Shown here: in pieces, positions 1-64,000 of the stretch
How positions within the stretch are numbered: the stretch's first letter is position 1
Layout: each line of letters opens with the position of its first letter
Source of the DNA: Acidovorax sp. 107
Lineage (GTDB): Bacteria > Pseudomonadota > Gammaproteobacteria > Burkholderiales > Burkholderiaceae_C
DNA length: 64,000 bases
Assembly: GCF_003058055.1 (NCBI RefSeq)
Contig: NZ_QBTZ01000001.1
Coordinates: 1,490,501-1,554,500, forward strand
Direction: 5' to 3'
Position numbers and translations under genes: made by a program
The notes under the pieces: model-generated
What the model was told of the DNA's origin: nothing
The model's input: the letters and a program-made list of their open reading frames with translations, nothing else
The model's database searches: none

Positions 1-72
1 ATCGTGTTCCAGGGGACGCCGGACAGCTTGCGGGCCGACAACTACATCCGCAAGGAATGGCTTGAAGTCTGA
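1..72 (+). CDS. C-terminal end of a gene cut by the left edge, possibly an ABC transporter ATPase
   Basis: Frame 1 is open from the first base to a TGA at 70-72 and encodes 23 residues. The segment GTPDSLRADNYIRKEWLEV resembles the extreme C-terminus of LivF/LivG-type ABC ATPases, which often end in a GTPxxLxxxxxIRxxYLxV pattern. That resemblance is the only basis for the family call. A strong terminator-like hairpin follows 22 bases later, consistent with this being the last gene of a transcription unit. No Walker or signature motif is in view, so the function is a guess. Confidence 0.4.
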   Translation: MVFQGTPDSLRADNYIRKEWLEV

Positions 73-94
73 CGATTTCTGAAAAACCATGGCT

Positions 95-132
95 AAAAGA
101 GGCGCCCGATAGCTGAAGGCGCCTCTTTTTTT
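95..132 (+). terminator. Rho-independent terminator
   Basis: An inverted repeat AAAGAGGCGCC / GGCGCCTCTTT surrounds a short loop and is followed by a run of T. It lies between the partial gene at the left edge and the beta-oxidation pair that starts at 263. Confidence 0.8.
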
Positions 133-216
133 GCGCTACCAAATGTTGCACTGCAAACCCCCTTGTCCCGCCCGGGACAAATTGACACGCCAAATGGGTT
201 TGAAGTCTCTACAATA

Positions 217-238
217 AAAACGCACGATCGTTCTTTTT
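217..238. promoter_or_regulatory. Palindromic candidate operator upstream of the beta-oxidation genes
   Basis: The 22-bp sequence has the symmetric form AAAAnGnACGATCGTnCnTTTT, centred between 227 and 228, and ends 25 bases before the ATG at 263. A TTGACA lies at 182-187 and a TACAAT at 210-215, but the spacing between them is too long for a standard sigma-70 promoter. The symmetry and location fit an operator for a TetR- or GntR-type regulator of fatty-acid genes. The identity of the regulator is inference. Confidence 0.4.
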
Positions 239-262
239 CACTTTCCAAGGAACAACAGCACC

Positions 263-2362
263 ATGACCGCTGAATATAAAGTCCACGGCTCCGTTGCCGT
301 GATCACCATGGCCAACCCTCCCGTCAACGGACTCGGTCTGGCGACCCGCCAGGGCATCGTGGACGGCCTTGGCCGTGCCAATGCCGATGCAGCGGTCACG
401 TCCATCGTGATCACCGGTGCTGGTGGTGCGTTCTCTGGCGGCGCCGACATCAAGGAGTTCGGCACCGACAAGTCGCTGCAAGAACCCAATCTGCTGTCGG
501 TGATTGCCGCCATCGAAAATTCGGCCAAGCCCGTCGTGGCCGCCATGCACAGCGTCGCCATGGGCGGCGGGCTGGAACTGGCCCTGGGCTGCCACTACCG
601 CATTGCAGCGCCTGGCTGCTCGATCGCGCTGCCCGAAGTCAAGCTGGGCCTGATCCCCGGCGCAGGCGGCACGCAGCGCCTGCCCCGAGTGATCGGTGTG
701 GAAGCCGCGCTCAACCTCATCGTGAGCGGCGAGCCCGTCAAGAGCGAAATGATCGGTGCCGTGCCCGGCCAGAAGCTGTTCGACAAGATGGCCGCGTCGG
801 CCGAATCGCTGGCGGCAGAAGCCCTGGCGTTTGCACAAAGCGTGGCCGATGCCCGTCCTCTGCCCCTGGTGCGCAACTTCCCCTGCAAGCACCCTGAAGG
901 CGATGCGTACTTCCAGTTCGCGCGCAACATGGTCAAGGGCATGGCCAAGAACTTCCCTGCGCCCGCCAAGTGCGTCGACGCAGTCGAAGCAGCCACCAAG
1001 AAGAAGTTTGCCGAAGGCATGCTGGTCGAGCGCGAGATCTTCATCAACCTGATGTGGACGCCTGAGTCGCGCGCACTGCGCCACCTGTTCATGGCAGAGC
1101 GTGCAGCGAGCAAGATTCCCGATGTCGCATCCGACACCCCCAAGCGTGACATCAAGCTGGTGGGCGTGATTGGTGCCGGTACCATGGGCGGCGGCATTTC
1201 CATGAACTTCCTGAACGCGGGCATCCCCGTCAAGATTCTGGAAATGAAGCAGGAAGCCCTGGACCGTGGCGTGGCCACGATCAAGAAGAACTACGAAGCC
1301 CAGGTCAAGAAGGGCAAGCTCAAGCAGGACAAGTACGAGCAGCGCATGGCCCTGCTGAGCACCACGCTGAGCTACGACGACCTCAAGGACTGCGACCTGA
1401 TCATCGAAGCCGTGTTCGAAGAGATGGGCGTCAAGGAAGCCGTGTTCAAGCAGCTCGACGCTGTGGCCAAGCCCGGCGCCATCCTGGCCTCCAACACCTC
1501 CACGCTGGACGTGGACAAGATCGCCGCTTTCACCAAGCGTCCGCAGGACGTGGTGGGCATGCACTTCTTCAGCCCCGCCAATGTGATGAAGCTGCTGGAG
1601 GTGGTGCGCGGCAAGGAAACCGCCAAGGACGTGCTGGCCACCGTGATGGCCATCGGCAAGAAGATCAAGAAGACCTCGGTGGTTTCCGGCGTGTGCGATG
1701 GTTTCATCGGCAACCGCATGATCGAGCAGTACAGCCGCCAGGCGGGCTTCCTGCTGGACGAAGGCTGCACGCCGCAGCAGGTGGACAAGGCCATCGAAAA
1801 GTTTGGCTTTGCCATGGGCCCGTTCCGCATGGGCGACCTGGCTGGTAACGACATCGGCTGGGCCATCCGCAAGCGCCGTGCCGTGGAGCGCGCCGACATG
1901 AAGTACAGCCGCACCGCTGACAAGCTGTGTGAACTGGGCCGCTTTGGCCAGAAGACCGGCGCAGGCTGGTACGACTACCAGGCCGGCAAGCGCGATGCGA
2001 TCCCGAGCGACCTGGTCAACAAGATGATCGAAGACCACCGCAAGGAACTCGGCATCACGCCGCGCAAGATTTCGGACGAAGAAATCGTGCAACGCCTGGT
2101 ATTCGCTCTGGTCAACGAAGGCGCGCACATCCTGGAAGACGGCATTGCCAGCAAGTCCGGCGACATCGACATGGTGTACCTGACCGGCTACGGCTTCCCT
2201 ATCCACCGTGGCGGCCCCATGCACTACGCCAGCGAAGTGGGTCTGTTCAACGTGGTGCAGGCCATGGACCGTTTTGCCAAGAACCCGCTGGACGACGCAG
2301 CGTTCTGGAAGCCCGCTCCGCTGCTGGCCAAGCTGGCCGCCGAAGGCAAGGCCTTCCAGTAA
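263..2362 (+). CDS. Enoyl-CoA hydratase / 3-hydroxyacyl-CoA dehydrogenase (FadB/FadJ-like)
   Basis: This 699-residue bifunctional beta-oxidation enzyme hydrates enoyl-CoA and oxidises the L-3-hydroxyacyl-CoA product with NAD. Residues 1 to about 190 are a crotonase domain, with the oxyanion-hole region [10 protein letters not shown] and the [15 protein letters not shown] stretch. Residues 297 to about 480 are a Rossmann NAD domain with GAGTMGGG at about 304, followed by the helical C-terminal HAD domains ([16 protein letters not shown] carries the catalytic His). The length is typical of short FadB/FadJ relatives. The ATG at 263 follows AAGGAAC. The thiolase begins 35 bases downstream, giving the classic alpha/beta pairing, so co-transcription is likely. 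Substrate chain length cannot be told from sequence. Confidence 0.93.
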
Positions 2363-2397
2363 GCCGCATCCACAGACACCGAATCAAAGGAATTCAC

Positions 2398-3573
2398 ATG
2401 ACCTCCGCAGTGATTGTTTCCACCGCCCGCACGCCACTCGCCAAGAGCTGGAAGGGTTCGTTCAACATGACGCACGGCGCCACCCTGGGCGGCCATGCCG
2501 TGCAGCACGCCGTATTGCGCGCCGGCATCGACGGCGCTGACGTGGACGACGTCATCATGGGTTGCGCCACGCCCGAAGGCGCCACGGGCAGCAACATCGC
2601 ACGCCAGATCGCGCTGAAGGCTGGCCTGCCCATCACGGCATCGGGCGTGACCGTCAACCGTTTCTGCTCGTCCGGCCTGCAGACCATTGCCATGGCCGCC
2701 CAGCGCATCATCGCTGGCGAAGCCGATGTGTTCGTGGCCGGTGGCGTCGAAAGCATCTCCTGCGTGCAGCAAGAGATGAACCTGCACATGATCCAGGACC
2801 TGGCCTTGGCCAAGCAAAAGCCCGAGATCTACTGGAGCATGCTGCAGACCGCCGAGCAAGTGGCCAAGCGCTACAACATCGGCCGCGAAGCCATGGACGA
2901 ATACGGCGCTGGCAGCCAGCAAAAGGCCTGCGCAGCCCAGGCTGCCGGCCTGTTCGACGCCGAAATCGCCCCCATCAGCGTGACGGCCGGTGTGGCCGAC
3001 AAGACGCTGGGCCTGATCACCAAGCAAGTCACGGTGAGCAAGGACGAAGGCACGCGGGAAGGCACGACGGTAGAGGCCATCAGCGGCCTGCGCTCGGCGC
3101 TGCCCGGCGGCCTGATCTCGGCCGGCAATGCCAGCCAGTTCTCCGACGGCGCCGGCGCCTGCGTGGTCACCAGCGAAGAGTACGCCAGCAAGAAGGGCCT
3201 CAAGCCCCTGGGCCGTTTCCTCGGCTTTGCTGTGGCCGGTTGCGAACCTGACGAAATGGGCATCGGCCCCGTGTTTGCCGTGCCCAAGGTGCTCAAGAAG
3301 CTGGGCCTCACGGTGCAGGACATCGACCTATGGGAGCTGAATGAAGCCTTCGCCGTGCAGGTGCTGTACTGCCGCGACAAGCTGGGCATTCCGGCCGACC
3401 GACTGAACGTGAACGGCGGCGCCATCGCCCTGGGCCACCCCTACGGTGTGTCGGGCCAGCGCCTGACGGGCCACGCCCTCATCGAAGGCAAGCGCCGTGG
3501 CGCCAAGAAGGTGTGCGTGACCATGTGCATCGGCGGTGGCATGGGCGCTGCGGGCGTGTTTGAAGTGCTGTAA
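2398..3573 (+). CDS. Acetyl-CoA acyltransferase (thiolase, FadA-like)
   Basis: This 391-residue thiolase cleaves 3-ketoacyl-CoA with CoA, the last step of beta-oxidation. The acyl-accepting Cys is residue 90 in NRFCSSG. The [11 protein letters not shown] block contains the catalytic His, and the C-terminal [14 protein letters not shown] carries the second Cys. The length is normal for the family. It follows the FadB-like gene by 35 bases with AAAGGAATTC before the ATG, and ends at a strong terminator, so the two genes form a likely two-gene operon. A biosynthetic acetoacetyl-CoA thiolase role (PhaA type) is less likely given the partner gene. Confidence 0.93.
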
Positions 3574-3597
3574 ACGCCCCTGTCTTGGCGGGAAGAT

Positions 3598-3636
3598 GCC
3601 CCGCACAGGCCGCAAGGTCTGTGCGGGGCTTTTTTG
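3598..3636 (+). terminator. Rho-independent terminator
   Basis: The stem GCCCCGCACAG / CTGTGCGGGGC is followed by T6, 25 bases after the thiolase stop codon. It closes the hydratase-thiolase operon. Confidence 0.9.
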
Positions 3637-3994
3637 TGTGCGCCTTTGCTTGATTACTCGCCGCGCCCGTGGGGGGTGTGGGGCCAGCGGCTCCCGGTTT
3701 TCACCGGCGCGCATGAGCATTGCGGTCGTGTGAAGCTGGGTGGGGTCGAGGGGGCAACCCTCTAGCCCCTACGCAACGCGGATGAATCGTCAAAGAATGC
3801 GAGGAGGTCGGCGCAGGGCGGCCGGATCATGGGCGCGATGTTTCCAGGTCTCGCAGTGTTGATGCTATGGGCGCGCTTCAGCGCGGCCTGATCAGCGGAC
3901 TGGAGCTTTTTGCCTTCTGAGCCCATACTGATGTCGTCCGAAGCCAACCGGGGATGCCACGCAACGGGTAGTTCCCAAACCAAGGGGCGGAAAA
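3637..3994. other. Intergenic stretch without a convincing gene
   Basis: About 360 bases lie between the thiolase terminator and the next ATG. Frames on both strands are short and carry no recognisable motif. Only the Shine-Dalgarno-like AAGGGGCGG just before 3995 stands out. Confidence 0.5.
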
Positions 3995-5398
3995 ATGTCT
4001 CACGCCACGGATTACCTGATCGTCGGTAGCGGTGCAGTAGGCATGGCCTTTGCAGATACCCTGCTGGATGAAAGCGATGCCCACATCACCTTCGTTGATC
4101 GCCGGGCCAAGCCCGGCGGCCATTGGAACGATGCGTATTCTTTCGTGGCGCTGCACCAGCCGTCGGCTTACTACGGCGTCAACTCCACCGAGCTGGGTAG
4201 TCGCCGCTTGGACACCCACGGCCCCAACAGCGGGTTTTTCGAGCTGGCCAGTGGCTTGGAGGTCAATGCCTACTTTGACAAGCTGATGCAGCAGCGCTTT
4301 TTGCCCAGTGGGCGGGTCAGCTACCACCCGATGAGCGACCACCAGGGCGAAGGGCGTGTGGTTTCTCTGCTGTCTGGCGCGCAAACGCGCATTTCGGTGC
4401 GCAAGAGAATCGTGGACACCACCTGTGCCGACATCGGTGTGCCAGCCACGCACACGCCAAAATTCTCGGTCGAAGAAGGCTTGCGCTGTATCACGCCCAA
4501 TGCATTGCCGGCACTCTGGATGAACGCCGTAAGGCAGCCTGTGCCGCAGCAGTTCTGCATTCTGGGCGCAGGAAAAACGGCCATGGATGCGGCGGTCTGG
4601 CTGCTACGCAACGGCGCGCGGCCGGACTGCATTCAATGGGTTGTGCCACGCGACTCGTGGTTGCAAAACCGTCTGCACACCCAGCCTGGCGTCGCTTTCT
4701 TCAACGACAGCATCGGCGGCGAGGCAGACAAGATGGCTGCTTTTGCCGAGTCGGCAACCATCGATGAAGTGTTCTTGAAGCTCGAAGCGCTTGGTCAGAT
4801 GCTGCGCATAGACCCGCGCCAAACGCCCACCATGTTTCACTACGCCACAATCTCCACGGGAGAGATTGAATTGCTGCGCACCATCGAGCAGGTCATCCGA
4901 ATGGGGCGGGTCCAATCCATCGGGTGCAATGCGCTGACTTTGGAGAAGGGGCGGGTGGCGATGCCCCCCGACACTTTGTACATCGACTGCACTGCCTCTG
5001 CCGTGAAAGCGCTCGCGTCCCAGCCGGTGTTTCAACCGGACCGCATCGTGGTGCAGCTGCTGCGCATGCCGCTGGTCACACTCAGCGCTGCCATCACCGC
5101 CTATGTGGAGGCCCACAGCGATGACGATGCCTACAAAAACCAGTTGTGTACGCCTGTCCCTTTCCCGGGCAATCTGGCTGGCTACGCACGCGCGACGCTG
5201 ATGAGTACGATGAATCAGGTCCGGTGGTCTCAAGACAAGCCGTTGCGCAAGTGGATGCACAGTAGCCGCCTGGACGCTTTCGGAACAATGGTCTCCGAGT
5301 TGGACAAGTCAGATGCCGACAAGCAGGCTACGCTGGGCCGCTTGCGTGCCAACACCATGGCGGCCACCGCCAACATGGCCAGACTGATGGCGGCTTGA
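3995..5398 (+). CDS. FAD/NAD(P)-binding oxidoreductase, monooxygenase-like
   Basis: This 467-residue protein has an N-terminal dinucleotide fold (DYLIVGSGAVGMAFADTL, residues 6-23), followed by DRRAKPGGHW, as in FAD-dependent monooxygenase-like proteins. A second Rossmann motif (CILGAGKTAMDAAVWLL) lies near residue 190, the usual place for the NADP site. The ATG at 3995 has AAGGGGCGG upstream. The gene stands alone between the thiolase operon and the acyl-CoA dehydrogenase. The substrate is unknown, and I could not match it to a characterised Baeyer-Villiger or hydroxylase subgroup. Confidence 0.75.
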   Translation: MSHATDYLIVGSGAVGMAFADTLLDESDAHITFVDRRAKPGGHWNDAYSFVALHQPSAYYGVNSTELGSRRLDTHGPNSGFFELASGLEVNAYFDKLMQQRFLPSGRVSYHPMSDHQGEGRVVSLLSGAQTRISVRKRIVDTTCADIGVPATHTPKFSVEEGLRCITPNALPALWMNAVRQPVPQQFCILGAGKTAMDAAVWLLRNGARPDCIQWVVPRDSWLQNRLHTQPGVAFFNDSIGGEADKMAAFAESATIDEVFLKLEALGQMLRIDPRQTPTMFHYATISTGEIELLRTIEQVIRMGRVQSIGCNALTLEKGRVAMPPDTLYIDCTASAVKALASQPVFQPDRIVVQLLRMPLVTLSAAITAYVEAHSDDDAYKNQLCTPVPFPGNLAGYARATLMSTMNQVRWSQDKPLRKWMHSSRLDAFGTMVSELDKSDADKQATLGRLRANTMAATANMARLMAA

Positions 5399-5557
5399 TA
5401 GACAGCCTGGAGGGCGTTGGCGTGGGGTCAGACATCTCCGTGGAGGGCGTACTTTTCTGTTCGGTGTTCAGAGCTGTTTTGCCTGCCGGTCCGTGGTGCC
5501 GTCGCCGACAGGACAGTTCCAGTTTGGCAATGAATCAAGCTGCTGGACAATGGCGCC

Positions 5558-7411
5558 ATGACCCTTCGCCCCACCCTCAATTTTCTGCTCCATGACTGGC
5601 TGAACGCCACTGCGCTTACGGAGCGTGAGCGCTTTGCGGACCACAGCCGCGACACGTTTGACGCGGTGCTCGACACCTGCGAGCGCATCGCGCGCGAGAA
5701 GTACGCGCCGTTCAACCGCACGGTAGATACCGAGGAGCCGCACTTCGACGGCGAAAAGGTCATTCTGCCGCAGGCCACCTACGAGGCGCGCAAGGCCTAC
5801 GCAGAATCCGGCCTGCTGTCGGCCGCGCAGGACTACGAGATTGGCGGCATGCAGCTGCCCTACATGGTCGAGGCGGCGGCCAACAGCTTCTTTGCCGTGG
5901 CATCGATCAGCATTGGCTCCAATTTGCTCACCTCTGGCAATGCGAACCTGCTGATGGCGCACGGCACGGCGTTGCAGAAAGAGGTGTTCGCGCTCAATGA
6001 ATTCAACGGCCGCTGGTCGGGCACCATGTGCCTGTCGGAGCCTCAGGCGGGCTCTTCGCTGTCCGATGTGGCCACGCGCGCCGTGCCTGATGGCGGCGAC
6101 TTCGAATCCGACCTGCTGGGCCCGCGCTACCGCCTGACAGGCAACAAGATGTGGATCAGCTCGGGCGACCATGAACTGACCGAGAACATCGTGCACTTGG
6201 TATTGGCCAAGATCCCCGGGGCGGACGGCAAGCTGGTGCCGGGCACCAAGGGCATTTCGCTGTTCATCGTGCCCAAGAAGCTGGTGGACACCAACGGCCA
6301 GTTGACTGGCGTGCGCAACGACGTGGCGCTGGCGGGCCTGAACCACAAGCTGGGCTGGCGCGGCACCACCAACACGCTGCTGAACTTTGGCGAGGGCAAG
6401 TACCCTGTGGACGGCCAGGCTGGCGCGGTGGGCTACCTGGTCGGCCAGCCTGGCAAGGGCCTGCACTGCATGTTCCACATGATGAACGAGGCGCGCATCG
6501 GCATCGGCATGGCTGCCACCATGCTGGGCCTGGCGGGCTACTACGCCAGCCTGGACTACGCCAAGAACCGACCCCAGGGCCGCCCAGTTCAAGGTCCGAA
6601 AGACGGCGCCGCAGCGGTGGTCAAGGATGCCGCCCAGCCCCAGGTGCGCATCATCGAACACGCCGATGTGAAACGCATGTTGCTCGCCCAAAAGTCTTAC
6701 GGTGAAGGCGCGCTGGCACTCAACCTGTTTTGCGCCAAGCTGGTAGACGAGCAGCACACCGGCGACGCGGCATCCGCTGACGACGCCCGCCTGTTGCTGG
6801 AGGTGCTCACCCCCATCGCCAAGAGCTGGCCCAGCGAATGGTGCCTGGAGGCCAACAGCCTGGCCATCCAGATCCACGGCGGCTACGGCTACACGCGCGA
6901 CTTCCCGGTGGAGCAGTACTGGCGCGACAACCGCCTGAACATGATCCACGAAGGCACCCACGGCATCCAGGCCATGGACCTGCTGGGCCGCAAGGTGCTG
7001 ATGGAAGGCGGGCGTGGCCTGCAACTGCTGGCCGGGCGCATCAACGCCACCATCGAGCGCGCCATCCAGGTGCCCGCACTCGCTGCCCACGCCAACGCGC
7101 TGGGCAAGGCGCTGCAGGACGTGGGCGCCGCCACCAAGGCCGCCTGGGCCACGGGACAACCGGCCGATGCGCTGGCCAACGCCGTGCCCTACATGCAAGC
7201 GTTTGGCCACACAGTGATGGCCTGGGTGTGGCTGGACGTGGCGCTGGCCACGCTGGCGGCCGATGCAGCCCTGGCGCAGCCCGCCAGCGTGGGCCGCATG
7301 GGCGCCATGCGCTTCTTCTTCCACTACGAGCTGCCCAAGATCGGCGCCTGGCTGCAAGTGGTCAGCACGCGCGACGCGACCTGCGCCAGCTTCCCTGAAG
7401 AGGCGTTCTGA
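5558..7411 (+). CDS. Acyl-CoA dehydrogenase with C-terminal extension (DmdC/FadE-like)
   Basis: This 617-residue flavoenzyme of the long acyl-CoA dehydrogenase class would introduce the trans-2 double bond into acyl-CoA and pass electrons to ETF. MCLSEPQAGSSLSDV, the ITGNKMWIS-type segment and the YTRDFPVEQYWRDNR / IHEGTHGIQ blocks near residues 445-470 are the FAD/acyl-CoA site signatures; the Glu in HEGTHG is the expected catalytic base region. About 140 further residues form the extra C-terminal domain seen in DmdC-type enzymes of around 600 residues. No strong Shine-Dalgarno precedes the ATG. The stop overlaps the next ATG by one base. Confidence 0.88.
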   Translation: MTLRPTLNFLLHDWLNATALTERERFADHSRDTFDAVLDTCERIAREKYAPFNRTVDTEEPHFDGEKVILPQATYEARKAYAESGLLSAAQDYEIGGMQLPYMVEAAANSFFAVASISIGSNLLTSGNANLLMAHGTALQKEVFALNEFNGRWSGTMCLSEPQAGSSLSDVATRAVPDGGDFESDLLGPRYRLTGNKMWISSGDHELTENIVHLVLAKIPGADGKLVPGTKGISLFIVPKKLVDTNGQLTGVRNDVALAGLNHKLGWRGTTNTLLNFGEGKYPVDGQAGAVGYLVGQPGKGLHCMFHMMNEARIGIGMAATMLGLAGYYASLDYAKNRPQGRPVQGPKDGAAAVVKDAAQPQVRIIEHADVKRMLLAQKSYGEGALALNLFCAKLVDEQHTGDAASADDARLLLEVLTPIAKSWPSEWCLEANSLAIQIHGGYGYTRDFPVEQYWRDNRLNMIHEGTHGIQAMDLLGRKVLMEGGRGLQLLAGRINATIERAIQVPALAAHANALGKALQDVGAATKAAWATGQPADALANAVPYMQAFGHTVMAWVWLDVALATLAADAALAQPASVGRMGAMRFFFHYELPKIGAWLQVVSTRDATCASFPEEAF

Positions 7412-7620
7412 TGGTGGCACCGCACACGCTGCAGCGCTTGCACAAACTCATCTGGGTGTTGATCTACGGCGGCCTGCTGACCCTGGTGCTGGGCATCGCC
7501 ACGGCCCGCAGGGACGAGGCCACCGGCTGGGTACTGATGGTGGGTGGGGGCGTGGTGGCGGCCGTGGGCGTCGTGCTGATCGCCGTGCGCGCGCGGCTCC
7601 AGGCCGACCCCCAGGGCTGA
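7411..7620 (+). CDS. Small two-helix membrane protein
   Basis: This 69-residue protein contains two hydrophobic segments (about residues 13-31 and 40-58) separated by a charged ATARRDEATG turn. Its ATG overlaps the stop of the acyl-CoA dehydrogenase gene by one base, which argues for translational coupling and for a real gene. I do not recognise the family. A membrane accessory role is possible but unsupported. Confidence 0.65.
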   Translation: MVAPHTLQRLHKLIWVLIYGGLLTLVLGIATARRDEATGWVLMVGGGVVAAVGVVLIAVRARLQADPQG

Positions 7621-7794
7621 AGCGGCCCAACACGGGAACGCCGCAGGGCGGCAGGGACGACGCGGCGGCGACACAATGCGGCCCCATGGCGCCGCACAAT
7701 GGTTGCCTGAGATCAACCGCAGCCCATGCACTGAAGCGCCGGGCCTGCGGGCGCGAACATTGACCGATTGGCAAAAAACGAAGGAGACATTCAC

Positions 7795-8586
7795 ATGACA
7801 CGCACCATCCAACAACTGTTTGATCTGACGGGCAAGACCGCCCTGGTGACCGGCGGCTCGCGCGGCCTGGGTCTGCAACTGGCCCACGCGCTGGGCGAAG
7901 CCGGCGCCAAGATCGTGCTGAGCTCCCGCAAGGCGTCGGACCTTGAAGAGGCCACCGCCGACCTGCAGGCCGCAGGCATCGACGCGCGCTGGATCGCCGC
8001 CGACTGCGCCAACGAGGCCGACATCCGCCGCTTGGCCGACGAGACCCTGCAGCGCCTGGGCCATGTGGACATCCTGGTCAACAACGCAGGCGCGGCCTGG
8101 GGCTCTCCAGCTGAAGACCACCCCGTGGAAGCCTGGGACAAGGTGATGAACCTCAACGTGCGCGGTTACTTCATCCTGAGCCAGCACATCGCCAAGCACA
8201 GCATGATCGGCCGCCGCAGCGGCAGCATCATCAACGTGGCGTCCATCGCAGGCCTGGGTGGCAACCCCAAGGGCATGAACACCATTGCTTACAACACCTC
8301 CAAAGGCGCGGTGATCAACTTCACGCGGGCGCTGGCGGCCGAATGGGGCGCGTACAACATCCGCGTCAACGCGATCTGCCCGGGCTTCTTCCCCAGCAAG
8401 ATGACGGTGGGCACGCTCAAGGCCATGGGCGAAGAGGCATTGGCCGCGCACGCACCGCTGGGCCGCCTGGGCGATGATGAAGACTTGAAGGGCCTGTGCG
8501 CGCTGTATGCGTCGGATGCAGGCAAGCACATCACCGGCCAGTGGCTGGCGGTGGATGGCGGTGTGAGTATCGTTACGGGTGGATGA
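7795..8586 (+). CDS. SDR family NAD(P)-dependent oxidoreductase
   Basis: This is a 263-residue classical short-chain dehydrogenase. TGGSRGLGLQLA near residue 20 binds the dinucleotide, NNAG is in the middle, Ser lies in INVASIAG, and YNTSK supplies the catalytic Tyr and Lys. The start at 7795 is chosen because AAGGAGAC sits at the correct distance; the frame stays open upstream to a TTG at 7768 with no ribosome site. The neighbours suggest a role in acyl-CoA or hydroxy-acid turnover, but the substrate is not deducible. Confidence 0.88.
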   Translation: MTRTIQQLFDLTGKTALVTGGSRGLGLQLAHALGEAGAKIVLSSRKASDLEEATADLQAAGIDARWIAADCANEADIRRLADETLQRLGHVDILVNNAGAAWGSPAEDHPVEAWDKVMNLNVRGYFILSQHIAKHSMIGRRSGSIINVASIAGLGGNPKGMNTIAYNTSKGAVINFTRALAAEWGAYNIRVNAICPGFFPSKMTVGTLKAMGEEALAAHAPLGRLGDDEDLKGLCALYASDAGKHITGQWLAVDGGVSIVTGG

Positions 8587-8589
8587 GCA

Positions 8590-8702
8590 TCCCCCTGAGG
8601 CGCTGCGCGCCTTCCCCCTTCTCTCGGCTTCGCCGGGAAGGGGGACGCAGCCCTCGCTGCGGGGCGGCCCTTGCTTGGCTGCCTTGGTCTGGGCCGCGCC
8701 AG
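8590..8702. repeat. Dispersed GC-rich repeat with internal inverted repeats
   Basis: The sequence between two genes begins CCCCCTGAGGCGCTGCGCGCC and contains CTTCCCCC ... GGAAGGGGG facing arms, then GCAGCCCTCGCTGC. I associate this CCCCCTGAGGCGCT...GGGGGACGC pattern with an abundant intergenic repeat of Comamonadaceae genomes. That is recalled, not checked. It could act as a terminator for the SDR gene. Confidence 0.55.
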
Positions 8703-8731
8703 TTTTCGAGTTCGTGTACTGAGGAAATCCC

Positions 8732-9163
8732 TTGAAAAGTTTTGGTGTCGAAATCCCCTTTGTCAGCCACCTGGGCTTCACGCTGCACCGCATGGAGGAC
8801 GGCGAGTCCGAGCTGCGTTACGAAGCCAAGCCCGAGCACCTGAACTCGTTTGCCGTGACCCACGGCGGTGCGTCGATGACGCTGCTGGATGTGACCATGG
8901 CCACGGCCGCGCGCAGCGTGACGCCGGACATGGGTGTGGTCACCATCGAGATGAAGACCAGCTTCATGCAGCCCGCACGTGGGCCGCTGGTGGCCAAGGG
9001 ACGGTTGATTCACCGCACGGCCACCATGGCGTTTACCGAGGGCACGGTGTACGACGCGCAGGGCAAGGTGTGCTGCCATGCCACCGGCACGTTCAAGTAC
9101 GTCAAACGGCTGCCGGTGGACGGGCGCAATGTGAATGACCTCAAGGTCATCTCCACCGACTGA
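8732..9163 (+). CDS. PaaI-family hotdog thioesterase
   Basis: This 143-residue single hotdog-fold protein has HGGASMTLLDVTMATAA (residues about 48-64), the central helix and catalytic-site motif of PaaI-type acyl-CoA thioesterases, followed by the strand pattern EMKTSFMQPARG. Translation is placed at TTG 8732 because GAGGA lies 7 bases upstream and no ATG fits. It would hydrolyse a small or aromatic acyl-CoA in the cytosol, possibly relieving CoA sequestration in the surrounding catabolic cluster. Confidence 0.85.
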   Translation: MKSFGVEIPFVSHLGFTLHRMEDGESELRYEAKPEHLNSFAVTHGGASMTLLDVTMATAARSVTPDMGVVTIEMKTSFMQPARGPLVAKGRLIHRTATMAFTEGTVYDAQGKVCCHATGTFKYVKRLPVDGRNVNDLKVISTD

Positions 9164-9194
9164 GTCGGTGAGCGAGGTCACCACCAGGCTTTAG

Positions 9195-9253
9195 AGTCTT
9201 TTTAACTGCAAGCGCAATGGATATATGCGCTGGCAGCTATCAAAAACATAGTG
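9195..9253 (-). repeat. Comamonadaceae-type imperfect palindromic repeat, intergenic copy
   Basis: Read on the minus strand the segment contains GATAGCTGCCAGCGCATAT then GCGCTTGCAG. It matches the copy at 14533-14587 (AATAGCTGCTGGCGCATAT then GCGCATGCAG). It lies immediately before the MDR gene, ending about 25 bases upstream of its start codon. Confidence 0.6.
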
Positions 9254-9277
9254 TTGAATTTTCTGAAGGAGCTTTCC

Positions 9278-10294
9278 ATGCCACGCAACCAACAAATCGT
9301 TCTCGACAACCGCCCCCAGGGCGAAGCGGTGGCCAGCAACTTCAAGCTGGTCGCGACCGACACGGCCGCGCTCAAGGATGGCGAGGTGCTGGTGCGCCAC
9401 CACTACCTGAGCCTGGACCCCTACATGCGCGGCCGCATGAACGAGAGCAAGAGCTACGCCGCGTCGCAGGCGCTGGGCGAAGTCATGATCGGTGGCACCG
9501 TGGGTGAGGTGGCCGAGAGCAAGCACCCCAAGTACGCCGTGGGCGACAAGGTGGTGGGCATGGGCGGCTGGCAGGAGTACAGCGTGGTCAATGCCGACCA
9601 GCCCGGCGCGTTGCGCAAGGTGGATACCACCCATGTGCCGCTGTCGCACTACCTGGGCGCCGTGGGCATGCCCGGCGTGACGGCCTGGTACGGCCTGGTC
9701 AAGATCATTGCGCCCAAGGAAGGCGACACCGTGGTGGTGAGCGCCGCCACGGGCGCCGTGGGCAGCGCCTTTGCTGCATTGGCCAAGGCCCGTGGCTGCC
9801 GCGCGGTGGGCATTGCCGGCGGCGCGGACAAGTGCAAGTACGCAGTGGAAGAACTGGGCTTTGACGCCTGCATCGACTATCGTGCCCACAGCGACGTGAA
9901 GGCCATGTCCAAAGCGCTGAAAGAAGCCTGCCCCAACGGCATCGACGGGTACTTCGAGAACGTGGGCGGCTGGATCATGGACGCCGTGATGCTTCGCATG
10001 AACGCCTTCAGCCGCATTGCCCTGTGCGGCATGATCGCTGGCTACGACGGTGCGCCGCTGCCCATGGCCAACCCTGCACTCATGCTCATCAACCGCATGA
10101 AGGTCGAGGGCTTCATCGTGAGCGAACACATGGAAGTCTGGCCCGACGCGCTCAAGGAGCTGGGCACGCTGGTCGGCACCGGCAAGCTGCGCCCGCGCGA
10201 AACGATTGCCCAAGGCATTGCGGCTGCGCCTGAGGCTTTCCTGGGCCTGCTCAAGGGCAAGAACTTTGGCAAGCAACTGGTCAAGCTGATCTGA
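9278..10294 (+). CDS. NADP-dependent zinc-free MDR oxidoreductase (CurA/leukotriene B4 12-HD-like)
   Basis: This 338-residue medium-chain reductase has no structural-zinc cysteine cluster. DPYMRGRMNESKSY near residue 45, GMPGVTAWYGL near 130, and VSAATGAVGSAFAALAKARG in the Rossmann fold are hallmarks of the PTGR/CurA group that reduce alpha,beta-unsaturated carbonyls with NADPH. The ATG at 9278 is preceded by AAGGAG; the frame extends to a TTG at 9251 that lacks a ribosome site. The next gene overlaps its stop by one base. Confidence 0.87.
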   Translation: MPRNQQIVLDNRPQGEAVASNFKLVATDTAALKDGEVLVRHHYLSLDPYMRGRMNESKSYAASQALGEVMIGGTVGEVAESKHPKYAVGDKVVGMGGWQEYSVVNADQPGALRKVDTTHVPLSHYLGAVGMPGVTAWYGLVKIIAPKEGDTVVVSAATGAVGSAFAALAKARGCRAVGIAGGADKCKYAVEELGFDACIDYRAHSDVKAMSKALKEACPNGIDGYFENVGGWIMDAVMLRMNAFSRIALCGMIAGYDGAPLPMANPALMLINRMKVEGFIVSEHMEVWPDALKELGTLVGTGKLRPRETIAQGIAAAPEAFLGLLKGKNFGKQLVKLI

Positions 10295-10746
10295 TGATGC
10301 TGAAGTGGACCTGGGCCCGCTTCGACGACCTGGGCGTGCATGCCCTGCATGACGCCCTGGCCCTGCGCTGCAAGGTCTTCATCCTGGAGCAGGGCTCGTA
10401 CCAGGACCCGGACGGTGCCGACAAGCAGTCCCACCACCTGCTGGGCTATGACGAGGCGGGTGCGCTGCAAGCCTGCCTGCGCGTGGTGGACCCGGGCGTG
10501 AACTACCCCGAGCCCTCCATCGGCCGCGTGGTCACCGCCAAGGAGGCGCGCGGCAACGGCACAGGCCGGGCGTTGATGCAGGAGGGCATTGCCCGCTGCA
10601 GCCAGGCGTGGCCGGGCCGGGACATCCGCATCAGCGCGCAGGCGCACCTGCAAAGCTTTTACGGCAGCCTGGGTTTTGAGGCGGTCTCGGACGAATACCT
10701 GGAAGACGATATCCCGCACGTTGAAATGCTGAGAAAGGCGGGCTGA
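10294..10746 (+). CDS. GNAT acetyltransferase, ElaA family
   Basis: This 150-residue protein has the ElaA-type N-terminus (LYxxLxLRxxVFxxEQ pattern, here DALALRCKVFILEQGSYQD). Acetyl-CoA binding is shown by IGRVVTAKEARGNGTGRALM, and ISAQAHLQSFYGSLGF closes the fold. Its start overlaps the stop of the MDR gene (ATGA), so it is translated from the same mRNA. The acetyl acceptor of this family is unknown. Confidence 0.85.
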   Translation: MMLKWTWARFDDLGVHALHDALALRCKVFILEQGSYQDPDGADKQSHHLLGYDEAGALQACLRVVDPGVNYPEPSIGRVVTAKEARGNGTGRALMQEGIARCSQAWPGRDIRISAQAHLQSFYGSLGFEAVSDEYLEDDIPHVEMLRKAG

Positions 10747-10800
10747 CGCAGCCGCAGCCCCCTCGACCATTCACCCCCGCCCACCCGTGAAGGAGCCGAC

Positions 10801-12468
10801 ATGACCTTACCCACCGCCACCCTGGCGCGTACCCATGACGTCTTCAACCAGAGCACGCCCTGGGCGGACGTGAACCTGTTCACCACCAACCTGCCGCTGC
10901 AGGACGCGCTGCGCCTGCATGCTCCTGGCCTGGGTGTGGATGGGCTCACCGCGCTGGGCGCCGAGATGGGCGCAGCCGAAATGCTGAGCCACGCACGCCT
11001 GGCCAACACCTACAAGCCCCAGCTGCGCACGCACGACCGCTTTGGCTACCGCACGGATGTGGTGGAGTTCCACCCCAGCTACCACGCGCTGATGGGCGCC
11101 GCCTTGCGCCACGGCCTGCACGCCACGCCCTGGTCGCGCCAGGACACGGGCCACGCGCATGTGGAGCGCGCGGCAGGCTTCATGCTGTTCACCGAGGCCG
11201 AGCCCTCCATCCTCTGCCCCGTGTCGATGAGCTACGCCGTCACACCTGCCTTGCGGGGCAATGCTGCCGTGTGGGCCGACTGGAGCAAGGGCCTTGCCGC
11301 CACACAGTACGACCCGCGCCTGGCGCTGTTCTCGCAGAAATCCGCGCTCACCATGGGCATGGGCATGACCGAGAAGCAGGGCGGATCGGACGTTCGCGCC
11401 AACACCACCCAGGCCGTACCGGATGGCGAGGATGCCTGGGGCGCGCGCTATCGCATCACGGGGCACAAGTGGTTCTTTTCCGCCCCCATGTGCGATGCGT
11501 TTCTGATCTTGGCGCAGGCGCCCGGCGGGCTCACCTGCTTTTTCCTGCCGCGTGTGCTGCCAGATGACACGGTCAATTCGATCCGCATCCAGCGCCTGAA
11601 AGACAAGCTGGGCAACCACGCCAACGCCAGCTCCGAGGTCGAGTTCATCGACGCGATGGCCTGGCGCGTGGGCGAGGAGGGCCGGGGCGTGGCGCAGATC
11701 CTGGAGATGGGCACCATGACGCGGCTCGATTGCGCCCTGGGCACCAGCGGCCTCATGCGGCAGGCGCTCAGCATCGCGCTGCACCACACGCGCCAGCGCT
11801 CGGCGTTTGGCAAGAAGCTCATCGAGCAGCCGCTGATGCGCAATGTATTGGCCGACCTTGCTCTCGAAAGTGAAGCTGCTACCGCTTTATCCATAAGGCT
11901 TGCGAGCGCTTTTGACCAGAAAGACAAGAGCGAACATGAGGCGGTGATGGCCCGCCTGCTCACGCCCGTGGCCAAGTTCTGGGTGTGCAAACGCGGGAGC
12001 GTGTTTGCCCAAGAGGCCATGGAATGCCTGGGCGGCAACGGCTATGTGGAAGAGGGCGGTGAGGGCGTGATGGCCCGCATCTACCGCGAGATGCCGCTCA
12101 ACTCCATCTGGGAAGGCGCGGGCAACATCATGGCGCTGGACCTGTTGCGCGCCGTGCGCCGTGCCGACACCGCAGCTGCCTTGGCCGACGAGCTGGCCCC
12201 CGCACGCGGCGCCCACCCGGCGCTGGACCGCCTCGCAGGTGCCTTGCCCCTGCGCGTGGACGCCATGACCACCGAGGCCGAGGCCCGGCGCTTGGCGCAG
12301 GATGTGGCGCTGGCTGTGCAGGCTGCGCTGCTGTACCGCAGCGCGCCCGCAGGCGTGTTCGGCGCGTTTTGCGATTCGCGCCTGGGCGGCGACTGGGGCT
12401 ATAGCTTTGGCACGCTGGGAGCGGGTGTCAACCTTGACGCCATCCTGGCGCGCGCGCTGCCGGCTTGA
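10801..12468 (+). CDS. aidB: AidB-like acyl-CoA dehydrogenase homologue
   Basis: This 555-residue protein aligns from memory with E. coli AidB along its whole length: THDVFNQ at the N-terminus, MGMTEKQGGSDVRANTT, GHKWFFSAPMCDAF, RLKDKLGNHANASSEVEF, MTRLDCALG and REMPLNSIWEGAGNIM. AidB is a DNA-binding flavoprotein of the alkylation (Ada) response, and its catalytic role in vivo is unsettled. AAGGAG precedes the ATG. An Ogt-like alkyltransferase gene lies 2.1 kb downstream on the same strand, which fits an alkylation-defence theme. Residues about 356-372 are encoded by an embedded repeat with unusual codons. Confidence 0.9.
   Translation: MTLPTATLARTHDVFNQSTPWADVNLFTTNLPLQDALRLHAPGLGVDGLTALGAEMGAAEMLSHARLANTYKPQLRTHDRFGYRTDVVEFHPSYHALMGAALRHGLHATPWSRQDTGHAHVERAAGFMLFTEAEPSILCPVSMSYAVTPALRGNAAVWADWSKGLAATQYDPRLALFSQKSALTMGMGMTEKQGGSDVRANTTQAVPDGEDAWGARYRITGHKWFFSAPMCDAFLILAQAPGGLTCFFLPRVLPDDTVNSIRIQRLKDKLGNHANASSEVEFIDAMAWRVGEEGRGVAQILEMGTMTRLDCALGTSGLMRQALSIALHHTRQRSAFGKKLIEQPLMRNVLADLALESEAATALSIRLASAFDQKDKSEHEAVMARLLTPVAKFWVCKRGSVFAQEAMECLGGNGYVEEGGEGVMARIYREMPLNSIWEGAGNIMALDLLRAVRRADTAAALADELAPARGAHPALDRLAGALPLRVDAMTTEAEARRLAQDVALAVQAALLYRSAPAGVFGAFCDSRLGGDWGYSFGTLGAGVNLDAILARALPA
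11866..11917 (+). repeat. Repeat-like segment inside aidB
   Basis: Within the coding frame the sequence GAAGCTGCTACCGC then AAGGCTTGCGAGCGCTTTTGACC resembles the intergenic repeats at 9195 and 14533. The codons here include TTA, ATA and AGG within seven codons, unlike the GC3-rich surroundings. The frame is kept. Confidence 0.45.
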
Positions 12469-12498
12469 GCCATTCCACCCATTTTTACGGAGACTCCC

Positions 12499-13434
12499 AT
12501 GTCCCACCTCATCCTGCACCACTACCCGTCGTCCCCGTTCTCCGAAAAGATCCGTGCGGTGCTCGGCTTCAAGCAACTGGCCTGGAAGTCCGTCATCATT
12601 CCCAGCGTCATGCCCAAGCCCGACGTGGTGGCGCTCACGGGGGGTTACCGCAAGACGCCGTTCATGCAGATCGGCGCCGACATTTACTGCGACTCGGCCC
12701 TGATCTGCGATGTGCTGGAGCATGAACAGCCCGAGCCCGTGCTGTACCCGCCGCACCTGAAGGGTGTGGCGCGCGTGTTTGCGCAGTGGGCCGACACCAC
12801 GCTGTTCTGGGCCGCCATGGCCTACAACCTGCAGCCTAAGGGCGCTGCCGTGATGTTTGCCAACCTGCCGCCCGCTGCAGCACAAGTATTTGGCGAGGAT
12901 CGCCGCGAGATGAGCGCGGGCATGAACCGACTGCGCCCGGCCGACGCCACGGCGGCCTACCGCTCGTACCTGCGCCGCATCGCCCACATGGCCGAAGAGC
13001 ACGACTTTCTGTTCGGTGCCGAGCCCTGCCTGGCCGACTTTGCGGCCTACCACCCGTTGTGGTTCACGCGCCAGTGCGTGCCGGTGATGGCCGACATCTT
13101 CGCCGCCACGCCTGCCGTGCTGGAGTGGATGGACCGTATGGCAGCGTTGGGCCATGGCCGCATGGAGAAGTTCAGCGCTGCCGACGCCATCACGGTGGCC
13201 GCAGGCATGGACCCGTTGCCTTTGACCGACGACCTGTTCCAGGACGAGCACGGCATCCCGCTGGGCAGCCAGGTCACGATTGCCGCCGAGAGCTTTGGCA
13301 CGGAGCCCACGGAAGGTGAATTGATTGCCGCTACCCGCACCCGCTACACCTTGCGCCGTACCGACCCGCGCGCGGGCACCGTGCACGTTCACTTCCCCCG
13401 CATCGGCTACGTGCTGCGGCCTCTGGCGCCCTGA
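12499..13434 (+). CDS. Glutathione S-transferase family protein
   Basis: This 311-residue protein has a thioredoxin-like N-terminal GST domain: LILHHYPSSPFSEKIRAVLGFK (Ser in SPFSEK at the usual catalytic position), then the GYRKTPFMQIGADIYCDSALI glutathione-binding loop. A long all-helical C-terminal part includes LFGAEPCLADFAAYHPLWF. It is longer than the usual 200-230 residues because of an added C-terminal beta-rich stretch of about 80 residues of unknown role. It follows aidB by 30 bases with GGAGACTCCC before the ATG and probably shares its transcript. Confidence 0.83.
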   Translation: MSHLILHHYPSSPFSEKIRAVLGFKQLAWKSVIIPSVMPKPDVVALTGGYRKTPFMQIGADIYCDSALICDVLEHEQPEPVLYPPHLKGVARVFAQWADTTLFWAAMAYNLQPKGAAVMFANLPPAAAQVFGEDRREMSAGMNRLRPADATAAYRSYLRRIAHMAEEHDFLFGAEPCLADFAAYHPLWFTRQCVPVMADIFAATPAVLEWMDRMAALGHGRMEKFSAADAITVAAGMDPLPLTDDLFQDEHGIPLGSQVTIAAESFGTEPTEGELIAATRTRYTLRRTDPRAGTVHVHFPRIGYVLRPLAP

Positions 13435-13454
13435 ACAACGGCGGCCTTTTTTAT

Positions 13455-13503
13455 CGCTTCGCGCCCGATGCGCCTGCGCGTTCGGGCGGCGTTCGTCGAA
13501 GCG
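13455..13503. repeat. Large imperfect hairpin between GST and SDR genes
   Basis: The arms CGCTTCG / CGAAGCG enclose CGCCCGATGCGC / GCGCGTTCGGGCG, so the whole 49 bases can fold on themselves. No T-run follows it directly, so it may be a repeat of the REP type rather than a terminator. Confidence 0.45.
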
Positions 13504-13581
13504 GTGTGTCGGTATCCGCGCCGCCCGATGTTTCACGACCGCACCCCATCATCCATCGACAACCCCTAGGAGACACAAAAC

Positions 13582-14487
13582 ATGATCGACAACTTTGCCG
13601 GCAAAACCGCCGTCCTCACCGGCGCTGGCTCGGGCTTTGGCCTGGAATGCGCTCGCATTGGCGCCCGCCTGGGCATGAACCTGGTGCTGGTGGATGTGCA
13701 GCAGGACGCGCTCGACGCCGCCACGGCCGAGATGCAGGCCGCAGGCAGCCAGGTGCTGGCGCGCAAGGTGGACGTGTCGAACGCCGCTCAGATGGAGCAG
13801 TTGGCCGCCGATGTGCAGCAGCGCTTTGGCGCACCACACCTTGTCTTCAACAACGCGGGTGTGGGCGCGGGCGGCCTGGTGTGGGAAAACTCGGTCAAGG
13901 ACTGGGAGTGGGTGCTGGGCGTGAACCTGTGGGGCGTGGTGCACGGCGTGCGCCTGTTCACCCCCATGATGCTGGCAGCCGCCAAGGCCGACCCGGCCTG
14001 GCGCGGCCACATCATCAACACGGCCAGCATGGCGGGTCTGCTGGCAGCGCCCAACATGGGCATCTACAACGTGAGCAAACACGCGGTGGTGGCCCTGTCG
14101 GAAACGCTATACCAGGACCTGTCGCTGGTCACCGACCAAATCAGCGCGAGCGTGCTGTGCCCCTTCTTTGTGCCCACCGGCATCAACCAGAGCCACCGCA
14201 ACCGCCCCGGCGACCTGCCTGCCGAAAGGCCCACCAAGAGCCAGCTCATCGGCCAGGCCATGAGCGACAAGGCCGTGGGCAGCGGCAAGGTGACCGCGGC
14301 CGAGGTGGCGCAAAAGGTGTTCGACGCGGCAGCGCAAGGCCAGTTCTACATCTACAGCCACCCCAAGGCCCTGGCATCGGTCCAGACGCGCATGGAAGAC
14401 GTAATGATGGGCCGCAACCCCACCGACCCGTTTGCCGCCAAGCCAGAGCTGGGTGCGCAGCTGCGCGCGGCACTGCGGGCGGACTGA
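13582..14487 (+). CDS. SDR family oxidoreductase
   Basis: This is a 301-residue short-chain dehydrogenase with a C-terminal extension. TGAGSGFGLECARIG near residue 13 binds NAD(P), NNAGVGAGG lies at about 91, INTASMAG supplies Ser, and YNVSK the Tyr-Lys pair. AGGAGACACAAA precedes the ATG. The extension with QTRMEDVMMGRNPTDPF is shared with a subgroup of SDRs often found beside acyl-CoA dehydrogenases. The substrate is unknown. Confidence 0.87.
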   Translation: MIDNFAGKTAVLTGAGSGFGLECARIGARLGMNLVLVDVQQDALDAATAEMQAAGSQVLARKVDVSNAAQMEQLAADVQQRFGAPHLVFNNAGVGAGGLVWENSVKDWEWVLGVNLWGVVHGVRLFTPMMLAAAKADPAWRGHIINTASMAGLLAAPNMGIYNVSKHAVVALSETLYQDLSLVTDQISASVLCPFFVPTGINQSHRNRPGDLPAERPTKSQLIGQAMSDKAVGSGKVTAAEVAQKVFDAAAQGQFYIYSHPKALASVQTRMEDVMMGRNPTDPFAAKPELGAQLRAALRAD

Positions 14488-14532
14488 CCAGCGCAACGCG
14501 CCCACAGACGCCTGGCGGCAGGTGTTTGAATA

Positions 14533-14587
14533 AAAATGGCTGCATGCGCTAGTGCAATATGCGCCAGCAGCTATTAAATGCATAGCG
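14533..14587 (-). repeat. Comamonadaceae-type imperfect palindromic repeat, intergenic copy
   Basis: On the minus strand it reads GCTATGCATTTAATAGCTGC, TGGCGCATATTGCACTAGCG, CATGCAG, matching the copy at 9195-9253. It abuts the ogt start codon at 14589, so the ribosome-binding region of that gene lies inside the repeat. Confidence 0.65.
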
Positions 14588-14588
14588 T

Positions 14589-15194
14589 ATGTCCCCGGAT
14601 GCACCGCTGAACGCTGATGCCCACGCGGCCGCGTGGGGCCACGCCCTGTTCGATACGGCGCTCGGCCCCTGCGGCATTGCCTGGGGGCCCGGTGGCATTG
14701 CGGCAGTGCAATTGCCCGAGGCCGATGCACCGGCCACCCAGGCGCGCCTGCTGCGCGGGCTGGGGCAGGGCACCTATCCGCAGGTGTTGCCGCCGGCCGT
14801 TCCGCCAGTCGAGGTGCGCCATGCCATCGCAGGCATCCAGGGCTTGCTGGCCGGGCAGGCACTGGACCTGCGGGAGGTGCCGCTCGACATGTCGGGTGTG
14901 TCGGCGTTTCACCAGCAGGTGTACGCCATTGCACGGGCCATTCCGCCGGGCCAGACGCGCACCTATGGCGAGGTGGCGGAACAGCTGGGCGGTAAGGGCC
15001 TGTCGCGCGCCGTGGGGCAGGCGCTGGGCCTGAACCCGTTTGCGCCGGTGGTGCCATGCCACCGAGTGCTGGCGGCGGGTGACAAGCCCGGCGGCTTCTC
15101 GGCCGGGGGCGGTGCGCTGACCAAGATGCGCATGCTGCAGATCGAAGGGGCCTGCCTGGGCGGTACGCGTTCGCTGTTTGGCAGCGCGGACTAG
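14589..15194 (+). CDS. ogt: Methylated-DNA--protein-cysteine methyltransferase (Ogt/MGMT)
   Basis: This 201-residue suicide alkyltransferase moves alkyl groups from O6-alkylguanine to its own Cys. PCHRV contains the acceptor Cys157; the preceding RTYGEVAEQLG and SRAVGQALGLNPFAPVV segments form the helix-turn-helix and Asn hinge. The N-terminal part is shorter than in Ada, and no Ada-type zinc domain is present, so Ogt is the better label. The start codon lies directly behind a repeat and lacks a clear Shine-Dalgarno. AidB is encoded 2.1 kb upstream. Confidence 0.88.
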   Translation: MSPDAPLNADAHAAAWGHALFDTALGPCGIAWGPGGIAAVQLPEADAPATQARLLRGLGQGTYPQVLPPAVPPVEVRHAIAGIQGLLAGQALDLREVPLDMSGVSAFHQQVYAIARAIPPGQTRTYGEVAEQLGGKGLSRAVGQALGLNPFAPVVPCHRVLAAGDKPGGFSAGGGALTKMRMLQIEGACLGGTRSLFGSAD

Positions 15195-15419
15195 CCCAGC
15201 AGACTTGCCCCGCCATGCGGCAGTGATCTGTTGCGACGAGGGTCGGCGCGGCTGGCTGCACAAGTGTGTTACTGAGTGCTACATTTGTTGAAGCGCCTGT
15301 TTTTTGTGCAGTAGTGATGCGCTTCGCGCTCTGTGCAGCAAGGCATTGCGTCCAGGACTGCCGTGGCTGCGCCTTGACCCCCTATCCCTCCGCTCCCGGC
15401 CTTCAGGAGAAAGTTGCCC

Positions 15420-16445
15420 ATGTCACCCGAACGCCAACGACTGGCCCGCATGCTGTTTGACGAGTACATCGCCATGTATGCGTCGCGCGATGCCCGGTTG
15501 GTGGACCGCTTCAGCGAGAACTTCAGCGGCTTTGCGGGCAGCAGCGACAAACTCATCAAGTCCCGCAGCGAGTGGGTGAACATCACGCGGCTCGACTTTG
15601 CGCAGGTGCCCGGGCACATCGGCATCGAGATGCGAGACATCTTCCCCCAAGAGCTGGGGGCAGACGTGTTGGCCGTGACGGCGTTTTTCCACATCCACCT
15701 GCCCAACCCTGATCCGCTGTTTGCCAGTGAGACTGCCCGTTTGGTGCTGGTCTTCCGGCAGGAGCGCGACGACTGGAAGATTGCGCACAGCAGCATCTCC
15801 ATCCCTTACGGCCTCGCGCGCGACGGCGAGGTGTACCCCGCCAGCCGCCTGCAGCAGCGCAACCAGGAACTGCAGGCCCTGGTGGACGAGCGCACGCAGG
15901 CGCTGGCCCAGGCCAACAACCAGCTGCAACTGCTCAGCAACACCGACGGCCTGACGGGTATTGCCAACCGCCGCCACTTTGACCAGGCCCTGGCCCATGA
16001 ATGGGCGCGTGCCCAGCGGGCCCATGGCCCGGTGTCGCTGATCATGCTGGACGTGGACGTGTTCAAGCACTTCAACGACCACTACGGCCATCTCGCGGGC
16101 GATGCCTGCCTGAAGTCCCTGGCCCTGACGCTGGCGCAGACCGGGGGACGCCGCGACGGCGACGTGGTGGCGCGGTTTGGCGGCGAGGAGTTTGTGGTGC
16201 TGCTGCCCGGCGCCGATGCCCCGGCTGCGCTGGAGGTGGCCCAGCACATCCAGCAGGCCATCCAGGCCCTGGCCTTGCCGCACGAGGGTGCCCCCCACGG
16301 CATCGTGACGGTGAGCTTTGGTGTGGCCACCATGGCGCCCGAGCGCGAGCAACTGGCCGAAGAACTGGTGCGTCGCGCGGACCGCGCGATGTACCGCGCC
16401 AAGCAAGGCGGGCGCAACCGCATCGAGCAGGCGCCGGAGCCATAG
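15420..16445 (+). CDS. Diguanylate cyclase with N-terminal NTF2/SnoaL-like domain
   Basis: This 341-residue soluble protein has residues 1 to about 135 resembling an NTF2-like fold (LFDEYIAMYASRDARLVDRF, then beta strands ending RDDWKIAHSSIS), a coiled coil at about 140-172 and a GGDEF domain. The active site is GGEEF in VARFGGEEFVVLLPG, and RDGD upstream provides a canonical inhibitory RxxD site. It should make cyclic di-GMP with product inhibition. AGGAG lies before the ATG at 15420. There is no transmembrane segment, so any signal is cytosolic and probably a small ligand in the NTF2-like pocket (inference). Confidence 0.88.
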   Translation: MSPERQRLARMLFDEYIAMYASRDARLVDRFSENFSGFAGSSDKLIKSRSEWVNITRLDFAQVPGHIGIEMRDIFPQELGADVLAVTAFFHIHLPNPDPLFASETARLVLVFRQERDDWKIAHSSISIPYGLARDGEVYPASRLQQRNQELQALVDERTQALAQANNQLQLLSNTDGLTGIANRRHFDQALAHEWARAQRAHGPVSLIMLDVDVFKHFNDHYGHLAGDACLKSLALTLAQTGGRRDGDVVARFGGEEFVVLLPGADAPAALEVAQHIQQAIQALALPHEGAPHGIVTVSFGVATMAPEREQLAEELVRRADRAMYRAKQGGRNRIEQAPEP

Positions 16446-16478
16446 AGCCGAACGGGGCGTGACGGAGCGGCGGCGCCC

Positions 16479-17561
16479 TTATCGGGCCGCCAGCTTTGCG
16501 ACCTCTTCAGCCACCCCGCGCACCGTGAGCGGCGCGCAGCCCTCTGCGTGGTTGCTGATGGTCACGAAGGCGTTCTGCCCCCGACCCGTGGTACCCGCGA
16601 TGACGGCAGCCAGCGCCGCCCGGGTTTCCAGGTCCGGGTGATGCAGCCGGTCGTAGGGCTCGTACAGCCGCTCGGCCTCTTCATAGCCGTAGGGGCCGTG
16701 CACGGGGTTCAGGTTCCAGCGGCACACCAACGGGCCGGGCCACAGCGCACGCAGCATGGGCAACTGGTTTTGCAGCGGCGGCATCTTGGCGTGGAGCCCC
16801 AGGCAATAGGTGGCGCCCGCTTCGCGCAGCACGGCCGCAAAGTCCGGCGTCAGCCATTCGGGGTCGCGCACCTCCACGGCAATCACGCCATCAGGCGCTA
16901 GCGGTGCCAACGGGGGCAGGGCCAGCAGCATGGCACGCAGGCGATCCAGCAAGAGGGGCATGCGGTCCAGCTGCGCCAGCGGCAGGGGGCTGAGCTGGAA
17001 CACCAACGCGCCCAGCTTGTGGCCCAGCCCCTGCAGCGCAGGCTCGACACATTCGCTGCGGGCCAGCTCGGGGCTCAAGAACGCCGGGTTGGGCTGGCGG
17101 CCCCGTCCGTCTTCGCTGCGCACCAGTGCATCCGTCACCACGCTGGGGGCTTTGACCACAAACCGGAAATCGTCGGGCACCTGTGACGCATAGCGTTCAT
17201 ATTGGCTCACCGTGAGCGGGCGGTAGAAGCTGCGGTCGATGCTCACCGTGCGCATCAGCGGGTGCTGGGCATACACGGCCAGCCCTTGTTTGGAAAGTTG
17301 CGTGTCGGAATGCTCGCCCTCCCACACCAGGCCTTTCCAGCCGGGGTAGGTCCATGACGATGTGCCCAGGCGCAACCGGGGCGGCAGGGCGGCGGCAAGC
17401 GCCGTCAACGCATCGTCCGAAGCGATGAGGGCCACGGTGCCGGACCGGGTGCGCCGCGTGGGGGCTGCACCGTCCTGCGCTGGGGGCAAAGCGGGGGCCG
17501 AGGCGGCAGCTTCAGCAGGGGGCGGCTTGGGGAGCGTGTCGCCAAAAAGATCGTCTTGCAT
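16479..17561 (-). CDS. DUF72 (YecE-like) TIM-barrel protein
   Basis: This 360-residue DUF72 protein has RLGTSSWTYPGWKGLVW near residue 80, SIDRSFYRPLTVSQYERYASQVPDDFRFVVKAP, and a C-terminal NNHAEG-like segment (TISNHAEGCAP). About 60 Ala/Pro-rich residues precede the barrel, longer than most relatives. The biochemical function of DUF72 is unknown. It is convergent with the diguanylate cyclase gene, with 33 bases between stops. Confidence 0.85.
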   Translation of the reverse strand: MQDDLFGDTLPKPPPAEAAASAPALPPAQDGAAPTRRTRSGTVALIASDDALTALAAALPPRLRLGTSSWTYPGWKGLVWEGEHSDTQLSKQGLAVYAQHPLMRTVSIDRSFYRPLTVSQYERYASQVPDDFRFVVKAPSVVTDALVRSEDGRGRQPNPAFLSPELARSECVEPALQGLGHKLGALVFQLSPLPLAQLDRMPLLLDRLRAMLLALPPLAPLAPDGVIAVEVRDPEWLTPDFAAVLREAGATYCLGLHAKMPPLQNQLPMLRALWPGPLVCRWNLNPVHGPYGYEEAERLYEPYDRLHHPDLETRAALAAVIAGTTGRGQNAFVTISNHAEGCAPLTVRGVAEEVAKLAAR

Positions 17562-17606
17562 GCGCTGGGGTGGGGCGGCTAAGAGCAGTGCTAGCGGGCC
17601 GAGACG

Positions 17607-18011
17607 CTACGAGCCGCCAAACAACCCGCTCTCGTCCAGCAGGTCAAACGTGATCTGGGGGTGGGCGTCCATGCTTTTCTTGATGGCTGCCGGAATGGCT
17701 TGCCGCGTCTTGCGGCACAACCCCGGCTGTTCGTGCACCAAGATCGCAATGCCGCGGAGGCTGCGCACCTCGTTCGGGCTTTGGGTGATGGACAGGCGAA
17801 TGCCCAATTGCTGCTCCATGCGCTCCTGCATCCTCCGCAGGTCGGCCAGGCTGCCGAGGTTCTCCAGGCGCTCCAGCATCTTCTTTTCTTCGCCGCGCGT
17901 GAGCATCAGGATGCGCACATCGCTGCCTGGCGTCTGCAGTAGCGCATCCCGGTCGCACACGCAGGTGCCGGGAGGGCATTCGGTGCGTATGGGGAAGGGG
18001 GGAAGGGACAT
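17607..18011 (-). CDS. Conserved-looking small protein with an N-terminal Cys cluster
   Basis: This 134-residue protein contains CPPGTCVCDRDALL near residue 12, followed by a basic, helical region (EEKKMLERLENLGSLADLRRMQERMEQQLG) that may form a coiled coil. The CxxxxCxC group followed by Asp could bind metal or Fe-S, but that is inference. The gene lies 45 bases upstream of the DUF72 gene on the same strand and may be co-transcribed with it. I do not recognise a named family. Confidence 0.65.
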   Translation of the reverse strand: MSLPPFPIRTECPPGTCVCDRDALLQTPGSDVRILMLTRGEEKKMLERLENLGSLADLRRMQERMEQQLGIRLSITQSPNEVRSLRGIAILVHEQPGLCRKTRQAIPAAIKKSMDAHPQITFDLLDESGLFGGS

Positions 18012-18100
18012 GGAACGGCGTGTGAACAGTCCTTCATTCTATGAAGGGCTGGCCGTGCCGAGCGTGTGACTGCCCGCAAGCCCATGCAGTCCGCCAACAA

Positions 18101-18252
18101 AAAGGGCTCCACAAGGGAGCCCTTTTTGCCTGCCCGCCCCTGCGGTTCAGTTAACACTCCCCATGGCAGCAGCACCCGCACCGCGCGAAGTGCCACCACC
18201 ATGGGAAGTCCCGCAACTGCTTCAAACCAATCTCAGCAGTTGGTCTGCCAAA
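18101..18252 (-). ncRNA. Structured 3' region of the DUF4148 gene (possible 3'-UTR-derived RNA)
   Basis: Immediately after the DUF4148 stop the minus strand can form hairpin 1 (CAACTGC, 15-nt loop, GCAGTTG), hairpin 2 (ACTTCCCATGG facing CCATGGGGAGT) and a terminator (GGGCTCC / GGAGCCC then T5, 18104-18128). The same sequence recurs at 44146-44325 with both stems retained, one of them through a wobble-preserving change. A 3'-UTR-derived small RNA or RNA-stability element is a reasonable hypothesis. No transcript evidence is available. Confidence 0.4.
18104..18128 (-). terminator. Rho-independent terminator
   Basis: AAAAAGGGCTCC and GGAGCCCTTTTT face each other around a short loop, with T on both sides, so it could work in both directions. 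It ends the DUF4148 transcript about 125 bases after the stop codon. Confidence 0.85.
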
Positions 18253-18546
18253 TTACATGGCGCTGAATTCGCCCGAAGGGATCTGGCCGGTGCGCACGGC
18301 TTCGGCAGCCTGGGCACGCACGGCAGCACGGTCAGCGGTGGACTTGTAGGTCACCACGCGCGAGCCTGCGGGTTCCATGTTGTGGGTGCGGGCTTCGGTG
18401 ACGGCTTCGGCAGCCACTTCAGCGCGGGTGCGGTTCGTGTCGAACTTCAGGGCAAATTGCGAGCCATCGGCTTCATCAGCATGGGCGCCAAAAGCGGCGA
18501 AAGCGGCAACAGCGGCGACGGAGAGGAAACGAGCGGTCTTGTTCAT
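18253..18546 (-). CDS. DUF4148 small secreted protein
   Basis: This 97-residue protein has a clear signal peptide (MNKTARFLSVAAVAAFAAFGAHA, cleavage expected after the second AHA). The DUF4148-type mature part has RAEVAAEAVTEARTHNMEPAG, RAAVRAQAAEAVRTGQIPSGEFSAM. Such genes are frequent and multicopy in Burkholderiales, with no known function. AAGGATTTTC precedes the ATG. The last codons and the following 3' region are duplicated at 44146-44325. Confidence 0.87.
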   Translation of the reverse strand: MNKTARFLSVAAVAAFAAFGAHADEADGSQFALKFDTNRTRAEVAAEAVTEARTHNMEPAGSRVVTYKSTADRAAVRAQAAEAVRTGQIPSGEFSAM

Positions 18547-18819
18547 GATGAAAATCCTTGAAAGTTAAAAAGCGTCTCAAAAAAGCCGGGTCAAAAACCA
18601 TTCCTGAACCGGGTTCGGTGAGTCGCCTTGCGGGTTCGGCTCATCGATGGGATGAACTGTACGCCGATGGTGTTCAGGGAAAAACCACCCAGTCGCAAAC
18701 TAACTGTTCCAGTATTGAGAACAATCCGTCGACCCGTCGCCGGGCTGCCAAACCGCCTGTGGCAAACTCGCGCGCTTCGCTTTTTTGTTTGACCGAGTCT
18801 CAGAGAGTCCGTCCCACCC

Positions 18820-21189
<2,370 letters not shown>

Positions 21190-21276
21190 CGCCGCCCGCT
21201 GTGTGGCCGGTGGTGTTTTGGCCGTACAGGGCCCCATAATCGCAAGCACCTGAACCAACCACCGGCGCCGTACCCC

Positions 21277-22104
21277 ATGGAGTTGAACGCACTGCTGGCC
21301 CAACCTGTGGCACTGCCCAGCCTTCCGCGCGCCGTGGCGTTGCTGATGAGCGAGCTGGCCCACCCTGAGCCCAGCTTGCGGCGCCTGAACCAACTGTTCG
21401 GCACCGACCCCGCCCTGGCGGCGCGCCTGCTGGAGCTGGCCAACTCCCCCACCTTCCAGCTGCCCGGGCAGATCGCGGGCATCCCCGAGGCACTGGCGCT
21501 ACTGGGCACCGCACAGTTGCGCACGCTGGTCACCTCGGCACCGCTGGGCACCACGTCACGCTCGGTGCCCGGGGTGAACATGCAGCAGTTCTGGCGTTAC
21601 AGCCTCAACACAGCCAAGCTCGCGCGGTCGCTAGCGGGCATCGTCCACCACAACCAGATCGCGGCCTATACCGCCGGTTTGCTGCATGCCTTGGGCGAGC
21701 TGGTGATCCATCTGGCGGACCCCGAGAAGGCCCAGTCAGTCAACACCCTGGTGGCGCCATTTGATCTGCGCCGCGACAAGATCGAGCAGCGCATTTTTGG
21801 CTACAGCTACGGCCAGGTCACGGCGGACTGTGCACGCCGCTGGCAATTGCCCGAGGTGGTGATCGATGCCCTGCAACACCAGCATGCGCCGTTTGACAAC
21901 AAGGTCTACGAACCGCTGGCGGGCGTTATCCACCTGGCCGCATGGCGTGCCCGCGCTCGCGAAGCCGAGCTGAACGAAAAGGAGCTGGCGGTGTCCTTCC
22001 CCGGCGAAGTGGGGCTGACCCTGGGGCTCGACATTGACATGGTGCTGCAGCAAGACCCCATTGACTGGACGGCCCGGCCCGAGGCGGCGGATTTCGTCGT
22101 GTAG
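21277..22104 (+). CDS. HDOD domain protein
   Basis: This 275-residue single HDOD domain protein has the opening LPSLPRAVALLMSELAHPEPSLRRLNQLFGTDPALAARLLELANSPTF, which is diagnostic, and HH in VHHNQIAAYTAGLLHALG, as in the family. HDOD proteins act in signalling without known catalysis, often linked to cyclic-di-GMP or motility control. No receiver or GGDEF domain is attached. It follows tex by 87 bases and precedes the patatin-like gene. Confidence 0.88.
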   Translation: MELNALLAQPVALPSLPRAVALLMSELAHPEPSLRRLNQLFGTDPALAARLLELANSPTFQLPGQIAGIPEALALLGTAQLRTLVTSAPLGTTSRSVPGVNMQQFWRYSLNTAKLARSLAGIVHHNQIAAYTAGLLHALGELVIHLADPEKAQSVNTLVAPFDLRRDKIEQRIFGYSYGQVTADCARRWQLPEVVIDALQHQHAPFDNKVYEPLAGVIHLAAWRARAREAELNEKELAVSFPGEVGLTLGLDIDMVLQQDPIDWTARPEAADFVV

Positions 22105-22219
22105 CTTCGCTTTACCCCGCTAGAGGCAGGCCTGCAGTGCTTGGGATGGTGAGGTCGTCGTCGGCTGGGCGACAGTGTGTGGTGAAGGTGCGAATTGCCG
22201 CTTTGCGACAATCAACGCC

Positions 22220-23392
22220 ATGAAAGCACTGCGCATCCACGCCGGCCCCCGCGCCCGCCAACACCTGGAACAACAGGGCCTGCAGCCCGCGGATGTGGGC
22301 GTGATTCCGGCGGCAGCCGGTGGGCCCAAGGGCTTGATCCTGGGGCCCATGGACCGGTTCATCTTTGGGGAATGGCTGCCGCGCTCAGACCAGCCCGTGC
22401 ACTTGGTGGGCGCCTCCATCGGCGCCTGGCGCATGGCCACGGCCTGCCTGCAGCAATCGGTGGCAGCCTTTGAGCGGCTGGAACACGACTACATCCACCA
22501 GGACTACGAGCTGCCACCCGGCAAAAAGCGCCCCACAGCCGCCCATGTGAGTGAGCGGTTCGGCCAGAACCTGGAGGCCTTCTACGGCGGGCGGGTGCAG
22601 GAAGTGCTGAGCCACCCGCGCTACCGCCTGCACATCGTCACGTCCCGGGGCCGCCATGTGCTGGGGCGCGAACATGCGCTGGGCACGCCACTCGGTTATC
22701 TGGGGGCGTTCGTGACCAACACCGTGCACCGCAAGGCGATGGGGGCCTGGCTGGAGCGGGTGGTGTTTTCCTCGTCAGGCGCGGCCTTGCCTTTTGCCAC
22801 GACCGACTACCGCACCCGGCAGGTCGGGCTGAGCGCAGACAACTTCATGCAAGCGCTCCAGGCCAGTTGCTCGATCCCGTTTGTCCTGCAGGCCGTGCAC
22901 AACATCCCGGGTGCGCCCCGGGGTGCTTACTGGGATGGCGGCATCACCGACTACCACCTGCATCTTGCTTATGGTCTGCCGAACGAAGATGCTTCTGAAT
23001 TGATAGCTGCTCAGGCAATGAGCCCTAGCGCTTCCGGCGGAAAAGGCTTCAAATCTGCGTCCGAGCCGCTGCGCGCGGGTGCTGGTGGCATCGTGCTCTA
23101 CCCCCACTTCCAGCACCGTGTGGTGCCGGGCTGGCTGGACAAGGGGCTGAAGTGGCGCCACAAGGCCACGTCGGCGCTCGACAACATGGTGGTGCTGTCA
23201 CCCGACCCGGACTGGGTGCGCCGATTGCCCAACGCCAAGCTGCCCGACCGCAACGATTTCACGCATTACGGCACAGACAGCCGCGCACGAGCGAAAGCGT
23301 GGCTGTCGGCCACGCGTGCCAGCCAGCAACTGGTGGATGAGTGGCGCGAATGGCTGGAGCGGCCTGACATGGGCGCGGTGCGGCCGCTGTAG
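22220..23392 (+). CDS. Patatin-like phospholipase domain protein
   Basis: This 390-residue protein has GVIPAAAGGPKGLILGPMDRF near residue 25 giving the oxyanion region, VGASIGAWRMA near 70 giving the GxSxG nucleophile, and YWDGGITDYH near 240 giving the catalytic Asp, so the Ser-Asp dyad of patatins is intact. The ATG at 22220 is preferred over an upstream GTG at 22175 because the family sequence begins here, although no good ribosome site is seen. No signal peptide is visible. Residues about 258-278 are encoded by an embedded repeat. Confidence 0.8.
   Translation: MKALRIHAGPRARQHLEQQGLQPADVGVIPAAAGGPKGLILGPMDRFIFGEWLPRSDQPVHLVGASIGAWRMATACLQQSVAAFERLEHDYIHQDYELPPGKKRPTAAHVSERFGQNLEAFYGGRVQEVLSHPRYRLHIVTSRGRHVLGREHALGTPLGYLGAFVTNTVHRKAMGAWLERVVFSSSGAALPFATTDYRTRQVGLSADNFMQALQASCSIPFVLQAVHNIPGAPRGAYWDGGITDYHLHLAYGLPNEDASELIAAQAMSPSASGGKGFKSASEPLRAGAGGIVLYPHFQHRVVPGWLDKGLKWRHKATSALDNMVVLSPDPDWVRRLPNAKLPDRNDFTHYGTDSRARAKAWLSATRASQQLVDEWREWLERPDMGAVRPL
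22993..23054 (+). repeat. Repeat-like segment inside the patatin-like gene
   Basis: TTGATAGCTGCTCAGGC then CCTAGCGCTTCCGGCGG and GGCTTCAAA matches the repeat family seen at 9195 and 14533. It is read in frame as an Ala/Ser/Gly-rich insert and includes an ATA codon. Confidence 0.5.
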
Positions 23393-23453
23393 GCTGCCAG
23401 GGCGGACGCGCCTCTGGGGCTCGTTGGGTCTCTTGCGCTGGCTGCTGGCTCTC

Positions 23454-23724
23454 AGAACCTGTTCAAAGTCTTTTTGGAGTTGCACAAGTACCTTGCCGGG
23501 ATGGGATGCAAGGCGCGGTGCGCCGCCGATAGCCCGTGCTATCGGCAAGCGCCGCAACGCCGCAGACCGCCCGGCAAGGCACTTGCCCGCAGGGTTGGAG
23601 TGAAATAGGGCGATTGGACGCCCCGGCTGCTTGCATGGGCACGAGCCCATGCGGCGCATCCGAAGCATCCACTCATCCCGATTGCACTTCAATGCAATTT
23701 CCAAAAAGACTTTGAACAGGTTCT
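23454..23724. mobile_element. MITE-like element with 25-bp perfect terminal inverted repeats
   Basis: AGAACCTGTTCAAAGTCTTT (first 20 bases of a 25-base arm) at 23454 is repeated in perfect inversion ending at 23724. Inside, CCTTGCCGGG / CCCGGCAAGG, GCCGATAGC / GCTATCGGC and GCATGGGC / GCCCATGC form further nested palindromes, and no transposase is encoded. The whole 271 bases could extrude as a cruciform. It sits between two convergent genes and provides the stop codon of the right one. No clear target duplication is seen. Confidence 0.7.
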
Positions 23725-26546
23725 TAGGTCGAAGCAGGGCGACGTGCCGCCTCCTGCACCGCCCGGGCAGCATGGCGCGCAGCGTGGTCTCGGGCCCAAG
23801 GCAGCACATCGGCCGCGGGCATGGGCCGGGCAATGCCATAACCCTGCGCGCGCTCGCAGCCCAGCTCCAGCAGCTTGGCGCAATGCTCAGCGGTTTCGAC
23901 GCCTTCGGCTACCACGTGGCGGTGGAACGCAGCCGCCAGCGCCACGATGGCTTGGACGAGGGTGAGGTCGTCGCCGTCCTCCAGAATGCCGCGCACGAAG
24001 GACTGGTCGATCTTGATGGTCTCGGCGGGCAGGCGCTTGAGGTAGGACAGGGACGAAAAGCCGGTGCCAAAGTCGTCTAGCGCAAAACGCACGCCCAGGG
24101 CCTGGCAGCTTTGCATCATGCGGCGCATGTACTGCATGTCTTCGAGCGCGGCGGATTCCAGGATCTCCAGCTCCAGCCGCGAGGGAGACACCTCGGGGCA
24201 GGTGTGCAGGATGTCCTTGAGCCGCTGCACAAAGTTGGGCCGGTGGAAGTGGGGCGCCGCGATGTTGACGCTGACCTCCCAGCCCATGCCCGCATCGCTC
24301 CACACCCGCATCTGCGCCAGGGCCTGGCGCAGCACCCATTCGCCCAGTTCAACCTGCAGGTCCGTGTCCTCCACCAGCGGCAGCACGTGCTGCGGGCCCA
24401 GCAGCCCCTCTTGCGGGTGTTGCCAGCGCAGCAGGGCTTCCAGCCCAATGATCTCGCCGGTGCGCAGATTGACCTTGGGCTGGTAGTGCAGCACCAGCTC
24501 GCCCGCGTGCAGTGCGCGGGCCACCCGGGTCTGGCGGGTGTGCTGGGTCTGCACGGCGTGGTCGTGCTGCACATCGAACACGTGCAGCTGGTTGCGCCCG
24601 AAGCTCTTGGCCTGGCACATGGCCTGGTCGGCGTGGCGCAGCAGGGTGTCGGGGTTGGCGTCGTCCTGCGGAAACACGGCCACGCCAATGCTGACGGTAA
24701 TGTTCACCAGGCGGTCGTCAATCGCGTAGGGCGCGGCCAGTTGCTGCATCAGCACGGCCAGGCGCGCCTCGATGGCGGGCACATCGGGCTGTTCGCCCAG
24801 CAGCAGCACAAACTCGTCGCCGCCCATGCGGGCCACGGCTTCATGGGCCGCGATGAAAGCGCCCAGGCGTCGGGCCACTTCCTTGAGCAGGCGGTCGCCC
24901 ACGCGCTGTCCAAAGGTGTCGTTCACCGCCTGGAAGTGGTCCAGGTCCAGCATGCACACCGCCAGCAGCAGCTGATGGTTGCGGGCCACAAACAGGGCGT
25001 GCGTGAGCTTTTCGGCCAGCGCCGCGCGGTTGTAAAGGCCAGTGAGCGCATCGTGGCGCGCGTGCCAGGAGATCTGGTGGCGCAGGTTGCGTGTTTCGGT
25101 CACGTCGCGGAACACCAGCACGCAGCCTGTGGCGTGGCCGCTGCCCTCGCGGATGGCGGCCGCCGTGTACTCGATGGCGTAGCGCTCGCCAGAGCGGTGG
25201 ATCAACACCTCGTAGGTGGCCTGTTGCAGCACGCCTGGCTGCGTGTCGCGTTCGGCGGCGGCGCTGGCCGTGCGGCTGGCCGGCTCTTCGTACAGGCGAA
25301 ACACGTCGTCCAGCTGCCGGCCCAGCGCCTGCTCAGCAGTGAACCCGGTCATGAGCTGTGCGGCTTCGTTGATGGTCTCGATGCGCCCGCCCAGGTCGGT
25401 GGTGATGACGCCGTCGCCGATGGAGGCCAGGGTGATTTCGGCACGTTCTTTTTCGGCGCGCAGGGCCTCCTGGGCGCGTTTGCGCTCCGTCACGTCCACC
25501 AGCGTGCCGATGGTGCCGGCCAGCTCGCCGTTGGTGCTGGTGAACGGCGCTTCGTAGTAGGCCATGTCCAGTGGGGGCTGGTGGGGCGGGCGGATGCGGA
25601 TCTCGTTGTCTTGTGCGCTGGCGACGTGGGCCGACCGTTCCGGGGCCAGTTCGGCAGGCAGGCTGGCACCTGCGGCGCCGTCAGCGCCCGGTTGGGAATG
25701 GAACAGGCGCTGCCAGGCGCGGTTGGCGTCCAGGTAGGTGCCGTCGGTATGGCGCACAAACACAGGCAGGGGCAGGGCATCGATCAACTGACGGGTGAAG
25801 TGCAGTTGCTCGCTCTGCTGGCGCTGCGTTTCGTGCAGGGACAACACCAGGGACTGCACCTTGCCCGCCATGTCGTTGAAGGTCTCGGCCATGGCGCGGG
25901 ACTCAAGCGTGCCGGTGACCTCCATGCGGGTGCTCAGATAGCCCTGGCGAAACGAGTCGGTGGCCTGGGCCAGGCGTTGCAACATGCGGGCATTGGCGCG
26001 CAGCAGCAGCGTCAGCAGGAACAGGATGGTGAAGATGTTGAGCGCCGAGATACGTGCCTGCACCAGCACCGTGGCCCAGACCTGGTCCACCAGCGACTGG
26101 GTGTGCGCGGTGATCGTCAACCGCCCCGATGTGCCGTCAGCGAGTGTCAGGCCCGACTGTTGCACGGGAGCGGAAAGATCCAGCCCGTGGGCGAACCACT
26201 GAGGAGCAACGGCGGGGTAGGGGGGGGCGGTGACCTCAATGGGAGGCTGATCTGCGGCCTGCCACTTCAGGGAGGCAATACCCGGTGCCGCCTGTGCAAG
26301 CGCCTCGGTCATGGCGCGGGTGACGGCATCTGCAGCGGGCGCGGGCAACGTTGCCAGGTGCAGCAGCAGGGGGTCGCTGGTACGCCGCAGCTCGGTGGTG
26401 GCCTGTTGCTGGGCCTCGTCGGTTTCTGCCGCCAGCAGGTAGTGGTAACGCACCCCGGTGACCAGCAGAATGATCGCCACGATGGGCACGTACAGCCTGG
26501 GGTAGGTGCCTCGAAGAAGCCAGACGGTGAGATTTCCAGTACGCAT
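23724..26546 (-). CDS. Membrane-bound PAS-PAS-GGDEF-EAL cyclic-di-GMP regulator
   Basis: This 940-residue protein has an N-terminal membrane helix (about 18-36), a periplasmic sensor segment and a second helix near 175-192. A HAMP-like stretch is followed by PAS 1 (PLPVFVRHTDGTYLDANRAW) and PAS 2 (EITLASIGDGVITTDLGGRI). GGDEF (VARMGGDEFVLLL) and EAL (GLEALLRW, ALDDFGTGFSSL, KIDQSFV) complete the protein. Both active-site signatures are intact, but no RxxD inhibitory site precedes GGDEF. Either or both activities may operate. The reading frame ends TCG-ACC-TAA, where TAA lies on the edge of the neighbouring MITE-like element, so the original C-terminus may have been longer. Confidence 0.9.
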   Translation of the reverse strand: MRTGNLTVWLLRGTYPRLYVPIVAIILLVTGVRYHYLLAAETDEAQQQATTELRRTSDPLLLHLATLPAPAADAVTRAMTEALAQAAPGIASLKWQAADQPPIEVTAPPYPAVAPQWFAHGLDLSAPVQQSGLTLADGTSGRLTITAHTQSLVDQVWATVLVQARISALNIFTILFLLTLLLRANARMLQRLAQATDSFRQGYLSTRMEVTGTLESRAMAETFNDMAGKVQSLVLSLHETQRQQSEQLHFTRQLIDALPLPVFVRHTDGTYLDANRAWQRLFHSQPGADGAAGASLPAELAPERSAHVASAQDNEIRIRPPHQPPLDMAYYEAPFTSTNGELAGTIGTLVDVTERKRAQEALRAEKERAEITLASIGDGVITTDLGGRIETINEAAQLMTGFTAEQALGRQLDDVFRLYEEPASRTASAAAERDTQPGVLQQATYEVLIHRSGERYAIEYTAAAIREGSGHATGCVLVFRDVTETRNLRHQISWHARHDALTGLYNRAALAEKLTHALFVARNHQLLLAVCMLDLDHFQAVNDTFGQRVGDRLLKEVARRLGAFIAAHEAVARMGGDEFVLLLGEQPDVPAIEARLAVLMQQLAAPYAIDDRLVNITVSIGVAVFPQDDANPDTLLRHADQAMCQAKSFGRNQLHVFDVQHDHAVQTQHTRQTRVARALHAGELVLHYQPKVNLRTGEIIGLEALLRWQHPQEGLLGPQHVLPLVEDTDLQVELGEWVLRQALAQMRVWSDAGMGWEVSVNIAAPHFHRPNFVQRLKDILHTCPEVSPSRLELEILESAALEDMQYMRRMMQSCQALGVRFALDDFGTGFSSLSYLKRLPAETIKIDQSFVRGILEDGDDLTLVQAIVALAAAFHRHVVAEGVETAEHCAKLLELGCERAQGYGIARPMPAADVLPWARDHAARHAARAVQEAARRPAST

Positions 26547-26797
26547 TGACGGCGGTCCTCCCCCTACAACCCCAGGGTAATGAATGGTTAATTAATTCTT
26601 GTCGGGGAGGAGTCTAGCGTGTAAGAAGTTGTGAGCCGAATTCTGGACAGCGCAGTTTGCGCGGGTGTTGCACACCTGTGACTGTTGGTGATTGCCACCC
26701 AGGCCAACGCAGCGTGCACCCCGGGCCTTGGTGCGCAAACCGCCACGCCGCTACGGCCGGGTGCAGGCGCGGCGTGTGTCTTTAGTGGGGCGGTGGA

Positions 26798-27934
26798 TCA
26801 GAGCGACTGGGCCAGCATGTCGCGGTATTCCCCAGGTGTGGCGACGCGCGGGTTGGTCTTGTGGCAATGGTCGGCCATGGCGCCCTTGATGATGTCGTCG
26901 AACATCGCCTCTGTCACACCCATGGCCGCCAGGCCCGTGGGCAGGCCCAGGCGGGCGTTCATGTCGCGGATGGCCTCGGGGATATCGCCCGCAGACTTGA
27001 GGCCCATGGCGTGGGCCATGCGCTCCAGGCGCTTTTCTTTCTGTACCGATTCGGCCTGCGCGTTGAAGCGCACCACGGCGGGCAAAAACATGGCATTGAG
27101 CGTGCCGTGGTGCAGGCGCGGGTTCACGCCGCCCAGGCTGTGGCTGAGCGAGTGCACGGCACCCAGGCCCTTCTGGAAGGCCATGGCGCCCTGCATGCTG
27201 GCGCTCATCATGTGCAGGCGCGCTTCGCGGTCGCTGCCGTTTTTGGTGGCCTGCTCGATGTTCGCCCAGCCGCGAGTCAGGCCGTCCAGCGCAATGCCGT
27301 CAGCGGGCGGGTTGAACGCGGCAGACATGAAGGTTTCCATGCAGTGCGCAATCGCATCCATGCCCGTAGCGGCGGTGAGCATGGGGGGCAGGCCCAGCGT
27401 GAGCTCGGGGTCACAGATGGCCGTCTTGGGCACCAGGTTCCACGAGTGAAAGCCAAGCTTGCGGTGGTCGTCCACGATGATGATGGCGCCGCGCGCCACT
27501 TCGCTTCCCGTGCCGCTGGTGGTGGGCACGGCGATCAGCGGCGCAGCGCGGTCGGTAATGCGGGGCGAGCCGCCTTCGATGGTGGCGTAGTGCGTCAGTG
27601 GCCCCTCGTGCGTGGCGGCAATCGCGATGCCCTTGGCGCAGTCGATGGCCGAGCCGCCACCCACGGCAATCAGGCCGTCGCAGCCCTGGGCCTTGTACAT
27701 CTCCACCGCCGCGCGCACGGCGGCTTCGGTGGGGTTGGACGGGGTCTGGTCAAACACGGCCACCGTCATGCCGGGCAGTGCATCCAGCGCCTTTTGCAGC
27801 ACGCCTGCGGCCTTCACGCCGGGGTCCGTCACGATCAGCGGACGGGTGATGCCCACGCGTTCGCATTCCTGCTTGAGCAGTTGGACGGCGCCGAATTCAA
27901 ACTGGATCTGGGTGACGTAGTAGATGAAAGCCAT
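26798..27934 (-). CDS. Iron-containing alcohol dehydrogenase
   Basis: This 378-residue group III alcohol dehydrogenase has GGGSAIDCAKG and TTSGTGSEVA binding NAD, with metal ligands in DPELT...MDAIAHCME, GAVHSLSHSLGG and LHHGTLNA. It would interconvert an alcohol and aldehyde with a divalent metal, usually Fe. The length is normal. It is divergent from the hydratase gene with a 97-base gap. The substrate is unknown; a maleylacetate reductase role is less likely because that family is shorter. Confidence 0.9.
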   Translation of the reverse strand: MAFIYYVTQIQFEFGAVQLLKQECERVGITRPLIVTDPGVKAAGVLQKALDALPGMTVAVFDQTPSNPTEAAVRAAVEMYKAQGCDGLIAVGGGSAIDCAKGIAIAATHEGPLTHYATIEGGSPRITDRAAPLIAVPTTSGTGSEVARGAIIIVDDHRKLGFHSWNLVPKTAICDPELTLGLPPMLTAATGMDAIAHCMETFMSAAFNPPADGIALDGLTRGWANIEQATKNGSDREARLHMMSASMQGAMAFQKGLGAVHSLSHSLGGVNPRLHHGTLNAMFLPAVVRFNAQAESVQKEKRLERMAHAMGLKSAGDIPEAIRDMNARLGLPTGLAAMGVTEAMFDDIIKGAMADHCHKTNPRVATPGEYRDMLAQSL

Positions 27935-28031
27935 GGTGCAACAGGATGTGTGAAAGGGAGTGCCAGCGATTACGATAGCTCGCCAGCCCTTGGAACGGAT
28001 TCTGAGCCCACTTTATAAGGAGGAGACAGCC

Positions 28032-28901
28032 GTGAAAACGAAGCAAACCCTGATGGCGGCCCTGGTGGCCGTCGCATCTGTGACAACTGCCCAGGCCCAG
28101 TGCCTGACCGATGCGCAGGCCGCCGACCTGGTGGCCGCCTATGTCGCCAAGACCCCGGCAGCCAACCCCGAGAACCTCACGGACGCCGACGGCGCCTGCA
28201 CACGCGGCAAGGTCAACGCCTTGCTGGCCCAGCGCATGGGCAAGGTGATTGGCTACAAGGCGGGCCTGACCAACCCCGCCGTGCAAAAGCGCTTCAACAC
28301 CGACAAGCCCGTGTGGGGCAAGCTTTACGAGGGCATGGTGTTGCCCAGCGGCGCCACGGTGGATGCGGCTTTCGGTGCCCGGCCCCTGTACGAGGCCGAC
28401 ATGCTGGTCCGCGTGAAAAGCGCCGCCATCAACCAGGCCAAGACCCCCATGGACGTGCTGGACGCGGTGGACCAGATCATTCCGTTCATCGAACTGCCTG
28501 ACCTGATGGTGCAAGCGCCGCCCAAGCTCAACGGAGCAGGCGTGACCGCCATCAATGTGGGCGCGCGCCTGGGTGTGGCGGGTGCCCCCATTGCCGTTCC
28601 GGCGTACCGTGGCGAACGTTTTGCGATGCTGAAAGCCCTGGCCGACATGAACGTGTCGCTGACCGATGGCGCGGGCACGCGCCTGGGCGGCGGCAAGGGC
28701 AGCGACATCCTGGACCATCCGCTCAATGCCGTGGTGTGGCTGGCCGGTGCGCTGGCGCAGGAAGGCCTGACCATGCAGCCGGGCGACCTGATCAGCCTGG
28801 GATCGTTCTCGCCGCTGCTGCCGCCCAAGGCGGGCCTGTCAGTTACTGCCACCTATGACGGCCTGCCCGGCGCAGCACCCGTGCGACTGAGTTTCAAGTA
28901 A
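28032..28901 (+). CDS. 2-keto-4-pentenoate hydratase-like protein with signal peptide
   Basis: This 289-residue protein starts at GTG 28032 behind a strong AAGGAGGAGAC site. Residues 1-22 (KTKQTLMAALVAVASVTTAQAQ) look like a cleavable signal peptide. The rest follows the MhpD/fumarylacetoacetase-type hydratase pattern: GYKAGLTNPAVQKRF, LYEADMLVRVKS, PFIELPDLM, GARLGV, and PGDLISLGSFSPLLPP at the end. Classical members are cytosolic and bind Mg in meta-cleavage pathways, so an exported version is unusual. A terminator follows. Confidence 0.75.
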   Translation: MKTKQTLMAALVAVASVTTAQAQCLTDAQAADLVAAYVAKTPAANPENLTDADGACTRGKVNALLAQRMGKVIGYKAGLTNPAVQKRFNTDKPVWGKLYEGMVLPSGATVDAAFGARPLYEADMLVRVKSAAINQAKTPMDVLDAVDQIIPFIELPDLMVQAPPKLNGAGVTAINVGARLGVAGAPIAVPAYRGERFAMLKALADMNVSLTDGAGTRLGGGKGSDILDHPLNAVVWLAGALAQEGLTMQPGDLISLGSFSPLLPPKAGLSVTATYDGLPGAAPVRLSFK

Positions 28902-28913
28902 GCCACCCCTGAT

Positions 28914-28946
28914 CGGCCCACCACCGTGCGGGCCGTTGTCTTTTTT
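28914..28946 (+). terminator. Rho-independent terminator
   Basis: CGGCCC / GGGCCG arms around a short loop are followed by TTGTCTTTTTTG. It ends the hydratase gene and argues that the next gene starts at the downstream TTG (28963). Confidence 0.6.
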
Positions 28947-28962
28947 GCCGAGACCCCGACCG

Positions 28963-29925
28963 TTGACCGACCTGCACATCCACCACACCCGCCTGACCCC
29001 GCAGATGCGCAGCGTGCTCGAACGCATGGCCCGCGCCGGGCACCCACCACTGCACACGCGCACGCCGCAAGAGGCACGCATCGCCTATCAGGCAGGTGCC
29101 GACGTGCTGGAGGTGCCCAAGGCCGCGCTGGCGCGGGTCGAAGACCTGCAGATCCCCACCCGCGACGGCGCCCAACTGCCCGCGCGGTTGTACGCGCCCA
29201 ACACCGATAAGGGCCTGCCCGTGCTGCTGTACACGCACGGCGGCGGCTTCACCATCGGCAACATCGCCACGCACGACATCCTGTGTCGCGAGCTGGCGCG
29301 TCTGGCCGGTTGCATGGTGGTCTCGCTGGATTACCGGTTGGCGCCGGAGCACCGCTTTCCCACGGCCAGCAATGACGCCTGGGATTCCTTGCAATGGCTC
29401 GCTGCCAACGCCGAGCGCCTGGGCGCAGACCCGCAGCGGCTGGCCGTGGGCGGCGACAGTGCAGGCGGCACCCTGGCTGCCGTCAATGCCATCCTGGCGC
29501 GCGATGCAGGCCTGCCTCTGGCGCTGCAGCTGCTGATCTACCCCGGCTGCGCCGCACACCAGGACACGCCTTCGCACGCCACCTTTGCGCGCGGCCTGGT
29601 GCTGGAAGAGCCCGCCATCAGCTGGTTTTTCGGCAACTATGTGACCACGCGCGAGGAGCGCGAGGACTGGCGTTTTGCCCCGCTGCTGGCGCCGGACGTG
29701 GAATGCGTTGCGCCCGCCTGGATTGGCCTGGCCGAATGCGACCCGCTGGTGGACGAGGGTGTTGACTACGCCGACAAGCTGCGCCTGGCGGGCGTGCCGG
29801 TGGACCTGGACATCTACCGCGGCGTGACCCACGAATTCATCAAGATGGGCCGCGCCATCCCCGAGGCGCGCAAGGCCCATGCCGATGCAGCCCGTGCGCT
29901 GCGGCTGGCTTTTCACCTGGAGTAA
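28963..29925 (+). CDS. Alpha/beta hydrolase, hormone-sensitive lipase family esterase
   Basis: This esterase of about 320 residues has HGGGFTIG near residue 90 (oxyanion hole of the HSL family), GGDSAGGTLAA near 165 (nucleophile Ser in GxSxG), ECDPLVDEG (Asp) and YRGVTHEF (His). It should hydrolyse short-chain esters. TTG 28963 is chosen because an upstream TTG at 28936 lies in the T-run of a terminator; neither has a good ribosome site, so the exact start is uncertain. The thioesterase-GNAT gene follows by 8 bases. Confidence 0.85.
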   Translation: MTDLHIHHTRLTPQMRSVLERMARAGHPPLHTRTPQEARIAYQAGADVLEVPKAALARVEDLQIPTRDGAQLPARLYAPNTDKGLPVLLYTHGGGFTIGNIATHDILCRELARLAGCMVVSLDYRLAPEHRFPTASNDAWDSLQWLAANAERLGADPQRLAVGGDSAGGTLAAVNAILARDAGLPLALQLLIYPGCAAHQDTPSHATFARGLVLEEPAISWFFGNYVTTREEREDWRFAPLLAPDVECVAPAWIGLAECDPLVDEGVDYADKLRLAGVPVDLDIYRGVTHEFIKMGRAIPEARKAHADAARALRLAFHLE

Positions 29926-29933
29926 ACAGACCC

Positions 29934-30791
29934 ATGCAACGCACTGATTTCCGTTGTTTCCACCGTCTGCGCGTGCGCTGGGCCGAGGTGGACATGCAAA
30001 AGATCGTGTTCAACGCGCACTACCTCATGTACGTGGATACCGCCATGTCTGAGTACTGGCGCGCGCTGGCGCTGCCGTACGAGGCGAGCATGCTGGCGCT
30101 GGGCGGCGAGATGTATGTGAAGAAGGCCACGGTGGAGTACCACGCCTCGGCGCGGCTTGATGACACGCTGGACGTGGGCCTGAAGTGCGCGCGCATCGGC
30201 AACTCGTCGTGCCTGTTCACGGCGGGCATTTTCTGTGGCGACCGCCTGCTGATCTCTGCCGAGCTGGTCTACGTGTTTGCCGACCCGGCCACGCAAACCT
30301 CCCGTCCGGTGCCGCCCGCACTGCGCGCGATCTTCGAAGGGTTTGAAGCGGGCGCCGAGATGGCCGAGGTGCGCACGGGCGACTGGAACACCCTGGGCCG
30401 CGATGCCGGCCGCGTGCGCACCGATGTGTTTGTGCACGAGCAGGGCATCCCGGCCGAGGTTGAGGCCGATAGGCATGACATCTCGGCGCGCCACGCCGTG
30501 CTGTACAACCGGCTGGGCATGCCCGTCGCTGCGGGTCGCCTGCTGCAGCAGTCACCCGGCGTGGGCCGCATCGGCCGCATGGCGGTGGACCGGTCAGTGC
30601 GCGGCGCGCAGTGGGGCCGTCAATTGCTGGATGCGCTGGTGGACGCTGCACGCGCCCGGGGCGATGCCGAAGTGCAATTGCACGCCCAGCGTAGCGCCGA
30701 GGGCTTCTACCGCAGTGCGGGGTTCACGGTGGTGGGTGAGCCGTACGAAGAGGCGGGCATTGCGCACATTGCCATGGTCCGCAAGCTCTGA
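29934..30791 (+). CDS. Fusion of YbgC/FadM-type thioesterase and GNAT acetyltransferase
   Basis: This 285-residue protein has two complete domains. Residues 1 to about 140 are a 4-hydroxybenzoyl-CoA thioesterase-like hotdog (VRWAEVDMQKIVFNAHYLMYVD with the Asp of the active site, then FCGDRLLISAELVYVF). Residues about 145-285 are a GNAT domain of ElaA type (RTDVFVHEQGIPAEVEAD, IGRMAVDRSVRGAQWGRQLL, AEGFYRSAGF). The joint role is unknown; acyl-CoA cleavage and acetyl transfer in one chain suggests thioester metabolism of one substrate. It lies 8 bases after the esterase gene and likely shares its operon. Confidence 0.88.
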   Translation: MQRTDFRCFHRLRVRWAEVDMQKIVFNAHYLMYVDTAMSEYWRALALPYEASMLALGGEMYVKKATVEYHASARLDDTLDVGLKCARIGNSSCLFTAGIFCGDRLLISAELVYVFADPATQTSRPVPPALRAIFEGFEAGAEMAEVRTGDWNTLGRDAGRVRTDVFVHEQGIPAEVEADRHDISARHAVLYNRLGMPVAAGRLLQQSPGVGRIGRMAVDRSVRGAQWGRQLLDALVDAARARGDAEVQLHAQRSAEGFYRSAGFTVVGEPYEEAGIAHIAMVRKL

Positions 30792-30796
30792 GGGTT

Positions 30797-30850
30797 TGCT
30801 ATTGAAAAGAGAGCTGCTCGAGCATGTTCGACTAGCAAATTCGCCCGATT
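30797..30850 (+). repeat. Repeat copy between convergent genes
   Basis: TTGCTATTGAAAAGAGAGCT then GCTCGAGCATGTTCGACTAGC resembles the TGCTAT...AGCTGCT...AGC family of this window. It lies in the 63-base gap between the thioesterase-GNAT gene and ygfZ. Confidence 0.45.
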
Positions 30851-30854
30851 TGGC

Positions 30855-31772
30855 TCAGATATCGTCCAGCAGCGGGTAGGGCAGGGGCAACAACGACAGC
30901 GCCACGCCGCCTGCTGCGCCCACCTGCAGTGCGCCCTCTTGGGCGGCACTGATCTGTAGCGACACGATGGTGTCAAATCCGCCGCCCGGCGCAGCGGCCA
31001 CCTGCACCACGGTGCCGCAGGGTTGTTCCAGGTCGCTGGTGCTGAACACCTCGGTTCCCACCGCCACCTCGGCCGCCGCGTGGGCGATGTAGGCACGGCG
31101 CTTGAGCGTGCCCCGGAACTGGCTGCGTGCCACCACTTCCTGGCCGGGGTAGCAGCCTTTCTTGAAGTTCACGCCGCCCACAGATTCATAGTTGAGCATC
31201 TGGGGCACAAAGGCTTCGACCACCGGCGTGGTCAGCGTGGCGACGCCGCTGATGACTTCGCTCCAGAGCCACAGCGTCGCATCCAGCGCCGGGCCTGCGG
31301 GCGCGGGCTCTGTGGCGGGGGCTACCCACAGGGCGCGTGGGGTGAGGTCCGCGGGATAGAGGTGCACCACCGTTGCAGTACCAAAATCAGCTTTGGTCCA
31401 GGCCGGTTGGGCACTGCCAGCTACGGCATTGATAGCATCTCCAGCGATGCCATACAGGGCGAAGTCACCGGTAGCATCCGTCAACTTGGCCTTGGCGCGC
31501 ATCACAAACATCGACAGGCGCTTGAGCGTGGCGGGCAGCAGGTCGCGGCTGCAGACCAGCAGCACCTCGGTGGCGCTGCGCTTGAAGCCGATGAAGCTGG
31601 CCTGCATGCGGCCCTTGGCCGACAAGAAGGCCGCAAGGCGGGCCTGGTCCATGCCCAGCAGGGCGAAATCCTGGGTGAGCTGGCCGTGCAGAAACTTGGC
31701 GGCGTCTTCGCCTTCCACGCGAATCACGCCGAGGTGGGACAGGGGGGCAATGCCATTCAAGGGGTAGGTCAT
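30855..31772 (-). CDS. ygfZ: YgfZ/GcvT-domain folate-binding protein
   Basis: This 305-residue tetrahydrofolate-binding protein is needed for maturation or repair of certain Fe-S enzymes. KKGCYPGQEVVARSQFRG near residue 205 is the signature K-G-C-Y-x-G-Q-E with the essential Cys; FLHGQLTQDF near 33 is the family N-terminal hallmark. The ATG at 31772 is preferred; the frame is open to another ATG at 31802. It is divergent from mltG with only 45 bases between start codons, so the promoters overlap. A segment near residues 110-127 overlaps a repeat-like sequence. Confidence 0.9.
   Translation of the reverse strand: MTYPLNGIAPLSHLGVIRVEGEDAAKFLHGQLTQDFALLGMDQARLAAFLSAKGRMQASFIGFKRSATEVLLVCSRDLLPATLKRLSMFVMRAKAKLTDATGDFALYGIAGDAINAVAGSAQPAWTKADFGTATVVHLYPADLTPRALWVAPATEPAPAGPALDATLWLWSEVISGVATLTTPVVEAFVPQMLNYESVGGVNFKKGCYPGQEVVARSQFRGTLKRRAYIAHAAAEVAVGTEVFSTSDLEQPCGTVVQVAAAPGGGFDTIVSLQISAAQEGALQVGAAGGVALSLLPLPYPLLDDI
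31391..31443 (-). repeat. Possible repeat-like segment inside ygfZ
   Basis: On the minus strand TGCTATCAATGCCGTAGCTGG resembles the TGCTATCAA...AGCTG half of the repeat family. The second half is poorly matched, so this is the weakest copy. Confidence 0.25.
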
Positions 31773-31817
31773 CGCTGAATTATGATGCCCTGATTCATAC
31801 ATATTGGTAGCAGGGTT

Positions 31818-32804
31818 GTGCGACGTTTACTGGCTTTGATCGTGTTGGTGGGGATCGCACTGGGCGGCGCTGCGTATTGGTGGCTGCACCAGCCGCTGGA
31901 CCTGGGCCCCGAGCCGCTGGAGCTGGCCATCGAGCCCGGCACCACGCCGCGCGGCGTGGCCCGCGATGTGGTGGCGGCCGGGGTGAAGACGGATGCGCGC
32001 CTGCTGTATGCCTGGTTCCGCGTTTCGGGGCAAGATCGTGCCATCAAGGCGGGCAACTACGAAATCCCGCCCGGCACCACGCCCATCAGCCTGCTGCAAA
32101 AGCTGGCCCGGGGCGAAGAGGCCTTGCGCGCACTCACCCTGGTCGAAGGCTGGAACTGGCGCCAGGTGCGCCAGGCGCTGGCCAAGGAAGAGCAGATCAA
32201 ACACGATGCTGCCGCCTTGACCGACGAGGCGCTGATGGCCCAGCTGGGCCGCCCCGGCGTGGCGCCCGAGGGGCGGTTCTTCCCGGACACCTACACCTAC
32301 GCCAAAGGCTCCAGCGATATTGCCTTGCTGCGCCGGGCGATGCACGCCATGGACCGCCATCTGGAGGCGGCCTGGGCCCAGCGCGCGGCCGACACCCCGC
32401 TCAAATCGGCGGACGAAGCGCTGACGCTGGCCAGCATTGTCGAAAAGGAAACTGGCAAGGCCAGCGACCGGGGCCAGATTGCGGGCGTGTTCGTCAACCG
32501 CCTGCGGGTGGGCATGCTGCTGCAGACCGACCCCACGGTGATCTACGGCCTGGGCGAGAAGTTCGACGGCAACCTGCGCAAGCGCGACCTGCAGTCCGAC
32601 ACTCCCTGGAACACCTACACCCGCGCGGGACTGCCGCCCACGCCGATCGCCATGCCCGGCAAGGCCTCGCTGCTGGCCGCCGTGCAACCCCAGGCTACGC
32701 GCGCGCTCTACTTTGTGGCCAAGGGCGACGGCACCAGCCACTTCAGCGCCTCGCTGGAGGAGCACAACCGCGCCGTCAACCGCTACCAGCGCGGGCAGCA
32801 GTAA
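31818..32804 (+). CDS. mltG: Endolytic murein transglycosylase MltG
   Basis: This 328-residue protein begins at GTG 31818 with one N-terminal membrane helix (LLALIVLVGIALGGAAYWWL) and a YceG domain. The catalytic Glu lies in LASIVEKETGKASDRG, followed by VFVNRLRVGMLLQTDPTVIYGLG and NTYTRAGLPPTPI. It cleaves nascent glycan strands and sets their length. It heads the conserved mltG-tmk-holB-pilZ run. No strong Shine-Dalgarno is seen. Confidence 0.94.
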   Translation: MRRLLALIVLVGIALGGAAYWWLHQPLDLGPEPLELAIEPGTTPRGVARDVVAAGVKTDARLLYAWFRVSGQDRAIKAGNYEIPPGTTPISLLQKLARGEEALRALTLVEGWNWRQVRQALAKEEQIKHDAAALTDEALMAQLGRPGVAPEGRFFPDTYTYAKGSSDIALLRRAMHAMDRHLEAAWAQRAADTPLKSADEALTLASIVEKETGKASDRGQIAGVFVNRLRVGMLLQTDPTVIYGLGEKFDGNLRKRDLQSDTPWNTYTRAGLPPTPIAMPGKASLLAAVQPQATRALYFVAKGDGTSHFSASLEEHNRAVNRYQRGQQ

Positions 32805-32828
32805 ACCGTTTCTTGAACCAAGGTGCCC

Positions 32829-33506
32829 ATGTCACGACCCGGTCTGTTCATTTCGTTTGAAGGCATCGACGGTGCAGGCAAGTCCTCGCACATCGAGGGC
32901 CTGGCTGCGGCGTTCCGTACCCAGGGCCGCACCGTCACCGTGAGTCGCGAACCCGGCGGCACGCCGCTGGCCGAAAAGCTGCGCGAGATGGTCCTGAACG
33001 ACCCCATGGATGCGCTCACCGAGTCGCTGCTGATCTTTGCTGCCCGCCGCGACCACCTGTGCAATGTGATTGAGCCCGCTCTGGCCCGGGGCGACGTGGT
33101 GCTGTGCGACCGGTTCACCGATGCCACGTTTGCCTACCAGGGCGCAGGGCGGGGCTTCGATTTGGGTGTGCTATCAACTTTGGAGCGCCTGGCGCAGACG
33201 GGACTAGCGCCTGAGGCCAATTTGATGCGTGAACCCGATCTGACGGTGTGGTTTGACTTGGCACCGGAGGTGGCGGCCGAGCGCCTGGCCGGTGCGCGTG
33301 TGCCCGACCGCTTCGAGGCTCAGCCGGTCGAGTTCTTCCGCCGCGTGGCCCGGGGCTATGCCGACCGCGCCGCTGCAGCGCCCCAGCGTTTTGCGCGCCT
33401 GGACGCAGCGCAGGAGCGCCATCGCGTGTGGCAGCAGCTCACCAGCGTGTTCGTGCGCAAGGGCTGGCTGGCCATCATGGTGGCTACGCAGGGAGGTCCG
33501 CAATGA
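32829..33506 (+). CDS. tmk: Thymidylate kinase
   Basis: This 225-residue enzyme phosphorylates dTMP to dTDP with ATP. The P-loop [12 protein letters not shown] lies at residue 8-19, DRF in [14 protein letters not shown] binds dTMP, and the LID region has ARVPDRFE. The ATG at 32829 follows AAGG; a GTG at 32823 in the same frame is less likely. It overlaps the holB start by four bases. About 58 bases in the middle (33167-33225) look like a repeat and encode the segment before the LPDL-type strand. Confidence 0.94.
33167..33225 (+). repeat. Repeat-like segment inside tmk
   Basis: TGTGCTATCAACTTTGGAGC, GCCTGGCGCAG and GACTAGCGCCTGAGGCCAAT follow the family layout (TGCTATCAA, GGCGC, TAGCGC, GGCCAATTTGA). 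The codons CTA, TCA, ACT, TTG cluster here against a GC3-rich background, and the frame is preserved. Confidence 0.5.
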
Positions 33507-34510
33507 GTGAAGCCACCGCGGCCCTGGCGCCCTGGATCGCGGCGCAGCGCACCAGCCTACTGGCCCAGCGCGGCCACGCGTGGCTGCTGCAGGGGCCGTC
33601 GGGCCTGGGGCAGTACGCCCTGGGGCTGGAGCTGGTGCGCGCATGGTTGTGCGACGCGCCGACAGAGCAGGGCGCCTGCGGCCATTGCGGCAGCTGCCAC
33701 GCCATCGATGTGCGCACCCATGCCGACCTGTGCGTGCTGATGCCCGAGGTGCAGATGTTGGCGCTGGGCTGGCCCCTGTCGGAAAAGGCCCAGGCCGATA
33801 TCGACGACAAGAAGCGCAAGCCCAGCCGCGAGATCCGCGTGGAGGCCATGCGCGATGCGGTGGAGTTCTCACAGCGCACCTCGGCGCGTGGCAAAGGCAA
33901 GGCCGTGCTGGTCTACCCGGCCGAGCAGATGAACCATGTCACCGCCAATGCGCTGCTCAAGACGCTGGAAGAGCCACCCGGCGACGTGCGTTTTGTGCTG
34001 GCCAGCGAGGCTGCGCACCAGCTTCTGCCCACCATCCGCAGCCGGTGCCTGGGGCACACCATGGTCTGGCCGGCCGAGGCCGATAGCCTCGCGTGGTTGC
34101 AGGCCCAGGGTCTGGCCCGGGATGCGGCAGCGTCGTTTCTGCGCGCAGCAGGCGGACGGCCAGAAGATGCACTGGCACTGGCACAGTCGGGCCGCAGCCC
34201 CCAAGCCTGGTCAGCTTTGCCCCAGGCGGTGGCGCGGGGTGATGTGACGGCCCTGGGCGACTGGGCCCCAGCCCAGGTGATCGATGCACTGCAAAAGCTC
34301 TGCCACGACCTGCTGGCCGCCAGCGTGGGCGCCGCGCCACGCTACTTTGCGCAGGCCGACCTGCCCAAGACGCCGCCGCTGGGCGCACTCACGCGCTGGT
34401 CGCGGACACTGGCCAAGGCCGCGCGCACGGCAGACCACCCGTTCAATGCCGGTCTCATGCTGGAGGCGCTTGTCGCCCAGGCGAGAAACACCCTACACTC
34501 CAAGCACTAA
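33503..34510 (+). CDS. holB: DNA polymerase III subunit delta'
   Basis: This 335-residue clamp-loader subunit has [12 protein letters not shown] near residue 55, the four-Cys zinc module, and the [16 protein letters not shown] sensor region with RSRCLG. The Walker-A position reads GPSGLGQYA, lacking the Lys, in keeping with the non-hydrolysing delta' subunit. The ATG at 33503 overlaps the tmk stop (ATGA) and follows GGGAGG. The frame is open further upstream, but only inside tmk. Confidence 0.93.
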
Positions 34511-34527
34511 GCCGCACGCCCCCATCC

Positions 34528-34887
34528 ATGAGCAGTCCATCCACCGCGCCCCGTCCCAGCGTCATGCAGCTGGCCATCAAGGAAAAGGCCGCGCTCTACG
34601 CCGCCTACATTCCTTTTTTTGCCGAAGGGGGCATTTTTGTGCCCACCCAGCGCGACTACAAGCTGGGCGACGACGTGTATGTGCTGTTGACCTTGCCCGA
34701 AGATACGCAGCGCTACCCCGTGGCAGGCCGCGTGGCCTGGGTCACGCCGGCGCGTGCTGCGGGCAACCGCACCCAAGGCGTGGGCATCCAGTTCCCCAAG
34801 GACGAAAAATCCCGCCAGCTCAAGGCCAAGATCGAGGAATTGCTGGGAACTGCGCTGGGCTCGGACCGTCCTACCCAGACGATCTGA
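34528..34887 (+). CDS. pilZ: PilZ-type pilus assembly protein
   Basis: This 119-residue PilZ domain protein has FFAEGGIFVPT, LPEDTQRYPVAGRVAWVTP and GVGIQF as the beta-barrel signatures. It lacks the RxxxR arginines that bind cyclic di-GMP, like the Pseudomonas PilZ founder, which acts with PilF/FimX in type IV pilus biogenesis. The position between holB and tatD is the conserved one for that founder gene. A terminator follows 21 bases after the stop. Confidence 0.88.
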   Translation: MSSPSTAPRPSVMQLAIKEKAALYAAYIPFFAEGGIFVPTQRDYKLGDDVYVLLTLPEDTQRYPVAGRVAWVTPARAAGNRTQGVGIQFPKDEKSRQLKAKIEELLGTALGSDRPTQTI

Positions 34888-34908
34888 CTGCGCCACCGCC
34901 GCCCCCGT

Positions 34909-34938
34909 GCCGACCCGCGCTGGCTGGTCGGCTTTTTT
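34909..34938 (+). terminator. Rho-independent terminator
   Basis: GCCGACC / GGTCGGC arms and T6 lie between pilZ and tatD. It ends only 12 bases before the tatD ATG, so tatD expression depends on read-through or a promoter inside the upstream region. Confidence 0.85.
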
Positions 34939-34950
34939 GTTTTCCATCAC

Positions 34951-35757
34951 ATGTTCACTGATTCGCACTGCCACCTCAACTTCCCGGAACTGGTCAGCCA
35001 GCTGCCCGCCATCCGCCAGGCCATGGCTGAGGCGCAGGTCACCCGGGCCCTGTGCATCTGCACCACCATGGAGGAGTTCGAGGGCGTGCACGCCCTGGCC
35101 CTGGCCCATGACAACTTCTGGAGCACGGTGGGCGTGCACCCCGACAACGAGGGCGTGACGGAACCCAGCGTGCAGGACCTGCTGGACCGCGCAGCCCTGC
35201 CCCGCGTGGTGGCGATTGGAGAAACGGGCCTCGACTACTACGGCATGGAAGACCGCAAGGGCGGGCGCAGCATTGCCGACCTGGAGTGGCAGCGCGACCG
35301 TTTCCGCACCCACATCCGGGCGGCGCGGGCCTGTGGCAAGCCGCTCATCATCCATACGCGCAGTGCCTCCGACGACACCTTGGCCATCCTGCGGGAAGAA
35401 GGCGAGGATGGCGCGGGCAACCTGGCGGGCGGTGTTTTCCACTGCTTTACCGAATCGATGCAGGTGGCGCGCGCAGCGCTGGACCTGGGCTACTACATCT
35501 CCTTTTCGGGCATCGTCACCTTCAAGAGCGCGCAGGAGCTGCGCGACGTGGTGGCCTTTGTCCCGCTGGACCGCATGCTCATCGAGACCGACAGCCCCTA
35601 TCTGGCCCCGGTGCCCTACCGTGGCAAGACCAACAACCCGTCGTACGTGCCCCATGTGGCCCGGCAGGTGGCAGAGACCAAGGGCCTGGCGCTGGAGGTG
35701 GTGGCCGAGGCCACCAGCCGTAATTTCGACCGCTTGTTCCCGGGGGTGATGGCATGA
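34951..35757 (+). CDS. tatD: TatD-family metal-dependent hydrolase
   Basis: This 268-residue TIM-barrel nuclease-like hydrolase has DSHCHLNF (metal-binding HxH), GETGLDYYG (Glu), IIHTRSA and FHCFTES (His), and [10 protein letters not shown] (Asp), all in the expected order. TatD proteins have 3'-5' exonuclease or deoxyribonuclease activity. No Shine-Dalgarno is visible because the start follows a terminator tail. The ankyrin gene overlaps its stop by four bases. Confidence 0.93.
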
Positions 35758-36428
35758 GCCTGCAACGACGTTCTGTTCTGGCCGCTGTGGCGCTGGGTGT
35801 GGTGTCTGCCCGTGCATGGGCGGGTGCCTACGAAGATTTTTTTGTGGCCGTCCTGAGGGATGACGGTGATGCGATCACGGCATTGTTGCGCCGGGGCTTT
35901 GACCCCAACACGCGCGACCCCAAGGGGCAGGTGGGGCTCACCATCGCTTTGCAGAACGGCGCCAACAAGGCCTTTGCGGCGCTGCTGGCATCGCGCAGGG
36001 TGAATGTGGAAGCCCGCAATGCCAAGGACGAAAGTCCGCTGATGATGGCTGCGATCAAGGGCAACGTAGAGGCAGTCAAGGCCCTCATAGCACGCGATGC
36101 CGACGTGAACAAGACGGGCTGGACGCCGTTGCACTACGCTGCGTCGGCAGGCTCGCCGCAGCATGCGGTCATCATTGCGCTGCTGCTCGAAAACCATGCC
36201 TACATCGATGCTGCGTCACCCAACGGCACCACACCCCTGATGATGGCCGCGCACTACGGCTCCACGGAGGCCGTGCAGTTGCTGTTGGACGAAGGGGCAG
36301 ACCCTACGCTCAAGAACCAGTTGGGGCTGACCGCCACCGATTTTGCTTTGCGAGTGAGCCGCACCGAGTCCGCCGAGAAGATCGCCGCCGCCATTCGGCG
36401 GCGCCAGCCCAACCGGGGCAAGTGGTAG
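35754..36428 (+). CDS. Exported ankyrin-repeat protein
   Basis: This 224-residue protein has a signal-type N-terminus ([20 protein letters not shown]) and about five ankyrin repeats. Clear ones contain [30 protein letters not shown] and [19 protein letters not shown]. It is probably periplasmic and binds protein partners. ATGA overlap with tatD indicates coupling. The specific partner is unknown. Confidence 0.88.
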
Positions 36429-36522
36429 CGGCGATGGATGGCGGAGGCGCGGTGGCGAGGGATGGGACTCGGTTGCTGCGTTGAGGCTGACCGTTGCCAG
36501 ACCCCCGGGCCCGGCGCCCTGC

Positions 36523-38325
36523 TTACTCCGCGAGGGTTCCTGTGCCCGACGCAGCGCGTGTCTGCAAGCGCGCATACAGCCCGCCCTGCGCCATCAGGGC
36601 GCTGTGGGTGCCTTGCTCCGCGATCTGCCCGCGTTCCATCACCACCACCCGGTCGGCATGCTCGATGGTAGAGAGCCGGTGCGCAATCACCAGAGTGGTT
36701 CGGCCTTGCATCAGGCGCTGCAGGGCCTCCTGCACCAGGCGTTCAGACTCGGTGTCCAGGGCCGATGTTGCCTCGTCCAGGATGAGGATGGGGGCATCCT
36801 TGTACAGGGCCCGTGCAATGGCCAGCCGCTGGCGTTGCCCACCTGACAGTTGCGTGGCGTTGTGTCCCACGACCGTGTGGATCCCCTGGGGGAGGGCGGC
36901 CACATGCTCTGCCAGGTTGGCCGCGGCAAGGCACTGCTGCACGCGTGTTTCGTCCACCGCCTGACCCAGCGCCACGTTGGTGGCGATGGTGTCGTTGAAC
37001 ATCACGACATCCTGGCTCACCATGGCAAATTGCGAGCGCAGCGAAGCCAGGTCCCAATCCGGCAATGCCTGGCCGTCGACCGCGACAGTGCCCGCCGAGG
37101 GCATCACAAACCGGGGCAGCAGGTTGACCAATGTGGTCTTGCCCGCGCCCGAGGGGCCCACCAGCGCCACGATCTCGCCCGGGGCGACCTGCAAGGTCAA
37201 GCCGTTGAGCGCAGGTGCATGGTCGGCGCCAAACGACACGGTGACGTTGCTCAGCGTGAGCGCACCCTGCACACGGTCCTTGCGGTAGGTGCCGCCGGTT
37301 TCTGCTCCCGTGTCGCCCAGAAGGCCCAGGCCGCGCTCCAGCGCGGCCACGCCCCGCGTGACGGGGCTGGCCACGTCGGCGAGGCGCCGGATGGGTGCGA
37401 TAAGCATCAGCATGGCGGTGATGAACGATACGAACCCGCCCACGGTCACGTCTTTCGCATCGACCGCACCCCGGCTCTGCCACAACGCAATGCAGATGAC
37501 CACAGACAGCGCGGCCGCAGCGAGCAACTGGGTCAGCGGTGTCATGGCTGCCGAGGCGATGGTGGATTTGATGGCCAGGCGGCGCAAGCTGTGGCTCAAG
37601 TCGGCAAAGCGCTGCGCCTGCCCCCCCTGCGCACCGTGCAAACGCACCATGCGGTGGGCCAGCACGTTCTCTTCGACCACATAGGCCAGCTCATCCGTGG
37701 CCTGCTGGCTGCTCTTGGTCAGGTGGTAAAGCCGCCGCGACAGGGTCTTCATGATCCAGGCCACTCCCGGAACGACCACCGCCACGATCAGCGTCAGTTG
37801 CCAGTTGAGGTACAGCAAATAGACCAGCAGCGCGATCAGCGTGAAACCATCGCGCGACAGGCCCAGCAACGCCTGCACCAGCAAGGTCGCCCCGGTCTGT
37901 ACCTCGTACACCACGGTGTTGGAGAGAGCGCTGGCCGACTGGCGTGCAAACAGGCCCATCTCTGCCGCAAGAACCCGGTCAAACAGCGCCTGGCGCAGCG
38001 TCAACATGCCCTCGTTGGCGATGCGCGCCAGCGCGTACTGGCCCACAAACTGGGCCACGCCACGCACAAAGAAAACCCCCAGGATCGCGAGGGGCACCAT
38101 CCACAGCTGCAAGGTGCCCTGGGTGAAGCCTTTGTCCAAGAGTGGTTGCAACAGGGCAGGTATCAGGGGCTCCGTGATGGCTCCCACCAGCGTGGCGACA
38201 ATGGCCAGGCTCCAGGCCAGCCGCTGGCCGCCAAAATAGACCGATAGCCGCTTCAGTCGTGCCGTCAGGCTTGCGGGGGGAGGGGGGGCGTTGGCGGGCG
38301 CGGCGCCCGTGTCAGTGGCTTGCAT
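36523..38325 (-). CDS. msbA: Lipid A export ABC transporter MsbA
   Basis: This 600-residue half-transporter has six membrane helices in residues about 30-330 and an ATPase domain: Walker A GPSGAGKTT, signature LSGGQRQRLAIAR, Walker B ILILDEATSALD. It flips lipid A-core across the inner membrane. The length and domain order match MsbA. It is convergent with the ankyrin gene and divergent from tolB, sharing a 139-base upstream region. Confidence 0.92.
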   Translation of the reverse strand: MQATDTGAAPANAPPPPASLTARLKRLSVYFGGQRLAWSLAIVATLVGAITEPLIPALLQPLLDKGFTQGTLQLWMVPLAILGVFFVRGVAQFVGQYALARIANEGMLTLRQALFDRVLAAEMGLFARQSASALSNTVVYEVQTGATLLVQALLGLSRDGFTLIALLVYLLYLNWQLTLIVAVVVPGVAWIMKTLSRRLYHLTKSSQQATDELAYVVEENVLAHRMVRLHGAQGGQAQRFADLSHSLRRLAIKSTIASAAMTPLTQLLAAAALSVVICIALWQSRGAVDAKDVTVGGFVSFITAMLMLIAPIRRLADVASPVTRGVAALERGLGLLGDTGAETGGTYRKDRVQGALTLSNVTVSFGADHAPALNGLTLQVAPGEIVALVGPSGAGKTTLVNLLPRFVMPSAGTVAVDGQALPDWDLASLRSQFAMVSQDVVMFNDTIATNVALGQAVDETRVQQCLAAANLAEHVAALPQGIHTVVGHNATQLSGGQRQRLAIARALYKDAPILILDEATSALDTESERLVQEALQRLMQGRTTLVIAHRLSTIEHADRVVVMERGQIAEQGTHSALMAQGGLYARLQTRAASGTGTLAE

Positions 38326-38464
38326 GTGGCCCGGATTCTACGTTTGCGCTGCGCACTGCCCTGTGGCCTCGTGCCGCCGCGCACAGTTTGTCACAGGGGG
38401 GGCGCCGCTGTGTGTAACATTCGGGTTTGCCTTCAGGCACTTGTTCGGCCACTGCTGGATGCCA

Positions 38465-39784
38465 ATGACCACAGATCGAATCTCCCAACACCCTTCTTCT
38501 GCAGCTCCGCTGCTTCCCCTGCGCCGCCAGTTGCTGGCCGCACTCATCGCATCACCCTCCATCCCCGCCCTGGCGCAGTTCCGCGTCGAGGTCACCGGCG
38601 TCGGGCTGACCCAGTTGCCTATCGCCATCGCACCGTTCCGCGGGGATGCGCAGTCCCCCCAGAAAATGGCAGCCATCGTGCAGGCCGACCTGGAGCGCAG
38701 TGGGCAGTTTCGCGCCATCGACGCTACGGGCGCCGCGCTGGACGAAACCGCACGGCCCGATGTTGCGCTGTGGCGCCAGAAAAGCGCGGATTCTCTGGCT
38801 ACCGGCAGTGTCACTCGCCTCGCGGACGGGCGCTTTGATGTGCGCTTTCGCCTGTGGGATGTGGTCAAGGGGCAAGATCTCGGCGGGCAGAGCTTTGTGG
38901 TCACGCAAGGTGACCTGCGCTTGGTGGCGCACCGCATTGCCGATTTCATCTACGAAAAGCTCACGGGTGAGCGCGGCATCTTCTCGACGCGCATCGCTTA
39001 CGTGACCAAAACGGGCCCCCGCTACAGCTTGTGGGTGGCGGATGCAGATGGCGAGAACGCTCAGTCCGCCCTGTCCAGCCCCGAGCCCATTATTTCGCCC
39101 GCATGGTCACCCAATGGCGGTCAACTGGCCTACGTGTCTTTCGAGTCGCGCAAACCCGTGGTCTATGTGCATGACGTGGCCACAGGCCGGCGGCGCTTGA
39201 TCGCGAATTTCCGTGGCTCCAACAGTGCACCCGCCTGGGCGCCCGACGGCCGCACGCTCGCGGTTACGCTGAGTCGGGACGGCGGTTCGCAGCTGTACAC
39301 CATCGATGCCAATGGCGGGGAGCCCCGCAGGCTGATGCAAAGCGCCGGCATCGATACCGAACCCGTGTTCTCGGGCGACGGCCGCAGCATCTTCTTTGTG
39401 AGCGACCGGGGCGGTGCGCCCCAGATCTACAAGGTGGGCGCGTCGGGGGGTAATGCCGAGCGTGTGACCTTCACGGGCACCTACAACATCTCTCCCAGCG
39501 TCAGCCCGGATGGTCGCTGGCTCGCCTATATCTCCCGCGTGGGTGGCGCCTTCAAGCTCCACGTCATGGACTTGTCCACCGGCACCACCAACGCCGTGAC
39601 CGACACGACGACAGACGAAAACCCGAGCTTTGCGCCCAACAGCCGTCTCATCGTTTACGCCACGCAGCAGCAAGGCCGTGAAGCCCTCATGACCACCACG
39701 CTGGACGGCAAGATCAAGGCTCGCTTGGCGGGCCAGGCGGGTGATATCCGCGAACCGGACTGGGGTCCGTTTCAAAAGCAATGA
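38465..39784 (+). CDS. tolB: Tol-Pal system protein TolB
   Basis: This 439-residue periplasmic protein has a signal peptide (RRQLLAALIASPSIPALA, residues about 20-37), an N-terminal alpha/beta domain (FRVEVTGVGLTQLPIAIAPF), and a six-bladed beta-propeller with repeated SPAWSPNGGQLAYVSF, APAWAPDGRTLAV and PVFSGDGRSIFFVSDRGG blades. It links Pal to TolA during envelope constriction. The ATG at 38465 or 38459 is possible; neither has a strong ribosome site. pal follows by 44 bases. Confidence 0.93.
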   Translation: MTTDRISQHPSSAAPLLPLRRQLLAALIASPSIPALAQFRVEVTGVGLTQLPIAIAPFRGDAQSPQKMAAIVQADLERSGQFRAIDATGAALDETARPDVALWRQKSADSLATGSVTRLADGRFDVRFRLWDVVKGQDLGGQSFVVTQGDLRLVAHRIADFIYEKLTGERGIFSTRIAYVTKTGPRYSLWVADADGENAQSALSSPEPIISPAWSPNGGQLAYVSFESRKPVVYVHDVATGRRRLIANFRGSNSAPAWAPDGRTLAVTLSRDGGSQLYTIDANGGEPRRLMQSAGIDTEPVFSGDGRSIFFVSDRGGAPQIYKVGASGGNAERVTFTGTYNISPSVSPDGRWLAYISRVGGAFKLHVMDLSTGTTNAVTDTTTDENPSFAPNSRLIVYATQQQGREALMTTTLDGKIKARLAGQAGDIREPDWGPFQKQ

Positions 39785-39828
39785 ACTTATCTGCACTTTC
39801 AGTTACCAAGCCTTCAGGAGAAATTTGG

Positions 39829-40371
39829 ATGATCAAACGTTTTACCCTTGCCCTTACCGTTGTCGCTCTCATGGCGGGTTGCAGTTCTGGTGTGAAGCTG
39901 GACGATGTGCCGGTCGAAGACAAAAACGCCACCTCCACCATGGGCGGAGCCAACGGCGGTGCCAACTCCGGCCAGTCGTCGCAAAGTGGCGTCACGGGCG
40001 TGGACCTGAGCCAATCCGGCCGTGACGGTGCGGGTCCTGTCGGTGTCGCGCGCATCGTGTACTTTGATTACGACAGCTACGTGATCAAGCCCGAGTTCCA
40101 ATCCCTGATCGAAGCGCACTCCCGTTTCATCAAGGCGGCTCCCAACCGCAAGGTCATGATCGAAGGCCACACCGATGACCGTGGCGGCCGCGAATACAAC
40201 CTGGCTCTGGGCCAGAAGCGTGCAGAAGCTGTGCGTCGCTCGCTGGGCTTGCTGGGCGTGCCCGACAGCCAAGTCGAAGCTGTGAGTTTTGGTAAGGAAA
40301 AGCCTGCAGCACAAGGCAGTACAGAAGATGCACGTGCCCAAAACCGCCGTGCTGAACTGTCGTACCGTTGA
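39829..40371 (+). CDS. pal: Peptidoglycan-associated lipoprotein Pal
   Basis: This 180-residue outer-membrane lipoprotein has the lipobox LMAGC at residues 14-18. Its OmpA-like domain (VYFDYDSYVIKPEFQSLIEAHSRF, then EGHTDDRGGREYNLALGQKRAEAV) binds diaminopimelate in peptidoglycan. The ATG at 39829 has CAGGAGAAA upstream; the frame extends to 39781 but without a lipoprotein signal there. The stop overlaps the cpoB start by one base. Confidence 0.95.
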   Translation: MIKRFTLALTVVALMAGCSSGVKLDDVPVEDKNATSTMGGANGGANSGQSSQSGVTGVDLSQSGRDGAGPVGVARIVYFDYDSYVIKPEFQSLIEAHSRFIKAAPNRKVMIEGHTDDRGGREYNLALGQKRAEAVRRSLGLLGVPDSQVEAVSFGKEKPAAQGSTEDARAQNRRAELSYR

Positions 40372-41162
40372 TGCGACCCGCCGTACCGGTTTTCTCGCTG
40401 AAGGCGGTGGCGATGGCGGCGTTGCTCGCAGTGCCGCTGTCTTCAGCCCACGCTGCCATATTTGAAGATGGTGAGGCGCGACGGGCCATCCTGGAGATGC
40501 GGCAACGCGTTGATGGGCTGCAATCGTCTCAGCAACGGTCTGCTGAAGAGGTTCGCAGGCTGAGTGAAGAAAATGCCCAGCTGCGCCGCAGTCTGCTGGA
40601 CTTGCAGACGCAAATTGAAGCCCTGCGCGCTGAGCAGGCCAAGCTCAACGGCCAGAACGAACAGCTCTTGCGTGATGTGGGCGAACTGCAGCGCCGCCAG
40701 AAAGATATCGCACAGGGCGTGGACGAGCGGTTGCGTCAATTCGAGCCCATCAAAGTCAATGTGGACGGCCGCGAGTTTCCGGCAGACCCCGCTGAAAAGC
40801 GCGACTTTGAGGCGGCCCTGACTGTCTTTCGCTCCGGCAAATTCCCAGACGCAAGCGCCGCTTTCGCTGGTTTTGTGCGGCAGTATCCACGCAGCGGCTA
40901 CGTGCCTTCCGCTCGGTTCTGGTTGGGCAATGCCCAATACGCCACCCGTGAGTACAAGGAAGCGATTGGCAACTTCAAGCAGATGTTGACTGATGCTCCC
41001 ACGCACGCCCGTGCGCCCGAGGCCGCGCTGTCCATCGCCAATTGCCAGATTGAGCTCAAAGACACACGTACTGCGCGCAAGACGTTGGAAGACCTGCTGC
41101 GCGCTTACCCTCAGTCCGAAGCAGCCGTGGCCGCCAAAGAGCGCTTGTCGCGACTCAAGTAA
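40371..41162 (+). CDS. cpoB: Cell division coordinator CpoB (YbgF)
   Basis: This 263-residue periplasmic protein has a signal peptide (AVAMAALLAVPLSSAHA) and a coiled coil (about residues 35-110, QQRSAEEVRRLSEENAQLRR). C-terminal TPR-like repeats include FEAALTVFRSGKFPDASAAF and PSARFWLGNAQYATREYKEAI. It coordinates Tol-Pal with peptidoglycan synthesis. It is the fourth cistron-like element after tolB and pal, with one-base overlaps on both sides. Confidence 0.92.
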   Translation: MRPAVPVFSLKAVAMAALLAVPLSSAHAAIFEDGEARRAILEMRQRVDGLQSSQQRSAEEVRRLSEENAQLRRSLLDLQTQIEALRAEQAKLNGQNEQLLRDVGELQRRQKDIAQGVDERLRQFEPIKVNVDGREFPADPAEKRDFEAALTVFRSGKFPDASAAFAGFVRQYPRSGYVPSARFWLGNAQYATREYKEAIGNFKQMLTDAPTHARAPEAALSIANCQIELKDTRTARKTLEDLLRAYPQSEAAVAAKERLSRLK

Positions 41163-41989
41163 TGGGGGGCGAGGTGGCTTTGGCCCTGCATAGTGCGCCA
41201 GATGCTGGTGCGGAGGATGCGCTGGAGCGCCGTTTTGGCGGGCTTCAGCGGCTTTATGGAGTGCAGGGCGCTGCCAGAATCCGCTCAGCTCATGTGGCCG
41301 TGGTGGGTATTGGTGGGGTCGGCTCCTGGGCTGCGGAGGCCTTGGCGCGCAGCGGCGTTGCGCAAATCACGCTGATTGACCTGGACCACGTGGCCGAGTC
41401 CAACATCAATCGACAAATCCATGCACTGACCGGCACCGTGGGGCAGGCAAAGGTTTTGGCCATGCGTGATCGCATCGCGCAAATCCATCCAGGGTGTGTT
41501 GTCCATTGCGTTGAGGAGTTTGTGGAACCCGGAAACTGGCCGGGTTTATTGCAAACGCCGATAGACGCGCTCATTGATGCCTGTGACCAAATCAAGGCCA
41601 AGACCGCGTTGTCCGTTTGGGCCAAGACCCTTGGTGTGCTGCACATAGCGGTGGGTGCGGCAGGTGGAAAGCGGCACGCACACAAGGTGGATGTGGACGA
41701 TCTTGCGCTGGTCACTCATGACCCGCTGTTGGCGCAACTGCGCTATCAGATGCGCAAACACCATGGTGCCCCGCGTGAGGGTAAGAAGATAGGAGTCCCC
41801 TGCGTTTTCAGTCGGGAGGCCGTTGCGCCGCCAGATGCCTCCTGCAACATCGATGGGGATGGCTCCTTGAACTGCCACGGCTACGGCTCGGTGGTTGCTG
41901 TGACTGCTACCTTCGGCCAATGCGCGGCGGGCTGGGTGCTCGACAAACTTGCAACGGATTCCAAGTTGGCCGGAAAAAAGACGCTATAA
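41162..41989 (+). CDS. tcdA: tRNA threonylcarbamoyladenosine dehydratase TcdA
   Basis: This 275-residue E1/ThiF-like enzyme cyclises t6A37 of tRNA with ATP. RFGGLQRLYGVQG at the N-terminus, VAVVGIGGVGSWAAEALARSGV (ATP loop), DHVAESNINRQ and DACDQIKAKTAL are the family motifs. It overlaps the cpoB stop by one base and ends 42 bases before tRNA-Lys, whose t6A37 is a natural substrate (inference). Confidence 0.93.
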   Translation: MGGEVALALHSAPDAGAEDALERRFGGLQRLYGVQGAARIRSAHVAVVGIGGVGSWAAEALARSGVAQITLIDLDHVAESNINRQIHALTGTVGQAKVLAMRDRIAQIHPGCVVHCVEEFVEPGNWPGLLQTPIDALIDACDQIKAKTALSVWAKTLGVLHIAVGAAGGKRHAHKVDVDDLALVTHDPLLAQLRYQMRKHHGAPREGKKIGVPCVFSREAVAPPDASCNIDGDGSLNCHGYGSVVAVTATFGQCAAGWVLDKLATDSKLAGKKTL

Positions 41990-42031
41990 TCCAAGGCTTT
42001 GCAGCAATCGACGCGATGGCTGCAATCGGTC

Positions 42032-42107
42032 GGGACGTTAGCTCAGTTGGTAGAGCAGCGGACTTTTAATCCGTTGGTCACAAGTTCGAATCTTGTACGT
42101 CCTACCA
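42032..42107 (+). tRNA. tRNA-Lys (anticodon TTT)
   Basis: The 76 bases fold as a cloverleaf: acceptor GGGACGT / ACGTCCT, D-arm with AGCTCAGTTGGTAGAGC, anticodon loop CTTTTAA, T-arm CAAGTTCGAATCTTG, discriminator A and encoded CCA. A terminator follows. Everything to the right is accessory in character, so this tRNA may mark an integration site. Confidence 0.97.
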
Positions 42108-42130
42108 CCAACACATTGTAGATATTAGAA

Positions 42131-42162
42131 AGCCTGCTATTTAAAACATAGCGGGCTTTTTT
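42131..42162 (+). terminator. Rho-independent terminator of tRNA-Lys
   Basis: AGCCTGCTAT and ATAGCGGGC pair around TTAAAAC, and T6 follows. It lies 24 bases after the tRNA. Confidence 0.85.
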
Positions 42163-42402
42163 CCATTTTGGGGCTGGTGACAGTCTGGTGACAGTTTCAA
42201 AGTTGATGAGCGGAAGTTGCAACCAACGCACCCGGAGCCTGAAGTGGTGTTCAAGTGGCTTATCAGGGGCCCTTTGATACTTGGGCACTGACTGTGCAAT
42301 CGGTCTGGTGCGAGAACACCGTAACTCAGCCCCAGACGCGTCTAACGGACAGTTTTTGGTCAACTCTGCACCGACTTTGCGGAGCCTGCTCTGGTCAGAG
42401 TG
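42163..42402. other. Tract between tRNA-Lys and the first accessory gene
   Basis: No gene is supported. The tract opens with a short direct repeat, GGTGACAGTCTGGTGACAGT (42176-42195), and shows weak coding bias, as expected for an island boundary or degraded DNA. No integrase is visible in the window. Confidence 0.4.
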
Positions 42403-43054
42403 TCATTTCCAAGTTCGACGCACTGCTTCATCGCTCATCCATCGGAAAGGGTGCTCGCGCCTTGAGCGCAGTGAATTGGGAAGCACCTCTTCAATCGCGG
42501 CTTCGACGAGCGCTCTCAATGAGGGCCCAGGTTTCCCGACTGTGCACGCGTTCACGACAAGATCCCCTTGGCGGTAAATCAGCTTGAGCCGTTCCTGAAA
42601 GTACGCCCTCGCTCCGCTGTCCCATGCCTCACGGAACACTTTGCTCCTGTAAAGGCGAGTGGCCTGACCGAGCGAGCATTGATAGGGGGATGGCGTTGAT
42701 CAAGTAAAGCTGGGTCTCGTTCTTATTCCAACACGGAGGCACGAGCAATCCGGCTCGTTTGCGGATGTGGCGCCCCGTCACCCCATTTGCGGGCCAGGGC
42801 GTGTACGGCTGCCTGGACCCGTATTCATCGATGTGGGGTGACTCCAAGACGAGCAGGATGCATTGGACTTCGCTGCACCTTTCCGGCAGTGCCTGTGCCA
42901 CCGAACTCCAGTCCCTCAGATCAGTTAGCTGTGAAATGCGGCCAACTAACCTGTCTGGACACTCACGTCGATCAAAGTTCGGTGTGGAACTCGGGCACAC
43001 GCTGTGGACGGACCTCTCGAAATCAGCAGGAGTGAAAGCAGCGGGGGTTTTCAT
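42403..43054 (-). pseudogene. Frameshifted gene, possibly of the uracil-DNA glycosylase superfamily
   Basis: Two minus-strand frames overlap at 42629-42639. Frame A (start 43054) runs CILLVLESPHIDEYG, NGVTGRHI, LINAIP. Reading on through a C5 run (G5 on the plus strand, 42685-42689) with one C removed gives PYQCSLGQATRLYRSKVFRE, which continues into frame B (GDLVVNACT ... REHPFRWM). The restored product is about 217 residues. ESPH...TGR and a late HP motif weakly recall UDG motifs; that assignment is tentative. The extra base may be a real mutation or a sequencing error. Confidence 0.6.
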
Positions 43055-43217
43055 GGAGCGCAGCTTGCCCCTTCGTGGGCCGATATCGAAGAATTGCGAC
43101 CCTCGAGGATATGACGTTTTCTCACGGATTCAAGACATGTGTACATGTGTGGACGCAGCCTGTCATCTGTGGCATGAGAGCTTCTGGCTGCGTTAAACTA
43201 CATAGTCGCGCCTGGGC

Positions 43218-44066
43218 TTAGCGCTGCTGACCACCTTTGTTTAAGAACTCAATCCCCGTGCGTTTGACCAGTTCCTGATAGCTGATCGGTGGCCCAGCTA
43301 CCTCACGCTCACGGTTCGCCTGCCAATGCGCCCATGCCCGCTGTGTCGTCGCGTCGTACACCAGCTTGTAGAGATAGGTCGGCACGCGCACGCCGTTGTC
43401 TCCAACGCGCGGACTGCTCTCGGTGAAAACGGGACCTGTGATCACAAACACATCCCCCTTGGCCCGCTTTACATAGTGCCGCGTGTCCTGCTCAATCTTG
43501 TTCCAGGCGCCACCGTTGTGCTGAGCATTCTGGGGGACCATATTCGCCAAACTGAAGCTCTGGGCCATGGCCGTTGGCGTTGGCATATCTCCCGCAGGTG
43601 CCATGTGCCCACGGCTGTAGCCAGAGTTCTTGTAGTCCTCCAGCTCCGCCCGTTCGCCACTGGGCAAGCGCGCATCCGCAAAGAACCGCTTGGCACGCTT
43701 CTCATCGGCATCCTCGATGAGCTTGCGGTTCAAGCGTTGGGCTACGAACACCGGTGTCTTGGTAGTACCGGAGTGCAGTATCGCAAACGCTTCATAGCAA
43801 AGCTCGCGCAGCTGTGGCCGGGGCGTGATGGCCGGAGGAGTTCCATTCGCAAAGAACTGCGGGCATTGCGCAAAGGAGGTGGGTTCGGGCGTGAGCAGCG
43901 CCGCACTGTCGAACTGCTGAGAACGTGCCCAGGAAAGATTCGGGAGAGCAATGCCGGCAAGAGACAGGGCCAGCACAGCCGCCAGGCGCACACGGCCTGG
44001 ACAAGAGAAAAAACGATTCACAGAAGAGGCGAGCAAGTGGAAAAAAAAGATGCCAGATTGGAGCAC
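43218..44066 (-). CDS. Secreted DNA/RNA non-specific endonuclease
   Basis: This 282-residue beta-beta-alpha-metal nuclease has SGYSRGHMAPAGDMP near residue 150 giving the (D/S)RGH motif with the catalytic His, and NMVPQNAQHNGGAWNKIE giving the Mg-ligand Asn. The N-terminus (RVRLAAVLALSLAGIALPNLSWA) is a signal peptide, so the enzyme is periplasmic or secreted. GTG 44066 is the longest start; GTG 44021 would still keep the signal. The role may be nutrient scavenging or DNA defence. Confidence 0.87.
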   Translation of the reverse strand: MLQSGIFFFHLLASSVNRFFSCPGRVRLAAVLALSLAGIALPNLSWARSQQFDSAALLTPEPTSFAQCPQFFANGTPPAITPRPQLRELCYEAFAILHSGTTKTPVFVAQRLNRKLIEDADEKRAKRFFADARLPSGERAELEDYKNSGYSRGHMAPAGDMPTPTAMAQSFSLANMVPQNAQHNGGAWNKIEQDTRHYVKRAKGDVFVITGPVFTESSPRVGDNGVRVPTYLYKLVYDATTQRAWAHWQANREREVAGPPISYQELVKRTGIEFLNKGGQQR

Positions 44067-44145
44067 CGTTCACGGTTCGCTTCTGGCCCGAATGCTCAGA
44101 TCCTGCAGGGATTTACAGCTGCTTGCAGAGTGGGGGGCACAAACA

Positions 44146-44325
44146 GAAAGGGCTCCCCAAAGGGAGCCCGATCTGCCTGCCCGCCCCTGCGGTTCAGTGA
44201 ACACTCCCCACGGCACCAGCACCCGCAAATGCGATGTGCCACCACCATGGGAAGTCTTGCAACTGCATCAATTCAACCCAAGCAGTTGGTATGCCAAGTT
44301 CCATGGCGCTGAATTCGCCAAAGGG
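44146..44325 (-). repeat. Second copy of the DUF4148 3' element, downstream of SRAP
   Basis: About 180 bases match 18101-18280 at roughly 85 percent by eye. They include the last codons (GEFSAM), with the stop codon TAA changed to GAA, both hairpins (CAACTGC / GCAGTTG; ACTTCCCATGG / CCGTGGGGAGT) and the terminator GGGCTCC / GGAGCCC. It now follows the SRAP gene by 18 bases in the same orientation and may serve as its 3' end. Confidence 0.8.
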
Positions 44326-44343
44326 TGAGGGCTTCTTCATGCA

Positions 44344-45042
44344 TCACACTGATTCGACAGGTAACTCTACCTGCTGTGCCGGATCTTTCGCCCGGTGCAC
44401 AAACAGCTCCAGTGGCGGCACTTTGATCAGCGCCTCTGCCTGCTCGATAGTGCCTCGCAGCCAAGTATCCCAGTCCCCCTTTTCCAGCGGCACCACGGTA
44501 CGCTTGTCCTGCATGTCGGGCGCGCGCTTGGGGTCAGGCCGGTGCATCAGGTTGAGAACCGGCACGTCGTCGCAGTTCTGCGTGATCATGGTGTAGCTGG
44601 GCAGCACCTCGCCCGTGGCCGGGTCGGTCCATTCGCTCCACAGGCCCGCCAAGCCCCAGGGCTCGCCGTCGGCCCGCTCGAACTGCCATGGGATGTGCTT
44701 GCCTGTGCCCCAGTAGGGTTCGACATACAGCTGCGCCGGGATGATGCAGCGCTGCCCCTTGCGCCAGGGGCCGCCGTAGGTCCATGACTTGGCCATGCCC
44801 TCGCGCCGGGCGTTGACGGTGCTCAGGCGCTTGCCGTCCGTGCCGGTAGGGATGTGCGTCTTGGAGTGCGGCGGGATCATGCCCCACTGGCCTACCACCA
44901 GTTCTCGTCCAGCTTCGCCCTTGGCCCGCAGGAACGGCCCACGGTACAGCGGGCTCATCTTGTCGCGCCACTCTTCCTCGGGAACGTCACCGAAGTGCAG
45001 CACCAGCTGCTCACGGCCCGGGACCTCGTAGTAGGTACACAT
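44344..45042 (-). CDS. SOS-response-associated peptidase (SRAP/YedK/HMCES family)
   Basis: This 232-residue SRAP protein has Cys2 of MCTYYEVPG as the catalytic residue, which forms a covalent bond to abasic sites in single-stranded DNA after Met removal. VNARREG (Asn) and the late His in the LMHRPDP region match the family. It protects abasic sites during replication. It is divergent from umuD with 36 bases between start codons that contain a LexA box, so SOS control is expected. Confidence 0.9.
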   Translation of the reverse strand: MCTYYEVPGREQLVLHFGDVPEEEWRDKMSPLYRGPFLRAKGEAGRELVVGQWGMIPPHSKTHIPTGTDGKRLSTVNARREGMAKSWTYGGPWRKGQRCIIPAQLYVEPYWGTGKHIPWQFERADGEPWGLAGLWSEWTDPATGEVLPSYTMITQNCDDVPVLNLMHRPDPKRAPDMQDKRTVVPLEKGDWDTWLRGTIEQAEALIKVPPLELFVHRAKDPAQQVELPVESV

Positions 45043-45066
45043 GGCATCATTCTGGCAGCAGGGAGC

Positions 45067-45086
45067 TATACTGTAAATATGTACAG
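45067..45086. promoter_or_regulatory. SOS (LexA) box with -10 element at the SRAP/umuD divergent promoter
   Basis: CTGTAAATATGTACAG (45071-45086) is a perfect CTGT-N8-ACAG LexA site. TATACT at 45067-45072 is a good -10 for the umuD side and would place the transcript start about 45079, on the ATG itself. The site lies 29 bases from the SRAP start, so one LexA dimer could repress both genes. Confidence 0.8.
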
Positions 45087-45525
45087 TCTTTGGAATTCCT
45101 CGCTACCGGTGCCGTACGACACGGCGGCGCAGTCGCTGGCCTTGCCCCTGTGCGGGGTGAGCGTGCGCGCGGGGTTTCCATCGCCAGCGGACGACTTCGT
45201 GGTGGAGCGGCTGGACATCATGCAGTTGCTGGTGAAGCACCCCCAGGCCACCTATTTCTGGCGCGTGCGGGGCGACTCGATGCGGGACGCTGGCATCGAG
45301 GACGGCAGCATCATCGCCGTGGACCGGGCGATCAAGCCCAAGCACAACAGCATCGTCGTGGCCATTGTGGACGGCGAATGCACCGTGAAGTATCTGCACC
45401 AGCGCGCCGGCCGGATCAAGCTGCGGGCGGCCAACCCTACCTATCCCGACATCATTCCCCGAGAAAGTCAGACCATTGAGGTGTGGGGCGTGGTGAGCGG
45501 GTGCGTGAAGCTGTTTCTCACCTGA
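45079..45525 (+). CDS. umuD: Translesion polymerase V subunit UmuD (S24 peptidase)
   Basis: This 148-residue LexA-type self-cleaving protein has cleavage site Ala31-Gly32 (RAGFPSPADDF), Ser67 in RGDSM and Lys104 in ECTVKYL. The Ser-Lys spacing of 37 equals that of E. coli UmuD. After RecA-stimulated cleavage it forms polymerase V with UmuC. The ATG at 45079 lies inside the SOS box with no ribosome site; GTG 45109 is an alternative start. umuC follows by 20 bases. Confidence 0.92.
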   Translation: MYSLWNSSLPVPYDTAAQSLALPLCGVSVRAGFPSPADDFVVERLDIMQLLVKHPQATYFWRVRGDSMRDAGIEDGSIIAVDRAIKPKHNSIVVAIVDGECTVKYLHQRAGRIKLRAANPTYPDIIPRESQTIEVWGVVSGCVKLFLT

Positions 45526-45545
45526 TCTGATGGACGGAGGCCAGC

Positions 45546-46844
45546 ATGTATGCGCTGGTGGATGGCAACAATTTTTACGTGAGCTGTGAGCGGGTTTTCC
45601 GCCCCAGCCTGAACGGCCGCCCGGTGGTGGTGCTGAGCAACAACGATGGCTGCGCCATCGCCCGCAGCAATGAAGCCAAGGCCCTGGGCATCAAGATGGG
45701 GGCGCCGTGGTTCCAGATTCGGCACATGGAAGAGACCCACGGCCTGGTGGCCTTGAGTGCCAACTTCACGCTATACGGCGACATGAGCAATCGGATGATG
45801 AGCCTGGCGGCGGGCCTGGGGCCCTCGCAGGAGATCTACAGCATCGATGAGTCGTTCATCGGCCTGCAGGGCATGCGCGGCGACCTGACCACCCGCAGCC
45901 ACGCCATCCGCGCCCGCATCCACCAATGGGCGGGCATTCCTTGCGGCATCGGCATTGGTCACACCAAGACGCTGGCGAAGCTGGCCAACCACATCGCCAA
46001 GACGGCCGAGCGCAAACCGGGGAGCTACCCGGCCGAGCTGGCCCAAGTGTGCAACCTAACCACATTGCCGGCTCAAGACCTTGATGACCTGTTGGCCAGC
46101 ACGCTGGTGGAAGAAGTCTGGGGTGTGGGCCGCAAGATCGGCGCGCAGCTGCATCAGTGTGGGGTGCATACGGTCCTGGACCTGGCCCGGCTGGACCCAG
46201 CCATGGTGCGCAGGCGCTGGAGCGTGGTGCTGGAGCGCACGGTGCGTGAGCTGCAGGGCATGCAGTGCATAGATCTGGATGACGCGCCTGAGCCCAAAAG
46301 AGAGATTGCCTGCACCCGATCATTCGGCCAGGCGGTGACCGAGCTGCCGCCGCTGGTGGAGGCCGTGAGCGAGTTCGCCAGCCGTGCGGCCGAGAAGTTG
46401 CGCAAGCAAGGGAGCCTGGCAAGCCAGCTGCTGGTGTTCTGCCACACCTCACCTTTCCGACCCGGACCCCGATTCAACCGCAGCATCGTGGTGCCACTGC
46501 GCCGGCCTACGGCTGACACGGGAAAGCTGGTGTGGGCGGCTGTAGCTGGCATGCGCCGCATGTACGAGCCTGGGTACAAGATGGCCAAGGCAGGGGTGAT
46601 GCTGCTGGACCTGGTGCCGGGCAATGCGCTGCAGGGAGAGCTGGATCTGGAGGATGAAGACCACCGGGACCGCACCCAGCTGATGGTGGCTTTGGATGCG
46701 CTCAACCAGCGCTATGGCAAGGGCACCGTGCATTCAGGTGCCACGGGGGGCACCAACAAGGGCAAGGGCTGGGGGATGAAGCAGGAGAGGCGAACGCCGC
46801 AGTACACGACGCGGTGGGAGGATGTGCCGGTGGCGCGGGCCTGA
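45546..46844 (+). CDS. umuC: Translesion DNA polymerase V catalytic subunit UmuC
   Basis: This 432-residue Y-family polymerase has [15 protein letters not shown] near the start (first catalytic Asp), [25 protein letters not shown] (Asp-Glu pair), and little-finger and C-terminal UmuC segments ending [26 protein letters not shown] lies before the ATG. It forms an SOS operon with umuD. Confidence 0.94.
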
Positions 46845-47025
46845 GAGTGGCGGCGCTCGCACGCTGGAGATCTGTTTTGCAGCGGTTGCCGTCACTCGTC
46901 CTGCCGCTATGGAAGTCCGCTGACGATCTCTCATCGGTCGTTCGGAGTAGTGGGCCATATTTTTGGATGGAGATAGAGAACACCAATCTATTAGCTCCTC
47001 ACATGGCTTGCGCTTTCAAGCCAGC

Positions 47026-48153
47026 TTAAGGCAATGCTGAACAAGTAACGTCATATCCATCGCAAAGCCATTTGAATGCCAAATGGCCCGCAAAGATACT
47101 GTGCTTTGCCCCACAGGGCCTGTTTCGGGAGCCTTTGAGCCCCCTTCGGACCCTTACGGGCACATGTCCCTGCAGGCGCCCTCGGGCAAGGTAGATGTTG
47201 GCCAGCGCCAAGGCCGTGAACGCACGCGTGGCGTTCTTTTGCAGCCCGCGATAGCGCACCTTGGTGAATCCCCACAGGCGCTTTACCACCGCAAAGACAT
47301 GCTCGACCCGAGCGCGCACCCGTGACTTGTTGCGGTTCTTGGCCCGCTGAACTTCGTCCACCTCGCCCGCACGGCGGGTGCGCTGGTTGGTGAAGTCCTT
47401 GGCCCTGGGGGCTTTGCTCGCTATCAGTGTTTTCTGGCCGGCGTAGGCCGAGTCGCCGTACACGCGCTGTTCGTTGCCATGCAGCAGATCGGGCAGCGGA
47501 TGTTTGTCGTGCACGTTGGCCGCCGTCACCACAGCGCTGTGCGCCAGCCCGCTTTGACTGTCCACGCCAATGTGCAGCTTCATGCCGAAATACAATTGCT
47601 GGCCTTTGCGAGTCTAATGCATGTCGGGGTCACGCGCCTTGTCGGCGTTCTTGGTAGAACTGGGCGCTGCGATGATGGTGGCATCCACGATGGTTCCGGT
47701 ATTGACCTTGAAGCCCCGCTCCTGCAATTGCTGGCCTACCTTGGCGAACAAGGCTTCGCCCAGTTTGTGCTCATGGAGCAGTTTGCGCAACTTCAGCAGC
47801 GTGGTGGCATCGGGCACGCGTTCGCGACCCAGGTCAATGCCCACAAAGCGGCGCAGACTGGCGCTGTCATACAGGGCCTGCTCGCACGCCAGATCGGCCA
47901 GGTTGAACCAGTGTTGCAGGAAATGGATGCGCAGCATCCGCTCCAGGCCAATGGGCGGGCGGCCATTGCCTGCCTTGGGGTAGTGCGGCTCTATCACCTG
48001 ACACAGAGCGGCCCATGGCACTATTGTCTGCATGGTCCGCAAGAAATCTTCGCGTCGGGTGGGTTTGCGCGAATGCTCGAATCCGTTGTCTTGATCTGCG
48101 GCCATTGCCAGGGTCTGCTGCTTCATCTGCGGATAACGTTTGACCCCCATCAA
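47026..48153 (-). pseudogene. IS5-family transposase interrupted by an amber codon
   Basis: Residues 1-179 (48153 to 47617) and the following frame are the two halves of one DDE transposase. The DPDMH-stop-TRKGQQLYFGMKLHIGVD junction shows a TAG at 47614-47616 where IS5 relatives have Gln (CAG). The catalytic residues remain readable: Asp in TIVDATII, Asp in VYGDSAYAG and Glu in RARVEHVF. Reading frames on both sides are intact, so the inactivation is a single base change and probably recent; suppression would restore it. Confidence 0.88.
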
Positions 48154-48178
48154 CGGTGGACCTTAATCAGCGTTGCCC
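47029..48178 (-). mobile_element. IS5-family insertion sequence
   Basis: The terminal inverted repeats are AGGCAATGCTGAACAAG (47029-47045) and, in inversion, GGGCAACGCTGATTAAG (ending 48178), matching at 13 of 17 positions. The element is about 1150 bp with one transposase frame, the normal size for the IS5 group. No exact target duplication is seen, so an end may have decayed or one flank has been rearranged. Confidence 0.75.
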
Positions 48179-48248
48179 TAACTATCGAACCTTCATTCGA
48201 GAAATCCCCTGCCGCAAGTGTCTTGGATGCAAGGTTGGACGCATCCTG

Positions 48249-48287
48249 AATGTACATTTGGACGAGCCCTCAATGTACATTTGGACG
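48249..48287. repeat. Direct repeat of 16 bp
   Basis: AATGTACATTTGGACG occurs at 48249-48264 and 48272-48287, 23 bases apart, just right of the IS5 copy. Such tandem end repeats occur at IS21-type element termini, so this may be the scar of another mobile element (inference). Confidence 0.5.
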
Positions 48288-48309
48288 GTAAACGCACCAT
48301 TGCTTTCCC

Positions 48310-48762
48310 ATGCATAGTCCGACCATCCCGTTTCGCCTAGTCTCCACTCAGCGCGAAGAGCAATTGGCTCAATTCAACGCCAGGAAAGAAATTGCTTGGT
48401 TTGGGTTTAGGGGGGCGTTCAAAGAGCCAGGCTTGGCGATCATCAATTTCACCAAAATCGAATCTGGCCTTCAGGGAGGTGGAGGAACCTCCGCAATCAA
48501 TGGCGGTGTTATCGCCGCAGGTTTTGATGCAGCCTTCGTGCTTGCCGGTTTGGGTCACTACGATTCCAAGGTCGTCGTCACTCTGGAGTTGTCGGTCAAA
48601 TTTTTGTCCCTTGCACTTGTCAACGAGTCGCTTGCATTCCAAGCGCATGTGGTTCGATCTGCTAAAAACTTCTCGTTCGCCGAGGGCTTTCTCTCTCAGG
48701 CAGGTACAGGGCCAGCCCAGCATTTGGCAATTGCCACCGCTATGGTGGCGCCTGCGCGCTAG
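48310..48762 (+). CDS. PaaI-like hotdog protein
   Basis: This 150-residue protein has GGTSAINGGVIAAGFDAAFVLAG near residue 58, resembling the catalytic-helix segment of PaaI hotdog thioesterases, followed by strands VVTLELSVKFL and LAFQAHVVR. The usual HGG is replaced by NGG, so activity is uncertain. It lies between the IS5 copy and the metal genes and has lower codon bias than core genes, suggesting acquisition. Confidence 0.6.
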   Translation: MHSPTIPFRLVSTQREEQLAQFNARKEIAWFGFRGAFKEPGLAIINFTKIESGLQGGGGTSAINGGVIAAGFDAAFVLAGLGHYDSKVVVTLELSVKFLSLALVNESLAFQAHVVRSAKNFSFAEGFLSQAGTGPAQHLAIATAMVAPAR

Positions 48763-48934
48763 GCACGCGGCGGGAATGCGCAAGGCGCCAAAGGTGTCCT
48801 TCCCCTCGGCTGAGATGGAGATTTTCGACGGTCGTTCACCCAAGGCGCGAGCGTTCTAACTCGTAGAGACACCACCAGCAATGGGCTCGTTTGCTGCTTT
48901 CCGAGCTTATATGCCGATTGAATTCCGTGAGGCC

Positions 48935-48965
48935 TTGACCTTCCCACCGTGGCAAGGTTCATAGT
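48935..48965 (+). promoter_or_regulatory. CueR/MerR-type promoter with 19-bp spacer
   Basis: The -35 TTGACC (48935-48940) and -10 CATAGT (48960-48965) are 19 bp apart. The 21-bp dyad ACCTTCCCACCGTGGCAAGGT (48938-48958) has one mismatch between halves. This is the layout recognised by copper-sensing MerR relatives. The HMA protein gene starts 31 bases later. Confidence 0.7.
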
Positions 48966-48995
48966 CAAAACGTGAATCAACCAAAGGAGGCTCAC

Positions 48996-49319
48996 ATGGT
49001 CCATATCAATGTTCCTGATATGACGTGCGGCACTTGCGCCCAGCGCATTGGTCGTGCAATAGCTCAGGCCCAACTGCCTGGGGGCGTCGAAGTAGAAATC
49101 GACGTAGCTACACGTCAGGTACGCATCCCGGCGCAAGCCGGAGAAAGCACCGTGGAGCTTGTCCGCTCAGCGATTGAGCGTGCTGGATATAAAGCAGACG
49201 CGGCGGTGAGTCCTGCATCTCGCCGAACAACCGGTGGCTGCTGCTGTGCGTCTCGGCCCGTAGCCCCTGTTGACGTGGATCAAGACGGTGCAAGGCAGAC
49301 GTCGTCATGCTGCAGTTGA
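48996..49319 (+). CDS. HMA-domain metal-binding protein with Cys-rich tail
   Basis: This 107-residue protein has a heavy-metal-associated fold with DMTCGTC (CxxC) near residue 7 and a ferredoxin-like pattern ending SAIERAGYKADAA, then an added tail with GGCCCAS and SSCCS. It probably binds Cu(I) as a chaperone or sink in the cytosol. AAAGGAGG lies before ATG 48996, and a CueR-type promoter lies upstream. The C-terminal cysteine clusters are not part of the standard chaperone. Confidence 0.85.
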   Translation: MVHINVPDMTCGTCAQRIGRAIAQAQLPGGVEVEIDVATRQVRIPAQAGESTVELVRSAIERAGYKADAAVSPASRRTTGGCCCASRPVAPVDVDQDGARQTSSCCS

Positions 49320-49337
49320 ACTACCAAGGAGACCATC

Positions 49338-49841
49338 ATGCGTCTGAACATCGTCGCTGGGCTGTTGACAACCCTATTCGTGGCAGGCTGTGCCGTCGCG
49401 CAATCGCCAAAACCTGAGGACGAACACGCAGGCCACCACCCCGGAGATGCACAGAGCGGCGGCGTCACAACCCAGTCTGCCCCGGCAGCCACTGCCGCGT
49501 CTGCACCGGACGCCTTTGATCGTCAGATGAAGGCGATGCAGGAAATGCACAAAAAAATGCAGGCGGCCAAGACTCCCGCCGAACGCTCAGCGCTGATGGA
49601 GGAGCACATGAAGCTCATGCAGTCAGGCATGGCCACGATGGGCGCGGGTAGTTCTGGTGGCATGGGGATGGGAATGATGCAGCAAGGGGCGCAGACCAAA
49701 CCTGCCATGCCTGCAGCCTCCGGAAACTCGGGTATGGGAGGCATGATGGGCATGCACGCTCAAATGGAGCGCCGTATGGCCATGATGGAGCAGATGATGC
49801 AAATGATGGTGGACCGCCAAGCAGCCATGCCATCCAAGTAG
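49338..49841 (+). CDS. Met/His-rich lipoprotein, probable copper-binding
   Basis: This 167-residue protein has lipobox VAGC near residue 18, so it is a lipid-anchored envelope protein. EDEHAGHHPGD provides His, and the second half is extremely Met-rich (GMGMGMMQQ, GMGGMMGMH, MMEQMMQMMV), a pattern used by periplasmic Cu(I) binders. It follows the HMA gene by 18 bases and likely shares the CueR-type promoter. No named family is recognised. Confidence 0.75.
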   Translation: MRLNIVAGLLTTLFVAGCAVAQSPKPEDEHAGHHPGDAQSGGVTTQSAPAATAASAPDAFDRQMKAMQEMHKKMQAAKTPAERSALMEEHMKLMQSGMATMGAGSSGGMGMGMMQQGAQTKPAMPAASGNSGMGGMMGMHAQMERRMAMMEQMMQMMVDRQAAMPSK

Positions 49842-49916
49842 TCTCACCGCGAACGTTCTTTGCGGGGGAAGCTATCACTATTCCAAACGCTGGTGAGCTG
49901 CGCGAGGCTGGGTGAC

Positions 49917-50846
49917 TCAGTCACTAACCACTGTGCAGTTGCGCCCGAGCGCCTTTGCCCTGTAAACAGCTTCATCAGAGCGTTTTAGCAGCCGGGCGAG
50001 GAAATCCGCTCCGGTTTGGTGTACTGCACATGCCAGCCCGACACTGACCGTTACTGGCCCCGCCAATGAGCGAACCCGTCTGGCGCATTTGTGCACCCGC
50101 TCCGCGATTCGGGCAGCGGCTTCTGCGTCCGCATCAGGTAACCAGAGGACGAATTCTTCCCCGCCGTATCGCGCCACCAGGTCCGAACCACGGGCGCCTG
50201 CCTGTAACTGGCGAGCAAAGTTCACCAGCACCCGGTCGCCCTCGGGATGGCCATGCGCATCGTTGATCCGTTTGAAGTAGTCCACGTCCACCATCAACAA
50301 CGACACGGAACTCTGTCGAGAGGCCGTCCGTTGCCACTCTTGCACGGTCAATTCCAGCGCACGGCGGTTTTTAAGACCTGTAAGCGGATCAGAGAGACTC
50401 AGTTCCGAAAGCTGGCGATTCTGCAATTCAACCTGTTCATTGCTGGCGGCCAAGCGCTGGGCAAGACCCTGGGCCTCTGCACGGGCCTTGATCAACTCGC
50501 CTTCGAAACGGCTGCGTTCGCGGGCCACAAAAAAGGCCCATACGATGTGGTCGCCCGTCTCCAGGCGCTTGCTGACCGCATTGACCATGACAGGAACAGT
50601 CTCGCCGCCAACACCGCGCAGGTGGAGGAATACTTCGCGCGCACTCTTGGCGTGATGCAGCGTGGGAAACAGGTGGGTCTGGCTGAAAATTCGAGAAGCT
50701 GGTGTCAACAGTTCATCCATGGAGTGGCCGAGCCAAAACGCCTCCGTGCCCCCGATCAGGACAAGGAACTCCCTGTTCATCCGCACGATGTGCCCCACCG
50801 GGTCCGTGATCATCATCGCGCAAGGGATGTCATCAACCGCCAGCAT
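49917..50846 (-). CDS. PAS-GGDEF diguanylate cyclase
   Basis: This 309-residue cytosolic protein has a PAS domain at about residues 1-110 (MITDPVGHIVRMNREFLVLIGG, LLTPASRIFSQTHLFPTL, GGETVPVMVNAV), a coiled coil (about 112-150), and GGDEF with DLVARYGGEEFVLWL and RGSD inhibitory site. It should make cyclic di-GMP. It begins 21 bases after the stop of an RsbQ-like hydrolase on the same strand. In B. subtilis RsbQ works with a PAS protein (RsbP), so the PAS domain is the likely receiver of a hydrolase-dependent signal (inference). Confidence 0.88.
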   Translation of the reverse strand: MLAVDDIPCAMMITDPVGHIVRMNREFLVLIGGTEAFWLGHSMDELLTPASRIFSQTHLFPTLHHAKSAREVFLHLRGVGGETVPVMVNAVSKRLETGDHIVWAFFVARERSRFEGELIKARAEAQGLAQRLAASNEQVELQNRQLSELSLSDPLTGLKNRRALELTVQEWQRTASRQSSVSLLMVDVDYFKRINDAHGHPEGDRVLVNFARQLQAGARGSDLVARYGGEEFVLWLPDADAEAAARIAERVHKCARRVRSLAGPVTVSVGLACAVHQTGADFLARLLKRSDEAVYRAKALGRNCTVVSD

Positions 50847-50867
50847 GTTCCGCCCTCTCGGTTTCGC

Positions 50868-51680
50868 TCACGCTAAGGAGAGATATCGCTGCATGGCGGC
50901 CGTCACCAAGTGCGGATGACTCATGTGGGCGCAGTGTCCGGTCACGTCCAGCACTTCCAGCGTGCTGTCCCTGAGCTTCTTGTGCATGTATTCCCCCACC
51001 GAATGGGGCGCCAACGCATCGTTGCCATGCTGCAAGATCAGACTCGGCCGGGTCACGCGTGACAGCTCCTCTCTGGTATCCGCAAAGAAGGTTGCCTGCG
51101 CAAAGATACGAGCCATCGTAGGATCGGTTGAGCAGAAACTCTCGGACAGCTCTCCGCCCAGACTGTCTGCCTGCGGCGCTCCCGCCACAATGGGTGCGAG
51201 GTAGCTGGACCAGCCCATGAAGTTCTGGTCCATGAGGTCCAATAGGCCCTCCAAATCCTGGCGCTCGAACCCTCCAAGGTAGTCCGGAGCGTGATTGATG
51301 TAGCAAGGCGACGGGCCGACCAGAATCAGGCGATCAAAAAGCATAGGTCGCTCGATGGAGGCCAGCAGGCCGATGCTGGCGCTGACCGAATGTCCAACAA
51401 AATGCACTCCGCGCTCGATGCCCAATGCGTCGCATACATCCAGCAGATCTTGCACGTAGCCTTTCAGACTTGCGTACTTCACGGGGTCAAAGGCGGCCAA
51501 GTCTGATTGGCCGCAGCCGACGTAGTCGAACAAGACCTGGTGGCACTTACCTTCAAAGGCCGGAGTGATGTGTCGCCACATATGCTGGCTACACCCAAAG
51601 CCGTGCGCATAGACGAGCACGGGGACGTCCGGGCGAATTGCATCGATCACATGCACGTTGTTGCGCTTACGAATTTCCAC
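50868..51680 (-). CDS. RsbQ-like alpha/beta hydrolase
   Basis: This 270-residue protein aligns along its whole length with B. subtilis RsbQ (269 residues): HGFGCSQHMW, LFDYVGCGQSDLAAFD, VGPSPCYINHAPDYLGGFE, FCSTDP, GHCAHMSHP. The triad Ser98, Asp221, His249 sits exactly two residues after RsbQ Ser96, Asp219, His247. The nucleophile motif reads GHSVSA instead of GHSVGA. GTG 51680 is chosen from the homologous length, with GAAAGAAC upstream. RsbQ belongs to the D14/KAI2 receptor-hydrolase family. The downstream partner here is a PAS-GGDEF protein. Confidence 0.88.
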   Translation of the reverse strand: MEIRKRNNVHVIDAIRPDVPVLVYAHGFGCSQHMWRHITPAFEGKCHQVLFDYVGCGQSDLAAFDPVKYASLKGYVQDLLDVCDALGIERGVHFVGHSVSASIGLLASIERPMLFDRLILVGPSPCYINHAPDYLGGFERQDLEGLLDLMDQNFMGWSSYLAPIVAGAPQADSLGGELSESFCSTDPTMARIFAQATFFADTREELSRVTRPSLILQHGNDALAPHSVGEYMHKKLRDSTLEVLDVTGHCAHMSHPHLVTAAMQRYLSLA

Positions 51681-51820
51681 TGTTGTTCTTTCCGGGCGGT
51701 CAGTCCGCAGATTTTGCACGCCTGACGCTTGCACCGTGCGCAAAATAGCATGCAAGCGTGCGCGATTGGGAGTGAGAAACAACTGGTTTATCGCTAGCAC
51801 CAGCTTGCGCAACGCAGCGT

Positions 51821-54800
51821 TCAGCCTCCAGATGCCTCTGTTTTCACTCTCCTTGGCTTTCGCATCAGCACATAGGCTGCAGGAATCACGAACAAAGAAA
51901 GCAGCGGTGCGGTCACCATACCGCCCAGCATGGGAGCCGCGATGCGGCTCATGACCTCCGAGCCTGTCCCGCTGCTCCACACGATGGGTACCAGGCCCGC
52001 CAGGATGACGGCTACGGTCATGGCCTTGGGCCGGACGCGCAGCACGGCACCTTCGCGGATCGCGTCCAGCAGATCTTCCAGCGTGGGCTGCTTGCCGTCT
52101 GGACATCTCTCTGCGAGTGCCTGCTTGAGGTAGATGAGCATGACCACCCCAAACTCTGCTGCCACCCCTGCCAGGGCAATGAAGCCAACGCCCGTTGCGA
52201 TGGACAAGTTGTAGTTCATCAGGTACAGGAACCAGATACCCCCGGTCAATGCGAACGGCAGTGTCGCCATGATCAGTCCTGCCTCCCCCATGCGTGAGAA
52301 GGTCAAGTACAACAACACGAAGATGATCAGCAAGGTGGCGGGCACGACTACCTTAAGGCGGGCATTGGCCCGCTCCAGGTACTCGAACTGGCCTGAGTAC
52401 GTGATGCTGACCCCGGGCTCCAGCTTGATCTGTCGGCTCACGGCATCGCGCAGGTCATTGGCCACCGATGCCAGATCGCGCCCCCGCACATCGACATACA
52501 CCCAGCCCGATGGGCGGGCGTTCTCGCTCTTGAGCATGGGCGGCCCATCGGTGATGGAGATGCTGGCCACCGTACCCAGCGTGATCTGCTGACCCATGGG
52601 GGTGGAGATGGGCAACTGGGCCAGGCGTTCTGGGGAGTCTCTCCATTCACGCGGATAGCGCAGGTTGATTGGGAAGCGGGCCAGGCCCTCGACCGTTTCA
52701 GAGACGTTTTCTCCACCGATGGCCCCGGAGACCACGGCCTGGATTTCGCTTACGTTCAGCCCGTAGCGCCCTGCGGCCGTGCGGTCGATGCGGACATCGA
52801 CGTAGCGCCCCCCCGTCAGGCGCTCTGCCAACGACGAAGTCACTCCCGGAATGCCCTTGGCGACCTGCTCGACTTGGGCAGCGATCCCGTCGATCACCTT
52901 CAGGTCGTTGCCGGTCACCTTGACCCCGATGGGACTCTTGATGCCGGTGGCCAGCATGTCAATCCGGTTGCGGATGGGTGGAATCCAGATGTTGGACAGG
53001 CCAGGAATCTTGACGGCCTTGTCCAGCTCCTCGATCAGACCCTCGGGCGTCATTCCTGGACGCCATTGGTCTCTGGGCTTGAGCTTCACCGTGGTCTCGA
53101 ACATTTCCAGCGGTGCCGGATCGGTTGCGGTCTCCGCGCGGCCAGCCTTGCCGAAGACGCGCTCGACCTCGGGAACCGTCTTGATCATCCGGTTGCTCAG
53201 TTGCAGAAGCTCCGTCGCCCGCTGTGCCGACAGGCCCGGGAGCGCCGAAGGCATGTACAGCAGATCGCCTTCATCGAGCCTGGGCAGGAACTCGCCCCCC
53301 AGCCGCGAGAGGGGCCAGATCGTGGTCGTCAGCGCTAGCACGGCGATGACCAGGGTAGATTTTGGGCGGTGCAGAACCCACTCCAGGCAAGGCCGGTACA
53401 CGGCGATCAGCGCGCGCGTGATCGGGTTCTTTTGCTCATCTGGGATGCGGCCCCGGATCCAGTAGCCCATCAGGACCGGGATCAGCGTGACCGAGAGGGC
53501 CGCAGCTGCGGCCATCGCGTAGGTCTTAGTGAACGCCAGCGGTCCAAACAGGCGGCCTTCCTGTGCTTCCAGCGTAAAGACGGGCACGAAGGACAAGGTG
53601 ATGATGAGCAGCGAGAAGAACAGCGCGGGGCCTACCTCCTCGGCGGCTTCGGTGATTACCTTCCAGCGCTCTTCCCCCACCAGTTGGCGGTCGGGATGCT
53701 TGTGCTGCCAGGCCTCCAGCTTCTTGTGGGCGTTCTCGATCATCACCACGGCCGCATCAACCATGGCGCCCACTGCGATCGCAATGCCACCCAGAGACAT
53801 GATGTTGGCGTTGATGCCCTGGTAGCGCATCACCAGAAACGCCGCCATGATCCCCAGAGGCAGAGAAATGATGGCGACCAGTGCCGAGCGCAGGTGCCAG
53901 AGGAACAAGACACAGACCACAGCCACCACGATGAACTCCTCCACGAGTTTGGTGGTGAGGTTCTGGATCGCCCGCTCAATGAGCGCACTGCGGTCGTAGG
54001 TTGTGACGATCTCCACGCCCTGGGGCAGGCTGCTTTGCAGCTCGCTGAGCTTGGCCTTGACGGCTTGGATGGTTTCCTGGGCATTCTTGCCCGAGCGCAG
54101 GACCACCACGCCACCGGCCACCTCGCCCTCGCCGTCGAGTTCGGCGATGCCGCGCCGCATCTCTGGCCCGATCTGGAGCGTTGCAACATCGCCCAGGCGC
54201 ACCGGAATCCCGGCGCGAGACACCAGCGGGATGGAACGAAAGTCATCGAGCGTCTTGAGGTAGCCGCTGGCGCGCACCATGTACTCGGCCCCGGACAACT
54301 CCAGCACCGATCCCCCGGTTTCCTGGTTGGCTCCCAGGATGGCCTCGCGCACCTGCCCCTGGGTCAGCCCTTGGGCTGCGAGTTTGATTGGATCAAGCAC
54401 TACCTGGTACTGCTTGACCATGCCGCCCACCGACGCCACTTCCGCGACATTGGGCAGGCTCTTGAGTTCGAACTTCAGAAACCAGTCCTGCAGGGCCCGC
54501 AACTGGGCGAGATCGTTCTTGCCGGTGCGGTCCACCAGCGCATATTGGTAGATCCAGCCGACCCCCGTGGCGTCGGGGCCGAGCGACGATTTGGCCGTGG
54601 CGGGTAGTCGTCCCTGCACCTGGTTCATGTACTCCAGCACGCGGGAACGCGCCCAGTACAAGTCCGTGCCGTCCTCGAACAGGATGTAGACAAACGAGTC
54701 GCCAAAGAACGAGAAGCCGCGCACTGTCTTGGCGCCCGGGACGGACAGCATGGTGGTGGCCAGCGGGTACGTCACCTGGTTTTCCACGATCTGCGGCGCC

Positions 54801-54967
54801 TGGCCGGGATAGGAGGTACGGATGATGACCTGGACATCCGACAAATCAGGGAGAGCGTCCACGGGGGTGCTGCGCACTCCCCACACGCCCCAGGCCGTGA
54901 GCATCACGGTCGCCAGCAGAACCAGGAGTCGGTTCGCCACCGACCAGCGGATCAGACGTGCGATCAT
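51821..54967 (-). CDS. cusA: Copper/heavy-metal efflux RND permease (CusA/CzcA)
   Basis: This 1048-residue HME-RND pump has [28 protein letters not shown] at the N-terminus, characteristic of CusA/SilA, then 12 membrane helices in two sets ([42 protein letters not shown]). It moves Cu(I)/Ag(I) through the adaptor and outer-membrane channel by proton exchange. The ATG overlaps the cusB stop by four bases. The C-terminal end is normal. Confidence 0.93.
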
Positions 54968-56481
54968 GGCTTGATCCTTTCCACGGCAGTGATCACGAAG
55001 TCCTTGCCTTGCTGCTGGAAGGTGAACTTGACCTGCTGCTCCGGTTTCAGGGCCTTGGCCAGCTCTGGGTTTGCCAGCTTGAATGGCATGGTCATGCCGG
55101 GCCACTTCAGTTCAGGCACGGCCTCGTGGGTAAGGGTCAGCTCGGTTGGCGTGACCTCATCGACCACCCCTCGCACCGTAAAGCTCTTGGACGCCGGAGC
55201 CGCAGAGGCCGAGGAACCCTGTTCAGCGATGGGTTGTGCGCTGCTGCCGGGAGGTTGAGCGGGCATGATGCCTCGCAGGCTGGCTTCCGAGTCGATCAGG
55301 AACTGCGCCGAGGCGACCACCTGCTGCCCTGCGGTGAGTCCGCTTTGAATGACGAGTCGGTCATCGATTTCCGCGCCAAGTTGTACCTGGACGGGGTGGT
55401 ACTTGCCGGGGCCATCCACCACGTAGACCAGCGCCCGCTTGCCGGTGCGGATCACCGCTTCGCTGGGCACCAGCAACGCCGGTTGGGTGCGTCCCGCCAG
55501 GACAATCTGCCCGGACATGCCCGCCTTCAGCCGCTGGGTGGGGTTGGGAAGCTCCAGGCGCACGCGCACCGTGCGGGTGTCCCGGTTGGCCTCCGGGAGG
55601 ATGCTCACGACACGGGCTTTGAGGGTTTCGCCCGGAAACGCGGCCAGGCGCACCTGGGCGTCCTGCCCCAGTTGCAAGGGACCGCTTTGCGCTTCGGGAA
55701 CGGCCGCTTCGATCCAGACGCTGGCCAGACCGTTTACGCGTACGAGACTGGCACCCGCAGAGACCGTCATGCCCTGGCGCACCATCAGTTCGGCCACCAT
55801 CCCTGCTTGTGGGAAGGTCACCGTGTAGCGGCCCTGAGGTTCGCCCGTGCGCTCCACCTGGGCCACGAGCGAGGCAGGCATGCCCAGCAGTGACAACCGA
55901 TGACGCGAAGCGGCCGTCAGCGACTCTTCCTTGAGCGCCCGGACAGCGAGGAACTCGCGCTGCGCAGCCACCCACTCAGGCAGCAGTAAATCGGCCAATG
56001 GCGCGCCTGCGGCCACCACGTCACCCGGGGCCCGGGCATAGACACGCTCCACAAATCCTGCAGAACGCGCCTGGACGATACTCACATCCCGGTCATTGAG
56101 CTGGACCGTGCCCAGCACGTCCACATCGGATCCAATGTCGCGCTGCTCCACCGTGGCGGTGCGCAGGCCGAGGGCTTGCACCGCTTGTGCCGAGACATTC
56201 AAACCGGTGCTTTGTTGTGCGTCCTCATCGGCGTACTTGGGAACCAGCGCCATGTCCATGTAGGGCGACTTGCCTGGCTTGTCGAACTTCTGCGTTGGCA
56301 CCATGGGGTCGTACCAGTACAGCACCTTGCGGTCGGCCTTCGCCGCTTCTGCCGATGGAGGGGTAGCGCCAGATGGATGACTGCTCGCAATGCGCCATTG
56401 GGAGACGCCCCAACCGAGGGCAATGCCAGCAGCCACCAGTGCCACGGCCACAGTGGTCTTCTTGAAAACGGTATTGGTCAT
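54964..56481 (-). CDS. cusB: Copper efflux periplasmic adaptor with fused CusF-like domain
   Basis: This 505-residue membrane-fusion protein has an N-terminal helix ([14 protein letters not shown]), a heavy-metal-binding YDPMVP...[10 protein letters not shown] segment near residue 55, then barrel-sandwich and beta domains of CusB. The last about 75 residues ([33 protein letters not shown]) form a CusF-type Cu(I)/Ag(I) chaperone with Trp and two Met ligands. The fusion removes the need for a separate cusF gene, and none is seen. It is coupled to cusA. Confidence 0.92.
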
Positions 56482-56493
56482 GTGGTTCTCCCT

Positions 56494-57819
56494 TCAGTCC
56501 GCGATCAGGCTGTTCAGACGGGCAATCACGGTGTCCCGCTGCGCCTGCAGATCAATGAGCCGCCAGTGCGTCTCCCGCACTTGGGCCCTGGCCGCCAGCA
56601 CGGCGCTCAAGTCGCCTTTGGCAGACTGGTAATTGGCCAACGCGAGTTCGGCACGCCCCTGTGCCAAGCCCATGCCCGCCGATTGCAGCCGCTCGATCTG
56701 ACTGTTCAGTGCCGCCAGCTCTGAGGCGCTGTCCTCCAGCTCCTGCAGGTGCCTGCGGGTCACGTCTTCCTGCTCGGCGTCCAGGCGCTGCAGCTCCAGC
56801 TGCTTGGCCTTGATCTGGGGTCCCTGGCGCCGCTCCTGTTGCCAGGGAAGGTCAAAGGTCACCTGGAAGGACACCATGTCGCCCCAGCGTCGGTCGCGGC
56901 GGCTGTAGGCGACTTCCCAGGACCAATCACCCTTGGTTTCTGCTTGGGCTTCGCGCGTTTCCGCCAAGGCCATGGCCTGCATGGCGGGGTACTGCGCAAG
57001 TTCCGCGTGGCGGTGTACCTCAGACCGCAGTTGATCCAAGGGGCGGCTCAGCGGCCCAGGAGTTCCCTGTAGCGCCTCGTCGGCGCGAGCGCCAACCCAG
57101 CGCCGCAACATCGCCCTGGCCTTGGACCGGTCCCGCTGCAGATCGTCCCTGCGATCCGACAGCGCAAGCGCCTCCTGCCTGGCCATCAGCAGGTCTGCGG
57201 CCTGGGCCGTGCCTCCGGCGATGCGGGCGGGCAGGCTGTCCTGCAGGCGCTGGTTCTCACTCAGTAGACCGGTGAGTACCTGGTCACGTTGCTCGATAGC
57301 CTGGGCCAGGATCCACGCTTGACTCAGTTCCTGGCGGATCTGCAGGCGCTGGACCGCCAGGGTGGCGCGTTCGCGTTCCACCTTGGCCTCGGCACCGGCG
57401 ATCTGGGCATCGCGCTTGGCCCGGTTGGGCACCTCCTGCATCAGCGCCAGGCGCTGCATGGTCATGGACTCACGCGTGAGGCTGAAGCGGTCCATGCCGC
57501 TGATGGGAAAGTTCTCGATACCGACCGAGAGCTTGGGATCCGGCAGCGTTCCCGCCGCCTGCCGGGTGCTGGTGGCTGCGTCAATCTGCAGCCGCTGGGC
57601 CGTGATGCGAGGGCTGTGCTGCTCCGCCAGATCCAAGGCCTCTGCAAAGCCCAGGGCGTGGGCCTGGTTGCCAGCCAAGCCGATGCTGGTCAACAGGACC
57701 CCGAGAGCGCCCAGGCGCAGTTGGCGGAGGTTGCGCACCTGTATGCGCTGCGAGATGGGGTGAATGCGCTGGTGCGCAGACAGGCGCTCGCAGGGAGCGC
57801 CGAAGGAGATGATGGGCAT
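56494..57819 (-). CDS. cusC: TolC-family outer-membrane efflux protein (CusC/CzcC)
   Basis: This outer-membrane channel of up to 441 residues has repeated amphipathic helices (LAEQHSPRITAQRLQI, LPDPKLSVGIENFPISG) that are the CzcC pattern. The signal peptide (LGALGVLLTSIGLAGNQAHA) begins about 30 residues in, so GTG 57738 may be the true start rather than 57819. It lies 12 bases before cusB, completing the CusCBA efflux set. Confidence 0.88.
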   Translation of the reverse strand: MPIISFGAPCERLSAHQRIHPISQRIQVRNLRQLRLGALGVLLTSIGLAGNQAHALGFAEALDLAEQHSPRITAQRLQIDAATSTRQAAGTLPDPKLSVGIENFPISGMDRFSLTRESMTMQRLALMQEVPNRAKRDAQIAGAEAKVERERATLAVQRLQIRQELSQAWILAQAIEQRDQVLTGLLSENQRLQDSLPARIAGGTAQAADLLMARQEALALSDRRDDLQRDRSKARAMLRRWVGARADEALQGTPGPLSRPLDQLRSEVHRHAELAQYPAMQAMALAETREAQAETKGDWSWEVAYSRRDRRWGDMVSFQVTFDLPWQQERRQGPQIKAKQLELQRLDAEQEDVTRRHLQELEDSASELAALNSQIERLQSAGMGLAQGRAELALANYQSAKGDLSAVLAARAQVRETHWRLIDLQAQRDTVIARLNSLIAD

Positions 57820-57894
57820 GGTGGTCCTCGAAATGAAGGGGCACGAAGTCAGACTTGCGCAAACGCTGCAAGGCAGCGCGCAAGGCGTGCACGA

Positions 57895-58350
57895 TCAATT
57901 CCGAAAGACCTGATGGGTTAGATAGATGGGGGGAGCGCCCGCTCGACTGTCCAGCTCCGCGTAGACAGCCCGAGGGTCAATGTGGCGCTCGGAGTCCAGG
58001 ATCACAGGCAGCACATAGGCGACCCAGATGGCGTGCGCCGCGAGCGCCTGCAGATCGAGACCTTGGAGCGAGGGGGAGGACAAACTTTCGCCATCACAAT
58101 GGGCTCGACACAGCTGAGGATCTTGCTCATCCATGGTACCCGCCATCGCGTGGCAATCGGGCATGGAGGGCATGCCGACGGCATCTTCCATGGCCATGCT
58201 CGCTTTTTGCATCGATGCCGCATGGGCTGCAGAGTCCAACTTGGGACAGGCATAGGCGGCCAACGCGAACTGCATCAGAAGCAATGCCGCGACCAGAACG
58301 CTGGCTATCCAGCGTCCTTGGCGCGATACGGTGCTTCTGGCGAAGATCAT
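57895..58350 (-). CDS. Cys/Met/His-rich exported protein upstream of cusC
   Basis: This 151-residue protein has a signal peptide (WIASVLVAALLLMQFALAAYA) followed by C-P and MPSMPDCHAMAGTM, then LCRAHCDGE. The Cys, Met and His spacing suggests metal binding in the periplasm, and the location between the ATPase and cusC supports a copper role. A DUF2946-like identity is possible but unproven. ATG 58350 is preferred over the upstream GTG 58380. Confidence 0.7.
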   Translation of the reverse strand: MIFARSTVSRQGRWIASVLVAALLLMQFALAAYACPKLDSAAHAASMQKASMAMEDAVGMPSMPDCHAMAGTMDEQDPQLCRAHCDGESLSSPSLQGLDLQALAAHAIWVAYVLPVILDSERHIDPRAVYAELDSRAGAPPIYLTHQVFRN

Positions 58351-58419
58351 GGTGCGAATGGTATCCCCAGCGATGGCCACGGACTTAACCTAGATCAAAT
58401 CCGGGCCTGCCGAGCCATC

Positions 58420-60789
58420 TCAGCCCTTGCGAAGTCGCAGGGCATTGGCGATCACGGACGCCGAACTCAGGCTCATTGCCAAGGCCGCGATCATTGGCGA
58501 CAACAGCCAGCCGGTGAAGGGATACAGCAGCCCTGCAGCAATCGGTATGCCCAGCGCGTTGTAGAGGAAGGCGAACATGAGGTTCTGTTTCATGTTGCCC
58601 ACCGTTGCCTCCGACAGTTCCCGCGCCGTGGAAATCCCTCGCAGATCGCCCTTGACCAAGGTGACCTGTGCGCTGTTCATCGCCACATCGGTGCCAGTAC
58701 CCATCGCGATCCCCACGTCTGCCTTGGCAAGGGCGGGCGCGTCATTGATCCCGTCACCCGCCATGGCAACAACACGGCCTTCGGCCTGCAGCCGGGACAC
58801 CAGGGCCAGCTTGTCCGCAGGCTTGACCTCGCCATGAACCTCATCAATCCCCAGCTTTGCCCCCACCGCCTTGGCGGTGGTCATGCCGTCGCCCGTGGCC
58901 ATGACAATGCGCAGCCCCGCCGCATGCAAGGTCGCCAGCGCTTCCGGCGTGCTGGCCTTGATGGCATCCGAGACCGCAAGCAGGCCTTGAAGCTGGCCAT
59001 CGGCCGCCAGGTACATCACGCTGGCGCCTGTGGCGCGCAAGGCCTCTGCCTGCGCAAGCAGCGGGTTCGCAGAAACCCCGACCTGCTCCATGAGGACTGT
59101 GTTGCCCAGGGCGAGCTGGCGTCCAGCGACCTGTCCGCGCACCCCGATGCCAGACCCGGACTCAAAGTCCTCGGGCTTGTCCAGGGCCAGCCCCTTGGCG
59201 CGGGCCGCTTGGACAATGGCATCGGCCAGCGGATGCTCGCTGCCTTGATCCAGACTGGCTGCCAGGCGCAGAACCTCATCCTCGGACAGACCGGGCATGG
59301 CAACAACCCGCTCGAAGGAAGGCTTGCCCTCTGTGAGCGTGCCAGTCTTGTCCACGATCAGCGTATCCACCTTGCGCAGGTTCTCGATGGCTGCTGCGTC
59401 CCTGAACAGAACCCCGCTGGTCGCCCCCCGGCCGGTAGCCACCATGATCGACATGGGTGTTGCCAATCCCAACGCACAAGGGCACGCGATGATCAACACC
59501 GCAACTGCATTGACCAGGCCGTAGACCCAGCGTGGCTCCGGACCGAACAGGCCCCACGCGAACAGTGTGAGCAACGCGATACCCACCACGGCCATCACGA
59601 AATAGCCCGCCACCTGGTCCGCCATGCGCTGCATGGGAGCCCGCGAGCGCTGTGCCTGCGCAACCATCTGAACGATCTGGGACAACATGGTCGCGGAGCC
59701 CACCCGCTCAGATCGGATCACCAGAGCGCCGTTGGTATTGAGGGTGGCACCTATAACTGCATCACCAGGCCCCTTGACGATGGGCACCGGCTCGCCAGTG
59801 AGCATGGCTTCGTCCACCGCGCTGCTCCCCTCGACCACCACGCCATCCACCGGCACCTTCTCACCGGGGCGCACGCGCAAGAGGTCTCCCACATGGACAT
59901 GGGACAAGGGAACATCACTCTCCTGACCGTTAGCGTCGATACGCCGCGCCGTCTTGGGGGCCAGGCCCAGCAACGATTTGATGGCGGCCGAGGTCTGCGA
60001 GCGTGCCTTGAGCTCCAGCATCTGGCCGAGCAGCGTGAGCGAGATGATGACGGCTGCTGCTTCGAAGTACACCGCCACGCGGCCCATGGCCTGGAATGAG
60101 GATGGAAATACCCCAGGCGCAACGGTGGCGACCACGCTGTAGGCGAAAGCGGCACCGGTGCCCAGGCTGATCAGCGTCCACATGTTGGGACTGCGGTTCA
60201 CGATGGACTGGGCGCCACGCACAAAGAAGGGCCAGCCAGCCCACAGCACGATGGGAACCGTCAGCACCAGTTCGATCCAGCTCTGCGTGGCCATTTCGAA
60301 CCACTGCAGCCTGTGCCCCACCATGGCCAGAACAGTGACCACCACGGTCAGTGGCAACGTCCACCAGAAGCGATGCCGGAAATCCACGAGTTCGGCGTTT
60401 TCTCCCTCATCCAGCGTGGGGAGCATGGGCTCCAGCGTCATGCCGCATTTGGGGCAGTTCCCGGGGTGGTCCTGCTGCACCTCAGGGTGCATGGGGCAGG
60501 TGTAGATGGTGCCGGGCTGAGTGGCTTCTGGCTCTCGCGCAACCTTGTCGGTACCGGGAGGCGTGACAGCGTACTTGTCCGGGTCCTCAACAAACTTCGT
60601 TTGGCACTTGGCGCTACAGAAGTAGTAGTGCCGCCCCTCATGCTCCGCCGAGTGATGCGATTGTTCCGTCACGTCCATACCGCAGACTGGATCTTTCAGT
60701 TTCGTCATGGGCGGCGGTGTATCCCCGTGGACCCCCTCATGATGCTGATGGCCATGGTGGGTGTGATCGTGCGGTTCCGCGTTGGACAT
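58420..60789 (-). CDS. Copper-translocating P1B-type ATPase (CopA/CopF-like)
   Basis: This 789-residue ATPase has a His-rich N-terminus ([11 protein letters not shown]), a YHS metal-binding domain (DPVCGMDV...[12 protein letters not shown]) and a [20 protein letters not shown] binding domain. Membrane helices carry the ion-binding ACPCALG, then the phosphorylation site DKTGTLTEG and [16 protein letters not shown]. It exports Cu(I) (or Ag) from the cytosol. There is no HMA domain; YHS plus the CPxH module replaces it. ATG 60789 is preferred because the family starts there. The exact metal is inferred from neighbours. Confidence 0.92.
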
Positions 60790-60827
60790 GAATGGCCTCC
60801 CTGCAAATGTGTTGTGTGCCTGCAAGA

Positions 60828-61067
60828 TTACTTTTTGCTCGAATCGCCTTCGTGAGAGCCGTGCCCCCCGTGCCCATGGAAGAGGTGCATCAACGGGCAA
60901 GCCAGCAATAGCAGATACGGCCAGTAGCCCGCGATGTGCGACCAATGCTCCCTGAGCAAGAAGAATGCCCCGATGAGCGCAAGCATGATCACCGCGCCGA
61001 TCAATTTGCGGCTGCCTCCGCTGGCGTTGGCAGCTTCTGAATGCCCTGTGGTGTGGTCGTGGTTCAT
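60828..61067 (-). CDS. DUF2933 small membrane protein
   Basis: This 79-residue protein has one or two membrane helices ([33 protein letters not shown]) and a C-terminal [12 protein letters not shown] metal-rich tail. DUF2933 proteins accompany copper P-type ATPases in many Proteobacteria. The start at 61067 gives [10 protein letters not shown]. It precedes the ATPase gene by 38 bases and a MerR-type promoter lies upstream. Confidence 0.83.
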
Positions 61068-61115
61068 GGCGATCTCCAAGAAGTGGTCATCGAGATGGTG
61101 ATGGACCTTGGGGGA

Positions 61116-61146
61116 ACGATAAGGGTTTACATGGTGGCAATGTCAA
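61116..61146 (-). promoter_or_regulatory. MerR-family-type promoter with 19-bp spacer
   Basis: On the minus strand TTGACA (61146-61141), a 19-base spacer TTGCCACCATGTAAACCCT and TATCGT (61121-61116) precede the DUF2933 start by about 50 bases. The elongated spacer is typical of MerR/CueR-activated metal promoters. The dyad is imperfect, so the regulator is uncertain. Confidence 0.5.
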
Positions 61147-61280
61147 GCATGATCATCATCAATCCTTGACTTGCGTCACATGAATGGCGGTATGTCCAGG
61201 CGTTCAACTTTGATCGCAGCAATGCTCCCTTGCCGCCTTCCCTGGACGCTACGGGTGTTGCACCGCCTCGCCGGGGTGCG

Positions 61281-61553
61281 TCAACGTGTGCGGGTCGAGG
61301 GATTGCCGGAAGGAGCTGCAGATCGCGCAGCATCATCCTTGGCAGAGTCACCCGTGAGCATGCGGCCAGCGGCGTCCACCTTGACCATTCCCAGCCTCGG
61401 ATGACTCCAGTAGCGTGCCGTTTCTTCCCCGACCTGCATCTTGACCGGCGATGCCTGGTCGCGTGCCTCGTTGCCAGCGGAAGCTGCGAAAGCAACTGCA
61501 CAAGCCATCGACAGCGCCGCGACAACGGCGGGTGCAAAGATCTTTTTGAACAT
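61281..61553 (-). CDS. Small exported protein of unknown function
   Basis: This 90-residue protein has a signal peptide (MFKKIFAPAVVAALSMACAVAFA). The mature part is charged and Ala-rich, with YWSHPRLGMVKVDAAGRML in the middle. I do not recognise a family. It lies between the DUF2933 gene and the mer genes on the same strand. GAGGGTTAAG lies upstream of ATG 61553; the frame is also open to 61571. Confidence 0.65.
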   Translation of the reverse strand: MFKKIFAPAVVAALSMACAVAFAASAGNEARDQASPVKMQVGEETARYWSHPRLGMVKVDAAGRMLTGDSAKDDAARSAAPSGNPSTRTR

Positions 61554-61874
61554 GGTCTTAACCCTCATCATGAGTCATTGAAACGTCAGCCAGGCTGACG
61601 GCCCCACGCGGTCCGATGGGCTCGGTGCGCGTCGTGACGAGGGGAAGTTTGGAATACAGCAACACACCAGAAGATGATGGGTCGATGATATTTCTGTAAT
61701 GCTGGCAGGCGCCGCTTTGGGCGCGCCGTGAAGCGTTTCGGATGCTGAGAAATTTCACTCAGAAAAGTGTCCCTGCACCAAGTTCGCTCGGCGTTGGCTG
61801 TTGCTTGGCAAGTCGGCGCCAATCAATAGCGATTTGAGCTACTGTGCGGGCACTCTCATCATCTCGCCCGCTTC
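61554..61874. other. Gap between merA and the small exported gene
   Basis: About 320 bases contain no convincing gene. A minus-strand frame of 66 codons at 61558-61758 has no family signal. A short coding-like tail (61743-61830, minus, ending GAGTLF) may be debris of an earlier mer or transposon gene, but that is speculation. Confidence 0.4.
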
Positions 61875-63620
<1,746 letters not shown>

Positions 63621-63628
63621 TCAATGCT

Positions 63629-63904
63629 TCACCGCTTGACACTGGATGGAAACCCCACCTCTGCGGTTGCCTTGGTCAGCTTCTGCACGCTGGTCTTTGC
63701 GTCATCGAAGGTGACAGCTGCGTCGCGCGTCTCAAAGGTCACCTCAACTTCGCTAACGCCTTCGATCTTGGAAAGCGCTTTTTTGACGATGATCGGGCAG
63801 GTGGAGCAGGTCATGCCGGGAATGGCCAGCATGACGGTCTGGGTGGCGGCCCACACGGGGACAACGGCCAGGGTGAGCGCCAGGGAGGCAAGTAGTTGTT
63901 TCAT
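63629..63904 (-). CDS. merP: Periplasmic mercury-binding protein MerP
   Basis: This 91-residue protein has a signal peptide (MKQLLASLALTLAVVPVWA) and one HMA domain with GMTCSTC. It captures periplasmic Hg(II) and hands it to MerT. GGAG lies before the ATG. It lies 15 bases downstream of merT in the standard T-P-A order. Confidence 0.95.
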   Translation of the reverse strand: MKQLLASLALTLAVVPVWAATQTVMLAIPGMTCSTCPIIVKKALSKIEGVSEVEVTFETRDAAVTFDDAKTSVQKLTKATAEVGFPSSVKR

Positions 63905-63919
63905 GAAGAACTCCTGTGA

Positions 63920-64000
63920 TCAATAGAAAAATGGCATGACATAGGGGAACCCGAGCGCGACCACAATCAGTGCGGCCACGCTCCAGAAAATAAGCTTGTA
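63920..64000 (-). CDS. merT: Mercuric transport protein MerT, C-terminal part
   Basis: The 26 C-terminal codons (YKLIFWSVAALIVVALGFPY and VMPFFY, then TGA) match the last helix and tail of MerT, an inner-membrane mercury importer. The gene continues beyond the right edge, where merR and the mer promoter are expected. Confidence 0.85.
   Translation of the reverse strand, partial: YKLIFWSVAALIVVALGFPYVMPFFY

Follow-up and report, generated by a model that had tools for sequence, protein, structure and literature searches.

A predicted RsbQ-PAS module with diguanylate cyclase output, apparently a recent insert beside a copper-efflux operon in Acidovorax sp. 107

Does an alpha/beta hydrolase encoded next to a PAS-GGDEF protein feed a small-molecule signal into cyclic di-GMP (c-di-GMP) synthesis, and why does such a pair sit beside copper-efflux genes? 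The locus lies in a 64,000-nucleotide stretch of the Acidovorax sp. 107 genome, here called the window, in which a sequence-only reading had picked out an RsbQ-like hydrolase with an intact triad, a PAS-GGDEF protein 21 bases on with intact GGEEF and RxxD sites, and copper-efflux neighbours on an apparent island. The two genes are as described. The hydrolase gene (50868..51680, minus strand; 270 residues, GTG start, Pfam Abhydrolase) is immediately upstream of the cyclase gene on the same strand, with a gap of 21 bases, and its triad residues Ser98, Asp221 and His249 (codons 51387-51389, 51018-51020 and 50934-50936, minus strand) are invariant in 11 of 11 aligned sequences, the window's own among them; we take the corresponding B. 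subtilis RsbQ residues to be Ser96, Asp219 and His247. Among solved structures it is closest to RsbQ of B. subtilis (1wom, 288 bits), and it also aligns with Olei00960 (3qvm, 255 bits), whereas the best D14/KAI2-type chain reaches 177 bits and other plant receptors of that type are weaker. KAI2 and D14 are plant alpha/beta hydrolases of the same branch that serve as receptors; the window hydrolase differs from them in being closer to RsbQ and in having a PAS-GGDEF protein as its partner.

The second gene (49917..50846, minus strand, ATG start) encodes a 309-residue PAS-coiled coil-GGDEF protein, a predicted diguanylate cyclase. From its N-terminus, all on the minus strand, it comprises an RsbP-type PAS domain (50526..50846; residues 1-107, Pfam PAS match 4-106) whose F-alpha helix (50649..50702; residues 49-66 in the predicted model) holds F54 and H58, a continuous predicted helix (50397..50522; residues 109-150) and a GGDEF domain (49938..50390; residues 153-303; Pfam GGDEF match 152-303, 144 bits). 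The marks of an active diguanylate cyclase are, as we take them, GG(D/E)EF, a metal-site Asp, DxLT and an RxxD I-site. The protein has GGEEF at residues 228-232 (50151-50165, minus strand) and RGSD as its I-site at residues 219-222 (50181-50192, minus strand); D187 and D153 are invariant in an 80-row alignment of relatives, and R219 and D222 are kept in at least 90%. By these sequence criteria the protein is predicted to be an active diguanylate cyclase. No SpoIIE/PPM output is matched in it by Pfam at E 0.001, and it is 93% identical to a protein named Acidovorax kalamii. The predicted monomer (mean pLDDT 90.6, pTM 0.59) consists of the PAS domain, one helix spanning residues 109-150 and the GGDEF domain; a fold search of this model against a pdb library places PA0861 and LOV-DGC 8c05 on top, a PAS-GGDEF-EAL protein and a LOV-activated cyclase being among the closest solved folds.

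The proposal that an RsbQ-type hydrolase and a PAS protein are joined here to a cyclase output stands as a module assignment but not as a novelty, since Nadezhdin, Brody and Price described the RsbQ-PAS module, with phosphatase, kinase and diguanylate cyclase outputs, in 2011 (PMC3183031; the word Acidovorax is absent from its main text). That work gives as class positions, in B. subtilis numbers, C10, L13, L48, Q53, F55, C56, Y59, E72 and P86, plus P62, and a coiled coil of at least 21 residues leading to the output in 36 of 45 cases. The window cyclase has C9, M12, L47, R52, F54, S55, H58, P61, E71 and P85, a constant offset of -1 with eight of nine positions matching by type; the offset is taken from the published RsbP numbers and conserved columns, in an alignment that does not contain B. 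subtilis RsbP itself. F54 and H58 are thereby the equivalents of RsbP F55 and Y59. Among 151 PAS partners, the class residues are kept as C in 114, R in 122, F in 122, H in 114, P62 in 147, E in 150 and P86 in 121; the window's S55 is off the consensus (S in 7 of 151), and M12 is a conservative hydrophobic change from the usual Leu (Met in 10 of 151). The DIT motif is absent at the PAS end, where the sequence ends FFVARERSRFE. With an RsbQ homologue upstream, the PAS domain N-terminal, the class positions in place, a GGDEF output and a coiled coil indicated by helix 109-150 and its heptad-phased length rather than by PCOIL, the window pair is classed from its sequence as a member of the RsbQ-PAS module; its cyclase is not an RsbP, because it has no phosphatase domain. 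It thus resembles the B. subtilis RsbQ-RsbP pair of the sigma-B energy-stress branch in its RsbQ-type hydrolase and in the RsbP class residues of its PAS domain, and differs in output, GGDEF here and a PPM phosphatase in RsbP. With the module at large it shares the hydrolase directly upstream, the RsbP-type PAS domain at the extreme N-terminus, the coiled coil and a published output type, and it stands apart as an apparently recent insert in a copper island. To the published module the present analysis adds three things: fusions of hydrolase and PAS in natural proteins, a strictly kept linker phase and a recent move into a copper-resistance locus.

The copper neighbourhood is as the sequence-only reading had it. 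Directly upstream of the hydrolase lies a cusCBA-like copper/silver efflux operon (51821..57819, minus strand; cusA, cusB and an outer-membrane factor) whose CusB-type adaptor (54964-56481, minus strand) carries a C-terminally fused CusF copper-binding domain, and on the other side HMA (copper-chaperone-like) and Metal_resist-type genes (48972..49841, plus strand) converge on the pair. By family, the cusA product is a CusA/CzcA-type RND protein, and the copper neighbours also comprise a P-type ATPase with HMBD/YHS domains, besides the HMA protein; the Metal_resist-type neighbour scores under its Pfam family's curated cut-off, and a neighbouring gene with HMA and pyridine-redox domains is taken, from its domains, as mercuric-reductase-like. 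Elsewhere in the window, transposase remnants occupy two frames (47026-48153, with DUF772 in 47614-48153) and adjoin a umuC-like gene (45546-46844) and an SRAP gene (44344-45042).

Within this neighbourhood, the hydrolase and cyclase together form a two-gene unit of roughly 2.0 kb (49860..51854, minus strand, ends approximate), which congeneric genomes either carry or lack at one and the same site; in that sense the suspected island is borne out. The pair lies beside cusA in seven genomes (G000, G005, G020, G023, G024, G027 and G040), which by the design of the collection are seven species, and is absent at 10 strongly similar cusA loci of the genus (90-97% identity, nine genomes), G023 and G027 holding both filled and empty loci; the cusA locus of G043 is cut off and stands outside this count. 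At the empty loci, similarity to the window resumes at 51852-51855. In five of the nine empty loci read, the Metal_resist-type gene is found 141-434 bases beyond cusA, compared with about 2.0 kb in the window, and at the remaining four no such gene turned up in the roughly 1.5 kb past cusA. Across the seven filled loci, the pair and its gap to cusA are 98.7-100% identical in DNA (median 99.9), against 91.2-99.2% for cusA (median 92.3) and 89.1-98.9% for cusB (median 91.1, six loci). Since the pair is more alike than its flanks, we conclude that it spread after the flanks diverged, by recombination or transfer, and we read it from these comparisons as a recent insert beside the copper-efflux operon. 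In loci L051, L053 and L054, near-identity starts near 49275 and stops between 51860 and 51990, so the Metal_resist-type gene appears to be included too; in L051 that gene has its own cluster of differences. The spacer at the insertion site is replaced, and no duplicated target or transposon ends were seen in the junction sequences inspected by eye. Among 399 sampled genomes of the order, only G000 has the whole insert, and two match part of the hydrolase at 67-70%. Carriage of the pair on plasmids was considered and rejected: among 72,556 plasmids, coverage of the pair never reaches 80% and is at best 17%, at 67%, although many plasmids carry hydrolases of this type (184 records at E 1e-5, every one under 60% identity). 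The copper-operon insert is a natural example of a signalling module that has changed loci among closely related species.

Whether the pair does anything for metal resistance is a separate matter. It might simply hitchhike on a metal-resistance island with no metal-related role, a reading to which we give almost an even chance. Damaged or altered copies suit it: the hydrolase of G023 (L056) has an in-frame TAA stop beside an intact cyclase, which may be persisting without its hydrolase or decaying; in G024 a ~1.39-kb insertion with a 421-residue transposase-like frame (L051:7660-9050) sits at the cyclase 3' end, where it extends the last cyclase residues, its two flanks overlapping by 8 bases; and the pair is split in G002. 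Set against this, five of the seven filled copies (G000, G005, G020, G027 and G040) are uninterrupted and encode both proteins 100% identical to the window's, and a unit younger than its flanks implies that something spread it.

Alternatively, read-through from cusCBA could raise the hydrolase and cyclase with copper and so arm a biofilm switch, which we find doubtful. The pair is on the same strand as cusA and 140 bases past it, a near-identical unit recurs in seven species, and sequence scans found neither a sigma-70-like promoter between 49300 and 52200 (0 hits, 0.7 expected) nor a terminator-like site within the 140-base cusA-hydrolase gap, so read-through from cusA is possible. However, the promoter scan is crude, a weak terminator-like site is present just inside the cusA end, and the ten similar cusA loci without the pair, with G023 and G027 holding both kinds, speak against such a role. 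A copper link as a general feature of the module, which the earlier emphasis on the copper position might have implied, was rejected: in a survey of 73 genus/family and 80 named loci outside the island (3.8-20 kb each; E cut-offs 1e-8 and 1e-6), 149 of 153 have no CusA, CusB or CusC match, a count that weighs against the read-through reading too. The other four (L082, L094, L096 and L186) match CusA or CusB at 24-27% identity, and neither CusC nor the two small metal genes are matched at any of the 153. In a literature search on RsbQ and copper, Listeria plasmid papers name RsbQ only in a reference. The copper operon is probably a landing site only, perhaps lending transcription too. The boldest version, to which we attach little credence, is a mobile cassette that converts a small-molecule signal (perhaps a butenolide-like lactone) into c-di-GMP and that gained metal-induced transcription through its insertion at the 3' end of a copper-efflux operon, so that in several species copper would arm and the ligand would fire a sessile switch.

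How the hydrolase could act on the cyclase is suggested by the linker between the PAS and output domains. In the window protein, 38 residues separate Glu115 at the PAS end from the Asp of DxLT, a spacing of 3 modulo 7. All 35 direct PAS-GGDEF partners that were measured share this phase, with values of 24 (n=8), 38 (n=6, all copies of the window's island) and 52 (n=21). These come from 62 GGDEF partners, 60 of which have the motif, 25 of the 60 carrying a longer intervening stretch of at least 137 residues. The same phase holds for 77 of 77 measurable rows among 80 database relatives (lengths 24, 31, 38, 45 and 52; three rows lack the motif, and the neighbouring gene is known for only part of the rows). 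Kinases keep a phase of their own: of 76, 55 were measurable, and the distance to the phospho-acceptor His equals 5 modulo 7 in 29 of 30 direct cases and in 39 of 40 direct fusions, leaving one rule breaker in each group. The heptad rule itself is not new. Linker lengths in steps of seven are reported for other sensor-GGDEF proteins, PadC, LOV-DGC and DgcR/WspR among them, with a share of 54% in PadC compared with all direct lengths measured here (PMC8041772, PMC9587094); unlike those coiled-coil-coupled cyclases, the window protein has as its sensor a PAS domain proposed to be read by a separate hydrolase. An eLife paper of 2025 proposes a coiled-coil relay for phosphatases, kinases and cyclases, and in its predicted complex of two RsbP and two RsbQ the hydrolase is placed at the PAS domains and linkers (PMC12143880). 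The linker phase in the sequences at hand shows a predicted coiled-coil relay in fixed register, not control by the hydrolase.

On the link between hydrolase and PAS domain, natural fusions are informative. At one locus (G379), hydrolase, PAS and kinase are encoded in one chain, identical to a named Polaromonas protein, and with this fusion as query, 74 of the 120 matches listed (393 over threshold) have hydrolase and PAS in one chain. Among these 74, 46 carry a kinase, 9 carry SpoIIE and 19 have no output recognised by our own profiles, and the hydrolase is N-terminal in 73; a hydrolase-PAS-GGDEF fusion was not found among the 120 matches listed of 393. The class residues are largely retained within these 74 fusions (C in 70, P62 in 70 and F or Y at the F55 position in 72), E72 (58) and a basic residue at position 53 (53) being less kept. 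The 2011 description of the module speaks of adjacent hydrolase and PAS genes (PMC3183031), and a search of titles and abstracts found no paper on hydrolase-PAS fusions. In a quick tree of 142 hydrolases, output type switches at least 10 times, against an average of 45 with shuffled labels, nine rows of unassigned output being left out and 58 of 139 inner branches being weakly supported; at least four switches are forced for the kinase by well supported branches. Such switching across the hydrolase tree suggests that one input module has been re-wired repeatedly. Other architectures occur beside these. RsbQ-type hydrolases form the C-terminal domain of OmpR-type response regulators in P0167 and P0170, where a receiver and winged helix precede it, and, by precomputed domains, in P0171, P0179 and P0182 (P0165 with the winged helix only); in these fusions the hydrolase might directly gate a transcription factor. 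An RsbQ-type hydrolase is also fused, at the N-terminus, to an RsbW-like HATPase_c_2 domain in P0210 and, by precomputed domains, to the same kind of domain in P0206-P0208, P0211 and P0212.

A direct physical coupling is supported by the natural fusions together with the strict heptad rule, and we consider it likely that the window pair is a bipartite RsbQ-PAS input module wired to a diguanylate cyclase, with the hydrolase as the receptor. The hydrolase most likely docks onto the F-alpha helix of the PAS domain, with ligand capture relayed by the heptad-phased coiled coil. A small hydrophobic molecule, presumably an ester or lactone, would enter the Ser-His-Asp pocket of a hydrolase that touches the F-alpha helix within a putative PAS-GGDEF dimer; pocket occupancy or turnover would alter the PAS dimer, in one direction or the other, and the change would pass along a parallel coiled coil held in heptad register. 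The two GGDEF domains would thereby be brought into productive alignment to make c-di-GMP, and output would be limited by product inhibition at the RxxD site. The soluble 309-residue cyclase would offer a simple c-di-GMP readout for ligand, catalysis and contact, which bears on the plant receptors as well. As for the ligand, a 2024 title by Melville and colleagues reportedly has butenolides perceived by B. subtilis via RsbQ.

Ligand binding is frequent among PAS domains, which counts in favour of the PAS domain being the real sensor. This is Model 1 of PMC3183031, whereby the hydrolase hands its product into the PAS pocket, and the intact triad, invariant in the 11 aligned sequences, fits it, as do the null phenotypes of triad substitutions in B. 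subtilis RsbQ. Yet F54 and H58 are conserved, and their B. subtilis counterparts affect contact with RsbQ, RsbP F55A losing both RsbQ binding and signalling, although the same paper deems such contact compatible with product delivery too; moreover, it reports no PAS ligand, the ligand of the module being still lacking in 2011 (PMC3183031). We regard product delivery as unlikely and favour the hydrolase as receptor.

Absence of recurrent pairing, the result set beforehand as refuting the sequence-only reading, was not observed: the pairing recurs widely. The hydrolase has a PAS partner after it, encoded on the same strand, at 74 of 80 genus/family loci (a gene of its own in 73, a fusion in one) and at 77 of 80 named loci. 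The former set holds all 20 other places in the genus, seven genus/family loci being copies of the window's own island, and 60 of 73 further family places (13 weaker ones left out); the latter holds the best 80 of at least 585 loci from one scan of genome contigs, and the two sets overlap (e.g., L071 = L161 and L065 = L166). The loci without a PAS partner are L057 (contig end), L067, L070, L125, L126 and L127 in the genus/family set and L184, L200 (both contig ends) and L230 in the named set; L070 and L125 have a GGDEF domain and no PAS match. By our own profiles, the outputs are 39 kinases, 34 GGDEF and one unassigned in the genus/family set, and 37 kinases, 28 GGDEF, four phosphatases and eight unassigned in the named set, in agreement with Pfam for 78 named partners (37 HATPase_c, 28 GGDEF, 4 SpoIIE). 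The adjacency is reciprocal: the PAS-GGDEF subclass (E<=1e-50) occurs in 9 of 399 family genomes, with five candidates scored per genome, and lies beside a hydrolase in all nine; within the genus it occurs in 8 of 47 genomes and adjoins a hydrolase in seven. The eighth, G002, has hydrolase and cyclase on two different contig ends; loss of the cyclase there (locus L057) was considered and rejected, as the gene sits at another contig's end. Distances among the hydrolases correlate with those among the PAS domains (r 0.75, a value that none of 1000 permutations equalled), shared species ancestry contributing to the value. These surveys of gene order and sequence indicate that the pairing is not chance.

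Both alpha/beta hydrolases and GGDEF proteins abound, so an unrelated metabolic esterase could have come to lie beside a cyclase by chance, a reading refuted for practical purposes by the PAS partner at 151 of 160 loci (overlapping sets), the fusions and the reciprocal adjacency. Within the same genus, other hydrolase copies precede larger PAS...GGDEF proteins of 1207-1246 residues (L060, L061 and L063-L066), and G024 has, in addition to its island copy, a second hydrolase with a 971-residue PAS...GGDEF partner (L059).
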